From Alphaproteobacteria bacterium 46_93_T64 (GTDB lineage Bacteria > Pseudomonadota > Alphaproteobacteria > Sneathiellales > Sneathiellaceae), in NCBI GenBank assembly GCA_002163135.1, contig MAAN01000035.1:1-64000 (forward strand): a DNA stretch of 64,000 nucleotides, read 5' to 3'. The notes beneath the pieces were generated by a model. It ran no database searches. It was not told the origin of the DNA and was given only the letters and a program-made list of their open reading frames with translations. Shown here in pieces: positions 1 through 64,000 of the stretch. How positions within the stretch are numbered: the first letter of the stretch is position 1; each line of letters opens with the position of its first letter. The position numbers and the translations under genes are program-made.

Positions 1-867
1 GGATTACTCATTGTATTTATGTGGTCTGGTTGGATTGTCGCTAGCCGTTCTGGTGCCACCTCTCCCCTTACTATTTATGACGTTGCCGCCCTGCGTTTTG
101 GTATATCCGGGATCATCGCTCTCCCAATTGTGCTTTATTACAAACCTTGGCGAAGTATGAGTCTATTCAGAATTTTTGCGGTCTCTCAATTGACCGGGAT
201 TGCCTATATTCTAGTCGTGATACAAGCTTTCAAATTTGCACCCGCAGCCCACGGCGGTGTTTTCATGAACGGCATATTGCCTGCGATCACCATCGTACTT
301 GGATGGTTGTGGTTTCGAGAGCGTCCTCACTGGATACAGCAAATCGGCGCTGCGCTGATCATATTCGGAGCCTCCATTACTTTGCTCGGGGGAAGCGGCT
401 TCGAAATGGCTGGATCTTGGAGAGGGGATTTACTTTTTGTCCTCTCTGGCCTGTTTTTTGCGGTCTATATGGTCGTCACCAAACTTTGGAGTGTAACCTT
501 CCACCAAATTTTACTCTGCGCACCTGTTGTAAATGGTGTGATCTTCACACCGATTTGGTTCTTTTTTCTTCCCTCCGGCATGGCCGAAGCCACTATGCCT
601 GACATCCTATTACAAGGTTTGTATCAAGGCATTATTGCGTCATTGGTGGGGTTATCTATCGTTGCCTTCGCTGTCCGGCAAATCGGCGCCCCAATTACAG
701 CTGCCTTTATGTCTGGCGTTCCAGCGCTCGCCGGTATTCTCGGATTTCTGATATTAGGAGAAGAGTTTGGGCTAACAGGTTGGCTCAGCATTCTGATCCT
801 GACACCCGGCATTATCATTACCGCGGTCTGGAGCAGGCCTCAAAAGACACCAACGACTGAAACATAA
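1..867 (+). CDS. DMT (EamA) family transporter, 5' end cut by window
   Basis: Inner-membrane drug/metabolite-type permease; substrate unknown. The reading frame is open from base 1 (reading GLLIVF before the first Met at 19), and EamA proteins usually begin about ten residues before the WSGWIVASR motif, so the true start lies upstream of the window. About ten hydrophobic segments arranged as two EamA repeats are visible. Repeat one carries the FRERP loop typical of the family, and repeat two ends in LILGEEFGLTGWLSILIL. The gene ends directly in a strong terminator. It is convergent with the 3-hydroxyacyl-CoA dehydrogenase, so it belongs to a transcription unit outside the window. Confidence 0.85.
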   Translation, partial: GLLIVFMWSGWIVASRSGATSPLTIYDVAALRFGISGIIALPIVLYYKPWRSMSLFRIFAVSQLTGIAYILVVIQAFKFAPAAHGGVFMNGILPAITIVLGWLWFRERPHWIQQIGAALIIFGASITLLGGSGFEMAGSWRGDLLFVLSGLFFAVYMVVTKLWSVTFHQILLCAPVVNGVIFTPIWFFFLPSGMAEATMPDILLQGLYQGIIASLVGLSIVAFAVRQIGAPITAAFMSGVPALAGILGFLILGEEFGLTGWLSILILTPGIIITAVWSRPQKTPTTET

Positions 868-903
868 AAAAAGCCCCGGCAGAAACCGGGGCTTTTTTTT
901 ATT
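867..903. terminator. Bidirectional Rho-independent terminator
   Basis: GCCCCGG and CCGGGGC arms enclose a 6-nt loop, flanked by an A-run on the left and a T-run on the right. The hairpin can therefore end transcripts from both the DMT transporter and the convergent dehydrogenase gene. Confidence 0.92.
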
Positions 904-919
904 TTCCGTTCACATCCCA

Positions 920-1792
920 CTACCGTGTTGGTGTCGGTATTTCCGTTGTATAATCGTAGAACCCACGATTGGTTTTACGTCCAAGCCAGCCAGCTTCAAC
1001 ATATTTTACCAAGAGTGGGCACGGACGATATTTGGTATCAGCCAAGCCTTCATACAGAACCTGCATGATAGACAGACATACATCCAGACCAATAAAGTCA
1101 GCGAGCTGCAAAGGACCCATAGGGTGGTTTGCACCAAGGCGCATACCGGAATCAATCGCTTGCACTGTTCCAACACCTTCATAGAGGGTGTAGATAGCTT
1201 CATTAATCATTGGAAGCAGAATACGGTTCACGATAAAGGCCGGAAAATCTTCAGCCGGTGTTGGGGTTTTCCCAAGAACCAGTGTCAATTCCTTAACAGC
1301 CTGAAACGTTTCCTCATTCGTTGCGATACCGCGGATCAGTTCCACCAGCTTCATCATAGGAACCGGGTTCATGAAATGCATTCCCATGAACTGGCCCGGA
1401 CGATCTGTTACCGCAGCAAGGCGGGTCACAGAAATAGAGGATGTGTTGGTTGCGATAATTGCTTCGGGTTTGAGCTGCGGTCCAAGAGGTGCGAGGATCG
1501 CTTTTTTGATTTCCTCGTTCTCGGTAGCAGCTTCGATAACAAGATCAACGTCAGCAAGGTAATCATCACCCATAACAGGCGAAATACGTGCCATAGCACC
1601 AGGTACTTCAGATGCTTCCATTTTGCCCCGGCCAACTTGACGATGCAGATTATCTTCAATAACAGTTACAGCACGATCCAGTTGTTCCTGGCTCACATCC
1701 CGTAAAAATACTTCATAACCTGCAACTGCCATAACATGAGCAATACCATTGCCCATCTGACCTGCACCAATAATACCAATTTTCTTAATCAT
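920..1792 (-). CDS. hbd: 3-hydroxybutyryl-CoA dehydrogenase
   Basis: Cytoplasmic NAD(P)-dependent oxidation/reduction between acetoacetyl-CoA and 3-hydroxybutyryl-CoA. The 290-residue length matches the single-domain bacterial family. The N-terminal Rossmann motif GIIGAGQMGNGIA is at residues 6-18. The MHFMNPVPMM block holds the catalytic His, and the C-terminal all-alpha domain has FIVNRILLPMINEA. It lies just downstream of etfAB on the same strand, fitting short-chain acyl-CoA metabolism and supply of crotonyl-CoA precursors to the ethylmalonyl-CoA pathway encoded at 8-13 kb. A 67-bp gap separates it from etfA, so it may be co-transcribed. The call is solid at family level; preference for C4 substrates is inferred. 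Confidence 0.92.
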   Translation of the reverse strand: MIKKIGIIGAGQMGNGIAHVMAVAGYEVFLRDVSQEQLDRAVTVIEDNLHRQVGRGKMEASEVPGAMARISPVMGDDYLADVDLVIEAATENEEIKKAILAPLGPQLKPEAIIATNTSSISVTRLAAVTDRPGQFMGMHFMNPVPMMKLVELIRGIATNEETFQAVKELTLVLGKTPTPAEDFPAFIVNRILLPMINEAIYTLYEGVGTVQAIDSGMRLGANHPMGPLQLADFIGLDVCLSIMQVLYEGLADTKYRPCPLLVKYVEAGWLGRKTNRGFYDYTTEIPTPTR

Positions 1793-1859
1793 AACTCATC
1801 GCCTGTTCGTCCGATTTTACAGAAGATCATAGCGCTACAATTATCACAAACACAAATCA

Positions 1860-2789
1860 TTAAAGCGCTGCTTCCAATTCTGGCAATGCCTTAAACAAAT
1901 CTGCGACGAGACCATAATCCGCGACTTGGAAAATCGGTGCATCTTCATCTTTGTTGATAGCGACAATAACTTTACTATCTTTCATACCGGCAAGATGCTG
2001 GATCGCGCCTGAAATACCAACTGCAATATAAAGATCAGGGGCAACAACTTTACCTGTTTGACCAACTTGGTAATCATTTGGCACAAATCCGGCGTCAACT
2101 GCGGCACGACTAGCACCGACAGCAGCACCAAGTTTGTCTGCAACAGCTTCAATCAGTGGGAAGTTATCGCCAGACTGCATACCACGGCCGCCAGAGATAA
2201 CGATTTTCGCAGCCGTAAGTTCTGGACGCTCAGATTTTGAAAGCGCCGCACTAACGAAAGTGGAGAGGCCCGCGTCCGCGGCAGCAGAAGCATTTTCAAC
2301 AGCAGCAGAACCGCCTTCAGCAGCAGCGGCTGCAAAACCAGTTGTCCGAACTGTGATAACTTTCTTTGCATCAGATGACTGCACGGTTGCCATAGCATTA
2401 CCGGCGTAAATCGGACGAATAAAAGTATCTGCAGAAACGATTGATGTAATTTCTGAAATCTGCGCAACGTCAAGAAGAGCAGCCACACGTGGCAAAACGT
2501 TTTTACCTGTGGAAGTCGCTGGCGCCAAAATTGTGTCATAACCATCGGCAAGACTGACAATCAGATCAGCTGTGTTTTCAGCCAATGACTGGGCATAAAG
2601 CGCATCATCAACCAAAATTACTTTAGCAACACCTGCAACCTTTGCAGCTTCGTCTGCAACAGCAGCGCAGCCAGAACCAGCAACAAGGACGTGAACGTCA
2701 CTGCTAATTTCGGCAGCAGCCGTAACCACGTTCAAAGTAGCAGAACCTAGAACGGCATTATCATGATCAGCATAAACAAGAACAGTCAT
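1860..2789 (-). CDS. etfA: Electron transfer flavoprotein subunit alpha
   Basis: FAD-binding subunit of the soluble ETF heterodimer, which takes electrons from acyl-CoA dehydrogenases and passes them to ETF-ubiquinone oxidoreductase. The 309 residues are standard. The C-terminal FAD domain shows the family signature [12 protein letters not shown] followed by [32 protein letters not shown] and [17 protein letters not shown]. Its start codon shares one base with the etfB stop (TAATG), indicating translational coupling. Methylsuccinyl-CoA dehydrogenase and flavoprotein dehydrogenases in the window are plausible electron donors. Confidence 0.96.
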
Positions 2790-3538
2790 TAGATAACTCC
2801 CGCTTCATCTCTAAGTTTCGCAACAAGCTCTTCAACGCTTGCAACCATAACACCAGCTTGACGCTTGGCAGGTTCTTCAACTTTCAAAGTTGTGAGGCGT
2901 TTGGCAACATCCACATCCAGATCACCGATTTCTTTTTGATCGATCGGCTTTTTCTTGGCTTTCATGATGTTTGGAAGAGACGCGTAACGCGGCTCGTTCA
3001 AACGCAGGTCAGTTGTCACAACAACTGGCATTTTCAGATCAATGGTCTGTAGGCCGCCATCGATTTCACGTGTAATTTTTGCAGTACCTTCACCCAAATC
3101 AACTTCAGATGCGAATGTACCCTGTGACCAACCCAAGAGCGCGGACAGCATTTGTCCTGTCTGGTTGCTGTCGTCATCGATGGCTTGTTTACCAACAATA
3201 ATCAAATCTGGATTTTCTTCCAGTGCGACAGCTTTAAGAACCTTGGCGACGCCAAGTGGCTCTAGTTCATCGTCTGTTTTTACCAGAACACCGCGGTCGG
3301 CGCCCATGGCAAGTGCAGTACGGATTGTTTCCTGAGCCGCTTGCGGGCCAACAGAAACAACGACAACTTCAGTTGCCTTGCCTGCTTCTTTAAGACGGAG
3401 GGCTTCTTCAACGGCAATTTCGTCAAAGGGATTCATAGACATTTTTACGTTTGCGAGCTCAACACCAGTATTATCCGATTTAACACGGATTTTTACATTG
3501 TAGTCGACAACACGCTTAACAGCGACGAGAACTTTCAT
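2789..3538 (-). CDS. etfB: Electron transfer flavoprotein subunit beta
   Basis: AMP-binding subunit of ETF. The protein begins [20 protein letters not shown], the usual N-terminus. A longer frame reaching 3586 adds 16 residues unlike the family, whereas the Met at 3538 has a GGAG Shine-Dalgarno 8-10 nt upstream, so 3538 is chosen (249 aa). The recognition-loop region [20 protein letters not shown] is diagnostic. It is the first gene of an etfB-etfA pair, probably continuing into the 3-hydroxyacyl-CoA dehydrogenase. Confidence 0.95.
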
Positions 3539-3740
3539 GGATCGGTTTTCTCCAAGCCAGATGGCCCTTCGGTCCTGCAAGATCACTCACCAGATCTGCA
3601 TCCGTTAAGGGGGGGCAATTAATTTCTTCTTCGGCAGCGCACAATAATTAGCAAATGACAATCTGTCAAACACCATGCAAAACCTATTTATTGGTTCACC
3701 CCATAGGCTCTTTTAAACGACAAAATCCGTTGGTAAAAGA

Positions 3741-4304
3741 CTATCTATTTGCGCCGGGCACCCAAAGTACGTCTTTATCGCCTTTTTCATTCAGATATCG
3801 AGCCAGAACAAACAAAAAATCCGACAACCGGTTTATATAACTGATTGAAGTATAATTGATATTTTCATGCTCCGATAATGAAACCATTCTTCTCTCAGCT
3901 CTGCGGCAAACTGTCCTTGCATGATGCAAATGTGCTGAAATTTCGGCTCCGCCCGGCAAAATAAAAGAATTAAGCGGTGCAAGCTCTGAATTTAGCGAAT
4001 CAATCTCTTGTTCTAAACGTACAACCTGCTCTGTTGCTATGCGAAGCGGAGGATATTTTGGATCCTTTTCTTCCGGCGTACACAGGTCCGCACCCAAATC
4101 AAAAAGATCGTTTTGAATGCGCCCAAGCATGGCGTCGGCATCCCCATTGGAGTGAAGACGCGCAATGCCGATGATGGCGTTTAGCTCGTCTACATCACCG
4201 TAAGACGCCACCCGAACATCGTCTTTAGAGACACGCGCACCGTTACCAAGAGAGGTCTGCCCTTTATCGCCGCCGCGAGTGTATATTTTGGTGAGTTTTA
4301 CCAT
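3741..4304 (-). CDS. pduO: Cob(I)alamin adenosyltransferase, PduO type
   Basis: Transfers the adenosyl group of ATP to cob(I)alamin to give adenosylcobalamin. The 187-residue protein starts with the PduO-type ATP loop (YTRGGDKGQTSLGNGARV) and the VASYGDVDELNA motif. It also has the helix-bundle motifs LILPGG-like (SFILPGG) and RTVCRRAERR, which bind ATP. Two adenosylcobalamin enzymes are encoded nearby, ethylmalonyl-CoA mutase at 11.5 kb and class II ribonucleotide reductase at 42.8 kb, giving an obvious need for the product. It lies 5 bp downstream of the small twin-TM gene on the same strand. Confidence 0.94.
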   Translation of the reverse strand: MVKLTKIYTRGGDKGQTSLGNGARVSKDDVRVASYGDVDELNAIIGIARLHSNGDADAMLGRIQNDLFDLGADLCTPEEKDPKYPPLRIATEQVVRLEQEIDSLNSELAPLNSFILPGGAEISAHLHHARTVCRRAERRMVSLSEHENINYTSISYINRLSDFLFVLARYLNEKGDKDVLWVPGANR

Positions 4305-4309
4305 ATTGT

Positions 4310-4504
4310 CTAACTCGTACCCAAACCAAGACCAAGAGCTGCTAAAAGCAGAAGAACCGTAATTGCTTGCATAACAAGACGCAAACGCATCAGTTTGTTG
4401 CTGTATTTTCTGTTAAATTCCCCGCCGCGCGCCATAGTTATTAGACCCACGAGGACGACAAGAAAAGTTGCAGCCACAGCTGCAATAATGAGATAGTTAA
4501 TCAT
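4310..4504 (-). CDS. Small twin-transmembrane protein (HIG1-like)
   Basis: A 64-residue protein with two hydrophobic helices (about residues 2-23 and 42-62) separated by a basic loop, ARGGEFNRKYSNKLMRLR. This layout is that of the HIG1/twin-transmembrane family found beside cobalamin adenosyltransferases and ETF genes in alphaproteobacteria. A longer frame to 4660 overlaps the divergent oxidoreductase and adds non-family residues, so the Met at 4504 is preferred. HIG1 proteins associate with respiratory complexes in other systems; the role here is unknown. Confidence 0.8.
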   Translation of the reverse strand: MINYLIIAAVAATFLVVLVGLITMARGGEFNRKYSNKLMRLRLVMQAITVLLLLAALGLGLGTS

Positions 4505-4577
4505 ATTGATCGAATAACATATTATCTGTCCCGCTCCAAGGCAGCATAACCACATAAATGAATGTAGATTTTTTAAA

Positions 4578-5744
4578 ATGAAGAGTGACGTTGTAATTAT
4601 CGGCGGCGGCGTAGTCGGCTCTGCCATCGCATTTTTTCTCTCAACTGACAAAAGCGTCAATATTACTGTTGTGGAAAAAGACAGCAGTTATCAGTTTGGA
4701 TCTACAGCAAGATCTGCAGGCGGCATTCGTCAACAATTCTCAACTCCTGAGAATATCCGGATTTCTCAATACGCAGTCGAATTTCTTCGAAACATTTCAG
4801 ACCACCTATCAATAGATGGTGACCCTGTTGATGTGAGTTTTATCGAAGGCGGTTATCTGTTTCTGGCGGGCGACACTCAAATCCCTATTCTCTACAACAA
4901 CAATGCTGTTCAGAAACGTGAAGGCGTACCGGTTGCTTTGCTCGATCCTGATGACCTGAAGCGTAGTTACCCGTGGATGAATGTTGAAGATCTGGCGGGT
5001 GGTTCCATTGGATTGGAGGGGGAAGGCTGGCTTGATGCATATGGACTTAATCAAGCCTTTCGTAAAAAAGCCATTTCAAATGGTGTTCGTTATATTAAGG
5101 ACGAAGTCGTCTCTCTTGGGAGTGCCAAGAATAAAGTTATTTGGGCACACCTTAAGGAAAACGGCAAAATTGAAGGAGACACTTTTGTCAACGCGGCGGG
5201 GCCCCGAGCTGCTGATATCGCCAACATGGCCGGCATCAATCTTGCCGTGCATCCCAAAAAACGCTTTGTTTATTCTTTTAGCTGCCGGCAAGAAATATCT
5301 GCCTGCCCGCTGACAATCGATCCAAGCGGGGTCTATTTCAGACCAGAAGGTCATCAGTTTATCACCGGTGGCTCTCCGCTTGCAGACAATGATCCCGACT
5401 GTCTTGATTTTGATGTTGATTACAGTTGGTTTGAGGAACATATCTGGCCAATCCTTGCTAACCGTGTTCCAGCATTTGAAGCCATCAAAATGGAAAATGC
5501 TTGGGCCGGCCACTATGCCTGTACGCACCTTGATCAAAATGCCGTTTTAGGGGCCCATCCAGAAATTTCTAATTTCTATTTTGCCAACGGATTTTCAGGT
5601 CACGGCCTACAACAATCTCCCGCCGTGGGCCGGGCCATCGCCGAATTAATCATAAGCGGTAGCTATCAAAGCCTTGATTTATCCTGCTTCAATTTTGAAC
5701 GGCTTTTGACGGGCGCTGCAATACGTGAGATCAATATAGTCTAA
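4578..5744 (+). CDS. FAD-dependent oxidoreductase, D-amino-acid oxidase (DAO) fold
   Basis: A soluble flavoenzyme of 388 residues predicted to oxidise a secondary or primary amine of an amino-acid-like substrate. The N-terminal dinucleotide motif VVIIGGGVVGSAIAFFL is followed by an acidic FAD-ribose contact (VVEKD) and the GSTARSAGGIRQQF stretch typical of glycine/sarcosine oxidase relatives. The C-terminus has the second FAD contact FANGFSGHGLQQSPAVGR. The next gene, 25 bp downstream, encodes a 4-oxalocrotonate-type tautomerase, suggesting that its keto/enamine product may be isomerised. The substrate cannot be deduced from sequence. No clear Shine-Dalgarno precedes the chosen ATG. Confidence 0.85.
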   Translation: MKSDVVIIGGGVVGSAIAFFLSTDKSVNITVVEKDSSYQFGSTARSAGGIRQQFSTPENIRISQYAVEFLRNISDHLSIDGDPVDVSFIEGGYLFLAGDTQIPILYNNNAVQKREGVPVALLDPDDLKRSYPWMNVEDLAGGSIGLEGEGWLDAYGLNQAFRKKAISNGVRYIKDEVVSLGSAKNKVIWAHLKENGKIEGDTFVNAAGPRAADIANMAGINLAVHPKKRFVYSFSCRQEISACPLTIDPSGVYFRPEGHQFITGGSPLADNDPDCLDFDVDYSWFEEHIWPILANRVPAFEAIKMENAWAGHYACTHLDQNAVLGAHPEISNFYFANGFSGHGLQQSPAVGRAIAELIISGSYQSLDLSCFNFERLLTGAAIREINIV

Positions 5745-5768
5745 AGTGATCAAAGGAATTATATAACG

Positions 5769-5963
5769 ATGCCAATTATTCGTATTGAAATGTTTGAAGG
5801 CCGCGACGCCGCGAAAAAACTAGAGCTGGTACAAGCCCTAACCACAGAGGCTGTACGTATTTTGGGCGGTACAAAAGATGGCGTTCATGTTGTGATAACT
5901 GATGTAGCTAAAGATAACTGGGGTGTCGGCGGCGAACTTGCCAGCACAAAATTCCCAGATTAA
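5769..5963 (+). CDS. 4-oxalocrotonate tautomerase family protein
   Basis: A 64-residue protein beginning Met-Pro-Ile-Ile. After Met removal Pro-1 is the catalytic base of this superfamily, which interconverts keto and enol forms. The length, the beta-alpha-beta layout and the VHVVITDVAKDNWGVGG block match 4-OT enzymes that act as hexamers or dimers. It sits between the DAO-fold oxidoreductase and the YihY protein with tight spacing (25 and 3 bp), so all three are probably one transcript. Confidence 0.9.
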   Translation: MPIIRIEMFEGRDAAKKLELVQALTTEAVRILGGTKDGVHVVITDVAKDNWGVGGELASTKFPD

Positions 5964-5966
5964 CAT

Positions 5967-6788
5967 ATGCCTAAAGCATTAATCCATTTACGAGTTCTCT
6001 GCCTTGAAATCATTCGGCACTTCGTAAAACAAAACTGTCTCCGTATGGCGACCGCGCTTAGTTATCAGACTTTGTTGGCGCTTGTCCCATTGGTGGTGCT
6101 TGGATTATCGCTCCTGACCTATGTTGATGCTTTTTATACATTGCAAACTGACATTATCTTTTTTCTATTTGATAATTTTCTGCCAACGACCATTGCTCAT
6201 GCATATGATTTTTTACAGGATATCGTAATTAATGCCGAGCAACTAACTTATCTGGGGCTTGGCGGCCTCGCCCTGACAGCAATACTTTTATTCCTAAGTA
6301 TCGAAAGCAGTTTTGCACAAATTTGGCAAACGGATGCGACGCGCAACCTGTTCAAACGATTGCTAGTCTATATTCTACTTATTCTTCTGGGTCCCATTGG
6401 TCTTTCCACCAGCTTGACACTATTCAGCTGGATTGCGCGACTTACAGAGGGTGCAAGTGGCCTCCACGTAATGGAGTATGCAGGGTATTTTAGCTTCTTA
6501 TTACCCTTCATCCTTTGCTTTTCAACATTCTTTATGCTGTATCGATTGGTGCCCGCAGGGAAAGTACGCTGGCAACATGCCGCCCACGGTGCAGCGGTGG
6601 CTGCATCTCTCTTTGTACTCGGGAAACAGTTTTTCAAATTGTATTTGATATATTTCCCGAGTTATCAAGTGATTTACGGTGCGTTGGCAATCCTACCACT
6701 CTTTCTAATTTGGCTTTACGTAAGCTGGGCTCTTGTCCTGTTGGGCGCGACGATTACTGCAGTTCTCGGTTTTAGAAAAGACGACTGA
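5967..6788 (+). CDS. YihY/BrkB family inner-membrane protein
   Basis: A 273-residue polytopic membrane protein with about six hydrophobic segments. The family signature near the N-terminus (MATALSYQTLLALVPLVVLG, residues 27-46) is present, as are the later motifs YRLVPAGKVRWQHAAHGA and a C-terminal LIWLYVSWALVLLGATITA. The function of the family is poorly defined; older RNase BN naming is incorrect. The start lies 3 bp after the tautomerase stop, implying an operon. Its stop codon directly abuts that of the convergent oxidoreductase with no spacer. Confidence 0.9.
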   Translation: MPKALIHLRVLCLEIIRHFVKQNCLRMATALSYQTLLALVPLVVLGLSLLTYVDAFYTLQTDIIFFLFDNFLPTTIAHAYDFLQDIVINAEQLTYLGLGGLALTAILLFLSIESSFAQIWQTDATRNLFKRLLVYILLILLGPIGLSTSLTLFSWIARLTEGASGLHVMEYAGYFSFLLPFILCFSTFFMLYRLVPAGKVRWQHAAHGAAVAASLFVLGKQFFKLYLIYFPSYQVIYGALAILPLFLIWLYVSWALVLLGATITAVLGFRKDD

Positions 6789-8072
6789 TCACATCCCCAG
6801 TCGGTCCGCCAATCTGTGCCATCCAAGAACCATCGGCATGAACCACGGGGATCCGTTATAAAATGCTTTTCCCTTAAGCGGCATGTCATCAAAGGATGTA
6901 TGCCCCAATTCTTCTTGGCCCAAAATCTTGTGTCCCAGCTTTTTCCCGAAATATGTAGAGCGAGCCACACCGGATCCGCAATATCCCATAGCAAAATGGA
7001 GGCCGCCAATTTTACCAATATGCGGTGAATGATCGAATGTATAAGCAACAAGTCCGGACCACACGTGACTTATTTCAGTGTTTCCAAGCTCCGGATATAT
7101 CTCACTCATGGACCTGTGAAGCAGTGCCGCATTCTTCTCAGGCGTGTCTTTCAGGCCTGTTGCACGACCCCCAAACAGAATACGGCTCCCGTCTGGAGAT
7201 GGACGGTAATACGCGACAAGTCGTCGACTATCCCCGTACATACGCCCTTTCGGCATAAGACGTTTCATCACTTCTGGCGCTAAGGGCTCCGTTGCAATTA
7301 GGGCGCTTCGCAGCGGTAGAATCCGGCGTTTGAACTCGCCAAATGCCGACCCTGTATATCCATTCGTACAAATGGCGACCTGATCTGCAATCGTTTGACC
7401 TTTGGACGTTGATATTGCGAAACCAGCCGCTGATTTTTCCACTTTTTCAACAGGCGTGTGGTCAAAGAGCAAAACACCGGCTTCGCGAACTTTGTCCACG
7501 AGGCCCGAATGATATTTACCCGGATGAAGCCCACCATCCTGATGAAAAACGAGTCCTCCATAAAACTTGTCTGATCCGGTTTCATTCTCCAGATCATCTG
7601 CTGACACCATTTCACCCTTAACGCCGCACGCCGTTTGAAGCTCTTCCAATCCTACCGCCATCGTCTCAAAATGCGCAGGCTTTAAGGCACCCAAAAAACG
7701 CCCTGTTCTTTTAAATTCCGCGTCGATACCTTCTGTCTTCAGGAAATCTTCGAGAAAATCAACAAAACCAACGCTTTCTCTCAAAATTTCGTTGGTTTTC
7801 TCCGCGCCAAATTGCGCCTTCAGTCCAGCAATTCCGAGTTTGTGAAAACTTGGACCCACCATGCCACCATTTCTGGAGCTAGCCCCCTCGCCCAGTTGCC
7901 CCGCTTCAAAAACTGCGACAGACAAGCCAGCACGCGCGAGTACTAGAGCCGCGGACAATCCGGTAAATCCAGCGCCTACAATGGCAATATCCACATTTGC
8001 TGGCGGCGTCATATTCGACGCCTGTTCACGTGGTGCTTCTTCCCACCAATAGGGTGTGGTTTTCATGGACAT
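6789..8072 (-). CDS. FAD-dependent oxidoreductase, gamma-glutamylputrescine oxidase-like
   Basis: A 427-residue flavoenzyme of the DAO superfamily. The N-terminal extension SMKTTPYWWEEAPRE precedes the dinucleotide motif IAIVGAGFTGLSAALVLARAG, a hallmark of PuuB/OrdL-like oxidases. SSRNGGMVGPSFHKLG marks the FAD isoalloxazine region, and the C-terminal HIGKIGGLHFAMGYCGSGVA the second FAD contact. PuuB acts in putrescine degradation; no other puu genes are adjacent, so the substrate is open. A GAGGGAG Shine-Dalgarno lies about 11 nt upstream of the chosen ATG; a second Met two codons later is equally possible. Confidence 0.87.
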   Translation of the reverse strand: MSMKTTPYWWEEAPREQASNMTPPANVDIAIVGAGFTGLSAALVLARAGLSVAVFEAGQLGEGASSRNGGMVGPSFHKLGIAGLKAQFGAEKTNEILRESVGFVDFLEDFLKTEGIDAEFKRTGRFLGALKPAHFETMAVGLEELQTACGVKGEMVSADDLENETGSDKFYGGLVFHQDGGLHPGKYHSGLVDKVREAGVLLFDHTPVEKVEKSAAGFAISTSKGQTIADQVAICTNGYTGSAFGEFKRRILPLRSALIATEPLAPEVMKRLMPKGRMYGDSRRLVAYYRPSPDGSRILFGGRATGLKDTPEKNAALLHRSMSEIYPELGNTEISHVWSGLVAYTFDHSPHIGKIGGLHFAMGYCGSGVARSTYFGKKLGHKILGQEELGHTSFDDMPLKGKAFYNGSPWFMPMVLGWHRLADRLGM

Positions 8073-8131
8073 ACTAAATAATCTCCCTCATTTACGGGGA
8101 ACGATAAGCAGCATCGAATTCCTGAACAAGA

Positions 8132-8166
8132 CAAAAAAAGAGCGCGCTTCAAAAAAGCACGCTCTT
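8132..8166 (-). terminator. Rho-independent terminator after mcd
   Basis: An 11-bp stem with one mismatch (AGAGCGYGCTT-type arms) around a short A/T loop. Read on the minus strand it is followed by a run of seven T, immediately downstream of the methylsuccinyl-CoA dehydrogenase stop. Confidence 0.88.
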
Positions 8167-8188
8167 CTAATTATCAAACAGGGTTTAT

Positions 8189-9868
8189 TCAGTTCGCACC
8201 TTCAAGTAATCGCCGTGCGATCACCTGCGCCTGAATTTCACCGGCACCTTCAAAAATATTGAGGATACGCGCATCACACAGAACGCGACTAATTGGGTAT
8301 TCCAGTGCGAAACCATTGCCGCCGTGAATTTGCAGCGCATTATCTGCAGCACTCCAGGCAACACGAGCGCCAAGCAACTTGGCCATACCGGCCTCAAGAT
8401 CGCAGCGACGACCTTCATCTTTTGCACGGGCGGATGCATATGTCAGCTGACGTGCCATCATAATTTCCACAGACATCCATGCCAATTTTCCGGCAACACG
8501 TGGAAATTCAATGATCGGGCGTGAGAACTGGATGCGATCCAGTGCATAACGAAGACCAAGCTCCATCGCATTTTGTGCAACACCGAGAGCACGTGCCGCT
8601 GTTTGAATACGGGCGCTTTCAAAAGTTTGCATTAGTTGTTTAAAGCCATTGCCTTCTTCTTCACCGAGCAAGTTTTCAGCTTTCACTTCAAACCCATCAA
8701 AACCCAGCTCATATTCCTTCATCCCGCGGTATCCAAGAACTTCAATCTCTCCGCCGGTCATGCCGTCAGTTGGGAAGTCTTCTTCCTCTGTCATATGCTG
8801 TTTTTCAGCAAGGAACATGGACAGACCCTTATATCCCGGTTCATCAGAATTAGTGCGGGCGAGTAACGTCATGACATCGGCACGGGCAGCATGGGTGATC
8901 CATGTTTTATTCCCCGTAATCTTGTAGACATCACCGTCTTTCACCGCACGCGTCCGCAAGGATGCCAAATCGGAACCTGTATTGGGTTCTGTAAACACGG
9001 CAGTTGGCAAAATTGCCCCCGTCGCAATTTGCGGCAGCCATTTATCCTTTTGTGCCTGCGTGCCGCCGGTGAGTATTAGCTCAGCCGCAATCTCGGAACG
9101 GGTCCCAAGGGAGCCCACACCAATATAGCCGCGCGATAGTTCTTCAGAAACCACACACATGGACATTTTGCCGAGGCCAAGACCGTCATATTCCTCGGGA
9201 ACCGTCAGACCAAACACACCTAGTTCAGACATTTTGTCCACGATCGGGCGCGGGATTAGCTCATCCTTCAAATGCCACTCATGGGCATAGGGCATCACTT
9301 CCTCGTCCGCAAAGCGGCGGAACTGATCGCGGATCATTCTATATGTTTCGTCAAGGCACGGATCACCGAAATGTCCAGTATCCATCCCGTCAGCCACCAA
9401 CACAGCAATGCGTTCACGGACAGCTGATGTATAACCGGCCTCAATCAAACTATTTACAGCAGGAGTTCTAAACGCCGTCATGACCTCAGGTGCCACACGC
9501 AAATCTGCAGGACGAATAATCTCGCCAAGTGTCATTGGAATGCCGCCTTGCAGCTGGCTCAGGTATTCAGCGAAACCGGCTTGCAACATAAGCTGTTCAA
9601 GCTCACCAAGTTTCCCCTCAGCGCTCAGGCTCCGGGTCCACTTCAGGGTCTCTTTTAGAGTTTCTACATAGGTTACCAACCACGCCAAACCATGGGTGGC
9701 ATATTGGTTTTGTTCAACAAGCTTCGCACTGATGCGGCCGTTATCGGCCCGTGTGAATGCGGCAACGCTGTTGATTGCCTGCTGCTTCAACATTTCAGCA
9801 GCTTGCAAAGCATCTTCGCAAAGAGCATCAAGCCCTTCAAGTACTAGGGAGCTATTATCGTCGGTCAT
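8189..9868 (-). CDS. mcd: (2S)-methylsuccinyl-CoA dehydrogenase
   Basis: Flavin-dependent oxidation of (2S)-methylsuccinyl-CoA to mesaconyl-CoA in the ethylmalonyl-CoA pathway. At 559 residues it is longer than ordinary acyl-CoA dehydrogenases because of an extra N-terminal helical domain of about 150 residues, a known feature of Mcd. The ACAD core begins near residue 160 (RERIAVLVADGMDTGHFGDP). It contains the FAD/substrate motifs AVFTEPNTGSDLASLRTRA and KTWITHAARADVMTLLART, plus the C-terminal QIHGGNGFALEYPISRVLCD. It is 61 bp downstream of ccr on the same strand and shares the pathway with ecm across the divergent promoter. Electrons should pass to the ETF encoded at 1.9-3.5 kb. Confidence 0.93.
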   Translation of the reverse strand: MTDDNSSLVLEGLDALCEDALQAAEMLKQQAINSVAAFTRADNGRISAKLVEQNQYATHGLAWLVTYVETLKETLKWTRSLSAEGKLGELEQLMLQAGFAEYLSQLQGGIPMTLGEIIRPADLRVAPEVMTAFRTPAVNSLIEAGYTSAVRERIAVLVADGMDTGHFGDPCLDETYRMIRDQFRRFADEEVMPYAHEWHLKDELIPRPIVDKMSELGVFGLTVPEEYDGLGLGKMSMCVVSEELSRGYIGVGSLGTRSEIAAELILTGGTQAQKDKWLPQIATGAILPTAVFTEPNTGSDLASLRTRAVKDGDVYKITGNKTWITHAARADVMTLLARTNSDEPGYKGLSMFLAEKQHMTEEEDFPTDGMTGGEIEVLGYRGMKEYELGFDGFEVKAENLLGEEEGNGFKQLMQTFESARIQTAARALGVAQNAMELGLRYALDRIQFSRPIIEFPRVAGKLAWMSVEIMMARQLTYASARAKDEGRRCDLEAGMAKLLGARVAWSAADNALQIHGGNGFALEYPISRVLCDARILNIFEGAGEIQAQVIARRLLEGAN

Positions 9869-9929
9869 TTATTCACTACGCTTTTGTTATTATCGTTGGG
9901 ATATCTACAAAGGAAACGGACCGGAACTC

Positions 9930-11234
9930 CTAAGAGTTTCCGGCTTCCATTGCATCTTCCAGAGTCCGCAGACCTGGATACTTGGCAGATACCAGGACGG
10001 CCATGTTACCCGGTTTATGCTCATTATTCTGCATTTTTGTATGGGCACGTGGAATATCTTCCCAAGCGAACACTTCAGACATGCACGGATCAATACGACG
10101 TTCGATAACCAATTTGTTTGCCTGCGTTGCCTGTTTCAGGTTGGCAAAGTGACTTCCTTGAATACGTTTTTGGCGCATCCAGACAAAACGGGCATCCATT
10201 GTCAGGTTAAATCCAGTTGTCCCAGCGCAGAAAACAACCATGCCACCGCGCTTCACCACATTACAGGAAACAGGGAATGTTTTTTCGCCCGGATGTTCAA
10301 AGACAAAATCAACATCATTGCCTTTACCTGTAATTTCCCAAATCGCCTTACCAAACTCACGCGTTTTTTTCATGTAGGCGCCAAAATCATCGCCGTTCAC
10401 TGTTGGCAATTGGCCCCAACAATCAAAATTATTACGATTGATCACGCCTTTTGCACCCAATGACATCACAAAATCGCGCTTTGACTCGTCGGAAATAACG
10501 CCAATAGCGTTAGCACCAGCCGCGGCACATATTTGAACAGCCATAGATCCAAGGCCGCCTGAGGCACCCCAAATTAGAACATTATGACCAGGACGCAAGA
10601 TATGGGGGCGATGACCAAACAACATGCGGTAAGCCGTCGCAAGTGTCAGCGTATAGCAGGCGCTTTCTTCCCATGTCAGATGCTTAGGCCGTGACATTAG
10701 TTGCCGATCCTGAACCCTTGCGAACTGCGCGAAAGAGCCATCAGGCGTCTCATATCCCCAGATCCGCTGAGAAGGGGAGAACATTGGGTCGCCGCCGTTA
10801 CATTCTTCATCGTCACCGTCGTCCTGATTACAATGGACAACGACTTCATCTCCGACTTTAAAGCGGGTAACTTTACTGCCAACAGCATAAACGATGCCAG
10901 ACGCATCCGAACCTGCAATGTGGTAGGGCTCTTTATGAACATCAAAAACGGAAATCGGCTCGCCCAACGCTGCCCACACACCATTGTAATTGACACCTGC
11001 GGCCATGACCAAAATAAGCACATCGTGCGAATCTAGCTTGGGTGTATCAACGACCTCAACTATCATGGCGTCTTCCGGGTTGCCATGGCGTTCGCGGCGA
11101 ATAGCCCATGCGTACATTTTTGAGGGGACATGACCCACGGGTGGAATTTCACCAACTTCGTACAAATCTTTGAGCGGGGCGCTCGAACTTGGTTCAGTGT
11201 TTTCAGTCGGGGTTGCAGCTTCACTCGTAGACAT
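9930..11234 (-). CDS. ccr: Crotonyl-CoA carboxylase/reductase
   Basis: NADPH-dependent reductive carboxylation of crotonyl-CoA to ethylmalonyl-CoA, the key step of the ethylmalonyl-CoA pathway. It is a medium-chain dehydrogenase-fold protein. The N-terminal YAWAIRRERHGNPEDAMIVE and the GVNYNGVWAALGEP block are typical of Ccr. A nucleotide motif GASGGLGSMAVQICAAAGA and a FVFEHPGEKTFP motif follow. The Asn in VNYNGVWA and the His in FEHPG match CO2-pocket residues known from characterised Ccr. The frame extends to 11255, but the Met at 11234 has a GAGGAAGAG ribosome site, so it is chosen (434 aa). It is divergent from ecm over a 247-bp promoter region. Confidence 0.95.
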   Translation of the reverse strand: MSTSEAATPTENTEPSSSAPLKDLYEVGEIPPVGHVPSKMYAWAIRRERHGNPEDAMIVEVVDTPKLDSHDVLILVMAAGVNYNGVWAALGEPISVFDVHKEPYHIAGSDASGIVYAVGSKVTRFKVGDEVVVHCNQDDGDDEECNGGDPMFSPSQRIWGYETPDGSFAQFARVQDRQLMSRPKHLTWEESACYTLTLATAYRMLFGHRPHILRPGHNVLIWGASGGLGSMAVQICAAAGANAIGVISDESKRDFVMSLGAKGVINRNNFDCWGQLPTVNGDDFGAYMKKTREFGKAIWEITGKGNDVDFVFEHPGEKTFPVSCNVVKRGGMVVFCAGTTGFNLTMDARFVWMRQKRIQGSHFANLKQATQANKLVIERRIDPCMSEVFAWEDIPRAHTKMQNNEHKPGNMAVLVSAKYPGLRTLEDAMEAGNS

Positions 11235-11481
11235 AAGAACTCTTCCTCTTCTCAAACAAACACGGTATTGGGCTTATTCATTGCCCATTTTTATGGGTTT
11301 TACCGCAGCGCATCATTTTTTCGTCGCCAAATCAATCTTCGGCGCTAATAATAGGAAGATTACAAGCCTTAAACGGCAAAGCAAGTTTTTTTTGCACTGC
11401 AGCACAAAGTTATGATATTACCAACGAAGAACAAAATAAGAAACATGTGGCTGTTTGCGTACGTAAAGACGAAAGATTATT

Positions 11482-13494
11482 ATGAGCGACAACAAAGAAA
11501 AATCTCAACACCCAACACCCGCGGTGAAAAAAGACAGACCTTGGCTCTTTCGAACCTACTCTGGCCATTCCTCGGCGGAAGCATCGAACGAGCTTTACAA
11601 AACCAACCTGGGTAAAGGGCAAACTGGTCTTTCTGTGGCTTTCGATTTGCCAACACAAACGGGTTATGATTCGGATCATGTACTTGCAAAAGGCGAAGTG
11701 GGCAAGGTCGGCGTCCCAATTTGCCATCTAGGGGACATGCGAACTTTGTTCGATGGCATTCCCCTTGAGAAAATGAACACTTCCATGACCATTAATGCCA
11801 CCTCCGCGTGGCTGTTGGCTCTATATGTTGCCGTGGCAGAAGAGCAAGGTGCTGATCGAAAATCCCTACAAGGCACAGTGCAAAACGACATCATCAAAGA
11901 ATACCTATCTCGCGGAACTTACATATTCCCACCAGCCCCGAGCATGAAATTGATCACAGATGTGGTGAGTTTCACGTATCAGGAAGTGCCTAAATGGAAC
12001 CCAACCAATGTTTGCTCCTATCACTTGCAAGAAGCAGGGGCTACACCGGTACAGGAGCTTTCCTTTGCTCTTGCCACGGCTATTTCGGTGTTGGATGCAG
12101 TACAGGAATCAGGGCAAATTAGCGCTGAAGACTTTCCGGCAGCCACAGGTCGCATTAGCTTTTTCGTGAATGCAGGTATTCGTTTCATAACCGAAATGTG
12201 TAAAATGCGCGCCTTTGTGGATCTCTGGGATGAAATCTTGCTGGAGCGTTACAAGGTTGAGAACGAGAAATTCCGCCGTTTCCGCTATGGCGTTCAGGTA
12301 AACTCATTAGGCCTTACGGAACAGCAACCTGAAAACAATGTCTACCGGATCCTGCTTGAAATGTTGGCCGTGACACTTTCCAAGAATGCCCGCGCCCGCG
12401 CGGTGCAGCTTCCGGCATGGAACGAAGCGCTTGGACTTCCCCGCCCTTGGGACCAACAATGGTCATTGCGTCTGCAGCAAATCGTCGCATTTGAAACGGA
12501 TCTTCTGGAATATGGGGATATTTTCGAAGGATCCGTGGAAATTGACCGAAAAGTAGAAGAATTAAAGACCGCCGCCCGAGAAGAGCTGGCGCATATTGAA
12601 AAACTGGGTGGCGCAGTTGCAGCAGTCGAATCAGGTTATTTAAAAGAACAACTGGTTCGTTCCAATACAAACCGTGTGCAAGCGGTGATCTCTGGTGCTC
12701 TTCCGGTCATTGGGGTGAATAAGTTTACAGAAAGCACGCCCTCTCCGCTCGTCCAAGAAGGGGACGGCGGCATAATGACAGTGGACCCAGAGGCCGAATC
12801 CCAGCAAATTGAACGACTGCAAAACTGGCGGGCAGCTCGGAACCAGGTCAAAGTTGAGAAGGCTCTTAAAGATTTAAAAGCTGCCGCAACAAACGGCGAC
12901 AACATCATGCCTGCATCAATTGCAGCTGCAAAAGCGGGCGTCACCACTGGTGAATGGTCAGAAACACTTCGCTCTATTTTCGGTGAATATCGCGCCCCAA
13001 CTGGCGTCAGCAGTGCAGCGTCCAACAACACAGGCGACGATAATGATGAACTTCGAGCAAAAGTTAGTGATGCAGCAAAGATTATGGGCCGCCCGCTTAA
13101 AGTTCTTGTTGGGAAGCCTGGTCTTGATGGCCATTCAAACGGTGCGGAGCAAATCGCCGTAGCGGCTCGCGATAGCGGCATGGAAGTTGTTTACGAAGGC
13201 ATTCGCTTAACACCTCAGCAAATTGTTAAGGCCGCGCAAAGCGAAAATGTCCATGTTGTTGGTCTGTCGATCTTGTCCGGATCCCATATTTCGCTAGCAA
13301 CCGATGTTGTCGAAAAACTGAAAGCAGCCGGTCTCTCACACATTCCCGTGGTCGTCGGCGGCATCATTCCGCCTGAGGATGCTGAAGCCCTCAAGGCGAA
13401 AGGCGTTTCTGCGGTTTACACCCCAAAAGACTTCCATATGAATGACATCATGTCAGACATGATTGATATCATTGTAGAGAGCGACAACAAATAA
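11482..13494 (+). CDS. ecm: Ethylmalonyl-CoA mutase (MeaA type)
   Basis: Adenosylcobalamin-dependent rearrangement of ethylmalonyl-CoA to methylsuccinyl-CoA. The 670-residue single chain combines the mutase barrel and the C-terminal B12 domain. The barrel contains KGQTGLSVAFDLPTQTGYDS and MNTSMTINATSAWLLALY, and the HLQEAGATPVQELSFALATA stretch. The B12 domain, from about residue 540, has the cobalamin-ligand motif LDGHSNGAEQIA (DxHxxG) followed by GLSILSGSHISL and VVVGGIIPPEDA. It is shorter than methylmalonyl-CoA mutase and matches MeaA in length. It is transcribed away from ccr-mcd, so one intergenic region can control all three enzymes. Confidence 0.95.
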   Translation: MSDNKEKSQHPTPAVKKDRPWLFRTYSGHSSAEASNELYKTNLGKGQTGLSVAFDLPTQTGYDSDHVLAKGEVGKVGVPICHLGDMRTLFDGIPLEKMNTSMTINATSAWLLALYVAVAEEQGADRKSLQGTVQNDIIKEYLSRGTYIFPPAPSMKLITDVVSFTYQEVPKWNPTNVCSYHLQEAGATPVQELSFALATAISVLDAVQESGQISAEDFPAATGRISFFVNAGIRFITEMCKMRAFVDLWDEILLERYKVENEKFRRFRYGVQVNSLGLTEQQPENNVYRILLEMLAVTLSKNARARAVQLPAWNEALGLPRPWDQQWSLRLQQIVAFETDLLEYGDIFEGSVEIDRKVEELKTAAREELAHIEKLGGAVAAVESGYLKEQLVRSNTNRVQAVISGALPVIGVNKFTESTPSPLVQEGDGGIMTVDPEAESQQIERLQNWRAARNQVKVEKALKDLKAAATNGDNIMPASIAAAKAGVTTGEWSETLRSIFGEYRAPTGVSSAASNNTGDDNDELRAKVSDAAKIMGRPLKVLVGKPGLDGHSNGAEQIAVAARDSGMEVVYEGIRLTPQQIVKAAQSENVHVVGLSILSGSHISLATDVVEKLKAAGLSHIPVVVGGIIPPEDAEALKAKGVSAVYTPKDFHMNDIMSDMIDIIVESDNK

Positions 13495-13508
13495 AGGAGA
13501 TCGTTTTT

Positions 13509-13904
13509 CTACGGCAGTAGTAGAACGATGGCACCCACCAATAATAGGACGAGCGTTACTGTTGCGGCACCTTGCCGTGACAGTCGCTTCCATTTTGGAG
13601 CACCCCGCCCATCAAAAAGCGCCAGTGGATGAACGATCCGCGCTATGATGAAGGCACCACCATATGCATGCAACCAGTAGGCAGCAACGCCTTGAATTTC
13701 CATCAAAAACAGCATGACGAGGATAATCGGTGCGTATTCGATAAGATTGCCAAATCCCCGAATTACGATCCCAACGTCCCCTTTACCGCCATCGCCAAGG
13801 GAGACACGATGTTTGACACGCATACTGGATACTCGCAAAGAAAGCACCAGCATAATCAAAGCAGTAAACCCAACATAAAGGGGCGTAATCGAAACAGAAA
13901 TCAT
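13509..13904 (-). CDS. MAPEG family membrane protein
   Basis: A 131-residue protein with four hydrophobic helices. The MAPEG signature is visible in the loop and second helix: RVKHRVSLGDGGKGDVGIVIRG followed by GNLIEYAPIILVMLFLME. The terminal helices contain IARIVHPLALF and a C-terminal LLLVGAIVLLLP. MAPEG proteins include glutathione transferases and related uncharacterised bacterial proteins; no specific activity can be given. It is convergent with ecm, 14 bp apart, and follows gluQ on the opposite side. Confidence 0.88.
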   Translation of the reverse strand: MISVSITPLYVGFTALIMLVLSLRVSSMRVKHRVSLGDGGKGDVGIVIRGFGNLIEYAPIILVMLFLMEIQGVAAYWLHAYGGAFIIARIVHPLALFDGRGAPKWKRLSRQGAATVTLVLLLVGAIVLLLP

Positions 13905-13926
13905 GGAGTAGACCTTTGCGTTCTAG

Positions 13927-14775
13927 TTATATTTTGAAGCCAATTAATTTTCTAACATCTTCTTGGGAATACCCATTTCCACGAATATCCTGCAACGTTA
14001 CAGATTTATCTCGCTTAGCAAGCCGCCTCCCCTTCATATCGGAGACTAATCCATGATGAAAATAGTTCGGGGTGGGCAAATCCAGAAGATGTTGCAATAA
14101 CCGATGTAAGTGGGTCGCACCGAATAGATCCTGCCCACGAACAACCAAATTTACACCTTGAAACGCATCATCAAGTGTCACTGCTAAATGATAACTAGTT
14201 GGTGTTTCCTTACGTGCTAATACTGCGTCCCCAAACTTTACCGGATCGCATTGGATGACACCTTTATCCAGTTCTCTGAAAAATAACTGTGTTACGTCCA
14301 CTTCCTTAAGAGCTGCACTCATATCCAATCGAAGGGCGTAGGGTTTCTCTTTTGCGAAATTCTCATCCCGCTGTTTATTGGATAAGGACCGGCAGGTCCC
14401 GGGATAGAGAGGACCTTCAGATCCATGCGGCGCTGAATGACTGGCGGCTATTTCAGCGGCTATCTCTCTTCGCGTACAAAAGCAGGGATAGATGAGACCT
14501 CTCTCAAACAAGCGATCAAGAACTACTTCGTAATCGTCCATATGCTCGCTTTGTTTGCGAATGGGTTTTTCCCATTTAAGCCCGAGCCAGTTCAAATCCT
14601 CGTAAATCGCCTCCTCAAACTCAGGCCGGCAGCGAGTTTGATCAATATCTTCCATGCGAAGTAAGAATCGTCCGCCTGCTTCTATTGCCTTATTCCAGGC
14701 AAGCGTGGCTGAATAGGCATGTCCTACATGCAATAATCCGGTGGGGCTGGGCGCGAAGCGTGTAACTATGGTCAT
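13927..14775 (-). CDS. gluQ: Glutamyl-Q tRNA(Asp) synthetase
   Basis: Attaches glutamate to queuosine-34 of tRNA-Asp. It resembles the catalytic domain of glutamyl-tRNA synthetase without the anticodon-binding half (282 aa). The HIGH-type motif appears in RFAPSPTGLLHVGHAYSA at the N-terminus, the KMSKS equivalent in AKRDKSVTLQDI at the C-terminus. Zinc-site residues CFCTRRE and YPGTCR lie between. The frame extends to 14823, but the Met at 14775 begins the conserved TIVTRFAPSPTG and is chosen. Confidence 0.93.
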   Translation of the reverse strand: MTIVTRFAPSPTGLLHVGHAYSATLAWNKAIEAGGRFLLRMEDIDQTRCRPEFEEAIYEDLNWLGLKWEKPIRKQSEHMDDYEVVLDRLFERGLIYPCFCTRREIAAEIAASHSAPHGSEGPLYPGTCRSLSNKQRDENFAKEKPYALRLDMSAALKEVDVTQLFFRELDKGVIQCDPVKFGDAVLARKETPTSYHLAVTLDDAFQGVNLVVRGQDLFGATHLHRLLQHLLDLPTPNYFHHGLVSDMKGRRLAKRDKSVTLQDIRGNGYSQEDVRKLIGFKI

Positions 14776-14872
14776 ACTGTTACTTTTATCCAAGCAACGG
14801 ACAAAAAAGAACTTAAAAATCAAAAATTTATATTTGTTTTCTTGCTTAGGCCGATATGAATGACTAGCTTTA

Positions 14873-14888
14873 TTAATACTTTATTAAC
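14873..14888. promoter_or_regulatory. Possible CtrA-binding site
   Basis: TTAA-N7-TTAAC, the full consensus of the alphaproteobacterial cell-cycle regulator CtrA, ends 14 bp before the start of the S41 protease and lies between it and gluQ. One such 8-base match is expected by chance in a window of this size, so this is only a candidate. Confidence 0.3.
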
Positions 14889-14902
14889 TGTAGCGGTCGC
14901 CG

Positions 14903-16183
14903 ATGTTCAGAAAAACACTCATAATTGCAAACGTATTTATGCTGCTAACCGCCTGTACTTTGCCTTTTGCCAAAGACAGGGATATTGAGGGTGCACTTGA
15001 CCGGTTTGAACAAGCTTATGTAGAAAAATACGGAAAAATTGATCAAGTAGAAGTTGATCGCCAGATCCTTTCCGAGGCTCTAGTGCGCGTAAAAAACCGT
15101 TACGTGGATGAAATTGATCCGGGAAAACTTGTTGATGAAGCCGTAAAAGGTTTGAAGAGCGAAAGCGACAGCAAAGAGAAGCCGATAACTTTGGCATTAA
15201 ACTCCATGATGTCTTCGCTTGATTCTTATTCAGCCTATATGAGCCCGGAAAGTTACAAACGCTATCAAGATAATTTAGATGGTCGTTTCGTAGGTTTCGG
15301 TGTGCGCATTGAAATGCGTGACGGAAATCTTACTGTCATTACGCCGATCAAAGGGTCGCCAGCAGAAAAAGCCGGCATTCAGAGTAAAGACATTATTACC
15401 CATTTAGACGGGACACCTCTTGCAGGCCGCACTTTGATCGAGGCTGTTACATTCCTACGCGGACCTGAGGGCAGTCTTGCAGTTCTGACTATCCGCCGCG
15501 AGAACGTGACGACCCCTATAAAGTTGAGTTTGAAACGCAAAGCAGTGGACGTTGCTCAGGTTGAATATCGGGTTGATGGAGACGTTGGATATATCCGCAT
15601 TCCCTCTTTCAACAGAAAAACAGCTGGTAGTGTAAATGATGCCCTAAATCATTTTAATGACAATCTGGGCAATTCACTCTGCGGGGTTATTATCGATATG
15701 CGGAACAACCCGGGTGGGCTGGTAACATCAGCTGTAAGAGTGGCGGATCAATTCCTCGAAAAAGGAAATATTTTTGCCGCTGAAAATCGCGGCAAGAAAT
15801 TCTCCGCGGAAGATGCAGAAGCGGGAGATCATATTAACGGCCGCCCGATTATGATAATGCTGAACAAAGGATCTGCCTCAGCCGCTGAAATCGTGGCGGG
15901 AGCATTGCAAAATCAACACCGTGCCCAAATTTTTGGAGAGCAAAGCTATGGTAAAGGAACCATGCAGACGCTTTACAATCTTGATAATGGTGGCGGTCTT
16001 CGATTTACTACAGGCCGCTTTACGGCTGGGGGCGGCGCCTCCTTTAACGGCACGGGTCTAATACCTAATATCAAGGACAAGGCAGTAGAAAATGAAAACG
16101 AACTGGCGCCCATTGCCCGCGCTGGCCGTGCATTAGCTTGTAATCTGTCTGTTCAAACTGCAGCGGCGGCAATGACGAGGTAA
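14903..16183 (+). CDS. S41 family C-terminal processing protease, lipoprotein
   Basis: A 426-residue tail-specific serine protease, predicted to be attached to the periplasmic face of a membrane. The signal peptide ends in a lipobox (LLTAC, Cys at about residue 18). A PDZ domain spans roughly residues 125-210 (GRFVGFGVRIEMRDG, GSPAEKAGIQSKDIITHLDG). The peptidase domain has IDMRNNPGGL, the catalytic Ser region NKGSASAAEIVAGAL and the catalytic Lys region SYGKGTMQT. CtpA-type enzymes degrade or mature envelope proteins; the substrate here is unknown. The glycosylase gene begins 4 bp after its stop. Confidence 0.93.
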   Translation: MFRKTLIIANVFMLLTACTLPFAKDRDIEGALDRFEQAYVEKYGKIDQVEVDRQILSEALVRVKNRYVDEIDPGKLVDEAVKGLKSESDSKEKPITLALNSMMSSLDSYSAYMSPESYKRYQDNLDGRFVGFGVRIEMRDGNLTVITPIKGSPAEKAGIQSKDIITHLDGTPLAGRTLIEAVTFLRGPEGSLAVLTIRRENVTTPIKLSLKRKAVDVAQVEYRVDGDVGYIRIPSFNRKTAGSVNDALNHFNDNLGNSLCGVIIDMRNNPGGLVTSAVRVADQFLEKGNIFAAENRGKKFSAEDAEAGDHINGRPIMIMLNKGSASAAEIVAGALQNQHRAQIFGEQSYGKGTMQTLYNLDNGGGLRFTTGRFTAGGGASFNGTGLIPNIKDKAVENENELAPIARAGRALACNLSVQTAAAAMTR

Positions 16184-16187
16184 CATC

Positions 16188-16820
16188 ATGTCTTTGGATC
16201 ATACGGACGGACTACACTATCTAGAGAAAGCCGATACTGACTTCGCCCATGCACTGACGCTTATCTCACCATTACCTGATCGCATTCGCCCTGCGGGCTT
16301 CGAGCAACTTTGTAAGATCATTATTGAACAACAAGTATCCTTGGCTAGCGCTGCCGCAATTTGGCGACGGCTCATTGCTGCGGTTTCTCCGTTTACGCCT
16401 GAAAAAATGCTGGAACTCTCAGAGGAGCAATTGCGAGCAAGAGGCTTGGGACGCCATAAAGCACGCTACTGCCGTGCGTTAGCAAATGATATTATTAGCG
16501 GCACGCTGTCACTAGAAGCCCTGGACGAAATGAATGATGACGCTGCAATGTCGGCTCTTACCGAAGTTAAGGGAATTGGCCGATGGACCGCAGAAATATA
16601 CTTATTCAGCTGCCTTGGCCGCACAGACATTTGGCCTGCTGGCGATGTCGCATTGCAAGCTGCACTTCAGCATTTGAAAAAGCTGCCAACTCGACCAGGC
16701 GTTGCTGAAATGGACAAATTGGCGGAACCTCTCCGCCCTCACAGGACACTCGCAGCACAGATTCTTTGGCGCTACTACTCAGACGTTGTTCGCCCCTCAA
16801 GTGTTGACACAGACGATTAA
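16188..16820 (+). CDS. DNA-3-methyladenine glycosylase II family (AlkA-like)
   Basis: Base-excision repair glycosylase of the HhH-GPD superfamily, 210 residues, removing alkylated purines. The N-terminal CKIIIEQQVSLASAAAIWRR and the helix-hairpin-helix VKGIGRWTAEIYL are diagnostic. They are followed by the GD motif with the catalytic Asp in WPAGDVALQ. It is short compared with E. coli AlkA because the N-terminal beta domain is missing, which is common in alphaproteobacteria. It probably shares a transcript with the S41 protease gene just upstream. Confidence 0.9.
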   Translation: MSLDHTDGLHYLEKADTDFAHALTLISPLPDRIRPAGFEQLCKIIIEQQVSLASAAAIWRRLIAAVSPFTPEKMLELSEEQLRARGLGRHKARYCRALANDIISGTLSLEALDEMNDDAAMSALTEVKGIGRWTAEIYLFSCLGRTDIWPAGDVALQAALQHLKKLPTRPGVAEMDKLAEPLRPHRTLAAQILWRYYSDVVRPSSVDTDD

Positions 16821-16974
16821 CCAATTCGCATCGTAGGTACCGACAAACTAAGACATACGATATACGGTAGGTTTATATATATTTAACACAAAATACTGTA
16901 TTAGCGTTTGATTTTTTGCATAAGTAACGCCACACTGTTTGTATGAGCATCGCACAAACGAAGGCTTACAACCA

Positions 16975-17526
16975 ATGTTGGTACCAGCGGAAAAATTTCC
17001 GGCGCTAGTCCTAAACGCCGATTATCGCCCCCTCAGCTATTTCCCTCTTTCGCTGTGGTCATGGCAAGATGCGCTAAAATCGGTTTTTTTGGATCGTGTT
17101 GATATTATCTCGGAGTATGACCGCGTGGTTCACTCCACGAGTGTCGATATGCGGCTTCCCAGCGTGATATGTCTAAAGAGATATGTTAAGCGGAACAAGA
17201 AACCCGCATTTACACGCTTCAATCTCTTTTTACGAGACGGATTTACATGCCAATATTGCGATTCTCCAGAAGACTTGACCTTTGATCATGTGCTACCTCG
17301 CCGCCTTGGAGGCATGACAACTTGGGAAAACATTACGACGGCATGCGCGCCGTGCAACATGGCCAAAGGAGGACGCCTGACCCAAGAAGCCAGAATGTTT
17401 CCCAAAATAACACCGTTTATCCCGACACTCCAAAATCTGAATGAAAATGGGCGTTTATTCCCACCAAATTACCTGCATGAAAGCTGGCGAGACTTTTTAT
17501 ATTGGGATACAGAGTTGCTGGATTAA
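16975..17526 (+). CDS. HNH endonuclease family protein
   Basis: A 183-residue protein (195 if the in-frame TTG at 16939 is used). The C-terminal half holds a zinc-linked HNH domain: CQYC, then DHVLPRRLGG with the metal-binding Asp-His, an Asn in TTWENITTA, and a second CAPCN pair. The N-terminal half (PALVLNADYRPLSYFPLSLW) is the conserved region of the widespread bacterial HNH proteins of unknown physiological role. The ATG at 16975 begins close to the conserved region and has GAAGG about 10 nt upstream, so it is preferred. No intron, toxin or restriction partner lies nearby. Confidence 0.88.
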   Translation: MLVPAEKFPALVLNADYRPLSYFPLSLWSWQDALKSVFLDRVDIISEYDRVVHSTSVDMRLPSVICLKRYVKRNKKPAFTRFNLFLRDGFTCQYCDSPEDLTFDHVLPRRLGGMTTWENITTACAPCNMAKGGRLTQEARMFPKITPFIPTLQNLNENGRLFPPNYLHESWRDFLYWDTELLD

Positions 17527-17621
17527 AACTCACGCTTCTCCTCTCTTGCCTTTCCGCGAGGCAACAGGTAAGACAGAGACTAACAATTATCCTCGTTATT
17601 TTCCTTACAATGTGATTAGCA

Positions 17622-18350
17622 ATGAATTACGGACTAGGCCTTTCTGAAAAGAAAAAGGCGCGCGAGCGTCGAAATCGGTTTTTTAAATTTCTGTTCTACG
17701 TTCTCTTGCTCGGCGGTGCGGGAGTATATGGCTATTTTGAAGGGCAGTCAGAAGGCGATCATCGATTTGCAACGTCACAAGATCAGCGCGAAATCCTGGC
17801 TAAGGAAGTAACGCAGCTGAAAGAGAAAACGCGTTCTGCCATGGATAAACAAAGCGCGGCTTTAACAGAAGCGCGGTCTTGGCGCGATAAGTTTGAAAAT
17901 GAAATCCCTAAAGGTGAACTTCTGGAAATCCTCGAACTGATCAAAGTCAGAATGGATGATGGATTGGATGCTGTTCGCCTTAAAAACCTCATCTCCCTCG
18001 CCCAAAACACAAAAAACTGCGATCTCAAGCCGGAGGTTAAACGCTTTATCATCAACACCCCGATCTTTACGCAGGCTGAAAATTCAATCAGTCTTGGCGG
18101 CGGCACTGTAACGGTTACAGGCAATGGCGTATCCAGCGTAAATGCGGAGGAAAAACCTGAGGCGTGGTATAATCCTGAAAAGCCGATCTCTGTCATATTT
18201 ACAAAACTTGGCGGATCCACGGAAACCGTGAGCGGCAACTTGCCAATTCATAAAAGCGTTGTGTTTGGGACTGACGAATTTCGTTTCAGCATCCTTAAGG
18301 GCAAGCAAAGCTTCGCGTCCATTTCAGTGACGCGTTGCGATTTCCCTTAA
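17622..18350 (+). CDS. Uncharacterised membrane-anchored protein with coiled coil
   Basis: I do not recognise this 242-residue protein. It has a short basic cytoplasmic tail (SEKKKARERRNR), one membrane helix at about residues 22-40 and a predicted coiled coil at residues 60-95 rich in Lys/Glu/Gln. A C-terminal domain of beta-strand character follows, with glycine-rich turns (ISLGGGTVTVTGNGVSS) and two Cys far apart (in NCDLK and TRCDFP) that could form a disulfide outside the cytoplasm. It lies between the HNH gene and convergent coq7. A periplasmic or envelope role is inference only. Confidence 0.7.
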   Translation: MNYGLGLSEKKKARERRNRFFKFLFYVLLLGGAGVYGYFEGQSEGDHRFATSQDQREILAKEVTQLKEKTRSAMDKQSAALTEARSWRDKFENEIPKGELLEILELIKVRMDDGLDAVRLKNLISLAQNTKNCDLKPEVKRFIINTPIFTQAENSISLGGGTVTVTGNGVSSVNAEEKPEAWYNPEKPISVIFTKLGGSTETVSGNLPIHKSVVFGTDEFRFSILKGKQSFASISVTRCDFP

Positions 18351-18366
18351 ACGTCTCTTGATTAAG

Positions 18367-18948
18367 TCAAATTCTGGAAGAGAGCCAAATCGCAAGTTTT
18401 GATCCGGTTTTCACTGCCGATGTAAGGATCTCGTATCCCGGTGCATCGGCGGCACCGTTCGCCCTTGCAGTATCGCGATGTTCAATCTCTTCTTCTCGGA
18501 ATTTTTGAATGGTTTCCTTTAATTCGCTTTCATCATCCCCCAACTGTTCCAGTTGGTGCTGATAATGCTCGTCAATAACTTCTTCTACAGCCTCTGTGCA
18601 AGCCATAGCGGCTTCTTTACCTAGTAGCGCAGTTCCAGCCCCAAGCGCAAACCCAGCCACACTCCAAATCGGAGAAAGTAAGGTTGGGCGGACACGGCGC
18701 TCGGCTAGCAATTGTTCAAACTTCTCGCGGTGAACCTCTTCCTGCTCTTTCATATGCGCGATCGTATCCCGTTGATCGGTGTTCTTTAGAACAGCATATT
18801 GCCCTTCGTAAATTCGAACGGCACCAAACTCACCGGCATGATCAACACGTATGATACGCTCAAGCAGCTGTTCCCGGGTCAAATCGCCGGGCAAGCGACC
18901 TTCAGCCGTTGTTTTTGAACTTGTTAACACCTTACTTTTGTTCATCAC
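18367..18948 (-). CDS. coq7: Demethoxyubiquinone hydroxylase Coq7
   Basis: Di-iron monooxygenase performing the hydroxylation that precedes the last methylation in ubiquinone synthesis. The 193-residue protein has ligand motifs of the ferritin-like bundle: RVDHAGEFGAVRIYEGQ, MKEQEEVHREKFEQL (ExxH), AVEEVIDEHYQHQ and REEEIEHRDTA (ExxH). The first 25 residues are poorly conserved, so the exact start is less certain. It is followed upstream on the same strand by dsbB, 15 bp away. Both concern quinones: Coq7 makes ubiquinone and DsbB reduces it. Confidence 0.95.
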   Translation of the reverse strand: MMNKSKVLTSSKTTAEGRLPGDLTREQLLERIIRVDHAGEFGAVRIYEGQYAVLKNTDQRDTIAHMKEQEEVHREKFEQLLAERRVRPTLLSPIWSVAGFALGAGTALLGKEAAMACTEAVEEVIDEHYQHQLEQLGDDESELKETIQKFREEEIEHRDTARANGAADAPGYEILTSAVKTGSKLAIWLSSRI

Positions 18949-18963
18949 ACTTCCAATCGGATT

Positions 18964-19455
18964 TTATTGGGTCTTCAAAAGATTATGGCGGATGGCAAAC
19001 AACATGAATATTACCATCGCTGATGCAAAAAGAAAATTGTAGCCCGCCATGGATATTCCAAAAAGCTCCCAAGCCACTTCATTACACTTCACCAGCGGTG
19101 CAGACATGATTTGCGCTCTAAGCTCCTGCAAAGACAATGTCGATGAGGTATCTGCTGAACATTCTGCACTTCCCTGCCACCAGCTCTTTTCCACGCCAAC
19201 ATGAAAAGCCCCGACCCCTGCAGTTACTGCAAAAGAAAGTGCTACCACGGCCTGAAAATAGACCTCAGAGATCTTGTTTTTTAGTATAAGCGCCAAAAAC
19301 ACTAAGGCAATCACCGCAGCATAAGGCCAACGCTGATATACGCATAAGACACAAGGCTTTAGCAAAAACCCATATTCAGCAGTAAATACAGCTCCCAGCG
19401 TTCCAATACTGGCCAGAAGCGCAATCGACAACGAATGTTTAAACAGAAATGACAC
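18964..19455 (-). CDS. Disulfide bond formation protein DsbB family
   Basis: Inner-membrane quinone reductase that reoxidises DsbA-like thiol oxidases. The 163-residue protein has four membrane helices. The first periplasmic loop carries the redox motif CVLCVYQRWPY. The second loop has a Cys pair in SAECSADTS and LVKCNEVAWELFG, matching the interloop disulfide of DsbB. No dsbA is adjacent. Confidence 0.9.
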   Translation of the reverse strand: MSFLFKHSLSIALLASIGTLGAVFTAEYGFLLKPCVLCVYQRWPYAAVIALVFLALILKNKISEVYFQAVVALSFAVTAGVGAFHVGVEKSWWQGSAECSADTSSTLSLQELRAQIMSAPLVKCNEVAWELFGISMAGYNFLFASAMVIFMLFAIRHNLLKTQ

Positions 19456-19478
19456 TTGAAACCCCTCGTTTCTTATTC

Positions 19479-20060
19479 TTAAAAAGCATACTTAAGAATG
19501 AAGAAGCCACCAAACAACAGGACAAAAAACAGGATTGTCAAAATACCTAGATATTTTTCAATAAACTCTTGAATAGGTTCCCCAAAAGTTTTTAGAAGCC
19601 ACGCTACCAAGAAAAACCGAGCACTTCTGGATAGAACAGAGGCAATCATAAATACTGCCAAGTTTAGTTTCACGGCTCCGCTTGCAATAGTGATGACCTT
19701 ATAGGGAAAAGGTGTCAGGCCAAAAAAAGCGACGATCCATCCGCCCCACTCATCGTAGCTCGCACTAAATTTTTCGAATTTTGATTGATAACCATAAAAA
19801 TCGATAATGGTTTCACCAATAAACTCGAAGAAATAGAGGCCGATAAAATAACCCAACACCCCGCCCAGCACCGAAAATAGGCTGCAGATAAACGCAATTC
19901 GCCATGCTTCTTTGCGGTTTGCGAGTACCATTGGAATAAGCATGACATCTGGCGGGATAGGAAAGAGCGAGCTCTCAATAAAGGATATGCCAGCCAAAAA
20001 TGTTTTGGCTCTCGGGGCTGCGGCAAGGCGCATTGTAAAATCATAAAGTTTTCTGAGCAT
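19479..20060 (-). CDS. YqaA/DedA-type (VTT domain) membrane protein
   Basis: A 193-residue polytopic membrane protein. The motif SFIESSLFPIPPDVMLIPMVLA early in the chain is characteristic of the YqaA branch of the DedA/SNARE-associated (VTT) superfamily. A glycine-rich GGVLGYFIGLYFFE helix and the FFGLTPFPYKVITIASGAVK loop follow. A GTG at 20078 would add six residues; the ATG at 20060 matches the family N-terminus MLRKLYDFTMRLA and is chosen. DedA relatives are implicated in lipid transport and membrane homeostasis; the substrate is unknown here. Confidence 0.88.
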   Translation of the reverse strand: MLRKLYDFTMRLAAAPRAKTFLAGISFIESSLFPIPPDVMLIPMVLANRKEAWRIAFICSLFSVLGGVLGYFIGLYFFEFIGETIIDFYGYQSKFEKFSASYDEWGGWIVAFFGLTPFPYKVITIASGAVKLNLAVFMIASVLSRSARFFLVAWLLKTFGEPIQEFIEKYLGILTILFFVLLFGGFFILKYAF

Positions 20061-20311
20061 ATTTATAGGGCAGACCACAGTTGAAACATAAAACGTAACT
20101 TAAGAGATCAATGGAAGTCCCCGCAAGATCATATTCCATTTCAGGCGAAAAAAGTGTTCCTATACAGGTATCAAGGTTGTAGAAGGAAATGTGAATTGTA
20201 TTTACTTTAAGCATTGTATTGATTTTGTAACTTTTTTATTACAGGATGTTTGTCTAACGGTGGGAACGCCCTTACGGGCCAACTTTTAGCGGGAGGCGAG
20301 CCGACAACAAC

Positions 20312-21022
20312 ATGTATAATATTCTAATTGTAGATGATGAACCAGAGCTACGGCAGGTCTTGCGCGAAACACTTGAGCGCGAAAACTATGTTGTATCTGA
20401 AGCCGCTGACGCCGAAGAAATGCGCCGTGTGTTTGAAGCTGGTGAATTCGATTTAGTCTTGCTGGATTTGATGTTGCCAGACGAAGACGGGCTTACTCTA
20501 ACCCGATATTTAAAAGAACGATCCGATGTGGGGGTTATTATCCTCACGGGTAAAGGGGAAAGTGTTGATTTGATTATCGGCCTTGAAATGGGTGCTGATG
20601 ATTATGTGGCCAAACCCTACAATCGCCGGGAACTTCTCGCACGGATAAAAAGTGTTGTCAGAAGAAGCGGTAGAAGCATCGACAAAACTGCAAAAAATGG
20701 CGATGCAAAAAACTGCATTTTGTTTTCGGGTTGGGAACTTGATTTGCCACACCATAAATTGGCGGCACCAGACGGATCAGACGTGCCTCTTACGATGGCA
20801 GAGTTCCAACTCTTACGTGTCTTGCTGGAAGCCCCTGGCCAACCGGTGGGCCGTGAACAATTGAGCGTGCAAATCTTCAATAAGGAACTTCGTGAGAACA
20901 GCCGAAATATCGACGCATTGGTGAGACGCCTCAGACAAAAATTGGAAGGGGAGGTCAATCAAACCCAAATGATTAAATCAGTTCGTGGTTCGGGATACAC
21001 TATCCTGACAACGTTGGAATAA
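20312..21022 (+). CDS. OmpR-family response regulator
   Basis: A DNA-binding two-component regulator, 236 residues. The receiver domain (residues 1-115) has the acidic pair in VDDEPE, the phospho-acceptor Asp in DLVLLDLMLPDEDG, a Thr in ILTGKGE and the switch Lys in VAKPYNRRELL. The C-terminal winged helix has MAEFQLLRVLLEAPGQPVGR, and ends with the typical IDALVRRLRQKLE and VRGSGYTI wing. No histidine kinase gene is adjacent, so it is an orphan here. The target genes are unknown. Confidence 0.93.
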   Translation: MYNILIVDDEPELRQVLRETLERENYVVSEAADAEEMRRVFEAGEFDLVLLDLMLPDEDGLTLTRYLKERSDVGVIILTGKGESVDLIIGLEMGADDYVAKPYNRRELLARIKSVVRRSGRSIDKTAKNGDAKNCILFSGWELDLPHHKLAAPDGSDVPLTMAEFQLLRVLLEAPGQPVGREQLSVQIFNKELRENSRNIDALVRRLRQKLEGEVNQTQMIKSVRGSGYTILTTLE

Positions 21023-21109
21023 TCGCTTTCGATTTTTTTTCTTAAAAGCCGAACCTACTTGTTGACCCATGAAAATTCATCGCTATAGTGCCCCTACTTC
21101 CACGGACTA

Positions 21110-21195
21110 GCCCCTGTGGCGGAATCGGTAGACGCGACAGATTCAAAATCTGTTGTCCATAGGGCGTGCCTGTTCGAGTCAGGCCAGGGGCACCA
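21110..21195 (+). tRNA. tRNA-Leu (anticodon CAA)
   Basis: An 86-nt cloverleaf with long variable arm. The 7-bp acceptor stem GCCCCTG/CAGGGGC closes it. The anticodon stem ACAGA/TCTGT holds loop TTCAAAA with anticodon CAA, which reads UUG. The T-arm has GTTCGAGTC, and CCA is encoded. The D-arm carries the usual Leu GGTAGACGC sequence. It stands alone between the response regulator and the catabolic island that starts at 21.4 kb. tRNA 3' ends can be integration sites, but I see no repeat of the tRNA end downstream. Confidence 0.97.
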
Positions 21196-21453
21196 TTTAA
21201 ATCAATGACTTAACGTCATTTTTGATTTGATCTTTATTACTCATTCTCATCTAGTAAGCACATAGTATGCACCGCAGACAAAACTTGCGGTGAAATTACA
21301 GCGCCGTCGAGAAAAAGCTTCTTCTGCCAACGAAGCAACACCCCCCACCAAGGATAACAATCGGATCCTCGGTGGAAAGTGGTCTAGGCATGACGTAACC
21401 TTGCCTCACGATGCAAAGTCATGAATATTCGAGAACATACTCTCTTTGCAAAG

Positions 21454-22251
21454 TTACCCTTTGGTGTACCAGCCATTATCTACATATAAGGCGTTTCCGG
21501 AAATAAAACTGGCTTCGTCTGAGGCCAGAAATAAAACCGCTGCAGCAACCTCTTCGGGCTCACAAATGCGGCCCTGTGCTTCAGCAAGTGCTCCCTCTTC
21601 CCAAGCTTGACCCGCATTGTCCAGCTCATCAATCTCGCGCAAACCGTGGGCCGTCTTAACAAAGCCAGGGCAAACCGCGTTGCAACGAATACCACTATCG
21701 CGATACTCAGCAGCAATAGATCGAGATAATTGCAAGACCGCCCCTTTTGTCATGCAGTAAAGAGATTCAAGGGGATACCCAAGTTCGGAGGCAATAGATG
21801 CTGTAATGACAATAGAACCTCCTCCATTATCACTCATTTCCTTTACTGCGCGCCGGCAAACCAAAAACGCAGATTTTACATTGATATCCATCAGCCGGTC
21901 GTAATCCTCTTCGGTCGTTTCATGAAGAGGCTTTACGGTGATGGTTCCAGCATGATTAAATAGAACGTCATAGGGACCTATTTCCTCTGTAATCCTGTCA
22001 AAAGCAGCATCAACCTGCTGCGCACTGGACACGTCTGTTTCTATGAACATGGCTTTTCCGCCATCTGCTTCAATTAATCGAACGATTTCCTCTCCGGCCT
22101 TTTTTTGAATATCCAGAATAACGACAACAGCACCCTCTCGGGCGAATTGAAGTGAGGTGACACTTCCCATGCCAGCAGCACCGCCCGTTATGACAACTGT
22201 TTTTCCTTCGAACCGATTTGTTTTCGGCGATGATTTTATTAACTGGGACAT
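21454..22251 (-). CDS. SDR family oxidoreductase (1)
   Basis: A 265-residue classical short-chain dehydrogenase. The cofactor motif TGGAAGMG near residue 22 and NHAG in the DVLFNHAGTI strand are present. The catalytic Tyr-Lys pair is in YCMTKG, the Ser in ITASIASELG, and a C-terminal FISGNALYVDNGW follows. Acidic VILDIQKK after the first strand favours NAD(H). Its ATG directly follows the stop of the LuxR-type regulator gene, so the two form one transcript. The substrate is unknown, but the neighbouring transporter and demethylating flavoprotein suggest a catabolic alcohol or semialdehyde. Confidence 0.9.
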   Translation of the reverse strand: MSQLIKSSPKTNRFEGKTVVITGGAAGMGSVTSLQFAREGAVVVILDIQKKAGEEIVRLIEADGGKAMFIETDVSSAQQVDAAFDRITEEIGPYDVLFNHAGTITVKPLHETTEEDYDRLMDINVKSAFLVCRRAVKEMSDNGGGSIVITASIASELGYPLESLYCMTKGAVLQLSRSIAAEYRDSGIRCNAVCPGFVKTAHGLREIDELDNAGQAWEEGALAEAQGRICEPEEVAAAVLFLASDEASFISGNALYVDNGWYTKG

Positions 22252-23097
22252 TTAGATTTGGCCTCCAACGGATGTAATATTTTCGAAAAACATAGCGAAC
22301 AGTTCCTGCTGTGAGGAAATGCGTAATTTCGCGTATATATTTCGGCGATGTATGCGCACTGTCCCTACTGAAATGCCGAGATCCTTACCAATTGCTTCGG
22401 ATGAATGTCCTTCGAGCACTTGTGCCGCGACTTGTGTTTCGCGGGGAGTTAAACGCTGACCAAACATTGTGCTAACTTTGCTTTCGATCAGTGTATGGCT
22501 GTCCATCTGTTGATCAACTGACGAATTATCTTTGAATTCGTTTGGAACCTCATGCCAATGGCGTTTGGCCAAACTGACAATCACGGGAACGACGCTTTTC
22601 AACTGTCGAAATTCGCGTGCTGAAAAACTGGAACTCCCCCCGGACCGCAACAATGAAATTACAACTGCGACGCCTTTTTCCAAATAAAACGTGTAACAGA
22701 TTTCATCGGATAAGCCGGTCTGATTGTAATAGGATCTGTAATATTCGCTTTGATAGAAGCGGTCAGGGGCAATGTCTCGAATCCGATACAAGTCGGTGTC
22801 AATTTTCCGTGTACATGCCTTGAAAAATGGATCGAGTAAGTAAGGACCCTTCAGATACTCATCCACATAAATCACTCTTTTTTCAGGTGAAAAAGTATGG
22901 AAGAGGCACACCGGTCGTTCATTCTGATGATAAGCGTAGGCTTGTGCGAAGTCGATACCGGCAAGTACGTTCAGTGCCTTAATGAGTCTATCTGTAAAAT
23001 GTTCAGTTCCAATTGAATCAATGCTTTGCGCAAGGAAAGTCATCCAAGTGGAACTTTCTACGCTTTCATTTTTTTTTGGTTTCGATTGGGTAGTCAC
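22252..23097 (-). CDS. LuxR-family transcriptional regulator
   Basis: A 281-residue regulator. The C-terminal 65 residues are a LuxR/GerE helix-turn-helix: LTPRETQVAAQVLEGHSSEA, then IGKDLGISVGTVRIHRRNIYAKLRI. The N-terminal 200 residues form a sensor-like domain that I cannot name; it lacks the Trp/Tyr/Asp pattern of acyl-homoserine-lactone binding domains and there is no luxI nearby. It is transcribed away from the ABC transporter operon and into SDR 1, so it probably controls the divergent promoter in response to the transported substrate. Confidence 0.88.
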   Translation of the reverse strand: MTTQSKPKKNESVESSTWMTFLAQSIDSIGTEHFTDRLIKALNVLAGIDFAQAYAYHQNERPVCLFHTFSPEKRVIYVDEYLKGPYLLDPFFKACTRKIDTDLYRIRDIAPDRFYQSEYYRSYYNQTGLSDEICYTFYLEKGVAVVISLLRSGGSSSFSAREFRQLKSVVPVIVSLAKRHWHEVPNEFKDNSSVDQQMDSHTLIESKVSTMFGQRLTPRETQVAAQVLEGHSSEAIGKDLGISVGTVRIHRRNIYAKLRISSQQELFAMFFENITSVGGQI

Positions 23098-23114
23098 AAA
23101 GTGGGTCCTTCGAT

Positions 23115-23135
23115 ATATTCCTTTTAGAGGAATAT
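23115..23135. promoter_or_regulatory. Inverted repeat upstream of the LuxR-type gene
   Basis: ATATTCC and GGAATAT arms with a 7-nt spacer lie 18-38 bp before the regulator's start codon, in the 152-bp region divergent to the ABC operon. The symmetry and position fit an autoregulatory operator, but no second copy was found on the operon side. Confidence 0.35.
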
Positions 23136-23249
23136 TTACATCAATTATGTTAAATTACGATATATACCTTAAAACAGAATAATACTTGAATACACGTAAA
23201 ATAGGTGGTAGTCCACTAAGATAATAAAAATCTTGTACAGGGAAATTGG

Positions 23250-24425
23250 ATGTATCAGATTTCAAACATCCCTCATGGGAGTACGTATGTGTCCACGTTA
23301 AAAGACCCGTCGCTTGTCGCCGACATTGAATTTAAAGACGTTACCAAGCTTTACGGTGATGTGCGGGCAGTTGATGGCATGTCGCTGACAATTGAGCGCG
23401 GATCATTTTTCAGTTTTTTAGGACCATCGGGTTGTGGCAAAACAACATCTCTGAGATTGATAGCGGGCTTCGAACACCCAACCCAAGGGGGTGTCTTTAT
23501 TGGCGGCAAGTCCGTTATTGGCGTTCCACCCCATAAAAGACCTGTAAATATGGTATTTCAACACTACGCGTTGTTTCCCCACATGACCGTAGCGGAAAAT
23601 ATCGGATATGGGCTCCGTCAGCGCACGCCGCGCCCCTCAAAACCAGAAATGGCCCGGCAAATTGACGAAATGTTGGAGATGGTACAAATGTCCGGCTTTC
23701 GCTCTCGGCGAGTTTGGGAAATGTCGGGCGGTCAGCAGCAACGGGTCGCCTTGGCCAGAGCACTGATTAATCGCCCGACCGTTTTGCTTTTGGATGAACC
23801 ACTGGCAGCGTTGGATCGGAAACTGCGCCGAGACATGCAAATCGAACTGCAAACGCTACAACGTGATGTGGGTATCACATTTATTCTTGTGACACATGAT
23901 CAAGAAGAAGCCCTCTCAATGAGTGATCGTATTTGCATTATGCGAGATGGAAAAATTGCGCAATCAGGCAGCCCTCAGGATCTATATGATCGTCCTGTAA
24001 ATAGGTATGTCGCTGACTTTGTTGGAAAAACAAACTTCATTTCAGGAAACGTGTCGCGGGTTAATGGGACAGCGGTCAGTATAATATCTGAAAGGGGACA
24101 GGAGTTTTCTGCAAATCCATCAGCAGGAACACAGCCATTTAATGTTGGAGGACATGCAAATATTGCAGTTCGGCCTGAATTGATCGTTATCGGCGCGAGC
24201 ACAGCGAGCACCGAAGATATGCATACGGATGTCGCTCTTAAAGGGCGCATCAAGAACCAGATTTTCCTTGGGGAGCATACGGAATATTTGGTTGCAACAG
24301 ATGGAATTGGGGATGTCCTGGTGTTGTCACCGAAGCATATGGAACACTCAAATGGGGGATTTGCCCCCGGCGACACAGTAACAATTGGATGGAAAAACGA
24401 ACGCGCATTGGCGCTGGTGGATTAG
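23250..24425 (+). CDS. ABC transporter ATP-binding protein, PotA type
   Basis: ATPase of a spermidine/putrescine-class importer, 391 residues. Walker A GPSGCGKTT, the Q-loop MVFQHYALFPHMTVAENI, signature MSGGQQQRVALARAL, Walker B LLLDEPLAALD and switch His THDQEEALSMSD are all present. The C-terminal third (from about residue 270) is the TOBE substrate-linked regulatory domain. About 25 extra residues precede the usual start VADIEFKDVTKLYG, so an internal start is possible. It is the first gene of the island operon 23.2-30.7 kb. Confidence 0.92.
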   Translation: MYQISNIPHGSTYVSTLKDPSLVADIEFKDVTKLYGDVRAVDGMSLTIERGSFFSFLGPSGCGKTTSLRLIAGFEHPTQGGVFIGGKSVIGVPPHKRPVNMVFQHYALFPHMTVAENIGYGLRQRTPRPSKPEMARQIDEMLEMVQMSGFRSRRVWEMSGGQQQRVALARALINRPTVLLLDEPLAALDRKLRRDMQIELQTLQRDVGITFILVTHDQEEALSMSDRICIMRDGKIAQSGSPQDLYDRPVNRYVADFVGKTNFISGNVSRVNGTAVSIISERGQEFSANPSAGTQPFNVGGHANIAVRPELIVIGASTASTEDMHTDVALKGRIKNQIFLGEHTEYLVATDGIGDVLVLSPKHMEHSNGGFAPGDTVTIGWKNERALALVD

Positions 24426-24502
24426 TAGAGCCATAGGTCAATAAGTCGATGGTGGCTTGGTTTCAGAAGTAAATACGGATTTTTTAAACGGAGGTGTAAA
24501 AA

Positions 24503-25669
24503 ATGAGTAAGAGCTATAAAGAAAATCAACCGATCTCAGCCAAAAATTTCATGGATGAATTCAGACGGTACCAAAAAGGATCCGTTTCACGGCGGCATTT
24601 TCTAGGTATTACAGGCCTTGGAACCGCTATGGCAGTGTTAGGCACTGCTGTTCCAGGGTTAGCAACTCGGGATGCCCATGCTTTTGGAGACGTCGGAAAT
24701 AAAATGATCCTTTCCACGTGGCCGAACTACCACAATCCAGTGAACATCGAAGAATTCACCAAAACAACCGGGGTAAATATTCAGGTCAATGCGTTTGGTT
24801 CCAACGAAGAAATGCTGGCTAAACTTCAAGCAGGCGGCGCTGGCTGGGACGTATTCGTACCGACCAACTATACGTTATCGACTTATGTAGAACTGGGATT
24901 GATTCAAGAATTGGATCTTTCGCGGATCCCCAACTATGACCCAAATACGCAAAACCCTACTTTTGCCGGACCCGCGACAATTAATGGCAAAGTCTATGCG
25001 ATACCGAAGAACTGGGGCACAACCGGCTTCGTTCTAAATACGGATAAAATAAAGAGCGGACCGAAATCATGGAAAGATTTCTTTGATGTCACAATGGGGG
25101 CCGGCTCCGGTCATACAATCGTCCATGACTATCAATTGACGACGATCGGGGCCGCACTATGCGCACTTGGCTTCTCGTTTAATTCTGTTGATCAAGGGGA
25201 ACTTGCCCAAGCAGAAAAATTATTGATCGCTTCCAAACCACATTTGTTTGCCATCACTTCTGATTACCAACCAGGTATGCGGAGCGGCGACGCATGGATG
25301 TCTATTTGTTGGACAGGTGACGGAAAACAACTGCACACAGATATGCCTGAAATGTCGTATGTCGTTGCTTCAGATGGCGGTGAATTGTGGTCTGATTTCT
25401 ATGCGGTTCCGACTGATGCCCCACATCTGGATGCTGCGTATGCATTCTTGAATTACATGCAGGATCCATACATTCAGGCCCGCGATTTTGAATCCCATGG
25501 TTATCCAACAAGTGATTCCAGAGTTGATGCCATGCTTCCTGCTGATATCGTAAATGATCCAATTCTATACCCTGCGAAGGAATTAATGAGCGGGCTGGAA
25601 TTCGGCGCAGCTAAGACGCTGACTGATCCAGGTAGAGCTGAAGTGATTGCACGCTTCAAATCGGCTTGA
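24503..25669 (+). CDS. ABC transporter substrate-binding protein, PotD type, Tat-exported
   Basis: Periplasmic binding protein of 388 residues. The N-terminus carries a twin-arginine signal (SRRHFLGITGLGTAMAV, about residues 30-46) ending near AHAFG. The mature part has the PotD-like start MILSTWPNYHNPVNIEEFTK, VFVPTNYTLSTYVELGLIQ, and the ligand-contact region AIPKNWGTTGFVLNTD. Export through Tat implies folding before secretion. Polyamine-type binding is known for the family, but the partner enzymes point to a methylated amino acid or amine. A GGAGG ribosome site precedes the ATG. Confidence 0.9.
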   Translation: MSKSYKENQPISAKNFMDEFRRYQKGSVSRRHFLGITGLGTAMAVLGTAVPGLATRDAHAFGDVGNKMILSTWPNYHNPVNIEEFTKTTGVNIQVNAFGSNEEMLAKLQAGGAGWDVFVPTNYTLSTYVELGLIQELDLSRIPNYDPNTQNPTFAGPATINGKVYAIPKNWGTTGFVLNTDKIKSGPKSWKDFFDVTMGAGSGHTIVHDYQLTTIGAALCALGFSFNSVDQGELAQAEKLLIASKPHLFAITSDYQPGMRSGDAWMSICWTGDGKQLHTDMPEMSYVVASDGGELWSDFYAVPTDAPHLDAAYAFLNYMQDPYIQARDFESHGYPTSDSRVDAMLPADIVNDPILYPAKELMSGLEFGAAKTLTDPGRAEVIARFKSA

Positions 25670-25701
25670 TTAAGAAATAGATATAGATACAGGCGACGAC
25701 G

Positions 25702-26562
25702 ATGACAGGTAGTAAAAAAGGATTATGGCTTACGACAGCGCTACTGGCGCCAACCACTCTGTGGTTCCTGGTCATGCTGATTTTACCTCTCGTCGTCGTC
25801 GTTATTTTCAGTTTTGGGGATCGGGCGCCAACAGGCGGATACGCCGCAGCGTTTACATTCGATCAATATGCCAATTTGGCATCTCGCCTCAAAGCTTTTA
25901 CAAATACATTAACATACGCCCCTCTTGGGACATTAATGACCCTGCTCGTCGCTTATCCTCTTGCGTATTATCTTGCCGTAAAGGTTGATGAACGTTGGAA
26001 ATTGCTCCTGTTGGTGTTGGTCATCGTCCCGTTCTGGACAAGTCTGCTGATCCGCACTTACGCCTGGATATTTATTCTGGGAGGTCGGGGTATTCCAAGT
26101 TTATTGGCCATGATTGGGTTTGAGGATGTTCGTCTGATCAATACGTCCGGCGCTGTTTTGGTCGGAATGATTTATGGATATCTACCTCTGATGGTTTTTC
26201 CAATTTTTGTCTCTCTGGAAAAACTTGATAAACGGCTTTTGGAAGCTTCCAGTGATTTGGGCGGAAGCCCCTTTCGAACATTTATTCAGGTGACTTTACC
26301 ACTTTCTATGCCGGGGATGGTCACAGGATGCATGTTGGTCTTCATTTTATTAATGGGTGAATTCCTGATCCCTGCTTTTTTAGGCGGCGGAAAAATATTC
26401 TTTATTGGCAATGCGCTCGTCGACTTGTTCTTACAATCAAGGAACTGGCCTTTTGGCTCTGCGCTTGCTGTCACTTTGGTAATAATCATGCTCGTTATGG
26501 TCACTCTGTATATGCGCCTTACAACAGGCAGCAAGACCGAACGAGATCAGTCGGTAATGTAG
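25702..26562 (+). CDS. ABC transporter permease, PotB type
   Basis: Membrane subunit with six predicted helices, 286 residues. The coupling-helix EAA motif reads LLEASSDLGGSPFRTFIQVT, followed by PLSMPGMVTGCMLVFI as in PotB/PotH. The first periplasmic loop GGYAAAFTFDQYANL is typical of this class. It is the third gene of the importer operon, 32 bp after the binding protein. Confidence 0.92.
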   Translation: MTGSKKGLWLTTALLAPTTLWFLVMLILPLVVVVIFSFGDRAPTGGYAAAFTFDQYANLASRLKAFTNTLTYAPLGTLMTLLVAYPLAYYLAVKVDERWKLLLLVLVIVPFWTSLLIRTYAWIFILGGRGIPSLLAMIGFEDVRLINTSGAVLVGMIYGYLPLMVFPIFVSLEKLDKRLLEASSDLGGSPFRTFIQVTLPLSMPGMVTGCMLVFILLMGEFLIPAFLGGGKIFFIGNALVDLFLQSRNWPFGSALAVTLVIIMLVMVTLYMRLTTGSKTERDQSVM

Positions 26563-26578
26563 GGTAGGTTATTAAGCA

Positions 26579-27427
26579 ATGCGGTTTTATTCCATAGCGG
26601 TCTATCTATTTCTATATGTGCCGATAGGCATCATTATCCTGTTCAGTTTTAACTCTGGTCGTCACGCCAGCGATTTTCAGGGTTTATCCCTCAAATGGTA
26701 CGGTAAGGCTCTGAGCAATCCCTTTGTGTTGGAGGCATTGACCTCCAGCTTGATTATTGCTTTTTCGGCGGCCCTTCTCTCCAGCATTATGGGAACAACT
26801 GCAGCTCTAGCATTGCAACGGATGAAGGGGCCCGTAAAAGCTCTGTTTGATGGTTTGATCTATGTATCCATCATGATCCCGGGGATCGTTATTGGGATTG
26901 CGACACTAATTGCCTTGGTAACTGTTTTCGATTTAATGAACCCCCTATTAGCCAGCCTGTGGCCAGAGGGCGAAAAACCGCTTCGGTTGTCACTTGGATA
27001 TGCCTCTGTCATTGCAGCTCATACCTTGTTTACAATGTCGCTGGTGATCTTGTTGGTTCGGGCCAGAATAGAAGGCATGGATCGATCCTTGATAGAGGCA
27101 TCGCAGGATTTATACGCGACACCGGCCCAAACTTTTCGACTGATTACATTGCCACAGATTTTCCCGGCTATTCTCGCGGGCTTCCTGTTGAGTTTTACCT
27201 TTAGTTTTGATGATTTCATCATTTCGTTCTTTGTTGCAGGCCCCAATACAACACTGCCCATATACGTTTTTTCCTCCATTCGGCGTGGCATTACACCCGA
27301 GGTTAATGCCATTGGCACCATGGTTCTTGGAGTGTCACTTTTCCTACTTGTTGCAGTGCAGTTACTCCTGCGATCAAAAAACAAACAAAAGACCAATATC
27401 GTCGCATCAAATTCAAGCGGGGAATAA
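26579..27427 (+). CDS. ABC transporter permease, PotC type
   Basis: Second membrane subunit, 282 residues, six helices. It begins with the family pattern YLFLYVPIGIIILFSFNSGRH and has LSLKWYGKALSNP. The EAA coupling motif is SLIEASQDLYATPAQTFRLI, and the C-terminal SFDDFIISFFVAGPNTTLPI is a PotC hallmark. SDR 2 starts 4 bp after its stop, so the importer and enzymes form one operon. Confidence 0.92.
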   Translation: MRFYSIAVYLFLYVPIGIIILFSFNSGRHASDFQGLSLKWYGKALSNPFVLEALTSSLIIAFSAALLSSIMGTTAALALQRMKGPVKALFDGLIYVSIMIPGIVIGIATLIALVTVFDLMNPLLASLWPEGEKPLRLSLGYASVIAAHTLFTMSLVILLVRARIEGMDRSLIEASQDLYATPAQTFRLITLPQIFPAILAGFLLSFTFSFDDFIISFFVAGPNTTLPIYVFSSIRRGITPEVNAIGTMVLGVSLFLLVAVQLLLRSKNKQKTNIVASNSSGE

Positions 27428-27431
27428 GCCT

Positions 27432-28193
27432 ATGATACTCAAAGATCGAATTGCGATTGTAACCGGCGCGGGTTCTGGTATCGGCAGAGGCGGTGCGCAA
27501 ATCCTGGCTCGCGAAGGGGCTCATGTTATCGTTTCTGATCTCCATAGGGATCGATCTGAAGAGACCGTTGACCTTATCCTCAAGGCAGGCGGCGGAGCAG
27601 AAGCGAATTCAACGGACGTAACCGACAGTGGTGCTTTAGAAAAATTGATCAACGATACGCATGCAGCACACGGGCGCATTGATATCCTTCATAGTCATGC
27701 TGGAATTCAAGTCGAAGGAACATTGGAAGAGGTATCCGTTCAAGGGTTAGATGACAGTTATGCATTAAATGTCCGCCCTCATTTCGTCGCGGCCCGAGCG
27801 GTTGTTCCTTTCATGAAAGAACAAGGAGGAGGATCTATTGTTAATACCTCGTCTAATTCAGGTGTTTTTGTCGATGAGGGAATGCTTGCCTATATCACGA
27901 CAAAGGCTGCCATTATCATGATGACCAAGCAGATCGCTCTTGATTATGCAAAGTTCAATGTTCGCTGTAATGCTCTTTGTCCTGGATGGGTCGATACCCC
28001 CTTTAACGATCCATACATTCGGCAAATGGGAGGGCGTAGTGCAATTGATAAATATGTGCAAAAAACGATCCCAATGGGAAGATGGGCGAGCATTGAGGAA
28101 ATAGCAGAGTCGATCCTGTTTCTCGCCTCCGACAGATCATCCTTTATGACTGGTCATGCGCTCGTGATAGATGGCGGAGAATGTATCGCCTAA
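27432..28193 (+). CDS. SDR family oxidoreductase (2)
   Basis: Classical short-chain dehydrogenase of 253 residues. The cofactor motif VTGAGSGIGRGGA is at residues 10-22; SHAG replaces the usual NNAG (ILHSHAGIQ). The catalytic Ser lies in NTSSNSGVF and the Tyr-Lys pair in YITTKAA; GHALVIDGGECIA ends the chain. The open frame runs back to 27207 inside the permease, but the ATG at 27432 fits the family. The NNAG-to-SHAG change is unusual and is shared in part by SDR 1 (NHAG). The substrate is unknown. Confidence 0.9.
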   Translation: MILKDRIAIVTGAGSGIGRGGAQILAREGAHVIVSDLHRDRSEETVDLILKAGGGAEANSTDVTDSGALEKLINDTHAAHGRIDILHSHAGIQVEGTLEEVSVQGLDDSYALNVRPHFVAARAVVPFMKEQGGGSIVNTSSNSGVFVDEGMLAYITTKAAIIMMTKQIALDYAKFNVRCNALCPGWVDTPFNDPYIRQMGGRSAIDKYVQKTIPMGRWASIEEIAESILFLASDRSSFMTGHALVIDGGECIA

Positions 28194-28273
28194 TAAACTA
28201 ATAAATTGACGGAGCAGGCCTCCTTAACGGGTCTCAAATCCTACTGAACAAGTTTCGAAAATTGGAGCGGAAT

Positions 28274-30700
28274 ATGCAAAGCCAAGCCAGAGTTGTCATT
28301 ATCGGAGGCGGTATGATGGGGGCAGGTCTTCTGTATCATCTGGCTGAAGAAGGTTGGACAGATAGTTTACTCCTAGAAAAAGGAGAACTGACATCTGGCT
28401 CCACTTGGCATGCGGCAGGACAATGCCCAAGTTTCATCGCCGACTATAATATGGCGAAGATCCATCATTACGGAAATACCCTCTACCCTAAGTTAGAAGA
28501 AATGACCGGGCAGTATGTGTCTTGGCATGGGTGTGGCGGCATTCGTTTTGCCATGAATGAGGCTGAACTGGAATGGTTCAAGCATGTTCAAGGCGTCTCA
28601 AAATTAATTGGTTTCGAGATGCATATTCTAGGACCGGATGAAATAAAGAAATATAACCCGCACGTTGATGTCACGGGTGTAATTGCGGGTGCGCTTACTA
28701 TTGGCGATGGCCATGTCGATCCATCCGGATGTTGCAATGCATTGGCGACCGGGGCTCGGAATTTTGGCGCCAAAATTGAACGATTTACGCGGGTTCTTGA
28801 TATTCAAGCGGCTCCCAACGGTGAATGGGATGTTATCACCAACAAAGGCACCGTTCGGTGTGAACATGTTGTAAACGCTGCAGGTTGTTACGCCCGGCAA
28901 ATATCTCAAATGGTCGGTACGGATGTGCCGATTACGAATATGGAGCATCATTACCTCATTACCGAGCCAATTCAGGAATTTATTGACAGTGACGTTGAGA
29001 TGCCAGTGATGCGGGATCCTTCGGCTTCGGCTTATTATCGACAAGAGCAAAAATCAGCTCTTATTGGTATCTATGAAACTCATGTCGGAACTGAAGCTTG
29101 GTCTCATCGTGGCGGATGGCCTGAATGGGAGTCTGAAAGCGAGCTTTTTGATCCTGATATGGATCGTATCCTACCTTATGTTGAAAAAGTATTGGATCGC
29201 ATGCCAATTTGGGCCAATGCAGGCATCAAAAGAATTGTAAATGGGGCAATACCGCATACACCAGACGCTAATCCATTACTCGGACCAGCCATGGGCGTAA
29301 AGAACTTCTGGCACTGTTGCGGATCTGCGATTGGCATTGCCCAAGGAGCTGGTTGCGGAAAATACCTCGCTCAATGGATGATATACGGAGATTCCGAAAT
29401 TAACATGGCGGGTCTTGATCCACGCCGTTTTTGCGGGATGAGTACAGATGATTGGGTGAAGAATAAATCTTTTGAAGACTACACTCACATGTACAAACTT
29501 CATTTACCGGGTGAAGAGCGGGACGCGGGACGCTGCATGCGACAATCAAGCCTCTATGATAAATTGAAGGCCAAGGGAGCCGTTTATACAGAAGCCGCAT
29601 CTTGGGAGCGCCCCAAGTGGTTTTCCCTTGATGGCCGGGTCGAGGACACAGTTTTCGGCAGAACCAATGTTCATGATGTGGTCGGTGCCGAATGCCGTGC
29701 AGTTCGCGAAAGGGTCGGCGTTATGGATCTCTCGAGCTTCGCCAAATTTGACGTTCGAGGTGCGGATGCGCGCTCATTCCTCAATCGTATTACAGCCAAT
29801 AGAATGTCCCAAAAATCCGGCGGTATAACGCTGACGCACTTTCTTGGCGATAACGGTATGATCAAAGGGGAAGCAACGATTACCCGGCTTGCGGATGATC
29901 ATTTCTATGTTCTATCGGGAGCCTCTGCTCAGCATCGCGATTTGGATCATCTTCGGTTACAAATTAACCCTGACGAAGCGGTCACGGTTGATGACATAAC
30001 GGATGACTGGGGTGTTCTCGTCGTTGCTGGTCCAAACTCTCGTGACACATTGGAGACAATAACAGCGACTGATTTGACCAATGATAATTTCCGGTGGCTT
30101 ACTGGTCAGGAAATCAACATTGCAAATATTTCTCTTCGGGCATTACGGGTTAATTATGTCGGCGAATTGGGATGGGAACTTCATGTCCCGATGGCGCAGT
30201 TGCCGGAACTTTATGACGCTGTCTGGGCTGCGGGTGCTGAATATTCGGTAGCCGATGTAGGAACTTACGCGGTGAACTCCTTGCGCTTGGAAAAGGCGTA
30301 TAAAGGGTGGGGCGCAGAACTGACTAACGAAATCACCATGATTGAAGCCCAATTGGAGCGTTTTATCAAATATGAAAAAGACGATTTCAAAGGCAAAGCC
30401 GCGACCTTACAAAGGAAGCAAGATGGCATCGAAACACAGTTAGTTTACTGCCAAGTAGAGACTACTAACCATGATGCACGCGGCGGCGAGGTCGTTACAA
30501 AAAATGGAACCGTTATTGGTGTTACCACATCGGGTGGATACGGCCATTTCAGTGAAACAAGCCTTGTTTTCGCATACGTCAAACCAGAACATGCAAACCC
30601 GGGGACAATTTTTGAAATTGAAATATTGAATATTCCCTACAAAACAACCGTCTTAGAAAACCCTGTATTTGACGCTCAAAACAAACGATTGAGAGCTTAA
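28274..30700 (+). CDS. Dimethylglycine dehydrogenase-like flavoprotein (DAO + GcvT domains)
   Basis: An 808-residue enzyme predicted to oxidatively demethylate an N-methyl amine, with the formaldehyde unit passed to tetrahydrofolate. Residues 1-400 are the DAO fold: FAD motif VVIIGGGMMGAGLLYHLAE, then SGSTWHAAGQ, whose His (about residue 46) matches the covalent-FAD His of mitochondrial dimethylglycine dehydrogenase. Residues about 420-780 are a GcvT/aminomethyltransferase-like folate domain (GVMDLSSFAKFDVRGADA, YVGELGWELHVP, SLRLEKAYKGWGAELTNEIT). A TTG at 28262 would add four residues; the ATG at 28274 has a GGAG site 8 nt upstream. Last gene of the island operon; it probably acts on the imported compound. 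Confidence 0.9.
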   Translation: MQSQARVVIIGGGMMGAGLLYHLAEEGWTDSLLLEKGELTSGSTWHAAGQCPSFIADYNMAKIHHYGNTLYPKLEEMTGQYVSWHGCGGIRFAMNEAELEWFKHVQGVSKLIGFEMHILGPDEIKKYNPHVDVTGVIAGALTIGDGHVDPSGCCNALATGARNFGAKIERFTRVLDIQAAPNGEWDVITNKGTVRCEHVVNAAGCYARQISQMVGTDVPITNMEHHYLITEPIQEFIDSDVEMPVMRDPSASAYYRQEQKSALIGIYETHVGTEAWSHRGGWPEWESESELFDPDMDRILPYVEKVLDRMPIWANAGIKRIVNGAIPHTPDANPLLGPAMGVKNFWHCCGSAIGIAQGAGCGKYLAQWMIYGDSEINMAGLDPRRFCGMSTDDWVKNKSFEDYTHMYKLHLPGEERDAGRCMRQSSLYDKLKAKGAVYTEAASWERPKWFSLDGRVEDTVFGRTNVHDVVGAECRAVRERVGVMDLSSFAKFDVRGADARSFLNRITANRMSQKSGGITLTHFLGDNGMIKGEATITRLADDHFYVLSGASAQHRDLDHLRLQINPDEAVTVDDITDDWGVLVVAGPNSRDTLETITATDLTNDNFRWLTGQEINIANISLRALRVNYVGELGWELHVPMAQLPELYDAVWAAGAEYSVADVGTYAVNSLRLEKAYKGWGAELTNEITMIEAQLERFIKYEKDDFKGKAATLQRKQDGIETQLVYCQVETTNHDARGGEVVTKNGTVIGVTTSGGYGHFSETSLVFAYVKPEHANPGTIFEIEILNIPYKTTVLENPVFDAQNKRLRA

Positions 30701-30750
30701 GCAAGTTCCAAAATAACGTTAAACTTGCGAAATTCGCCTGCCAATATCAC

Positions 30751-30772
30751 TGGTTGCGGGGCCCCGCAACCA
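30751..30772. repeat. Perfect 22-bp palindrome after the dimethylglycine dehydrogenase-like gene
   Basis: TGGTTGCGGGG and its exact reverse complement meet without a spacer, 50 bp past the stop codon. In RNA it could form an 8-9-bp GC-rich hairpin, so it may act as the end of the catabolic operon although there is no T-run. Confidence 0.5.
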
Positions 30773-30787
30773 CACTACGAAATTTGA

Positions 30788-31039
30788 AAGGCGTTCTCTT
30801 CCTTCGCCGGTGTAGATCCAATCCGGAGCAAAGGGTTTGATTTCGCACAAAATGCAGATTTGAGTGGCTGGCAGAGCAAGATGTTCGGTATTGGAGCCCT
30901 ATATGATGAGGATGACTTCTATATAGAATCCATTAGTGTAACGGCTGTACCCTTGCCGCCGTCGATCTTATTGTTAGGTGCTGCAATGATTGGCGGAGGG
31001 TGGTTGTCTCGCCGTAGAAAACAGGCAAGCGCCATTTGA
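30788..31039 (+). pseudogene. Remnant of a VPLPA-CTERM protein gene
   Basis: An open frame of 83 codons without a plausible start follows an in-frame TGA at 30785. It reads like the C-terminal third of a secreted VPLPA/PEP-CTERM protein: a domain end (ALYDEDDFYIESISVTA), then the sorting signal VPLPPSILLLGAAMIGGGW and the basic tail LSRRRKQ. The motif, hydrophobic helix and Arg/Lys tail match the two intact proteins at 31.5 and 32.7 kb. The N-terminus with signal peptide is missing, so the gene looks truncated, possibly by the rearrangement that placed it beside the catabolic operon. Confidence 0.7.
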
Positions 31040-31061
31040 TTAATAAGATTTAGTTCACTTT

Positions 31062-31090
31062 AAAAGGGCAGCCTTCGGTTGCTTTTTTTT
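31062..31090 (+). terminator. Rho-independent terminator after the VPLPA-CTERM remnant
   Basis: GCAGCC/GGTTGC stem extended by AAAA/TTTT, a 3-nt loop and a run of eight T. The sequence after the T-run (GTGGGTTGT) resembles that after the two intact VPLPA-CTERM genes. Confidence 0.8.
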
Positions 31091-31491
31091 GTGGGTTGTA
31101 AGGTTTCTTGTTGTGTCTTCAGTTTAAGGGTGTGAAAGGGTGAGTGTTCGGCATTCTATGGTTGATATACACCTTGATTCGAAGGCAATTTGTGTAATAA
31201 TTTGTATTATGATTTCATAAATACAGTTAGAGCTCGGCAATAAATGCCCGATATATGGTTAATACCATACTACTTCTTAGATATATAAGATAATTGCCCA
31301 GAAACCCCTGTAAGAATTATTTTCCTAATTGACAGTCCCAGTAGTTGCTCGTGATAATACAATTAATAATTTGTTAACGTTTTTGTAACAGTGCCACTCT
31401 CCGGCACGTTTTCCCTAGTATCAAGTAGTGGTTATTCAAGTGCCAGTATAGGCGCTGCCGTGTCATTGCGGGTTTTATGGAGAATGAATCA
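31091..31491. other. AT-rich intergenic region upstream of VPLPA-CTERM gene 1
   Basis: About 400 bp without a credible gene. It is notably AT-rich between 31180 and 31390. A short GTGCC/GGCAC repeat lies at about 31391-31407. No -24/-12 sigma-54 promoter of the kind known for some PEP-CTERM genes could be made out. Confidence 0.5.
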
Positions 31492-32142
31492 ATGAAGAAA
31501 CTACTGTCAGTTGCCATTATTGGATTAATGGCCATGTTTGTAAGTACAACAGTAAATGCTGCGACGTTGTCCTTGGTTGGTGGAACTGCTAATCACGCTC
31601 TTCCAGCGAATTTTAGTGCGGGGCCATTGTGGGCAACGGGTCTCAATCCCAACGACTTGGTGACTACTTTTGATAGTAGTACTGATGGAGAAGGACTAAA
31701 ACTCTTAGGTACTGGGTCTGTAACAATTCAATTTGAGTATCTTGGGTCAGAGGCCGGTAACACTAACCAAGCGTTCGAAATAAGCACTGGAAGTAATTTC
31801 TTATTCAACAATAAGACGTCTAGTGTTGGAGACACCGTGAATGTTGTTCTAACTGCCAGTGGCGGATTTTTACCCTTTAGCTTTACAACATCCGGCGGCG
31901 GCGGACAAATAGCAGAGAATGGTTACATTCAAGACCCACTTGCAATCGCGTTTTCTGAATTGGTAAATAATTATTCGACAATTGCACTGTTTGGGGATGG
32001 TGCAGGGGACCATGACTTTGATGATATGGCAATCCGTATTTCGGTTGTTCCCCTTCCTGCCGCGCTTCCATTATACGGGGCTGGTGTTGCCTTGCTCGGA
32101 TTTTTGGGATGGCGCAGGCGCAAGGCTGAAGCCGCTGCATAA
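31492..32142 (+). CDS. VPLPA-CTERM sorting domain protein 1
   Basis: A 216-residue secreted protein of unknown function. The signal peptide (KKLLSVAIIGLMAMFVSTTVNA) is followed by a Thr/Ser/Gly/Asn-rich, almost Cys-free domain. The end is the sorting signal VPLPAALPLYGAGVALLGFL plus basic WRRRK. This tripartite end is the VPLPA-CTERM variant of PEP-CTERM, known to be recognised by an exosortase (XrtD type) with products that reach the surface. FGDGAGDHDFDDMAIRI just before the motif is typical of such proteins. The ATG at 31492 has a GGAGA site; an upstream Met at 31477 is less likely. Confidence 0.88.
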   Translation: MKKLLSVAIIGLMAMFVSTTVNAATLSLVGGTANHALPANFSAGPLWATGLNPNDLVTTFDSSTDGEGLKLLGTGSVTIQFEYLGSEAGNTNQAFEISTGSNFLFNNKTSSVGDTVNVVLTASGGFLPFSFTTSGGGGQIAENGYIQDPLAIAFSELVNNYSTIALFGDGAGDHDFDDMAIRISVVPLPAALPLYGAGVALLGFLGWRRRKAEAAA

Positions 32143-32164
32143 ATAATCAATTAAGTACATTTTG

Positions 32165-32194
32165 AAACGGTGGCCTTCAGGGCGGCGTTTTTTT
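32165..32194 (+). terminator. Terminator after VPLPA-CTERM gene 1
   Basis: AAACGGTGGCC pairs imperfectly with GGGCGGCGTTT around a TTCA loop and is followed by a T-run. It is the degenerate counterpart of the stronger hairpin after VPLPA-CTERM gene 2. Confidence 0.7.
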
Positions 32195-32700
32195 GTTGGG
32201 GTCTGCCTATGACCGAGATGCCTTTCTGGTCCAGTGGCTTCAAAGGCTTCAATGGCTTTGCGAACTTTATCGAACATTCGGGGTCGTTGATCGAAATCAG
32301 CATGGCGCTATATTGGAAGAAACGGGCTGCGCGTCTTTAGTGCACGGACAACTCACTAACGAAACAGCCCGCTTTCTTTAAAGCGATTCACAGTAGAATT
32401 GTTTTGTGGTTTTCACAACGTGAAGGGTCTTGTCATTTATGCCCATGCTAGACCTACTATGAGCGTACCGTTAACCATACCAACGGCCAATTTTCAACAT
32501 ATTCATGAAATATATTCTACAAATATGGCTTTGATCAGGATATGTCCTAAATTTTGCTTGTTCATCAAATTCAAATTTATTAATATATTGTTAGTAAACG
32601 ATTATTTTTGTTCGATTACTAACAATTGAATACTGTCCACAGATGTGTTTTGCACCCAAAACGATGCGAGCAGCTCCGTAGACCAAAGGGAGGGATTAAA
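32195..32700. other. Region between the two VPLPA-CTERM genes
   Basis: No recognisable gene. The first 45 bp (TTGTTGGGGTCTGCCTATGA and following) resemble the sequence after VPLPA-CTERM gene 2, indicating duplication. A GAAACGGGCTG/CAGCCCGCTTTC inverted repeat with a long loop lies at about 32318-32376. The rest up to the ribosome site of the next gene is AT-rich. Short open frames on both strands here have no family resemblance. Confidence 0.5.
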
Positions 32701-33570
32701 ATGAAAACAATAAAATTTATCGTTGGGTTTGTCGCAATTTGCACAACTTTAACAGCAACAAATGCATTAGCCACTGCCGTTCAGGTTGGCGGATTTGATG
32801 CCACTTATACGGCCGATGATACTTGGTTTAAGTCTGACATGAGAGCAGGTGGCACTGCAGAGATCGTGGATTTAACGGGTTTGGGCGGTAATCTGGAAAC
32901 AAATCAGCCGCTGCCAACCGGGGTGGCAAAATTAACAACCGGGGCATCAAATTCTGATAAAGCAGAAGTCAGTATTATAAGGGACGGCGGCCATTACGGT
33001 ACAATTGGTGACTTTCTCACCGGTGGGATGTTGTCCTATGATTACCATAAACAAGGTGCAGGCGACTTAAACCCATCAGCGACGGCCGCCATCAAGTTTA
33101 CAGTACTTGATTTGAACACGACTCAATCGGACGGATATACAACATTCGTCTTCGAACCGACTTGGAACCTTGGAACCCCTGGAACCTCTGTCGTTACACC
33201 AACAGATACTTGGACGCAGGGAACGGTTACAGGGAGTGCCGGCATCTTGTGGCACACCGGCCTTTATGGTGCTGGAAATCTCGCCGGAAATGGCTCAAAT
33301 GGCAACACACTTTCAGACTGGGTTGGTGTTTTTGGCGACGATCTGTTAGATGCTTTTATCGTCGGCATTTCTGTTGGTGTAGGAACTTATAATCAGGGGC
33401 AGACAGCTTTTTTTGATAACGTTAAATACCTGAATGGCGCAGTAGATCTGGCCTATGATTTTCAACCTTCTGTTGTACCATTGCCTGCCGCCCTTCCTCT
33501 TTACGGTGCGGGCCTTGCGGTGATGGGCCTTGTCGGATTGCGGAAGCGCAAGGCTAAAGTCGCAGCATAA
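32701..33570 (+). CDS. VPLPA-CTERM sorting domain protein 2
   Basis: A 289-residue secreted protein of unknown function. The signal peptide KTIKFIVGFVAICTTLTATNALA is followed by a beta-rich domain (VQVGGFDATYTADDTWFKSD) with many Thr/Gly and few charges. The domain between 60 and 260 looks like a jelly-roll/concanavalin-type fold but cannot be assigned. It ends in VPLPAALPLYGAGLAVMGLV followed by GLRKRKAKVAA, nearly identical to the sorting signal of protein 1. A GGGAGG ribosome site precedes the ATG. The mature domains of the two proteins are not obviously alike, so only the tail and 3' flank are clearly shared. Confidence 0.88.
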   Translation: MKTIKFIVGFVAICTTLTATNALATAVQVGGFDATYTADDTWFKSDMRAGGTAEIVDLTGLGGNLETNQPLPTGVAKLTTGASNSDKAEVSIIRDGGHYGTIGDFLTGGMLSYDYHKQGAGDLNPSATAAIKFTVLDLNTTQSDGYTTFVFEPTWNLGTPGTSVVTPTDTWTQGTVTGSAGILWHTGLYGAGNLAGNGSNGNTLSDWVGVFGDDLLDAFIVGISVGVGTYNQGQTAFFDNVKYLNGAVDLAYDFQPSVVPLPAALPLYGAGLAVMGLVGLRKRKAKVAA

Positions 33571-33594
33571 ATAGTCAGATAAGTAATTTTTCTC

Positions 33595-33626
33595 AAAACG
33601 GCGTCCATTGGGGCGCCGTTTTTTTT
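33595..33626 (+). terminator. Strong terminator after VPLPA-CTERM gene 2
   Basis: A 12-bp stem (AAAACGGCGTCC against GGGCGCCGTTTT, one G-T pair) with a 4-nt loop and a run of eight T. Confidence 0.9.
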
Positions 33627-34280
33627 GTTGAGGGTTGTCTATAACAGAGATGCCCGTCCAGCCCTGTGACTCCTATGCCTGCCAAACTGTCGTCCAGATG
33701 CCGGATATCCACTGGACCTTTCAAATCTTAACCAGCGGATCTTGGATCCAAGCCTGTACATGTGAAAGTAAAAGGACTAATTGTGACGAAAATCGCGTTG
33801 GATAATGCGACAGCAAATATTGAAAGACGCTCAATTGGCACCGATACCTAGGTTCTTTTCCTGATGAGCGGAGTTGTGCCCGGTCAAGTGACGGATTGGT
33901 ACGAAAATTGGCAGCGAAATGTGAATCTCAATGACTATTTTGCCCATGTTCAGGCCAGCGAAAGCGAAGCCGCAGAGGAAACCTCCACAAAGGAACACGC
34001 GCAGAGAAATTGCCACGATTTCTTGTGCCAAGGGCCAAAAAGGTATTTGAAACCGATCCCTTCACCACCGGGCTTTTTTTCTGCTGGGCGAACGCTTGGA
34101 AAAGGCACATTTTGTGAACTTATCAATGGAGCGTTCAGATAATCGGAACCTATAAAGTATGATTAATTGCAATCCGGTATAATATTCAAGTCAGTCTTCT
34201 TAGAGTAAAAGTTGACGTTCGTTGAAAATTTAACGAATGGTTATTTCTGGCAACTCTTGGAACAAAGAGTAGCTAAGACA
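33627..34280. other. Intergenic stretch with decayed coding look
   Basis: About 650 bp with no intact gene I can support. From about 33769 to 34142 the plus strand reads as an open-like frame interrupted by a TAG at about 33849; it includes VTDWYENWQRNVNLNDYFAH but resembles no family I know. The first 45 bp repeat the sequence that follows VPLPA-CTERM gene 1. It may be a decayed gene. Confidence 0.4.
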
Positions 34281-34694
34281 CTATGATTTCAAATTACGAA
34301 TGATTTTCTCAGCCAAAGCTGCACGATCTAACCGAAGTTCTTTTACGAACTCCGGCGGAACCTCAGTTTGGTCATCCCAAATCTCTGCCCAATCCATAAT
34401 TTCAAGCAATGCCGGAAGTAATCCAAGACCTTTATCCGTTAAGGCATAAACATATCGCTTACCGTGCTCTGGGTCGGGATGCTTTGAAACGATCCCCTCT
34501 GCCTCCAACTTGACCAAGCAGTTCGCCAGAATATTGGTGGAGATCCCTTCCCCTGCGTTCAGGAAATCTGCGTAATATTTTGCCTCTTTAAACATCAGAT
34601 CGCGGAGGATCAACATGCACCACTTGTTCCCAAAAATAGCCGCACTATAGCGAATTGGGCAACCATTCCAGTCTTCTGTTGTTTTCTTTGTCAT
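34281..34694 (-). CDS. HxlR-family winged-helix regulator
   Basis: A 137-residue transcription factor of the HxlR branch of the MarR-like group. The N-terminal CPIRYSAAIFGNKWCMLILRDL is the family signature with the conserved Cys (a redox or electrophile sensor in some members). The recognition helix region reads GISTNILANCLVKLEAEGIV and the wing PEHGKRYVYALTDKG. It is transcribed away from a small membrane protein gene, with two mirror-image operator-like sequences in between, suggesting that it represses both genes. Confidence 0.92.
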   Translation of the reverse strand: MTKKTTEDWNGCPIRYSAAIFGNKWCMLILRDLMFKEAKYYADFLNAGEGISTNILANCLVKLEAEGIVSKHPDPEHGKRYVYALTDKGLGLLPALLEIMDWAEIWDDQTEVPPEFVKELRLDRAALAEKIIRNLKS

Positions 34695-34714
34695 GCCTCA
34701 TTTTATAAAATGTA

Positions 34715-34729
34715 CTTGTAAAAAACAAG
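34715..34729. promoter_or_regulatory. HxlR operator candidate 1
   Basis: CTTGTAAAAAACAAG, a perfect 5-5-5 inverted repeat 21 bp upstream of the regulator's start codon. Its flanked form reappears reversed at 34750-34764. Confidence 0.65.
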
Positions 34730-34749
34730 CAAATTGAGTAGTTCATACA

Positions 34750-34764
34750 CTTGCTTTTTACAAG
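34750..34764. promoter_or_regulatory. HxlR operator candidate 2
   Basis: CTTGCTTTTTACAAG; its reverse complement CTTGTAAAAAGCAAG differs from operator 1 by one base. It lies 36 bp before the membrane protein gene, so the two sites face outward to the two divergent genes. Confidence 0.65.
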
Positions 34765-34799
34765 CATAATAACTCGCACTGTTTTCAAATGGAGACCCA

Positions 34800-35240
34800 A
34801 TGTACAGAATTCTGATCGCCTGTATTTCTTATATAGTTTTGACGTTTGTTATCGCCATGACCTGGAATATGGTTTTATTTCGCGACATCTATATCTCGCT
34901 TGCCGCCAGTTCGTTGCGCCCGGAGCCGATTGTGCCATTGGGCCTATTGACTGTAGTAATCGAGGCGGTGGCTCTGTCGTTGCTGTTTCACACTTTTTAC
35001 CGCTCTGCGCCGAGTTTTAAAAATGCGCTTCTCCTTGCGTTGTCAGTCGGGACTTTCAACATGACTTACGCTGCATTCACTGTTCCAGCCAAATTTCTCA
35101 TTAGTCCAGTTTGGCAATATGCATCGTTGGAACTGGCCTTCGGCATAGTTCATTATGGACTCGCTGGAATAGCGTTCTTTTTCATCTTTGGTAAACGTGT
35201 CACGCAGGACGTTAGGGCTATTGATGGAGCGACATCATGA
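34800..35240 (+). CDS. Small four-helix membrane protein
   Basis: A 146-residue protein with four hydrophobic segments (about residues 5-28, 43-65, 75-95, 105-130). I can give no function. Proteins of this size and topology are often found next to HxlR/MarR-type regulators and are likely its regulated target. The last codons overlap the start of a YjbR/TfoX-like frame in an ATGA arrangement, implying translational coupling. Confidence 0.8.
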   Translation: MYRILIACISYIVLTFVIAMTWNMVLFRDIYISLAASSLRPEPIVPLGLLTVVIEAVALSLLFHTFYRSAPSFKNALLLALSVGTFNMTYAAFTVPAKFLISPVWQYASLELAFGIVHYGLAGIAFFFIFGKRVTQDVRAIDGATS

Positions 35241-35535
35241 GCTATGAGCAGGCCGTCAACGCTATTTTGTCAGTTGATGGCGTTGAACTATCTACAATGA
35301 TGAAAACGCCTTGCTTGCGGTATGAGGGCGATTTCATAGCTATGATGTTTGATAAAGAAGAGGCCTCATCATAAAAATCTCTCCTGAAAGAGTGAATGAG
35401 CTGATTTCTTCAAGTGTCGGCAAAGAGTTCAATTTCACCAAGAAGCGGTTCAAGGAGTGGGTTCTTATCCCACTCGAATATCAGACTAAGTACGAGAGTT
35501 TTCTTAACGAGGCGTTAGCTTATGCGAAGCGCTAA
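35237..35535 (+). pseudogene. Frameshifted YjbR/TfoX-N-like small protein
   Basis: Reads MSYEQAVNAILSVDGVEL, then TMMKTPCLRYEGDFIAMMFD and KEEA before a premature stop at 35372-35374. The next frame continues LIIKISPERVNELISSSVGK and FNFTKKRFKEWVLIPLEYQ to a stop at 35533. The two halves together give a coherent protein of about 99 residues of the MmcQ/YjbR-TfoX-N type. A loss of one C in the GAGGCC(C)TCATC stretch at about 35363-35366 explains the break. The start overlaps the stop of the membrane protein gene. It could also be a sequencing error in a short C-run. Confidence 0.75.
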
Positions 35536-35538
35536 TGC

Positions 35539-35603
35539 ATCCTCAATTAGATATTCATTAAATAAAGCAATGAAATCACTCCATATAATATCTAATTGAG
35601 GAT
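35539..35603. repeat. 17-bp perfect inverted repeat with 31-nt spacer
   Basis: ATCCTCAATTAGATATT at 35539-35555 and its exact reverse complement at 35587-35603, then TTTGAG. It sits between two convergent genes, so it may be a terminator with a long loop or a miniature element. Confidence 0.65.
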
Positions 35604-35616
35604 TTTGAGCGCCGGA

Positions 35617-36012
35617 CTAGAGTGGCGTAAAGGTCGGCAATTGTGAACCGTCATCAACCGTTTTGGAGAATTTCAACTGAACCGCTTGGCCAATTTCCAA
35701 ATTATCCAGATCACAATCAACGATGTTAGTCATCATCGAAATATCCGTCCCCTCCAGTGTCACATAAGCAATCGCGTAAGGGACTTTTGCCCGCCGCATA
35801 ACGCTGTAGGAATAGATAACGCCCTTGCCAGATGCTTGCTCAAAGTAGGTATCGTCACTTCCACAATGCGGGCAAATGGTCCGAGGGTAATAATGGGCGC
35901 TGTCGCAAGTTCGGCAATAACGAACCAGAAAAACACCTTCCCGCGTGGCATCCCAAAATTCCTTAGTTTCCGGGTCAACCATTGGAGCCGGGAAAATTTG
36001 TTGCTCGGTCAT
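35617..36012 (-). CDS. OB-fold zinc-ribbon protein (DUF35)
   Basis: A 131-residue acyl-CoA-binding partner protein. The rubredoxin-like zinc ribbon CRTCDSAHYYPRTICPHCGS (residues 32-51) is followed by an OB-fold (GKGVIYSYSVMRRAKVPYAIAYVTL). Such proteins pair with thiolases in bacteria and archaea and help pass acyl groups. The thiolase gene is immediately upstream, 4 bp away. The frame reaches 36156 but overlaps the thiolase; the Met at 36012 has a GGGAA site and starts MTEQQIFPAPMVDPETKEFW as in the family. Confidence 0.9.
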   Translation of the reverse strand: MTEQQIFPAPMVDPETKEFWDATREGVFLVRYCRTCDSAHYYPRTICPHCGSDDTYFEQASGKGVIYSYSVMRRAKVPYAIAYVTLEGTDISMMTNIVDCDLDNLEIGQAVQLKFSKTVDDGSQLPTFTPL

Positions 36013-36016
36013 AATT

Positions 36017-37186
36017 TTATTCCCTTTCCAGGATGAGAGTTGCACTACCGTGGCGTGTTCCAAGGGATCCGCCTGTGCCCTGAGCAACAGCCAAATCGCA
36101 ATTTGGAACTTGAACGGCCGGATGCGCTTCACCGCGCAATTGACGAACAGCCTCAATTACTTTCGTCATACCACCCCGATTAGATGGATGGTTATTGCAC
36201 AATCCGCCTCCATCAGTATTGAAAGGCAATTTACCCACACCAGATATCAAATTACCATCTGCTACGAATTTCCCGCCCTCACCTTTTGCACAGAACCCCA
36301 GATCTTCTAGCTGCATCAAAACTGTAATTGTGAAACTGTCATAAATTGAGGCATATTTAATGTCGGCTGGCGTAACTCCAGCTTCGGCAAACGCCGCCGG
36401 TCCTGTATATGCTGCGCCTGAATAAGTTAAATCTATTCTGCCGCCCATTTGATGCTTAGGTGCTTCACCAGCACCTTTAAGTTTTACAAGCGGACGGTTC
36501 AGAGATTTTGCAATTTCCGGCGCAACAACAACCAACGCACCGCCCCCATCACTGATCACGCAACAATCCAAACGATGCAGGGGGTCTGAAATCATTGGCG
36601 AGTTAACCACATCTTCCACCGTTACTACATCGCGCAACATAGCGTTCGGATTATGCTGCGCATGATGAGAAGCCGCGACTTTAATCCACGCAAGTTGTTC
36701 GCTTGTTGTGCCAAATTGGTACATATGGCGCATGGCACACATGGCATACATGTTTGCAACAACAGGAGAGAATGGAAACTCAAAGGGCACATCCGGTGCG
36801 TTGGCGCCGTAATTTCTTGGCGCCGTTCCCGTTGCCATGCCTTCCGCACGCGGGCGACCTGCAAGGGTTATCAACGCCACCTTACATTTTCCAAGCGCAA
36901 TAGCTTCCGCCGCATGGGCTACATGGATCAAATAAGAAGAGCCCCCAGTTTCAGTGCTATCTATATGGCGAAGATTAAGGCCCATATAATCGGCAAGAGA
37001 CAAAGGCCCAAGCCCAGGCGCGTCACCAGCACAAAAATACCCATCGACATCATCTTTAGTAAGGCCAGCGTCTTCCAATGCCCCTTTTGCACATTCCGCA
37101 TGTAACTGGGCCAGTGATTTATCAACTGCCTTTCTTGTCGGATGCTCGAAAGCGCCCGCAATATAGGCTTTGCCATTAATTGACAT
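36017..37186 (-). CDS. Thiolase-family protein (SCP-x/lipid-transfer type)
   Basis: A 389-residue thiolase-fold protein. It has the early GKAYIAGAFEHPTRKAVDKS, a nucleotide-like HVAHAAEAIALGKCKVALI stretch, and the late DSFTITVLMQLEDLGFCAKG and NTDGGGLCNNHPSNRGGM with conserved His and Gly. The usual N-terminal nucleophile Cys motif is replaced by STETGGSSYLIHVAHAAEAI (no Cys at that place). This is seen in the thiolase-like proteins that work with DUF35 and may not do simple thiolysis. Operon with the DUF35 gene; the substrate (acyl-CoA or sterol/side-chain) is unknown. Confidence 0.87.
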   Translation of the reverse strand: MSINGKAYIAGAFEHPTRKAVDKSLAQLHAECAKGALEDAGLTKDDVDGYFCAGDAPGLGPLSLADYMGLNLRHIDSTETGGSSYLIHVAHAAEAIALGKCKVALITLAGRPRAEGMATGTAPRNYGANAPDVPFEFPFSPVVANMYAMCAMRHMYQFGTTSEQLAWIKVAASHHAQHNPNAMLRDVVTVEDVVNSPMISDPLHRLDCCVISDGGGALVVVAPEIAKSLNRPLVKLKGAGEAPKHQMGGRIDLTYSGAAYTGPAAFAEAGVTPADIKYASIYDSFTITVLMQLEDLGFCAKGEGGKFVADGNLISGVGKLPFNTDGGGLCNNHPSNRGGMTKVIEAVRQLRGEAHPAVQVPNCDLAVAQGTGGSLGTRHGSATLILERE

Positions 37187-37260
37187 GAAAAAATATCCCT
37201 TCGTTTTTGTTAGTTTTTACGCTGGGAGTAGCGTGGTCTGTATTAGTTTCGAGCCGAATT

Positions 37261-37686
37261 TTATTTTTTGTTTTTCGGGCTCAAACCATAATCAGTTGTT
37301 GAGGCTGCTTCAATTGACTGTTTCGTAGCTTTCAACGCTTCTTCTACTTTTTCGCAAATTTCACTGAGCGTAAAAGGCTTTGAAATAACATCGTGAATAA
37401 GATCTTCCAGATTATAGGCCCTTTGACGTTCAGCGGCGTAGCCTGTCATCAACAAAATCCTAAGTTCTGGAAAATCTTTGGCGACTTTCAGGGAAAGGGC
37501 AATGCCATCCATGACCGGCATAACGATATCGGTCAAAAGCAAATCATATGCGTTGTCGGATTGAAGTTCATGTAGCGCCTCCGCACCATCGCGGACTGCG
37601 AAGACATCATGACCATGATGCGCAAGTGCACGCTGCACAAATTCGCGCAACGAAACCTCATCTTCTGCAACTAGAATGCGTGCCAT
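37261..37686 (-). CDS. Single-domain response regulator, CpdR-like
   Basis: A 141-residue receiver domain without output domain. The phosphorylation set is visible: VAEDEVSLREF (acidic), LLLTDIVMPVMDG (acceptor Asp), MTGYA (Thr) and SKPFTLSE (Lys). Length and the TDIVMPVMDGI pattern match CpdR, which in Caulobacter controls ClpXP-dependent cell-cycle proteolysis when unphosphorylated. The C-terminal 20 residues (KATKQSIEAASTTDYGLSPK) are an extension. The next gene downstream on the plus strand side is hpt. The CpdR role is inferred from size and motif. Confidence 0.78.
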   Translation of the reverse strand: MARILVAEDEVSLREFVQRALAHHGHDVFAVRDGAEALHELQSDNAYDLLLTDIVMPVMDGIALSLKVAKDFPELRILLMTGYAAERQRAYNLEDLIHDVISKPFTLSEICEKVEEALKATKQSIEAASTTDYGLSPKNKK

Positions 37687-37703
37687 TCCTCCCCCCGGAG
37701 CCG

Positions 37704-38243
37704 TTACTCTTTCACGATGTGGCCAATATATGGCAACTCTCTGTAATAATGCGCATAATCTAGTCCATATCCAATAACAAATAGATCAGGACAATCGAAT
37801 CCGACAAAATCAGCTTCAAAATCTACGATCCGCTTGCCTTTTTTATCGAGCATCAGGCACGTTTTCACCATCTGTGCGCCGCGATCCATCAAATCATTCG
37901 CAGCAAATTGCATTGTTCTGCCTGATTCGAGGATATCATCGATCAACAAAACCTTGCGCCCCTTCACGGTATCAACAATGTCGCGCGTGATGACAACTGT
38001 ACCGCTACTGATTTGTTTATCGCCATAAGACGACAATGCCATAAAATCAATTTGTGGGCGGACTCCAGCATGATGCAGAGAACGAATTAGATCAGCTGCA
38101 AAAACAAAGCTTCCTTTGAGCACAGCAATAACCAAGATGTCCGATCCCATATCCTGCTCTATTTGCTCTGCCAGTTCAGCATTGCGTTTTACAATGTCAG
38201 CGCTTGAAAAAAGGACTTCGATTTGTGGCTCATTTGGGGCCAT
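37704..38243 (-). CDS. hpt: Hypoxanthine phosphoribosyltransferase
   Basis: Purine salvage: converts hypoxanthine (or guanine) plus PRPP to nucleotide. The 179-residue length is standard. The PRPP motif VLLIDDILESGRTM and the KGSFVFAADLIRSL and VGFDCPDLFVIGYGLDYAHYYRELPYIG regions are diagnostic. It lies 17 bp upstream (on the minus strand) of the CpdR-like gene and may share its transcript. Confidence 0.95.
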   Translation of the reverse strand: MAPNEPQIEVLFSSADIVKRNAELAEQIEQDMGSDILVIAVLKGSFVFAADLIRSLHHAGVRPQIDFMALSSYGDKQISSGTVVITRDIVDTVKGRKVLLIDDILESGRTMQFAANDLMDRGAQMVKTCLMLDKKGKRIVDFEADFVGFDCPDLFVIGYGLDYAHYYRELPYIGHIVKE

Positions 38244-38297
38244 TTTATTCTCCAGTTCAAGATGCCTAGCTCCCTAATATGGGACGCATCCTAATTC

Positions 38298-39086
38298 CTA
38301 ATGTACTTCTTTGTGTTCGTCTTTTTTTGGTTCAGCCTTCTTAGGAGCCTCCATGTGCTCTTGTTCAGGCTTCTTTGGCGCAATCAAATGCGCCTTAACA
38401 TGCTTCGCTTCTTCCGGGGGCTGGTTCATACTGGACGAAAACTCTACAGATCCCCATGGTTCAACATTCTCAACTCCGGGCGCGGCACTCCAACTATAGA
38501 CATGCAACCCTTCAGAATCGACCAGCTGTATGGCAATTCTCGGGATAGGTTGCTGATGTGCGGTAACGTTGACGATATTACCAGTCACCGTCAACCTGAC
38601 AACACCATTTTCCAAGATTGATTTGGTCGTTAGGTTTTTAATTTCCAGCCCTAACAAATTGGTTGTTTTTACATCCAGCTTTATCATCTGATATAGTTTT
38701 GCCGATGCTGGCCAGAACTGAACTACGTAGTTTCGGCCATAAAAGCCACCTGCGCCCAAACCACCAAGGATCAGGATAAACAGCAACCAGCCAAGCCAGT
38801 TGCGCTTCTTCTTAGGCGGTTTTTCTTTTTTCTGAGCGCGCTTCTTGGAAGCGCGGCTCATTTCTTCAATACTCATCCCCTCAGCTTCAGGCACCTGTGG
38901 TGCCTCCGGCTCTGGCATTGGATCAGGTGCTTGTGGCAATTCCGCAACTTTTTTGGGCATGTCTTCAGGCGGAAATTCTCGCCATTTATGGCCGCATTTG
39001 GCGCATTTCACCATGCGCCCTTCGGCACTGACAGAAGCAGAATCAATTGAATAACGTGTTGAACAAGATGGGCAAGTTAATATCAT
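38298..39086 (-). CDS. MJ0042-type zinc-ribbon membrane protein
   Basis: A 262-residue protein of the alphaproteobacterial zinc-finger/DUF3426 type. The N-terminus has the MJ0042 ribbon ILTCPSCSTRYSID...VKCAKCGHKW (two CxxC pairs). A Pro/Glu linker and a basic stretch (KKRAQKKEKPPKKKR) precede a membrane helix at about residues 95-117. The outer domain of strands (LTVTGNIVNVTAH) matches DUF3426, and the C-terminus is a Lys/Glu-rich tail (PKKPEQEHMEAPKKAEPKK). Such genes commonly neighbour ftsE/ftsX in alphaproteobacteria, as here (divergent). Role unknown. Confidence 0.88.
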   Translation of the reverse strand: MILTCPSCSTRYSIDSASVSAEGRMVKCAKCGHKWREFPPEDMPKKVAELPQAPDPMPEPEAPQVPEAEGMSIEEMSRASKKRAQKKEKPPKKKRNWLGWLLFILILGGLGAGGFYGRNYVVQFWPASAKLYQMIKLDVKTTNLLGLEIKNLTTKSILENGVVRLTVTGNIVNVTAHQQPIPRIAIQLVDSEGLHVYSWSAAPGVENVEPWGSVEFSSSMNQPPEEAKHVKAHLIAPKKPEQEHMEAPKKAEPKKDEHKEVH

Positions 39087-39211
39087 GGGTAGGAAACAAT
39101 CAGTCCATGGGTTAAGCGTTGGTTTTTATAGGCGTAGGCTAGAACATGCACAAGACTAGGCAATAAATCTACTTTAGATTATCGTAGGCATGAATTTTTA
39201 AGGAGGGATGC

Positions 39212-39910
39212 TTGGTCAGATTTGAAAATGTCGGAATGCGATATGGGATGGGCCCAGAGGTTCTACGCGATATCAATATGCACTTGAAACCCGGCTCCTT
39301 TCACTTTTTAACGGGGCCAACAGGCGCTGGGAAAAGCTCTTTGCTTAAATTATTAGCACTTTCTCATAGACCAAGCCGTGGCCTCCTGACCTTGTTTGGA
39401 CAAGAGGTAAGTAAACTCCAACGGGAAGATTTGCCGTCATTTCGCAGGAAAATTGGTGTTGTATTCCAAGAATTTCGACTTCTCAATCACCTATCTGCTC
39501 TAGACAATGTGGCACTGCCTTTGCGAATCAGCGGAGCAGATGAAGACCAAATCCATACAAATGTGACAGAACTCTTGAGGTGGGTTGGCCTTGGCGAACA
39601 AATGTTTGCGAAACCACCCACTTTATCTGGCGGTGAAAAGCAAAGAGTCGCTATCGCTCGTGCAGTTATCAATCGACCACAACTTCTTATTGCGGATGAG
39701 CCAACGGGAAGTATGGATCCCGAGATGGGCCTCCGCCTCATGCATTTGTTCCAGGAACTGAACAAACTCGGGACAACTGTTGTTATCGCAACCCATGACA
39801 TTGAATTAATTCGCCGGTTCTCATCGCCAGTGATGTTCCTTCAAGAAGGGACACTTCATCACAGCGGCGCAGAAGAATACCTGAAACGGCATCGACGGAG
39901 CAAAGTGTGA
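39212..39910 (+). CDS. ftsE: Cell division ATP-binding protein FtsE
   Basis: ATPase of the FtsEX complex, which couples divisome position to activation of peptidoglycan hydrolases. 232 residues. Walker A GPTGAGKSS, Q-loop VVFQEFRLLNHLSALDNV, signature LSGGEKQRVAIARA, Walker B LLIADEPTGSMD and switch His ATHDIELI are all present. The start is a TTG at 39212 five bases after a strong AGGAGGG; an ATG at 39208 is out of frame and stops after five codons. The stop overlaps the GTG start of ftsX. Confidence 0.96.
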   Translation: MVRFENVGMRYGMGPEVLRDINMHLKPGSFHFLTGPTGAGKSSLLKLLALSHRPSRGLLTLFGQEVSKLQREDLPSFRRKIGVVFQEFRLLNHLSALDNVALPLRISGADEDQIHTNVTELLRWVGLGEQMFAKPPTLSGGEKQRVAIARAVINRPQLLIADEPTGSMDPEMGLRLMHLFQELNKLGTTVVIATHDIELIRRFSSPVMFLQEGTLHHSGAEEYLKRHRRSKV

Positions 39911-40794
39911 TTAGTTTTCTCGGTAAATCTCCAGAGTTGCAGCTGGAAAAAGACGCTTCCAGTAGGTATTTACCCATTGTAATTGCGGCCATGGTTTTTT
40001 TGGCGTCCCTTGCTCTTATTGGTCTTTTCTCCCTGCACTCTGCAGTACAAAGCTGGTCCTCTGCAGTAAGTGGTAATCTAACAGTGGAAATCGCCTACGA
40101 AGATGGCGTGGACCTTGACAAAAAAATGGCAAAGGCAGCCAAATTTCTGAAAAAATTCCCCGGAATAGAAGAGGTTAATCCACTCTCAATAGATGAAGCG
40201 GCTAGATTGCTGGAACCATATTTGGGACGCGCTGACATCATAAAACAACTCCCCCTTCCGAGACTGATCGAAGTTACAATATCCGAGGGAAGTTCTGTTG
40301 ATCTCCTCGCGACAGCAAAGAAACTATCCACAGAGGTTCCGGGTGCTATTTTAAACACGCATCGTCCTTGGCTCGATAAAATGATCCTGCTAGCCCGCTC
40401 TGTACAATTTTTGGCCGCCGCCATTATGCTCCTTGTAGGAGTTGTTACTGTGATCATAATTGTTTTCGCAGCCAGAACCGGAATGGTGATGCATCAGGCG
40501 ATCATTGAAGTCCTTCATCTTATTGGCGCAAGAGACAATTACATCGCTCAGCAGTTCCAGAATTACTTTGCACGTTTGTGCCTAATTGGCGCTATTCCGG
40601 GATCTGTTATCGCCATTCTTACCATGCAACTTCTGTCTTTATTGGCCGGACGTCTTGAAGCTGGACTGATTTCTGCCCCTACATTAATATTGGAGGGTTG
40701 GATTGCGTTGGCGATGGTGCCAATATTAGTTGTCTTGCTAACCACTGTTACCGTCCGCTGGATCGTAATGGGTTCTTTAAAACGGATGATGTAG
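39907..40794 (+). CDS. ftsX: Cell division protein FtsX
   Basis: Membrane partner of FtsE, 295 residues. It has an N-terminal cytoplasmic tail, a first helix (PIVIAAMVFLASLALIGLF), a periplasmic domain with GNLTVEIAYEDG and three C-terminal helices with LIGARDNYIAQQFQNYF, the conserved cytoplasmic loop. GTG start overlapping the ftsE stop (GTGA) couples the two. Length and topology are usual for alphaproteobacteria. Confidence 0.93.
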   Translation: MISFLGKSPELQLEKDASSRYLPIVIAAMVFLASLALIGLFSLHSAVQSWSSAVSGNLTVEIAYEDGVDLDKKMAKAAKFLKKFPGIEEVNPLSIDEAARLLEPYLGRADIIKQLPLPRLIEVTISEGSSVDLLATAKKLSTEVPGAILNTHRPWLDKMILLARSVQFLAAAIMLLVGVVTVIIIVFAARTGMVMHQAIIEVLHLIGARDNYIAQQFQNYFARLCLIGAIPGSVIAILTMQLLSLLAGRLEAGLISAPTLILEGWIALAMVPILVVLLTTVTVRWIVMGSLKRMM

Positions 40795-40795
40795 A

Positions 40796-41344
40796 GTGCT
40801 TGTACTTCTTGATAGAGATGGCGTGATTAACGAAGATCGAGATGATTTCGTCAAATCGCCAGACGAATTGGTTTTTGTGCCCGGTGCACTCGCAGCCATC
40901 GCCCGTTTAAAAAGGCATGGTCATATTCTGGCGATTGTTACCAACCAGTCCTGTATCGGCAGGGGTATCATTACGCCGGACACCCTCCACAACATCCATG
41001 AAAAACTACTCGACGCTATACGTGCTATCGGAAGTGATATTGATCATATTTTTGTCGCTCCTGATGCCCCATGGGAGGCAACCGAAAACAGAAAACCTGG
41101 AAGTGGAATGATGAAATCCGCCATGTTGATGTTCAAGGAGAGAGCATCGAACACAGTGCTCATCGGCGATAGTAAGACAGACATGCAGGCCGCCGCAGCC
41201 GCAGGATGCCATAGAATACTTGTGCGAACAGGCAAAGGCGCTAAAACACAAGCCGATGGGATTCCCTCCAATCTTTTACCTGTTTCTATAGCCAAAGATC
41301 TTGAAGAAGCATCAGGCTTTATTATTGGCGGGCGTTTTTCATAA
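40796..41344 (+). CDS. HAD phosphatase of the GmhB type, lacking the zinc motif
   Basis: A 182-residue HIS-III-type HAD phosphatase. The nucleophile motif LLDRDGVINED, the VTNQSCIGRGI motif II and the IGDSKTDMQAAAAAG motif IV match D-glycero-D-manno-heptose-1,7-bisphosphate phosphatase. The usual C-x-H...C-x-C zinc site is absent: the aligned region reads FVAPDAPWEATENRKPGSGM, with no Cys. Zinc-free members exist, but the substrate is therefore less certain. GTG start one base after the ftsX stop, and the ydcF-like start overlaps its stop, so it is embedded in the ftsEX operon. Confidence 0.82.
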   Translation: MLVLLDRDGVINEDRDDFVKSPDELVFVPGALAAIARLKRHGHILAIVTNQSCIGRGIITPDTLHNIHEKLLDAIRAIGSDIDHIFVAPDAPWEATENRKPGSGMMKSAMLMFKERASNTVLIGDSKTDMQAAAAAGCHRILVRTGKGAKTQADGIPSNLLPVSIAKDLEEASGFIIGGRFS

Positions 41345-41952
41345 TGCGTCACAAGATCTCTATATGGCCAAAACTTTTGGCGACTCTGGTGGTTCTTTGG
41401 ATTGGTGCATTTCTGTCCTATATCCACGAAATATCGGGATCAATCTATTCCACCGTTGAAACTGCAGATGGGATAGTTGTTCTGACAGGCACACCTGCAC
41501 GGCTTAATATGGGGTTTGATCTTTTAAAGAACGGAGCAGGCAAACGAATACTTATCTCTGGTGTCAACAGGCAGGTAAGTAAGGAAACCCTGCGTTTGGC
41601 TTTGGGAGAGAGCGAAAATGTCATGTCTTGCTGTGTTGATATTGGACACATAGCTCGCGATACAGTCGGCAATGCTTACGAAGCTTCCCTTTGGGCTTCC
41701 GAAAATAAATTCAATTCTTTGATCATTGTTACCAGCGCCTATCACATGCCACGTAGTCTGGTTGAAATGAACAGGCAAATGCCGGAAAAGCCACTTTTTG
41801 CACTCGCTGCGAAAAACGATGCTTTAAAACTTAAAAAATGGTGGCTTAGTCCATCAGTTTCCTATGTATTGGCAGCGGAATTTAATAAATATATTTTTAG
41901 CCTGATCCGAGCCAATCTGGAACGACTGGCCATGGATGGAGATACCAAGTGA
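41344..41952 (+). CDS. YdcF/ElyC-like DUF218 membrane protein
   Basis: A 202-residue protein with one N-terminal membrane helix (LLATLVVLWIGAFLSYIHE) and a DUF218 domain outside. The domain has GIVVLTGTPARLNMGFDLLK, KRILISGVN, ARDTVGNAYEAS and LIIVTSAYHMPRSLVEMNRQ, whose arrangement matches ElyC/SanA/YdcF. ElyC is linked to undecaprenyl-phosphate metabolism in E. coli; the exact role here is unknown. Start and stop overlap both neighbours. Confidence 0.88.
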   Translation: MRHKISIWPKLLATLVVLWIGAFLSYIHEISGSIYSTVETADGIVVLTGTPARLNMGFDLLKNGAGKRILISGVNRQVSKETLRLALGESENVMSCCVDIGHIARDTVGNAYEASLWASENKFNSLIIVTSAYHMPRSLVEMNRQMPEKPLFALAAKNDALKLKKWWLSPSVSYVLAAEFNKYIFSLIRANLERLAMDGDTK

Positions 41953-42680
41953 TTTTTCTGAGATCTTGCCTGTTTTTTGTATGTTTTTGGCTCTGGTCCA
42001 TCTTAATGAACGTGGCATTTCTTCCCATGCTAGCGTTTAACCGGATTTGGATCGTACGCGGACAAACCATTTGGTCTAAAGGCATCTTGGTTTTGATGAA
42101 AAACATTTGCGGCCTCAAAGTTGAGGTCCGCGGACAAGAAAACCTTCCAGAAGGGCGTGCGTTAATCGCTTGTAAGCATCAGTCCATTTTTGAAACGACC
42201 GCGTTTCATTGGCTCGTCAACGATCCGGCCGTTATTCTGAAAAAAGAATTGCTCAGTGTACCCATATATGGCTGGTATTGCCGAAAAACAAAAATGATAG
42301 CTGTAGACCGCAAGGGACATGCCTCGGCTTTGCGATCTATGATCGCGCAAGCTGAGCAAGCACTGGAGGATGAACGCCAGATTGTCATTTTCCCGGAAGG
42401 CACGCGCACCGCTGTTGACGAAGACCTCCCCTACCAACCCGGTATCGCGGCCCTGTACTCAAAGCTAAACACACCGATAATCCCAATGGCGCTTAACACT
42501 GGATTGTTTTGGCCCCGCAAAAAATTTCTGTGCCACCCAGGAACTATTGTCATTGAGTTTCTTCCGCCAATTGAAGCAGGCCTTAAAAGAAAAGAATTTG
42601 TGGGTCAGCTTAAGGCATGCATCGACGAAAACACAACCCGCCTTATCGAAGAAGGTCGCCGAAAACACATTGAAAAATAA
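41949..42680 (+). CDS. plsC: 1-acyl-sn-glycerol-3-phosphate acyltransferase
   Basis: Makes phosphatidic acid from lysophosphatidic acid at the inner membrane. 243 residues: an N-terminal membrane helix, acyltransferase motif KHQSIFETTAF, where the usual HX4D is HX4E (known in alphaproteobacterial PlsC), then VILKKELLSVPIYGWY, AVDRKGHA and the glycerophosphate motif VIFPEGTRTAVD. C-terminal PIVPMA-like IIPMALNTGLF is present. It starts on the ydcF stop, making ftsE-ftsX-HAD-ydcF-plsC one operon linking division, envelope sugar and lipid functions. Confidence 0.92.
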   Translation: MIFLRSCLFFVCFWLWSILMNVAFLPMLAFNRIWIVRGQTIWSKGILVLMKNICGLKVEVRGQENLPEGRALIACKHQSIFETTAFHWLVNDPAVILKKELLSVPIYGWYCRKTKMIAVDRKGHASALRSMIAQAEQALEDERQIVIFPEGTRTAVDEDLPYQPGIAALYSKLNTPIIPMALNTGLFWPRKKFLCHPGTIVIEFLPPIEAGLKRKEFVGQLKACIDENTTRLIEEGRRKHIEK

Positions 42681-42781
42681 GCGTTTATCATCAAATTCTG
42701 TTTTGATAAAGTTGCGGCGCGAGGGGAATTGGGCTACACTTGCACAACCGGCATTCAACGTAAATTTCAATTGAGGGTCCG

Positions 42782-45106
42782 ATGGCTACACTGGCGCCAA
42801 TATCAAGACAAATCTGGGATATGAAATACCGCTTTCGCAAGGCTGATGGTTCTGCGAAAGAGCGCACAGTTGAAGACACTTGGCACCGCATTGCATCCGC
42901 ACTCGCAGAACCCGAAGAAAACTCAGCCAAATGGGATGCAGAGTTTTATGAAATTCTAAAAGACTATAAATTTTTGCCAGCGGGCCGCATTATGGCAGGC
43001 GCCGGTACAAAGCGAAAAGTGACACTGTTTAACTGTTTTGTTATGGGAAACATCCCAGACAACATGGCCGGCATTTTTGACAACTTGAAAGAAGCCGCGG
43101 TTACCATGCAACAAGGCGGCGGCATCGGATATAATTTTTCAAGTTTACGGCCTAAGGGTGCCCCAGTTCACAGTATGGGATCTGATGCCTCTGGCCCTCT
43201 GAGTTTCATGGATGTCTGGGACAGCATGTGCCGCACAATCATGAGCGCTGGATCCAGGCGGGGAGCCATGATGGCGACATTGCGCTGTGATCATCCAGAT
43301 ATTCTGGATTTCATCAAGGCGAAGCAGGATCCAGGCCGTCTGCGCATGTTTAACCTGTCTGTTCTTGTCACCGACGCGTTTATGGACGCCGTCAAAAATG
43401 ATGATTCCTGGGATCTCGTGTTTGAGGGCTCGCAGTTCAAAACCATCCGTGCCCGTGAATTATGGGATGAGATTATGCGCTCCACCTATGCGTTCGCAGA
43501 ACCGGGCGTTATTTTCATTGATCGGATTAACCAGCGAAATAACCTCAACTATTGCGAAACGATCACGGCGACAAACCCTTGCGGAGAGCAACCACTTCCG
43601 CCCTATGGCGCTTGCCTTCTAGGCTCAATCAATCTGACACGTTTTATCAAGCAACCGTTTGAAAATGAGTCAATTATGGATCTGGAGGAACTGGATAAAG
43701 TTGTCAGGGTGGCCATTCGTATGATGGACAACGTTATCGAAGTTTCGGGCTTTCCTCTGCCAGAACAGGAAAAAGAAGCCAAATCAAAGCGCCGGATCGG
43801 CCTTGGCATAACAGGACTTGCAGACGCTCTGATTATGTGTGGGTTTCGTTACGGATCAGATCAGGCCATCTCGGTCACACGGCAATGGATGAGCCAAATC
43901 CGGAAATCAGCCTACTTAGCCTCAACTGATCTTGCTAAAGAAAAAGGGGCGTTTCCTCTTTATGATGAAAAGCAATATCTGAAGGGCAAAACAATTGCAG
44001 CGCTGGACCGCGAAATTAGAGATGCCATTCGACAAAACGGCATTCGAAATGCGCTTGTAACTTCCGTTGCACCAACTGGTACTATTTCCTTGCTCGCAAA
44101 CAATATCTCCAGCGGTCTGGAACCTGTCTTCAGCTTCTCTTATACGCGCAATGTCCTTATGCCAGACGGGTCGCGTAAAGCCGAAGAAGTGACTGATTAC
44201 GCGTATCGCCTTTTCCGCCGTCTTAAAGGAGAGACGACACCTCTTCCTGATTATTTCGTAGACGCCCAAATCCTGACGCCGATGGATCATGTGAAGATGC
44301 AGGCGACTGTCCAAGACTATATCGACAGTTCCATTTCCAAAACCATCAATTGCGCAGAAGATATCAGCTTTGAAAAATTCAAAGATATCTACATGCAAGC
44401 CTACGAACTGGGGTGTAAGGGCTGCACCACTTACAGACCTAATGATGTCACCGGCGCCGTTCTTGAAACTGGGCCACGTGGGGATACATCAGAAGATCAA
44501 GCAACACTGCCACTTGATGAGCCAACGCCGCGCCCCAAAGACAGTTATGAAGCAGGCGGAATTGTCTACATGACAAAACCACTGGATCGTCCCGGTACGA
44601 TCCCCGGACAAACCTACAAACTCAAATGGCCTGAAAGCAATCACGCCATGTATATTACTTTGAATGATATTGTTCAGGATGGCCGTCGCCGCCCGTTCGA
44701 AATATTCATCAATTCCAAGAATGTCGAACATTTCGCCTGGACAGTCGCCCTTACCCGGATGATTTCTGCAGTGTTCAGACGCGGTGGCGATGTGAGTTTT
44801 GTGGTTGAGGAATTAAAAGCCGTGTTTGACCCACGCGGCGGTGCATGGATGCAAGGACGATATGTCCCTTCACTTCTCGCTGCCATTGGGGATGTTATTG
44901 AAACCCATCTTATTCAAATCGGTTTTTTGCCAAACCCAAACAAGGATGAGAGAAAAAGCGAAGCACAGGTTCAGGTAATAGGCATTCAACAGCCCGCCCC
45001 GAGAACTGGACTTCTACGGCAATGCCCTGAATGCGGTGAAGCCTCTTTGGTGAGAAGTGAAGGCTGCGATACCTGTACTTCCTGTGGCTTTTCGAAATGC
45101 AGCTAA
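42782..45106 (+). CDS. nrdJ: Adenosylcobalamin-dependent ribonucleotide reductase
   Basis: Class II enzyme reducing ribonucleotides without oxygen. 774 residues. The 10-strand barrel motifs are visible: RIMAGAGTKRKVTLFNCFVM, GGGIGYNFSSLRPKGAPVHS, and the active-site loop NYCETITATNPCGEQPLPP with the Cys and Asn-Pro-Cys-Gly-Glu motif. VAPTGTISLLANNISSGLEP and a C-terminal zinc ribbon (CPECGEASLVRSEGCDTCTS) with a final Cys pair follow; the latter is the redox tail. No class I nrdA/B lies nearby. It needs adenosylcobalamin, which the adenosyltransferase at 3.7 kb could supply. Confidence 0.95.
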   Translation: MATLAPISRQIWDMKYRFRKADGSAKERTVEDTWHRIASALAEPEENSAKWDAEFYEILKDYKFLPAGRIMAGAGTKRKVTLFNCFVMGNIPDNMAGIFDNLKEAAVTMQQGGGIGYNFSSLRPKGAPVHSMGSDASGPLSFMDVWDSMCRTIMSAGSRRGAMMATLRCDHPDILDFIKAKQDPGRLRMFNLSVLVTDAFMDAVKNDDSWDLVFEGSQFKTIRARELWDEIMRSTYAFAEPGVIFIDRINQRNNLNYCETITATNPCGEQPLPPYGACLLGSINLTRFIKQPFENESIMDLEELDKVVRVAIRMMDNVIEVSGFPLPEQEKEAKSKRRIGLGITGLADALIMCGFRYGSDQAISVTRQWMSQIRKSAYLASTDLAKEKGAFPLYDEKQYLKGKTIAALDREIRDAIRQNGIRNALVTSVAPTGTISLLANNISSGLEPVFSFSYTRNVLMPDGSRKAEEVTDYAYRLFRRLKGETTPLPDYFVDAQILTPMDHVKMQATVQDYIDSSISKTINCAEDISFEKFKDIYMQAYELGCKGCTTYRPNDVTGAVLETGPRGDTSEDQATLPLDEPTPRPKDSYEAGGIVYMTKPLDRPGTIPGQTYKLKWPESNHAMYITLNDIVQDGRRRPFEIFINSKNVEHFAWTVALTRMISAVFRRGGDVSFVVEELKAVFDPRGGAWMQGRYVPSLLAAIGDVIETHLIQIGFLPNPNKDERKSEAQVQVIGIQQPAPRTGLLRQCPECGEASLVRSEGCDTCTSCGFSKCS

Positions 45107-45487
45107 ACGAATAGTTTAGTAAAAATTATGCGTTAAGGCATCAGCTGCGACTGCATAATCGACATAAAAAGGCACTCCTAAGTTTTTCTTGGAACTTAAC
45201 GTCCGCTTTCCCCTCACCTGCAGACAGAAATTCACCGTCAGGACTATGTCTCGTTTGTGCCAACAACGGGCTTCTTCGCGAATATACTGTTTTGCCGGAT
45301 AATGCTAATTAGTGGACTGGAATTGAACACATATTCTCTCTCATTGATAAATGGCTAAAAGTGAGCATAATTTGAATACAATTGCTATAGATATTAAATG
45401 CCAATCTGGAAAAACAACTAGTAACTTGCAGGACTTCTAGTGGTTACCATTGTTAGTTTGACTAATTGTTTCTGCGACTTTCGCTAG
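45107..45487. other. Non-coding stretch after nrdJ
   Basis: About 380 bp with no gene or known RNA visible. ATTATGC and GCATAAT arms with a long loop just after the nrdJ stop could be a weak transcript end. Confidence 0.4.
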
Positions 45488-45565
45488 TCAGGAATAGATA
45501 GCCCCTCCGGCAATACATCCGCTAACAATTATTCCTACAAACATCAAAATCGTGTCCAGACTCAT
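45488..45565 (-). CDS. Possible 25-residue membrane peptide
   Basis: A tiny frame reading MSLDTILMFVGIIVSGCIAG then GAIYS: one hydrophobic helix with glycine spacing. GGAGA lies five bases before the ATG, an ideal ribosome site, which is the main support. It stands alone in a 730-bp gap between nrdJ and the insertion-sequence remnant. No family known to me; it could be a small toxin-like or membrane-tuning peptide, or chance. Confidence 0.4.
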   Translation of the reverse strand: MSLDTILMFVGIIVSGCIAGGAIYS

Positions 45566-45835
45566 TACTGTCTCCAATGAATTACATTAGTGTTACTTTG
45601 ATCAGTCAAATACAGTGATGTACGACATCAACACATTTTCAGTGTTTGACACTTCTCGGGGCAACGAGGTGACTGGGCCATTGCGGGGACGAACCTGCAA
45701 CTTATGCAAGTCACTATGCCTACTACCCGCTGGGGTGCGTGGAAGGATGCTCAGCCTGAGAAAACGGTTCTGGTTTGCCTGGTCGCAGTTTTATCCTGAC
45801 ACTGCACTGTGATTCAGATAAGGCTGCATTTTGTG
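45566..45835. other. Non-coding stretch left of the IS6 remnant
   Basis: About 270 bp. A 65-codon plus-strand frame from 45615 resembles no family and has no ribosome site, so it is not called. Nothing else was seen. Confidence 0.35.
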
Positions 45836-46453
45836 TGTATTGTCAGAGGAATTTATCTTGAGCAACAGGAACGCCGAATTTACTGTCAGTCGGTGAATAA
45901 TCCCTTCCGCTATTTCAAAATATCTCCAGAGATCATCCGGCTTAACGGTAATAATTTGTATTCGCTTATCCGATTTCATTGCGACAAGTTGAAGATTTGC
46001 TCCACGATAGGGGGATTGATGTCAGCTACAAGACGATACTTTCTTGGTGGAACTGCTGTAGACCGTTGTTTGCAACGTAAATCAGAAAGAAACGAACGGT
46101 TTCTTCTCCCCATTCACCATAATGGGATGGCATCTGCATGAGGTTTTTGTACAGATAAATGGCGAAATCAATATCTATGGCGCGCCGTTGATCAGGAAGA
46201 TTAGCTTCTCGAAGCATTCGTGGCAAAGTAAGTAGGATCGAAGAACAGCAATGAAGCTTTTGAAGAAAACTATGATGCCGCCGAGCAATCCAAAAGTGAT
46301 CGGAACGGATAAATTGCGCTTTAACAATGCTGCAATGAAGGTGGTCGGGAATGAAAGTTGCCAGAAAACTGGCCGCTGTCTCAATCCACTCGTTGCCTGA
46401 AAAACATCGGCTAACTATTTCTCGTCGCTCTGTCATTTTACTCTGACAATACC
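45836..46453 (+). mobile_element. Degenerate IS6-family insertion sequence, copy A
   Basis: About 617 bp with recognisable terminal inverted repeats: ATTGTCAGAGGAA near 45839-45851 on the left and TTTACTCTGACAATACC ending at 46453 on the right. The right repeat matches the left end of copy B (reverse complemented) at 14 of 17 positions. Intact IS6 elements are about 0.8 kb, so roughly 0.2 kb is missing internally. The right end lies 77 bp before the start of the oxidoreductase gene. Confidence 0.8.
45893..46440 (+). pseudogene. IS6-family transposase remnant (copy A)
   Basis: DDE transposase broken by several frameshifts and stops. Reading across frames gives NNPFRYFKISPEIIRL, then LRQVEDLLHDRGIDVSYKT, SWWN, and GWHLHEVFVQINGEI containing the first catalytic Asp-type position (HLHEV in place of HLDEV, so the Asp is changed). 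The middle (RAVDQE...LKKTMMPPSNPKVIGTD) is recognisable. The usual end with RRRERAMLRFR is missing. This is not a functional transposase. Confidence 0.85.
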
Positions 46454-46530
46454 AATTGGTCTGTAATTTTGCTTTCCAAGCCCGGTAAACTCCTGTCAAA
46501 TAAATCAAATCAAAAAATAGGAGAGCGCGG

Positions 46531-47835
46531 ATGAGTAGTAATGTTGACGCTATAATCATAGGGGCTGGGGTTATTGGAGCAGCCACAGCTTTCGAGATGA
46601 CAAAAGGGGGGAAGAAGGTTCTCTCTATCGATAGAAACCCAGCCTCGGGTTATGGCTCGACCAGTGGATCCTGTGCCATTATACGGGTTCATTATTCCAC
46701 ATTTGCTGGAACAGTTTTCGCCTATGAGGGCTATCATTACTGGCGCGATTGGGCAGAATATTTGGGCGTTGAAGATGAAGCCGGTCTGGCTGAATTTCGC
46801 CAAAGCGGTTGTCTGGTGATGCAAACAGCACAGAATGATTTCCTCAAAACCCATCAAACTCATTGCGATGCGCTGGATATTGAATATGAAATTTGGGACG
46901 ATGCGCGGATCAGAGAACGGCTGCCAATATATAATCTGGAAGGATTCTGGCCGCCAAAAAGGCAAGAGGCTGAAGGGTTTGGGCAAAGCACTGGTGTGGC
47001 AATTAAAAGTGGTGTCCATTTTCCAATGGCAGGTTTTGTCAATGATCCGCAATTGGCAACTCATAACCTGCAACGGGCGGCCGAGGCTCACGGTGCCGAA
47101 TTTCTATTTCAAAAACAGGTGGTGGAAATTTTGGAAAAGGATGGCCGTGTCGCTGGTGTTCGTCTGGATGATGGTCAGGAAATATACTCTCCTGTTGTGG
47201 TCAATGTGGCGGGACCTGCCTCGTCTAAAGTGAATGCCATGGCGGGTGTTCTGGATGATATGACCCTCACCACCCGCGCGTTGCGCCAAGAGGTGGTGCA
47301 TGTACCGTCTCCGCCAGAGTTTGACTTTGAAACTGATGGTCTGATTGTCTCAGATAGCGATATTTCCTGTTATTGCCGCCCGGAAATTGGCAATCATATT
47401 CTGATCGGCAGTGAAGACCCGGAATGCGACGCACATCAATGGGTAGATGATGAAGATTTTAATCATAATTTCACCGATCAATGGACAACTCAGGCCTATC
47501 GCTATGCCCAGCGGGTGCCATCACTTGGCATTCCGAGCCGAATGCAGGGCGTGGTGGACCTGTATGATGTAACAGAGGATTGGATTCCAATTTACGATAA
47601 ATCAAGCCTTCCCGGTTTCTATATGGCTATCGGTTCCAGTGGCAATCAGTTCAAAAATGCCCCCATCGCCGGAAAAATGATGGCAGCACTGATTGAGTAT
47701 TGTGAAGACGGCCATGACCATGATGCCTCGCCTTTGCAATTTCATCTGCCCTATACCGGGCATGATATCGATGTTGGATTCTATTCACGCCGCCGACAGA
47801 TAAATTCAGAAAGCAGTTTTTCAGTTTTAGGATAA
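46531..47835 (+). CDS. FAD-dependent oxidoreductase, DAO fold (passenger gene)
   Basis: A 434-residue flavoenzyme of the sarcosine/N-methyl amino acid oxidase-like group. FAD motif AIIIGAGVIGAATAFEMTKG, then GSTSGSCAIIRVHYSTFAGT (isoalloxazine area) and the C-terminal GFYMAIGSSGNQFKNAPIAG. An AGGAG ribosome site 8 nt before the ATG. First gene of the six-gene cassette between the IS6 remnants and probably co-transcribed with the importer, so it likely oxidises the imported amino-acid-like compound. The substrate is not evident. Confidence 0.87.
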   Translation: MSSNVDAIIIGAGVIGAATAFEMTKGGKKVLSIDRNPASGYGSTSGSCAIIRVHYSTFAGTVFAYEGYHYWRDWAEYLGVEDEAGLAEFRQSGCLVMQTAQNDFLKTHQTHCDALDIEYEIWDDARIRERLPIYNLEGFWPPKRQEAEGFGQSTGVAIKSGVHFPMAGFVNDPQLATHNLQRAAEAHGAEFLFQKQVVEILEKDGRVAGVRLDDGQEIYSPVVVNVAGPASSKVNAMAGVLDDMTLTTRALRQEVVHVPSPPEFDFETDGLIVSDSDISCYCRPEIGNHILIGSEDPECDAHQWVDDEDFNHNFTDQWTTQAYRYAQRVPSLGIPSRMQGVVDLYDVTEDWIPIYDKSSLPGFYMAIGSSGNQFKNAPIAGKMMAALIEYCEDGHDHDASPLQFHLPYTGHDIDVGFYSRRRQINSESSFSVLG

Positions 47836-47937
47836 TGCCAAAAAGATTTTGTTCCGATCCGGTTTTGGGTTAAAAAGAAATCATGGTGCCCAAAGAGGCA
47901 CACAGAAAATGACAGTGGGATTTATTGGGAGGGTTAC

Positions 47938-49119
47938 ATGAAGAAATTACTTATGGCCGCCGCGACAGTTGCTTTGATGAGCACACCTGTTCAGGCTGAA
48001 GACATTAAAATTGGTGTTATTCTGGGATATACAGGACCCATTGAGTCCTTGACCCCTGACATGGCTGCGGGCGCTGAGCTGGCGATTAAAGAAATCAGCG
48101 ACAGCGGTGCATTGCTGGGCGGATCGAAAGTGTCGTCTATACGCGCGGATACCACATGTACGGATTCTGCGGCGGCGACAACCGCGACAGAACGTCTTGT
48201 GACTTCTGATAAAGTGAATGCCATTGTGGGCGGCGACTGTTCTGGTGTTACCACGGCGATGCTGCAAAATGTGGCACTGCCAAATGGTGTTGTAATGATT
48301 TCACCATCCGCAACGTCCCCGGCACTCTCCAGTATTGAAGACAAAGGTCTGTTTTTCCGTACAGCACCATCAGATGCCCGCCAGGGACAAGTCCTGACAG
48401 CCATTCTGAAAGATCGCGGTATCAAGCAAGCCGCTCTGACTTATACCAACAATGACTATGGCAAGGGTTTGGCTGAAAGTATCAAAGCCAATTTCGAGAA
48501 AGCCGGCGGTAAAATCACCATTTCTGCGGCTCACGAAGACGGTAAAGCCGATTACACGGCTGAAGTAGGCGCACTTGCCTCAGCAGGCGGTGATGTTTTG
48601 ATCGTGGCTGGTTATCTCGATCAGGGTGGTAAAGGCATTATCCAAGCTTCGCTTGATACGGGTGCGTTTGATACATTTGTTCTGCCGGACGGCATGATCG
48701 GTGACAGTCTTCCAATTGCTATCGGTTCAGATTTGAACGGATCATTTGGTACGGTACCTGGCACAGACAGCCCCGGCGCGGCTAAATTCTCTGACATGGC
48801 AAAATCTGCTGGCTTTAAAGCAGGTCCTTTTGCCTCAGAATCTTATGACGCGGCAGCGCTTATTTTGCTTTCTATGCAAGCAGCGAAATCCAGTGACAGT
48901 AACGTGTTTAAAAGCAAGGTTATGTCAGTCGCCAACGCACCGGGTGTGAAAATCTATCCGGGTGAACTTGCCAAAGCATTGAAAATCATCGCCGATGGTG
49001 GTGATGTCGACTATGTGGGTGCCTCTGCGGTTGAGTTGATTGGACCGGGCGAAAGCGCTGGTAATTATCGCGAAATCGAAGTGGCTGATGGTAAAAACAC
49101 AACGGCTAAATTCCGCTAA
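47938..49119 (+). CDS. Branched-chain-amino-acid-type ABC substrate-binding protein
   Basis: Periplasmic binding protein of 393 residues with signal peptide MKKLLMAAATVALMSTPVQA. The mature start EDIKIGVILGYTGPIESLTP and the AAGAELAIKEISDSGALLGG, VNAIVGGDCSGVTTAM and YTNNDYGKGLAESIKANFEK stretches are typical of the LIV-binding group. Ligand is unknown (amino acids, urea and aromatic acids all occur in this family). A GGGAGGG ribosome site is present. Followed by an attenuator-like hairpin before the ATPase genes. Confidence 0.9.
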   Translation: MKKLLMAAATVALMSTPVQAEDIKIGVILGYTGPIESLTPDMAAGAELAIKEISDSGALLGGSKVSSIRADTTCTDSAAATTATERLVTSDKVNAIVGGDCSGVTTAMLQNVALPNGVVMISPSATSPALSSIEDKGLFFRTAPSDARQGQVLTAILKDRGIKQAALTYTNNDYGKGLAESIKANFEKAGGKITISAAHEDGKADYTAEVGALASAGGDVLIVAGYLDQGGKGIIQASLDTGAFDTFVLPDGMIGDSLPIAIGSDLNGSFGTVPGTDSPGAAKFSDMAKSAGFKAGPFASESYDAAALILLSMQAAKSSDSNVFKSKVMSVANAPGVKIYPGELAKALKIIADGGDVDYVGASAVELIGPGESAGNYREIEVADGKNTTAKFR

Positions 49120-49146
49120 GCTATCTTAGTCGAATGACCTGAAAAT

Positions 49147-49189
49147 AAAGGGAAGTGATCACGGGGTTCCGAGGTCACTTCCCTTTTTG
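49147..49189 (+). terminator. Hairpin between binding protein and ATPase genes
   Basis: A perfect 12-bp stem (AAAGGGAAGTGA/TCACTTCCCTTT) with a 16-nt loop followed by TT. It may act as a partial terminator, giving more binding protein than membrane subunits. Confidence 0.75.
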
Positions 49190-49205
49190 CTAAAGTAGTC
49201 TATTT

Positions 49206-49988
49206 ATGATTAGAATTGAAAACCTACATATGCAATTTGGCGGTATTCATGCCGTTGAAAATGTGTCCCTGAGCATTGAAAAAGGGAGCATAACCGGTTT
49301 GATCGGGCCCAACGGTGCGGGGAAGACAACACTTTTTAATTGCATTGCAGGAGCCTACACCCCGACCAGCGGCAAGATCTACCTTGATGACGAAGAGATC
49401 ACCGGTCTCAAACCCCATGAGCTATTTGCTAGGGGGTTGCTACGCACTTTTCAGATTGCGCAAGAATTCTCCACTCTAACTGTTCGGGAAAACCTGATGA
49501 TGGTGCCGGGGGATCAGTGCGGCGAAAGTCTGATCGATACTTGGCTCCGGCCCGCAAAAGTACGCGAAGAAGAAGAGCGTATTCGCGCCAAAGCGGATAG
49601 TGTGATTGAATTTCTTGAAATCACCCATGTGGCCGATGAGCTCGCGGGAAATTTATCAGGGGGCCAAAAGAAACTGTTAGAACTTGGTCGAACCATGATG
49701 GTAGACGCCAAAATTGTCTTCCTTGATGAGGTTGGTGCCGGCGTTAACCGAACGTTGCTCAACACGCTTGGCGACGCTATCCAGCGGCTCAATAAAGAAC
49801 ATGGATACACTTTTTGCATGATCGAGCATGACATGGATTTTGTTGGACGACTGTGCGATCCGGTGATTGTTATGGCCGAAGGCGAATTGTTGGCTGAAGG
49901 CACCATCGAAGATATTAAGTCAAACGAACATGTGATCGAAGCCTATCTTGGGACGGGCCTCAAAAATAAACCGGAGCCTAAGTCATGA
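49206..49988 (+). CDS. ABC transporter ATP-binding protein, LivG type
   Basis: 260-residue ATPase. Walker A GPNGAGKTT, LLRTFQIAQEFSTLTVRENL (Q-loop), signature LSGGQKKLLELGRTMM, Walker B IVFLDEVGAGVNRTLL, switch His MIEHDMDFV. In the Walker B region DEPxAGxN of LivG is here DEVGAGVN, a small deviation. The next ATPase gene begins inside its stop codon (ATGA). Confidence 0.92.
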   Translation: MIRIENLHMQFGGIHAVENVSLSIEKGSITGLIGPNGAGKTTLFNCIAGAYTPTSGKIYLDDEEITGLKPHELFARGLLRTFQIAQEFSTLTVRENLMMVPGDQCGESLIDTWLRPAKVREEEERIRAKADSVIEFLEITHVADELAGNLSGGQKKLLELGRTMMVDAKIVFLDEVGAGVNRTLLNTLGDAIQRLNKEHGYTFCMIEHDMDFVGRLCDPVIVMAEGELLAEGTIEDIKSNEHVIEAYLGTGLKNKPEPKS

Positions 49989-50689
49989 GCTATTTGTCTG
50001 GTGATAATATGACCGGCGGATATGGCGGTGCGGACATCTTGCATGGTTGTAATATTTCCGTCGATCTGGGTGAAATTGCGGTAATTGTTGGCCCCAACGG
50101 TGCAGGGAAGTCTACGGCAATGAAGGCCATTTTTGGCATGCTTGATTTGCGCGAAGGCTCTGTCACTCTGAACGGTGAAGAGATCACTGGCCTCAGTCCG
50201 CAAGACAGGGTCGCCAAGGGAATGAGTTTCGTGCCGCAAACCAATAATGTTTTTACCACTATGACCGTGGAAGAAAATTTGGAAATGGGGGCGTTCATCC
50301 GAACCGATGATATTTCTGCGACGATGGAGCAGGTGTATGAACTGTTTCCAATTTTGAAGGATAAACGTAACCAACCAGCCGGAGAATTGTCCGGTGGTCA
50401 GCGTCAGCAAGTGGCGGTGGGACGGGCGCTCATGACACAGCCCAAACTTCTCATGTTGGATGAGCCGACAGCGGGCGTCTCCCCTATTGTGATGGATGAA
50501 TTATTTGACCGGATTATCGAGGTTGCAAAAGCTGGTATCGCTATATTGATGGTTGAACAAAATGCCCGCCAAGCTCTCAATATTGCTGATAAAGGGTATG
50601 TATTGGTACAGGGGCGCAACGGTTATACGGATACGGGAGAGGCCCTGCTTGCCAATCCGGAAGTCCGCAAAGCGTTCCTGGGAGGATAA
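49985..50689 (+). CDS. ABC transporter ATP-binding protein, LivF type
   Basis: 234-residue ATPase. Walker A GPNGAGKST, FVPQTNNVFTTMTVEENL, signature LSGGQRQQVAVGRAL, Walker B LLMLDEPTAGVSPIV and MVEQNARQALNIADKGYVLV match LivF. Pairs with the LivG-type subunit. Overlaps it by 4 bp. Confidence 0.93.
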   Translation: MSYLSGDNMTGGYGGADILHGCNISVDLGEIAVIVGPNGAGKSTAMKAIFGMLDLREGSVTLNGEEITGLSPQDRVAKGMSFVPQTNNVFTTMTVEENLEMGAFIRTDDISATMEQVYELFPILKDKRNQPAGELSGGQRQQVAVGRALMTQPKLLMLDEPTAGVSPIVMDELFDRIIEVAKAGIAILMVEQNARQALNIADKGYVLVQGRNGYTDTGEALLANPEVRKAFLGG

Positions 50690-50693
50690 AGGT

Positions 50694-51707
50694 ATGGTCG
50701 ATTTTTTAAACGCTTTTGCGTTGCTTTCTAATTTTGTGATCGTGCCTGCCATGACTTATGGTAGTCAGCTTGCGCTTGGCGCACTCGGCGTCACATTGGT
50801 CTATGGCATTTTACGATTTTCCAACTTTGCCCATGGCGATACTATGGCCTTTGGCACCATGGTGACCATTTTTGCTACATGGGGCTTGCAATCTGCGGGA
50901 GTTTCCATTCATCCCTTGCCAACGGCGTTGCTGGCATTGCCTGTGGGAATCGCGGCGACGGTGGCTTTATGCCTTGTGATTGACCGATCCGTTTACAAGT
51001 TTTACAGAAAGAGCCGCTCAGTTCCGGTGGTTTTTCTGATTGCCTCGGTAGGGGTGATGTTTGTGTTGAACGGTGTGGTTCGGTTCATCATTGGGCCGGG
51101 CGATCAGCGATTTGCCGATGGAGAGCGATTTATCATCAAGGCGAAGGCGTTCAAGAAATTGACTGGCCTTAACGAGGGGATAGCCTTCAAGACCAGTCAG
51201 GGACTGACCATCGTAACGGCAATTATTGTGGTTGCTGCGCTGTTCTGGTTTTTGAACCGAACACGCTCCGGTAAATCTATGCGAGCATATTCGGACAACG
51301 AAGATTTGGCGCGTCTGTCGGGTATAAACCCGGAACGTGTGGTGATGATCACCTGGACACTGGCGGCAGTGCTCGCCACCATTGCCGGTGTGTTGTACGG
51401 GCTCGATAAAAGCTTTAAACCGTTCACCTATTTCCAGCTGCTGTTGCCTATCTTTGCGTCAGCCATTGTTGGGGGACTGGGGAACCCATTGGGTGCTATC
51501 GCAGGCGGTTTTGTGATCGCCTTTTCAGAGGTTGTTGTGGCCTATGCCTACAAGAAATTTCTAACCTATCTGGTGCCCGAACAATGGGCTCCGGACAGTT
51601 TGGTGCAATTGCTGTCGACCGACTATAAATTTGCTGTGTCGTTTGTCATTCTGGTTCTGGTGCTGCTCATCCGACCGACAGGTATTTTTAAAGGAAAAGG
51701 CGCATGA
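50694..51707 (+). CDS. Branched-chain-amino-acid-type ABC permease, LivH type
   Basis: 337-residue membrane protein with about eight helices. The start is fixed by GGAGG about 9 nt before the ATG at 50694; the open frame runs back into livF but without family resemblance. GALGVTLVYGILRFSNFAHG and ILRFSNFAHGDTMAFGTM are typical of LivH, as are the EAA-like SGINPERVVMITWTLAAVLA and GGLGNPLGAIAGGFVIAF. Its stop overlaps the start of the LivM-type gene. Confidence 0.92.
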   Translation: MVDFLNAFALLSNFVIVPAMTYGSQLALGALGVTLVYGILRFSNFAHGDTMAFGTMVTIFATWGLQSAGVSIHPLPTALLALPVGIAATVALCLVIDRSVYKFYRKSRSVPVVFLIASVGVMFVLNGVVRFIIGPGDQRFADGERFIIKAKAFKKLTGLNEGIAFKTSQGLTIVTAIIVVAALFWFLNRTRSGKSMRAYSDNEDLARLSGINPERVVMITWTLAAVLATIAGVLYGLDKSFKPFTYFQLLLPIFASAIVGGLGNPLGAIAGGFVIAFSEVVVAYAYKKFLTYLVPEQWAPDSLVQLLSTDYKFAVSFVILVLVLLIRPTGIFKGKGA

Positions 51708-53008
51708 ACAGTAGCACGCGTACCATCGCACTTTTTACTGCCATGGCCGCTGCTTTGGTGGCGGTTGGTGTGTTTCAAAGCTGGCCATTGGCGCTGGCGA
51801 TCCTCAATCTATGCCTGATCTCGGCCATCATGTCGTTGGGTGTCAACATTCAGTGGGGCTATGCCGGATTATTTAATGTCGGTGTTATGGGCTTCACAGC
51901 ACTGGGTGGTTTGGCCGGTGTGCTGATATCTGTGCCGCCTGTCACCGAGGCGCTACAGGCAGGTGGCTTTGGCATATTCATCGCATTGGTCCTCATATCT
52001 TTGACCATTGCCGGTGCCATTCTGATTTATAAACGGCTGCCCGCAGGTAAAGCTCGCAACTTTTCCATGATTGGGGTGATTGTTATCGGGTATTTCCTCA
52101 CTCGGTATTTCTTCTTTCCGGCCGTTGATGCCATCGAAGCTGTCGACTCGGCTCGGACGGGATATCTAGGCGGACTTGGTTTGCCGATTATCTTTTCCTG
52201 GGTTGTTGGTGGCGTATTTGCCGCGGCTGTTGCTTGGGTGGTTGGTAAGATCGCCCTTGGTTTGCGATCCGACTATCTAGCCATTGCCACGCTGGGTATT
52301 TCAGAAATTATCATTGCAGTGCTAAAAAACGAAGACTGGATGACCCGAGGTGTCAAAAATGTGAGCGGACTGCCGCGCCCTGTGCCATATGAAATCGACC
52401 TACAGCAAACACTATGGTTTCAGGATTGGGCCAGCTATTTAGGTATGTCTCCAGTAGATTTTTCATCGGTTTTTGTAAAGCTTTGTTACGCTGGTTTGTT
52501 CACAGTTGTGCTTTTAATTTTACTATGGTTCTCGGAGCGTGCGCTTCATTCACCGTGGGGCCGGATGATGCGGGCCATTCGAGATAACGAACTTTCATCG
52601 GCGGCCATGGGCAAAAATATAAAGGGGCGTCATCTTCAGGTATTTGTGCTGGGCTCGGCAGTTATCGGTATCGCCGGCGCCATGCTCACAACGCTTGATG
52701 GGCAATTTACACCGGCCTCTTATCAGCCACTGCGTTTTACATTTATCGTCTGGGTGATGGTGATCGTTGGTGGGTCCGGGAATAACCTCGGGGCCATATT
52801 GGGTGGTTTCCTGATCTGGTTTGTCTGGGTAGAAGCCGAGCCTTTCGGGCTTTGGCTGATGGATGTTTTATCATCAGGCATGGCTGAAGACAGCGATCTT
52901 CGCAAGCATCTGCTTAATAGTGCAGCCCATATGCGTCTAATGACGATGGGCCTGATCTTGCTGTTAGTCCTCCGCTTTAGTCCGCGTGGTTTAATACCAG
53001 AAAAATAG
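51704..53008 (+). CDS. Branched-chain-amino-acid-type ABC permease, LivM type
   Basis: 434-residue membrane protein, longer than most LivM because of an additional loop (about residues 105-150, including KRLPAGKARNFSMIGVIVIG). NIQWGYAGLFNVGVMGFTAL and LRSDYLAIATLGISEIII are diagnostic, as are RAIRDNELSSAAMGKN and WVMVIVGGSGNNLGAILGGF. Last gene of the cassette; IS6 copy B begins 7 bp after its stop. Confidence 0.9.
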   Translation: MNSSTRTIALFTAMAAALVAVGVFQSWPLALAILNLCLISAIMSLGVNIQWGYAGLFNVGVMGFTALGGLAGVLISVPPVTEALQAGGFGIFIALVLISLTIAGAILIYKRLPAGKARNFSMIGVIVIGYFLTRYFFFPAVDAIEAVDSARTGYLGGLGLPIIFSWVVGGVFAAAVAWVVGKIALGLRSDYLAIATLGISEIIIAVLKNEDWMTRGVKNVSGLPRPVPYEIDLQQTLWFQDWASYLGMSPVDFSSVFVKLCYAGLFTVVLLILLWFSERALHSPWGRMMRAIRDNELSSAAMGKNIKGRHLQVFVLGSAVIGIAGAMLTTLDGQFTPASYQPLRFTFIVWVMVIVGGSGNNLGAILGGFLIWFVWVEAEPFGLWLMDVLSSGMAEDSDLRKHLLNSAAHMRLMTMGLILLLVLRFSPRGLIPEK

Positions 53009-53014
53009 TGCAAC

Positions 53015-53260
53015 GGCATTGTCAGGGGAAATTAGATTGAGCAATAGGAATGTTGGATTTAGACTCATCCGATGAATAATCCCTTCCGTTATTTCAAGGC
53101 GTCACTTGAAATCATTCGCTTCACGGTAATGATGTGCATTCGCTTATCCTCTGTCATTGCGACAAGTTGAAGATTTGCTTCAGGGAGAGGTGTTGAGGTC
53201 AGCTACGAGACGGCTAAAATGACTGGTCCGTTTTCCTCACAGCTGCCGACATTAATTTAT
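53015..53260 (+). mobile_element. Truncated IS6-family insertion sequence, copy B
   Basis: Left terminal repeat GGCATTGTCAGGGGAAA begins at 53015. Internal sequence then reads NNPFRYFKASLEIIRFTVMM, LRQVEDLLQ and, after a frameshift, RGVEVSYETA, matching copy A; 24 consecutive bases (ATTGCGACAAGTTGAAGATTTGCT) are identical in both. The similarity fades at about 53260 and no right end is visible, so only the first third of an element remains. Same orientation as copy A. Confidence 0.8.
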
Positions 53261-53360
53261 GACCAGTATTTAGTCTCTTTAGTACCATAAGCAGTCAATT
53301 GAGTTTGCGGGAGAAAGCAACTCGACGACCCCAGGATTGTCTGGGAGATAAAAAAGTATC

Positions 53361-54395
53361 TCAGACACGCTTTTTAAATCTTTGAGGGGATAGAGCCTTG
53401 ATTACATCTGCGGGCAGGCAACGGGGTCGACCCATGATCATGTCCACGAGTAAATGTGCCGCCATCAATGAGCTAAGAACGCCATAGGAGCCATGGGCGG
53501 CGGAAATGTATACGTTATCCTGACCTGTGGCGTTGCCAATGATGGGGAAGCGGTTTCTGGACGTTGCCCGGATGGAGGCACGCTGTCCAACGACTTCCAA
53601 CCCGGCCTCCAGCCCAGGAATTGCTTCCGCCAATTTCTGGATATTCTCCTGATTATCCTGCTTGATAATATCTGAATGATTCTGGTCGGGTTGAAACGTC
53701 GCGCCCAGAGTATGAATACCGTCCTTCGCCGGCATGAAATAACCATCATAACAAATACCGCACTTAATATTTGCTGACAGCTGTGTGGCTTTCACCTGAG
53801 TGATCTGTCCGCGTACTGGTATAATCGGAAGATCAGGCACAAACTTGAGAACTGCCGAACCGCAAGCCAGGACTTTGACATCTGCGACAATGTCGTCGAG
53901 ATATTCGACAGGTGAATTGAGATGGCATTCAATATCGCGCGTATATGCTGCGCAGAGCTTTTTAGGGGCAATACTCCCGCCGTCCGGCAAATACAGAGCA
54001 TCGTATCGAAGATTAATGCCAGCAATTTCTGACGCTTCACTTGAGGATACAAGGCGCATATGAGCCGGCGACCAGTTCCAGTTTTTAACGGTTCGGTGCA
54101 GGCGTTTTTCCTTTTTATCCGTATCCATCAAATGCAGCACACCGATGGGGCACCAGTCAATATCATCGAGCATTTTAAAGGTTCGGAGCGCCATAGAATA
54201 GGCCGCAGCATAAAAATCAGCGTCCGCCCCGCGCAATGCAGAAAAACGCGGATTATATAGCCCGGAAACATTTCCCGAGGCACCGTTCGCAAGCGTTGGG
54301 CCTGCTTCATAGACAACAGGCTCTTGCCCCATCTGACGGAACATCCAGGCCACTGCACACCCTGCCAAACCGCCACCAATTATCGCGACTTTCAC
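53361..54395 (-). CDS. mnmC2: tRNA 5-carboxymethylaminomethyl-uridine FAD oxidoreductase (MnmC2 domain)
   Basis: The flavin domain that removes the carboxymethyl group of cmnm5(s2)U34 in tRNA. 344 residues. VAIIGGGLAGCAVAWMF (FAD motif), ANGASGNVSGLYNPRFSAL (isoalloxazine region, conserved in MnmC), VRGQITQVKA and the C-terminal YISAAHGSYGVLSSLMAAHL match the C-terminal half of E. coli MnmC. Here it is a separate protein whose ATG overlaps the stop of mnmD by 4 bp, so the two are translationally coupled. An imperfect inverted repeat at 53338-53367 covers its last codons. Confidence 0.88.
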   Translation of the reverse strand: MKVAIIGGGLAGCAVAWMFRQMGQEPVVYEAGPTLANGASGNVSGLYNPRFSALRGADADFYAAAYSMALRTFKMLDDIDWCPIGVLHLMDTDKKEKRLHRTVKNWNWSPAHMRLVSSSEASEIAGINLRYDALYLPDGGSIAPKKLCAAYTRDIECHLNSPVEYLDDIVADVKVLACGSAVLKFVPDLPIIPVRGQITQVKATQLSANIKCGICYDGYFMPAKDGIHTLGATFQPDQNHSDIIKQDNQENIQKLAEAIPGLEAGLEVVGQRASIRATSRNRFPIIGNATGQDNVYISAAHGSYGVLSSLMAAHLLVDMIMGRPRCLPADVIKALSPQRFKKRV

Positions 54396-55081
54396 GCCTC
54401 GTCACCTGTAAAGCAGCCAATCATCATATCGCGCTTGCGTCCGAAACCTGTCACTTTTTCAATCGAAAATCCTGCCGCTATGAGATTTCTGCGTACTTTT
54501 CCAGCTGCGGTAAAAGTCGCAAGCCGTGTGCCTTTACGGCTGAGCCGCGCCATATTTTCAATAACAGTATCACTCCACATATCCGGGTTTGTTGCGGGTT
54601 TAAACCCGTCCAGAAACCACGCATCAACATCAGCAATCAGTTTTGGAATGGCTACATTGACATCATCGATAATGAGTGTAAGCGTCACCCGTTCATTTAA
54701 AACAACACGATGAAATCCCGGAATACCAAACGGATAATGTGCCAATAATTGCTGCAACCGATCGCCAAAAAATTCACGCCACGGCTGCAGATACATTCCG
54801 ATTTCCTCCCCTTGCAAGGGATATTTTTCAAAAGAGATAAAATCAAGTGACTGGTGCGGCTCTGTCGTTTCTTCGAATAATTTCCAGGCTGACAAAAAAT
54901 TCAACCCGGTTCCGAAACCCGTTTCACAAATTACAAATCGCTCCGCATTCCGCCAGTTTTCGGGTAAATTATTGCCGTCCAGAAACACAAATTTGCTTTC
55001 TGCCAATCCATCATCAGCAGAAAAATACAGATCATCAAACTCTCGGGATTTGGGTGGCCCTATCGGGCGTAAATCAGACAT
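54392..55081 (-). CDS. mnmD: tRNA (mnm5s2U34)-methyltransferase MnmD
   Basis: S-adenosylmethionine-dependent methyltransferase completing mnm5(s2)U34 in tRNA wobble positions. 229 residues, equivalent to the N-terminal half of bifunctional MnmC. ERFVICETGFGTGLNFLSAW is the SAM motif, followed by FISFEKYPL and VDAWFLDGFKPATNPDMWSD. FDDLYFSADDGLAESKFVFL is the family start. The Met at 55081 begins close to it; a frame to 55144 is possible. Separate from MnmC2 but coupled to it by overlap, in the same order as the fused protein. Confidence 0.9.
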   Translation of the reverse strand: MSDLRPIGPPKSREFDDLYFSADDGLAESKFVFLDGNNLPENWRNAERFVICETGFGTGLNFLSAWKLFEETTEPHQSLDFISFEKYPLQGEEIGMYLQPWREFFGDRLQQLLAHYPFGIPGFHRVVLNERVTLTLIIDDVNVAIPKLIADVDAWFLDGFKPATNPDMWSDTVIENMARLSRKGTRLATFTAAGKVRRNLIAAGFSIEKVTGFGRKRDMMIGCFTGDEA

Positions 55082-55372
55082 TTCCTGAGCTACATTAAAG
55101 CACTTGGCAAACTTCTTCAAAAGCAAATCTTGGAATGCGATCAAAAAGTATTTGCGTCCATGTTTTGTGGGGTGTCGATCGCGAAACGATTTAGACCTAG
55201 AATCTATGCATTGAGAGTATGATTGAATACAACAATCGCAACTTATTCTTCAATACATAGCAAATACTAATACAGTCATGCAGAAAACGCATGGGTGAAA
55301 TGAGGTATTTCCGCATGTCAATTTTGCGCTCTCCGATTACATATGGGGTACAAACTTATTGGAGGAAATATC

Positions 55373-55582
55373 ATGCGTGTACTATCTACAAGACCTACAA
55401 ACTCTTCTCCTGCAGCTCACACTGTGACATCACTTACATCTCGTTTGAGCTTGGCGCTAGTTCGTAAATATCGTGCCCATAAGACGGCAACGGCTTTATC
55501 CTCTTTGAGTGACAATGAGCTTGAAGATATAGGTTTGGTACGCGCAGAGATCCTCACCATAGCAGAGCGCGCAGCACTCTAA
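55373..55582 (+). CDS. DUF1127 family small protein
   Basis: A 69-residue basic protein. The C-terminal half LSSLSDNELEDIGLVRAEI is the DUF1127 motif found in alphaproteobacterial small proteins, some of which bind RNA and affect phosphate or nitrogen responses. The N-terminal half is Ser/Thr-rich. GGAGGAAATATC precedes the ATG at 55373, giving a strong site, so the upstream Met at 55343 is rejected. The gene is followed by an inverted repeat and convergent chaC. Confidence 0.88.
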   Translation: MRVLSTRPTNSSPAAHTVTSLTSRLSLALVRKYRAHKTATALSSLSDNELEDIGLVRAEILTIAERAAL

Positions 55583-55587
55583 TATTT

Positions 55588-55610
55588 GGGGGAGTAACCC
55601 GTTACTCCCC
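55588..55610. terminator. GC-rich hairpin between DUF1127 and chaC
   Basis: GGGGGAGTAAC and GTTACTCCCC pair perfectly. It covers the last codons of chaC on the other strand. No T-run, so it may be an mRNA 3'-end stabiliser rather than a full terminator. Confidence 0.6.
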
Positions 55611-56204
55611 TAACTTCTGAACCAATTGCATGATCGCATGCAAGGGGCCGTCTTTTATACCGAACTCATCCAGATGTTCAACGGTACTGTATAAATAATC
55701 TCTGTTAGGACCGCCCCGCCCAGATGCACGTGCAATGATTTTTGCAGCATCCTCAATGGAAGGGCTGCCGCAATATTGCTCATGATGCGGATCGGCAACA
55801 AAGGTCAATGCTGACACTCTACGTCCATCATTCAGCAATTTAAGAGATACCATTTTCGGCACATAGACTTTAGTTACCATTTCACGTCGGTACAGATAGT
55901 CGATCACCGGCTCACGAATACTCGCAGGGCAAAGAATAGCTTTCCCCCGGCACGAACCCCCAGCATCAAGACCTAAAACCAGTCCCGGATTCTCGCGGGT
56001 ACCCCGGTGAACAACTGATGAGACGCAAAACGACCGGTGATATCCGTAAATTTGTGCATCGGCCACAGCCTTATGCTCAAAACCGGGCCGCCACATCAAA
56101 GATCCATACCCAAAGATCCACAAATCTTCGTTTTCCGGCAGCTCAGGCATCGGATGATCGACCGGCGGTAAATCGGGTTCAATCACAAGGTCATATTTAC
56201 TCAT
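55602..56204 (-). CDS. Gamma-glutamylcyclotransferase (ChaC type)
   Basis: Degrades glutathione-like gamma-glutamyl peptides to 5-oxoproline. 200 residues. The family signature WIFGYGSLMWRPGF near residue 29 holds the substrate-binding loop; GYHRSFCVSS and RGTRENPGLVLGLDAGGSC follow, and the catalytic Glu fits YRREM. SGRGGPNRDYLYSTVEHL is C-terminal. It starts inside the stop codon of the EamA transporter (ATGA), so the two are in one operon. Confidence 0.92.
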   Translation of the reverse strand: MSKYDLVIEPDLPPVDHPMPELPENEDLWIFGYGSLMWRPGFEHKAVADAQIYGYHRSFCVSSVVHRGTRENPGLVLGLDAGGSCRGKAILCPASIREPVIDYLYRREMVTKVYVPKMVSLKLLNDGRRVSALTFVADPHHEQYCGSPSIEDAAKIIARASGRGGPNRDYLYSTVEHLDEFGIKDGPLHAIMQLVQKLGE

Positions 56205-57106
56205 TTCACAGGCTTTCCTGATTTCATGTTCACAAGCGCCACGCCAAGGACAACAATGGCCATGCCCGCGAAGGAATAACCGCTCAATTTCTCATCGAAC
56301 AGAATATAGGCAACGACAGCCGTGCAGGGAGGCACAAGAAAAAACAGACTTGAAACTGTCGCTGCAGCTCCTCTTCTGAGCAACAAATATAGAAGCGATA
56401 CAGCCCCCAGCGATAACACTAGTACCAACCAACCGAGCGCAAAAATCAGCTCACCCGACCAAACAATTGTGCGCTCCTCCATAAGAAAGGCCAGCACGGC
56501 AAAATACAAAGTCGCCACCAAGAATTGTATGAAATTTCCACTCTTCAGGCTCATGCCAGAGCAATATTTCTTTTGATAAAGCGTCCCAAAAGCAATGCTG
56601 AAAAGGGCGAGAAAGCTCAAGAAAATGCCAAACACAGATCCTTCACCAAGCGACAACTTGTCTGCAACAACCAGAAAAACGCCACACAGCCCGGCAAGCA
56701 AGCCACTCCATTGGCGAAAACTTACTGTTTCTTTCAACAAAAAGCCGGCGAGTGCCGCGACAATCAACGGTTGGATACCTGCAATCAATGCCGATGTCCC
56801 CGCAGGAACGCCAAGACTGATTGCCCAAAAGACAAATCCCAAATAGCCCCCATGCATCAGCAAACCGGAAAAGCCGATATGGAACCAGTCTTGCCAACGA
56901 TCAGGCCATCTCGTCGAGGTCAAAAAAACCACTGGTAAGAAAATCAAAGCACAAATAGCGAAACGCACGCCTAAAAATGTCATGGGTTCGATATACGGTA
57001 AGCCCAGCTTCGCCCCGATGAAGCCTGTGCTCCAAAGAAACACGAATATAATTGGCATTGCCGCAAGCATTGAATTTTGCCGGACGATTTGAGGCGTATC
57101 TATCAT
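56201..57106 (-). CDS. DMT (EamA) family transporter (2)
   Basis: Inner-membrane permease, 301 residues with about ten helices in two EamA halves. MPIIFVFLWSTGFIGAKLGL opens the first, SALIAGIQPLIVAALAGFLL ends it, and LLLRRGAAATVSSLFFLVPP with LFDEKLSGYSFAGMAIVVLG ends the second. The Met at 57106 is preferred; the frame reaches 57154. Coupled with the ChaC gene, which hints at a thiol or amino acid substrate, but that is inference. Confidence 0.88.
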   Translation of the reverse strand: MIDTPQIVRQNSMLAAMPIIFVFLWSTGFIGAKLGLPYIEPMTFLGVRFAICALIFLPVVFLTSTRWPDRWQDWFHIGFSGLLMHGGYLGFVFWAISLGVPAGTSALIAGIQPLIVAALAGFLLKETVSFRQWSGLLAGLCGVFLVVADKLSLGEGSVFGIFLSFLALFSIAFGTLYQKKYCSGMSLKSGNFIQFLVATLYFAVLAFLMEERTIVWSGELIFALGWLVLVLSLGAVSLLYLLLRRGAAATVSSLFFLVPPCTAVVAYILFDEKLSGYSFAGMAIVVLGVALVNMKSGKPVK

Positions 57107-57204
57107 TTTCAGCAGCTTTGATTTTAGGAAAATAAGTGACAGGTGAGGCCGCAACCTTATAGAGTGGCGCTCAAAATCTCAAGCCATAGAAACCGGATAA
57201 TTAC

Positions 57205-58260
57205 ATGCGCGCCATCACCATCACACTCACTACTTTTGCTTTCCTAATCGGCGGATATATCTTTTGGTGGAATACAGTCGCAGATGCGGCGCTCAAACAA
57301 GTAGAAATCTGGAAAAAAGAGCAGACAGAAAACGGCTACATCATCTTTCATAAACCGATTATCACGTCCGGCTTTCCATACCGCGTGAAACTGGAAGCAC
57401 AGAGTTTAAAAGTCACTAAATTGCAAGGTGATGATAGTGACGAGTTTGAGACAACTATTCCTGATATCTGGGTGATTGCCCAACCTTGGAAGCCTTCACA
57501 CATCGTATTTGGATCATCGGGGACAAGTGAACACACTTGGATTAAAAATAGCGTGAGAGATACAGTCTCAATTTTGCCCGGGACAGCATTAGGGAGCGCA
57601 ACTTTCACATCAAACGGAGAATTGAAGTCCTTGGCGATCGATATCAATAACGCCGAGATTAAGTCCGATGCCTACGGTCCTGCATCCGCCAAACGCCTAC
57701 AACTCCATAGTCGTGTCACCAGTATGCCCAAAATCTCCGAAGGTACCGATGCGCCGACTAGCAAGATAGATACTCCTGCGTGGCAAATAGCTATTCGCGC
57801 AGATACTATCAAATTTGAAAACAGCGCAAACCTACCTCTTGGAGATACTATTACAAAAGCTGCGTTCTCAATACTTATCGAAGGCCATTTTTCTGACTTT
57901 AAAAATACCGATGCCATCACCAAATGGCGGGACAACGGGGGCATATTGGATGTGCAGGATATGAATTTGGTTTGGGGAAAAACTGAGCTTTCGGGTAAAG
58001 GAACCTTGACCCTTGATCAGCAAAATTATCCACTCGGCGCCTTTAGCAGCAAGATAACTGGGTTTAATGAATTGCTTGCCTTGCTCGGTAAAAGCAAAAA
58101 TATGGATAAACAATCTTTAAGAACAGCAGCTATGGCGCTCAATCTCATCTCAAAAGAAGATGAAAACGGAAGCCGTTATCTCGAGATCCCTGTGAGCTTG
58201 CAAGACCGTGCTGTTTTTGCAGGCCCCTTTAAGCTATTGGGGACCACTCCGCTTTTCTAG
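57205..58260 (+). CDS. DUF2125 domain protein
   Basis: A 351-residue exported protein of unknown role. An N-terminal signal/anchor (ITITLTTFAFLIGGYIFWWN) is followed by the DUF2125 pattern KEQTENGYIIFHKPIITSGF with PYRVKLEA. The rest is beta-strand rich (GAFSSKITGFNELLALLGKS). DUF2125 proteins are conserved in alphaproteobacteria and resemble AsmA/lipid-handling periplasmic proteins. It is divergent from the EamA gene and convergent with tyrA. Confidence 0.85.
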   Translation: MRAITITLTTFAFLIGGYIFWWNTVADAALKQVEIWKKEQTENGYIIFHKPIITSGFPYRVKLEAQSLKVTKLQGDDSDEFETTIPDIWVIAQPWKPSHIVFGSSGTSEHTWIKNSVRDTVSILPGTALGSATFTSNGELKSLAIDINNAEIKSDAYGPASAKRLQLHSRVTSMPKISEGTDAPTSKIDTPAWQIAIRADTIKFENSANLPLGDTITKAAFSILIEGHFSDFKNTDAITKWRDNGGILDVQDMNLVWGKTELSGKGTLTLDQQNYPLGAFSSKITGFNELLALLGKSKNMDKQSLRTAAMALNLISKEDENGSRYLEIPVSLQDRAVFAGPFKLLGTTPLF

Positions 58261-58275
58261 TAACAAACCAGCCGT

Positions 58276-59211
58276 TTATTCGTCTTCACCTGGCGACGCC
58301 CGACCAAAATCAGGCTCTGCAGTTTCTTGTCCCGCGTCAATAATTTGCCTGCGGATTGCACGGGTGCGCGAAAACATCTGAAACAATGCATCCCCGTCGC
58401 CCCAGCGAATTGCGCGTTGCAAGGCGGTTAGATCTTCACTGAAGCGCCCCAGCATTTCAAGAACCGCTTCTTTGTTATGTAGGAATACGTCCCGCCACAT
58501 TGTCGGATCAGAAGCTGCAATACGCGTAAAGTCACGGAAACCGCCGGCAGAATATTTGATAACTTCTGACTGTGTTACTTCTTCCAGATCGTCAGCTGTC
58601 CCTACAATATTATACGCAATCAAATGTGGGACGTGAGAGGTAATGGCCAAAACCAAATCATGATGTTTCGGATCCATTCTTTCAACGTCACTCCCTAAAG
58701 CCGTCCAGAAAGCATCCAGTTTATCTACCGCTTCATCGCGTGATTTTTCGGAAGGCGTTAAAATGCACCAGCGACCAGCAAACAATTCCGCGAAACCTGC
58801 AGCAGGACCTGATTTTTCAGTGCCTGCCACGGGATGACCTGCGACAAAATCCACACCGTCTGGAATATGAGGTTCTATAGCTTCTACTACTGCTTGCTTA
58901 ACCGACCCCACATCTGTGACCAACGCTCCTTTTTCAAGGGCGGGCGCTATTTCTTCTGCTATGGCGCCGTAGGTTCCAACAGGCGTACACAAAATAACCA
59001 GATCAGCGCCTTTTACAGCATCACAAGGGTGCTCGTATGCATGATCAACAATACCGAGCTCCAAGGCTACTCGCCTTGTGTCATGGGTTCTCGCCGCGCA
59101 AACAATTTCCTTGGCGACGCCATGTTGACGGGCTGCCCGTGCAATGGACGATCCAATAAGTCCAATTCCGATCAGCGCAAGTCTTTCAATTTTTATTGTG
59201 TTTTCAGACAT
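58276..59211 (-). CDS. tyrA: Prephenate/arogenate dehydrogenase family protein
   Basis: NAD(P)-dependent oxidative decarboxylation on the path to tyrosine. 311 residues. Rossmann motif LALIGIGLIGSSIARAARQHG, LVILCTPVGTYGAIAEEIAP, the DVGSVKQAVVEAIEPHIPDG region, FVAGHPVAGTEKSGPAAGF (catalytic His and substrate pocket) and HVPHLIAYNIV all match. The Met at 59211 begins two bases after the hisC stop; the longer frame to 59241 overlaps hisC without need. Third gene of a chorismate mutase-hisC-tyrA operon. Confidence 0.93.
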   Translation of the reverse strand: MSENTIKIERLALIGIGLIGSSIARAARQHGVAKEIVCAARTHDTRRVALELGIVDHAYEHPCDAVKGADLVILCTPVGTYGAIAEEIAPALEKGALVTDVGSVKQAVVEAIEPHIPDGVDFVAGHPVAGTEKSGPAAGFAELFAGRWCILTPSEKSRDEAVDKLDAFWTALGSDVERMDPKHHDLVLAITSHVPHLIAYNIVGTADDLEEVTQSEVIKYSAGGFRDFTRIAASDPTMWRDVFLHNKEAVLEMLGRFSEDLTALQRAIRWGDGDALFQMFSRTRAIRRQIIDAGQETAEPDFGRASPGEDE

Positions 59212-59212
59212 C

Positions 59213-60307
59213 TTACTGTTCCAGAAATTCCCGCAAGGCATCCATTACAGCGCGGTTATCATCATCCGTTCCCACAGACATCCGAAGGCAAGTTGGTAGC
59301 CCGTAAGATGCCACACTTCTTAGAATTAACCCACGTGCATTCAGGAATGCGTCCGCATCCGAAGCACTTTTGCCAGTACCTTCAAAATCCATCAGAATAA
59401 AATTACCAACACTGTCAGGAATTTCCAGGCCCATGCCGCGCAAATTTTGCACTAAGATCGGGATCCATTTATCGTTATGTTCTCTCGCCTTTTCGACAAA
59501 CTCCTGATCTTTAACTGCAGCAACACCAGCCGCTTGAGCAATGGCGTTTACGTTAAAGGGACCGCGAATTCGGTTCAGCACATCAATAACGTCATCTGGA
59601 CCATACGCCCAACCAATCCGCAAGGCCGACAACCCATAAATCTTTGAAAATGTGCGGGTCATAATGACATTATTATTTCGCGCAACTAGATCCACACCAG
59701 CCTCATAGTCATTTTTGCGAACATATTCCGCATAGGCTGCATCCAGAACCAGTAGAATGTCACTTCGCAGGCCTGCATGTAGTCTTTCAACTTCCGATAC
59801 AGGGATATAAGTTCCAGTAGGATTATTGGGATTTGCCAGAAAAAGAATTTTCGTATTTTCTGTTACGGCAGCCAGCAACGCATCCACGTCTGTTGTCAAA
59901 TTAGCTTCGGTCGCTTTTACGGGAGTTGCACCATTGGACAAAGCTGCCAATTCATAAACCAGAAAGCCGTGTTGCGAGAACAGCACTTCATCGCCTGGGC
60001 CCGCATAGGCGTTTGTAATCAGCGACAGAAGTTCATCTGAGCCATTGCCGCAAATAAGATTTTCAACGGGCAGCTTATGAATGTCCGCAATCGCAGATAA
60101 TAACTCTCCAGATCCGCCATCAGGGTAATGATGTAGTTTTTCGCCAATATCCGCCAAAACAGCCTTCGCCTTGGGGCTTGCCCCAAGCGGTGTCTCATTG
60201 GAGGAAAGTTTAACAACTTTCTGGCTTCCCGCGACGGCTGATCTTCCGCCAACATACGGGGTGATATCCAGAATTCCAGGCTTAGGTGTTGGAAGCAAGG
60301 AGGACAT
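59213..60307 (-). CDS. hisC: Histidinol-phosphate aminotransferase
   Basis: PLP-dependent aminotransferase of histidine synthesis; in alphaproteobacteria HisC in this location also transaminates aromatic keto acids. 364 residues. KLSSNETPLGASPKAKAVLA, HHYPDGGSGELLSAIA, FLANPNNPTGTYIPVSEVER, the Asp in LVLDAAYAEYVR, and the PLP-Lys motif RTFSKIYGLSALRIGWAYG are all present. Its place between chorismate mutase and TyrA suggests that it provides the aminotransferase step for tyrosine/phenylalanine. Confidence 0.94.
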   Translation of the reverse strand: MSSLLPTPKPGILDITPYVGGRSAVAGSQKVVKLSSNETPLGASPKAKAVLADIGEKLHHYPDGGSGELLSAIADIHKLPVENLICGNGSDELLSLITNAYAGPGDEVLFSQHGFLVYELAALSNGATPVKATEANLTTDVDALLAAVTENTKILFLANPNNPTGTYIPVSEVERLHAGLRSDILLVLDAAYAEYVRKNDYEAGVDLVARNNNVIMTRTFSKIYGLSALRIGWAYGPDDVIDVLNRIRGPFNVNAIAQAAGVAAVKDQEFVEKAREHNDKWIPILVQNLRGMGLEIPDSVGNFILMDFEGTGKSASDADAFLNARGLILRSVASYGLPTCLRMSVGTDDDNRAVMDALREFLEQ

Positions 60308-60333
60308 GGAGGTTACTCTCAAATAACTGATAA

Positions 60334-61191
60334 TTAGGACTGCACGGGAACGGCAAATGCTCCCAGAATAACTGTTTTGATGACGCTGTCGCCCACGAGT
60401 TCAACAAAAGCTTTGAGCTTTTCATCCCCATCGGTAACAAATTGTGGAACTTGGAATAGATGGAGCCAATCCCCTTCTTCCACCGCGGGAGAGCGCGAAT
60501 CTACACAATGTCCGTTCAGGCCACATTTCTCCAGATACTCGTTAAGGCGCGCCCGGCTCACTTCATTTTCTGTCATGACGACAAACAAGCTGTTGTCATC
60601 ACCAGAAGCTTCTGGAACCGCTTGTCCAATTACGAGCGCATTCAGGTCTTCAAAGCTACCAGATGTGTTCTGAACGAAGGGAAGCGCTGCTAGAATCTTG
60701 GGAACATTGTCACCGCCTTGGGCCAAATGCACCCACCAGGTATCACGCTCGATATTCATCCACGGCATTACACCCAACTTGGAGGGATCTGCAGAAACTT
60801 CGCGCAGAACAACGGTTGGAGATTTATGGAGTGTCATTGGGGTAGCCGCGCCAAAATGGCTGCGGGCAAGGTCCCAATATCCAACAGATTTTTCAGGCGC
60901 CGTAATGGAGATTGAAAGAGGCTTTTGCATCCGGCAAACCGCTGCAATAATTTCACGCCAAATATTGGCGACCACAACATCTGGCAAATCACTCGAATGC
61001 TTGTCCAGAATGCGGCGCATAACATTTGCTTCGCGGCCTGGCCTGAAGGCCAAAGCCGATCCGTCATCCTCTTTAGCGGCAGCGATGTCTTTTACGATTG
61101 CAATACGTTGCTCAAGAGTGCTCAACAGTTCAGCATCAAGGCGGTCGACTTCAGCGCGAAGGGCTTCAAGTTTTTTATTCGTTTTATTCAC
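60334..61191 (-). CDS. Chorismate mutase with C-terminal regulatory-like region
   Basis: Isomerises chorismate to prephenate. The N-terminal 90 residues are an AroQ-type helical mutase: LEALRAEVDRLDAELLSTLE, IVKDIAAAKE, FRPGREANVMRRIL and VVVANIWREIIAAVC. The remaining 190 residues lack the PheA prephenate dehydratase motifs, yet resemble its layout: SVGYWDLARSHFGAATPMTL and a late ACT-like tail with GLNGHCVDSRSP. It may be a mutase with a degenerate regulatory domain. First gene of the aromatic operon with hisC and tyrA. Confidence 0.85.
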   Translation of the reverse strand: MNKTNKKLEALRAEVDRLDAELLSTLEQRIAIVKDIAAAKEDDGSALAFRPGREANVMRRILDKHSSDLPDVVVANIWREIIAAVCRMQKPLSISITAPEKSVGYWDLARSHFGAATPMTLHKSPTVVLREVSADPSKLGVMPWMNIERDTWWVHLAQGGDNVPKILAALPFVQNTSGSFEDLNALVIGQAVPEASGDDNSLFVVMTENEVSRARLNEYLEKCGLNGHCVDSRSPAVEEGDWLHLFQVPQFVTDGDEKLKAFVELVGDSVIKTVILGAFAVPVQS

Positions 61192-61344
61192 GTTTTATCC
61201 CTGAAATACGGTGCCAAAGAGCAAAAATTCCAACTGACGCCAAAATGAGAGCGTCAAAAGCAAAGAAATCATTGACAGATATTACTCCTCGGCACTAGCT
61301 ATCAGCAAAATAACCTAAAACAAAGATTTTTCTAACGATAGAAT

Positions 61345-62508
61345 GTGAAAAGAGTCAAAGCCGTGTCAATTATCACTCCAGATCCGAACCATCATTCCGT
61401 GATATTGGGTAAAGATCAACCCATGCCACTGGATTGCGGAGCGATGATAAGTGACATAACAATGGCCTACAACACTTACGGGCAGCTTAACCCAGACAAA
61501 ACCAATGCCATTCTTGTTTGTCATGCACTCACGGGAGATCAGTTTGCCGCAAGCAAGCAACCGCTCACCGGGAAAGACGGTTGGTGGAGTGTTATGATTG
61601 GCCCCGGAAAAGTCCTGGATACCGACAAGTATTTTGTCGTGTGCGCTAATATTCTTGGGGGCTGCATGGGAACCGTTGGCCCTAAGGATATCAACCCTGA
61701 CACGGGAAAAGCATACGGCCTAGATTTCCCTATTATCACCATTGCAGATATGGTGAGAACGCAAGCCCTGCTCCAAGACTATCTTGAAATCCCAAGCTGG
61801 TTTTCAGTGGTCGGTGGATCCATGGGCGGCATGCAGGTTCTGCAATGGGCCGCCGCCTACCCTGAACGCTGTTTCAGTGCAATTCCCATTGCAACAGCCG
61901 CAAAACATTCAGCACAAAATATCGCGTTCCATGAGGTCGGCCGGCAAGCCGTTATGGCGGATCCCGATTGGCTGGGCGGTAAATATTTGGAGCATGACAA
62001 AAACCCACGTGCGGGCCTCGCAGTTGCGCGCATGGCCGCCCATGTGACTTATTTGTCCGAATCGGCTTTGCACCGGAAATTCGGTCGCAATTTACAAGAT
62101 CGGGACAATTTAACATATGGATTTGATGCCGATTTTCAGGTTGAAAGTTATCTACGGTATCAAGGAATAAATTTCGTCGATCGATTTGATGCAAATTCTT
62201 ATCTGTATGTGACCCGTGCAATGGATTATTTTGATTTGGCGCGCGACCACGGCGGATCGTTACCCGCTGCCTTTGAAGGAACGCAAACACGTTTTTGCGT
62301 TGTCTCCTTTTCCAGTGACTGGCTATTCCCTACGACTGAGAGTAAAGAGGTCGTTCGAGCCTTAATCGCAGCAGCAGCAAATGTCAGTTTTGTGGAAATA
62401 GAAACCGACAAAGGTCACGACGCCTTTCTTCTAGACACACCTGAAATGCTTCAGACAATGGGCGGCTTCCTCGCATCGACGGCCAAAAGCCGAGGGTTAG
62501 AGCAATGA
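61345..62508 (+). CDS. metX: Homoserine O-acyltransferase (MetX)
   Basis: First committed step of methionine synthesis; acylates homoserine (acetyl or succinyl). 387 residues, alpha/beta hydrolase fold. The family motifs [29 protein letters not shown] and [15 protein letters not shown] are present, the nucleophile Ser is in [15 protein letters not shown], and the Asp/His are in [11 protein letters not shown] and [13 protein letters not shown] start. No SAM-II or SAM/SAH riboswitch could be recognised in the 153 bp before it; a small TGACGC/GCGTCA repeat is present at 61235-61256. The stop overlaps metW. Confidence 0.93.
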
Positions 62509-63137
62509 TTGAAAACACGACACTCACACGCCCTCAAGACATTCGCGTTGATTTACAGCTTATTGCTGAAATGGTGAAACCGGGCAGCCGCGTTCTGGAT
62601 GTAGGCTGCGCGGAAGGCACTCTTCTCTCTCATCTTGTGGCAACGAAAGAGGTCGATGGTCGCGGCATTGAGCTTAGCCAAGCAGGCGTAAATACGTGTG
62701 TTTCCAAAGGCTTATCGGTAGTTCAAGGCGACGCTGATGCCGATCTAACGGATTACCCAGACAAGGGTTTTGATTACGCGATTTTAAGTCAGACACTTCA
62801 GGCCACGCACCGGCCTATGCTCGTAATGGAACAACTCCTTCGTGTTGGCAAAAAGGCAGTAGTCTCCTTTCCGAACTTCGCTTATTGGCGCTGTCGCTCG
62901 TACCTAGCTTTTAACGGCCGGATGCCCATGACAAGCTCGCTTGACTATGCATGGTACGAAACCCCCAACATTCACTTCTGCACACTTCGGGATTTCACGG
63001 TTCTTTGTAACGATCTTGGTATTCGTCTGGAAAAATCGATTATTGTCGGGGGGGATGGCAAAGTTTTGGAGTATGATATCAATAGCCGCCGCGCAAATTT
63101 CTTTGCAGCGCAATGTGTGTTTTTGCTCTCTGACTGA
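62505..63137 (+). CDS. metW: Methionine biosynthesis protein MetW
   Basis: A 210-residue methyltransferase-fold protein working with Met[19 protein letters not shown] is the SAM motif; [35 protein letters not shown] and [15 protein letters not shown] are typical of MetW, as is [20 protein letters not shown]. Overlaps metX by 4 bp. Recent work suggests that MetW enables MetX activity in proteobacteria; here this rests on gene order only. Confidence 0.93.
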
Positions 63138-63914
63138 CTATTTATCTATACGGGAGCGATTAAGTTTTTCGGCTCCCGTAGTATTCGCACCTATTGGTCG
63201 CGCAGCGGGTGCAATAACAGGTCGTAATCTTTTACGTTTTTGCGGTACTTCAGGAATTGCATAAATCTGCTTTTCAGCCTCAATAAATCGAACACCACTG
63301 AAAAGCGGCCACCATTTTTCACCCAGATTTTCTAAAAACTGTGCCAGTCGCAAATTTATGCGGGTGCCACTTGGCGGAAAGTAAAGCGCGCCGTGCACCT
63401 CTCCATAAGTAAACATATTCGTCTGCAAAACACGTCGAAGCTGTCTATCGGAATATGGATAACCATAGCCAAAAGGTGTATTTTCAAGGCGAGACCACAT
63501 CCCACGGCGCCCTGGCACAACCACCAGCAACTTACCACTCGACGTTAATATTCGCCAAATTTCCTGCAACATATCGTCGGCTACGCGGGTATTTTCCAAA
63601 CCGTGCACTAATATCACCCGATCAATGGAACTATCGGCTAATGGAAGACCCGCTTCGTCACACAAACCCACCAGCGAAGGACCTCCATGGGGCCAGTGAA
63701 TAACGCCTTGCTGCGCAGGCATCAAGGCAATGGCGCGTTCGGTTTCACTTCGAAACGGGTATAGATATGGCGTTGCATATCCAAGGCCCAACAAACGAAA
63801 ATTTGAAATATCAGGCCAAATGTGACGAATTTTACGAACAAGTGCTTTTCGCACAGCCACGCCAAGACGTGTGTGGTAAAATTTTCTTAAATCGATAACA
63901 TCGGGTCGCATCAT
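63138..63914 (-). CDS. SAM-dependent methyltransferase, class I
   Basis: A 258-residue methyltransferase-fold protein with an atypical SAM motif. The N-terminal RPDVIDLRKFYHTRLGVAVR and FRLLGLGYATPYLYPFRSE are conserved in alphaproteobacterial homologues next to gloB, as here. ALPLADSSIDRVILVHGLEN-like (LPLADSSIDRVILVHGLEN) and LTSSGKLLVVVPGRRGMWSR follow. The Met at 63914 (or the next codon) fits the family; upstream codons to 63974 overlap the divergent gloB start. Substrate unknown. Confidence 0.88.
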   Translation of the reverse strand: MMRPDVIDLRKFYHTRLGVAVRKALVRKIRHIWPDISNFRLLGLGYATPYLYPFRSETERAIALMPAQQGVIHWPHGGPSLVGLCDEAGLPLADSSIDRVILVHGLENTRVADDMLQEIWRILTSSGKLLVVVPGRRGMWSRLENTPFGYGYPYSDRQLRRVLQTNMFTYGEVHGALYFPPSGTRINLRLAQFLENLGEKWWPLFSGVRFIEAEKQIYAIPEVPQKRKRLRPVIAPAARPIGANTTGAEKLNRSRIDK

Positions 63915-63966
63915 GGTGGTATACTGCCTAGCAAGATATGGATCCCACAATAGAAGTATGGAACAT

Positions 63967-64000
63967 ATGAGCAAACTGGAAATTCATCAAATCCCTGTTC
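63967..64000 (+). CDS. gloB: Hydroxyacylglutathione hydrolase (start only)
   Basis: The last 34 bases read MSKLEIHQIPV, matching the N-terminus of glyoxalase II, and continue out of the window. The orientation, divergent from the methyltransferase, is the arrangement found in related alphaproteobacteria. Only 11 residues are available, so this is a tentative call. Confidence 0.6.
   Translation, partial: MSKLEIHQIPV

Follow-up and report, generated by a model that had tools for sequence, protein, structure and literature searches.

Three tail-bearing genes, one remnant (A) and two intact (B and C), lie head to tail on the plus strand of the window, as a preliminary description of this DNA had proposed; by the window we mean the whole stretch of 64,000 nucleotides that was analysed (G000:C1:1-64000, from a genome of 4.0 Mb in 41 contigs). 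Gene A (30788 to 31039) is an open frame of 83 aa that lacks its N-terminal part. Its last 30 aa form a VPLPP-type tail, VPLPPSILLLGAAMIGGGWLSRRRKQ, which as a 30-residue piece scores above the cut-offs of PF07589 and TIGR02595. The frame resembles the C-terminal part of G002_L165 (65% over 48 aa) and, within its own genome, that of a gene on contig C17 (51% over 65 aa).

Gene B (31492 to 32142, with a possible alternative start at 31477) carries a signal peptide, a mature domain of a DUF4114-like family and a tail of the VPLPAALPLYGAG type. Gene C (32701 to 33570) has a signal peptide and the same type of tail, and its mature domain belongs to a separate family for which Pfam gave no match. 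Both signal peptides are putative and were recognized by eye from a basic start, a hydrophobic run and A-x-A. The sorting tail of B, VVPLPAALPLYGAGVALLGFLGWRRRKAEAAA, is encoded at 32044 to 32139 and that of C, VVPLPAALPLYGAGLAVMGLVGLRKRKAKVAA, at 33472 to 33567. The homologous 3' flanks run from 32140 to 32250 for B (stop codon, short UTR, hairpin and T-run at 32165 to 32194, and up to about 56 nt past it) and from 33568 to 33682 for C (hairpin and T-run at 33596 to 33627, and up to about 55 nt past it).

A hairpin with a T-run had been reported after each of the three genes, and we find one in every case. The structure after A (31062 to 31090, plus strand; folded stretch 31056 to 31096) reaches -15.3 kcal/mol (z -3.4) and the one after C -19.7 kcal/mol (z -4.2). 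That of B is weak (-11.7 kcal/mol, z -1.5) and degenerate, since 12 of 200 shuffles fold equally well or better.

Tail genes of the genome and the genus

On whole proteins the VPLPA-CTERM profile TIGR03370 gives 10.1 bits for B and 16.9 bits for C, both below the cut-off of 25.35 bits; the tail of C alone reaches 25.0 bits. Run against the whole genome, the profile returns 23 matches at E<=10, two of which exceed the cut-off and one of which (L019) is false by its frame; A and B are absent from these 23. L019 was rejected as a tail gene, its frame being what we take to be that of an ABC permease. A profile built from 23 of the genome's own tails has 31 matches in it, fragments included. In the alignment of these tails, P, L, P and a later L are invariant, followed by a hydrophobic core and then an R/K cluster, so that they show the architecture of PEP-CTERM-type tails (motif, hydrophobic segment, basic cluster near the C-terminus); 22 of the 23 match the VPLPA profile at E<=1. 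Tails are present in 18 of the 20 genus genomes with a completeness of at least 84%.

For a wider comparison, 154 tail genes were extracted from 19 genomes. They were taken from the matches listed among 188 tail-profile matches in 20 genomes, and some, such as that of G017, came from other searches. Mature domains were clustered for 149 genes, with 5 fragments excluded, and tails were compared for 151, with 3 unparsed tails excluded. The 149 genes fall into 53 mature families, 20 of them with at least two members, and both tail types occur within 5 of these 20. Genes without a phmmer match at 1e-5 are treated as belonging to different families.

Extent of the likeness between B and C

Where does the likeness between B and C begin, and where does it end? 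Their 5' flanks compare at chance level (score 79; 95% point of the shuffles 109), and so does the coding part that precedes the tail and contains the signal (88; 95% point 96). The two genes are about 70% identical over a stretch that begins with the VPLP codons and ends some 110 nt beyond the stop codon: in steps of 24 nt, 4 to 11 positions agree throughout the 240 nt before the motif, and then 17, 16, 17 and 21. An independent repeat finder returned a direct repeat of 61 nt common to B and C that starts in the T-run (72%) and another of 30 nt in the terminator (80%). The stretch from stop codon to hairpin scores 61, which was equalled in 5 of 5000 shuffles. A profile comparison of the mature parts yields a single match of 58 columns with a probability of 56, in keeping with the earlier impression that these domains are not obviously similar; B and C may share a remote fold.

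By these comparisons, homology of B and C is confined to the tail plus the 3' flank. The opposite outcome, mature domains as similar as the tails, had been named in advance as evidence of simple duplication, and it was not seen: the genes are at chance level upstream of VPLP and alike after it. The shared flank that the preliminary description assigned to genes 1 and 2, with a length of about 45 bp, belongs instead to genes 2 and 3 and extends over about 110 nt. It had also called both signal and 3' flank similar, which holds for the 3' flanks of B and C and fails for their signals at the DNA level. Among 11,144 flank pairs from different families, B-C ranks third and a tandem of Sneathiella glossodoripedis second, while ranks 1 and 4 look like one conserved convergent coding gene. 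The pair A-B, with flanks that are weakly alike, is found at rank 26 and A-C at rank 698, and gene A is not clearly a participant in the sharing.

Could convergence account for these results, with one exosortase shaping the tails and the flanks being alike because terminators are alike? Flanks from different genomes and different families do score fairly high via the terminator alone, and the likeness between L020 and L085 is mostly terminator. In tail coding DNA alone, B is closest to three genes of other genomes (0.76) rather than to C, so the source of its tail may be a gene other than C. When hairpins are masked, the B-C flank score drops to 26, fourth among same-genome pairs, with a mask that covered the hairpin of C but missed that of B. 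Against convergence, the 56 nt after the T-run of B and C give a score of 118, whereas the best of 5000 single-base shuffles reached 82. Together with the results on same-genome pairs below, this makes convergence very unlikely in our view, although likeness of the tails on its own can come from selection.

A pair of neighbouring genes in S. glossodoripedis

Two neighbouring tail genes of S. glossodoripedis (G005, locus L067) have their stop codons at 7391 and 8188 of that locus, near positions 191896 and 192693 of contig NZ_BAMS01000002.1, which the tested L067 stretches match letter for letter. Their mature proteins are 29% identical over 111 aa; the pair passes the filter for different families though the mature domains are distantly related. 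Over tail, UTR and terminator, 130 of 139 nt are identical. In steps of 20 nt, 2 to 8 positions agree in the 300 nt upstream, except for 11 of 20 just before the motif; from the motif to the T-run the values are 16, 19, 20, 19, 20, 18 and 17, and afterwards 5 to 6. The likeness sets in abruptly at the motif and breaks off just as sharply past the T-run, which counts against convergence. Because of this sharp-edged identity, tail, UTR and terminator look copied together, and to judge from the alignment they look like one recently copied piece. Since the sharing ends at or near the T-run, the expected end of the transcript, both here and in the pair L010/L085, RNA-templated copying is a possible step.

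Excess of similar 3' ends within genomes

Collecting the tail genes and aligning their 3' ends apart from the mature domains had been suggested as a check, and on the 154 genes of 19 genomes this comparison reveals an excess of same-genome pairs. Tail-plus-flank identity was computed for 149 genes, and removal of pairs with fewer than 100 aligned columns left 10,777 pairs. At a threshold of 0.72, which like the flank-score threshold of 145 was picked after the scores were known (other cut-offs were also computed), 8 of 1101 same-genome pairs from different families qualify against 5 of 9198 others. Pairs are not independent, and genome labels were therefore shuffled within tail type: none of 2000 shuffles equalled this count, and 1, 0, 0 and 0 of 2000 did so at 0.64, 0.66, 0.68 and 0.70. 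At 0.72 the number stays at 0 of 2000 without the S. glossodoripedis pair and becomes 2 of 2000 when B-C is also left out. Flank scores of at least 145 between different families are seen in 7 of 1198 pairs from one genome and in 5 of 9946 from two genomes (1 of 2000 shuffles).

That same-genome pairs exceed other-genome pairs argues against convergence, whereas the weaker outcome with masked hairpins argues for it. With hairpins masked, flank scores of at least 24 are reached by 10 of 1198 same-genome pairs and 26 of 9812 others (p 0.004), scores of at least 27 by 3 and 6 (p 0.065), and scores of at least 30 by 3 and 2 (p 0.011); the excess is thus weaker. As the comparison is one among tail genes, genome-wide composition or habits of terminator style could contribute to it.

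Four pairs stand out in G000: B-C, L010-L085, L009-L011, and L002 with a tail fragment near L018. L009 is a pseudogene with a front part like L002 (52% over 62 aa) and a 3' flank like L011. Further cases of tail-plus-flank sharing between different families, for which the preliminary description had proposed to look, thus occur in S. glossodoripedis as well as in G000. Each of the four pairs shares a different flank, with no common sequence or ends of the kind that mark a mobile element, and this speaks against a single such element. Phage and plasmid records of two collections gave no match to positions 30700 to 34200. The data favour recombination within the tail over a self-mobile module.

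Two other measures were set aside. Mean tail identity between families is 0.609 within genomes and 0.595 otherwise (permutation p 0.027), and tail codon identity is 0.298 and 0.277 (0 of 300 permutations); with tail identity barely higher within genomes, a genome-specific tail "dialect" was not retained as main evidence. A filter for upstream identity below 0.40 left 4 of 1101 same-genome pairs and 2 of 9198 others (p 0.0016) and was dropped, because the measure is at chance level up to 0.56.

Families of B and C and the change of tail

B and C each have homologues of their own in other genus genomes, with identities of 43 to 62% for B and 39 to 51% for C; in named genomes the best homologues of B are found in S. 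glossodoripedis and other Sneathiellales, and Sneathiella is very likely the genus to which G000 belongs. The family of B has nine other members, namely eight genus genes (with L056 and L059 merged) and L064 of a Sneathiellales MAG. Eight of the nine have a VPLPP tail and one, in G008, has VPVPAALPLF. In the family tree these 10 sequences form a group with 98/98 support, within which the tail type changes twice, once in B and once in the G008 gene; the six-member clade of B itself has a lower support of 83/79. As read from this tree, B changed its tail relative to its family. The tail-changed gene of G008 has a same-genome partner from another family, with 30 of 32 tail residues identical. Throughout the family of C, the VPLPAALPLYGAG tail is retained (C and three homologues, 4/4).

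These families bear on the possibility of a tandem duplication of the whole gene, after which the mature domains diverged very fast and selection held tail and terminator. B and C do adjoin, the weak profile match between them exists, and the mature domains of the S. glossodoripedis pair are distantly related. Against such a duplication stand the separate homologues of B and C, the different tail type of B's relatives, and a stretch past the terminator that is still alike although likeness upstream of the tail does not exceed chance. We consider it improbable.

The reading we prefer, with a probability of roughly 0.72, is that recombination within the tail exchanged tail and 3' flank between genes. 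Like many other genes of G000, B and C would encode secreted proteins that end in a tail recognized by an XrtD-type exosortase. This tail would be the sole stretch of DNA common to unlike members of this set, and because it is kept alike in all tail genes, recombination could start there and carry the 3' flank along. Gene conversion or a crossover between genes would begin in the region of the VPLP codons, and with the newly joined DNA would come its own stop codon, its terminator and 0 to 60 nt more. The front part of B, with its VPLPP-tailed relatives, would thereby have been placed before a VPLPAALPLYGAG tail and a flank that share their origin with those of its neighbour C. Recombination as the process, C or a copy of it as the source, and cleavage of the tails by XrtD are what we infer from these comparisons.

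This exchange by recombination includes a variant in which the front part moved: the signal and mature part of B were joined to a tail-terminator copy left by a duplicated C gene. In all five close relatives checked, B occupies a different locus and is followed by a convergent gene of 286 to 319 aa, and no second copy of B was found in G000; remnant A and the tail fragment near L018 are examples of tails that stayed behind. The S. glossodoripedis pair, by comparison, fits the copying of a 3' end between two standing genes, and we regard the variant as possible but tentative. The preliminary description had suggested a module of tail and terminator that can be attached to new secreted domains. 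B and C, S. glossodoripedis and the other pairs agree with this in part, while the part assigned to gene A and the likeness of the signals do not stand. That tail and terminator form a genome-wide 3' cassette, by which new secreted domains become sorted through recombination in the tail, is a somewhat doubtful extension.

DUF4114 is matched by 4 of 22 members of the B family, B itself not among them. The model of B (pLDDT 88.5) shows a weak likeness to LecB-type lectins (best E 1.9e-3, TM 0.37/0.54), a weak lead for this predicted fold. The single-sequence model of C is unusable (pLDDT 31), and searches of PDB sequences with profiles of B and C gave nothing below E 0.2.

Relation to known sorting systems

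In the LPXTG/sortase, MYXO-CTERM/myxosortase and GlyGly-CTERM/rhombosortase systems, one enzyme acts on many substrates with a common tail; their motifs and enzymes are other than those of VPLPA-CTERM. In the PEP-CTERM/EpsH system many unlike secreted proteins end in a short tail made up of a motif, a hydrophobic stretch and a basic cluster (Haft et al. 2006, PMC1569441), and the same architecture on otherwise unlike secreted proteins is found here. In the portions of that paper considered here, PEP-CTERM tails group by species, and the tail is described as a module some 24 residues long that undergoes paralogous expansion (PMC1569441). Tails as modules are hence already known. The same portions are silent on the DNA that follows the stop codon, on terminators and breakpoints, and on changes of tail inside a family, and the words "recombination" and "gene conversion" do not occur in the main text; the linked terminator, the breakpoints and the within-family tail changes are what the present case adds. 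A literature search for Sneathiella with exosortase returned no match, and among the matches listed no title or abstract opening mentions tail-plus-terminator exchange, which may still be in print.

The results provide DNA-level evidence for one route to the fast turnover of exosortase substrates, the exchange of 3' ends, which acts besides gene birth and loss. A protein's tail may be of another type than its family tree would suggest, which bears on the prediction of substrates. The S. glossodoripedis pair, on a public contig, is a clean and testable case.

The exosortase

The window holds no exosortase gene, as had been stated, and the whole assembly gave no match to PF09721 or to TIGR04152 (XrtD), the latter profile having been run on G000 alone. 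With TIGR04178 there are two matches below the cut-off, the better one in a PqiA-like gene; L024 was rejected as an exosortase, its reading frames being in our assumption PqiA-like. An enzyme matching PF09721 is present in 18 of 25 family genomes and in 17 of the 23 other genus genomes, and in 16 of these 17 the EpsH-type protein is an open frame of 513 to 589 aa, which by length and context we take to be XrtD. The system resembles VPLPA-CTERM/XrtD (TIGR03370/TIGR04152) in its tails (22/23 at E<=1) and in the EpsH-type enzyme of the genus; it differs in that most of the tails stay under the curated cut-off (2/23 above) and in the G000 assembly without the enzyme.

Why, then, does the assembly of a genome with so many tails lack the enzyme? 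In all six places examined, the exosortase lies beside a likely exopolysaccharide cluster, and the order in the genus (6/6) is that of genes presumably for a sugar transferase, Wzz and a tyrosine kinase, then the exosortase. Contig C17 of G000 has the sugar transferase (71% identity) and a VPLPP-tailed gene at its very end and stops 254 bases further on. Wzz and the kinase were not found in this genome by the method with which the sugar transferase query did match. Given this position of the sugar transferase and the tail gene, and with none of Wzz, kinase and exosortase found, we prefer an assembly gap to loss of the enzyme, and the missing exosortase probably lies beyond the contig end, a gap being the simplest reading; a joint deletion of the three genes is possible. 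Loss of the exosortase from a genome with about 30 tails and no match to PF09721 or TIGR04152 was set aside, since C17 ends at the expected place. The search for the gene, which the preliminary description had recommended, thus ended without a match in the assembly and with a contig end where the gene is expected. For the other side of the gap, an HlyD-like marker gene gave just 27 to 31% matches.

Among the 20 genus genomes with a completeness of at least 84%, all 16 that have an exosortase also have tails. Of the four without one, G018 and G023 have no tails, and the tail profile gives 3 matches in G012 and 31 in G000 (Fisher 0.03).

B, an intact tail gene on the forward strand, is predicted over 31492-32043 of the window to form an all-beta domain (structure model, pLDDT 88.5), and the model weakly resembles LecB-type calcium lectins. 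DUF4114 is matched by 4 of the 22 members of the B family. About 1 kb past the B homologues of S. glossodoripedis (L063) and two other genomes of the genus (L053 in G002 and L052 in G015) lies a VPLPAALPLY-tailed gene on the opposite strand.

A contig ends at the exopolysaccharide/exosortase locus (L044, C17:1-2799 of the same assembly), which holds a sugar transferase and a VPLPP-tailed gene; no Wzz, kinase or exosortase was found in the assembly.

The best TIGR03370 score belongs to tail gene L001 (C11, tail match 150587-150658), whose tail differs (VPLPAGIWLLGTGLFGL) and whose mature part is built from near-repeats of about 56 residues each. Pseudogene L009 (C11:119451-119537) has an L002-like front part and a 3' flank resembling that of L011, from which it is separated by 95 kb of C11. 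Immediately 3' of tail gene L018, a tail fragment without a gene (C24:117970-118047; L018, L120) reads TLPLYGAGLAA followed by an in-frame stop, and its 3' flank resembles that of L002. In the window, a GC-rich palindrome without a T-run, tggttgcggggccccgcaacca (30751-30772), lies directly 3' of the gene preceding A, the remnant tail gene.
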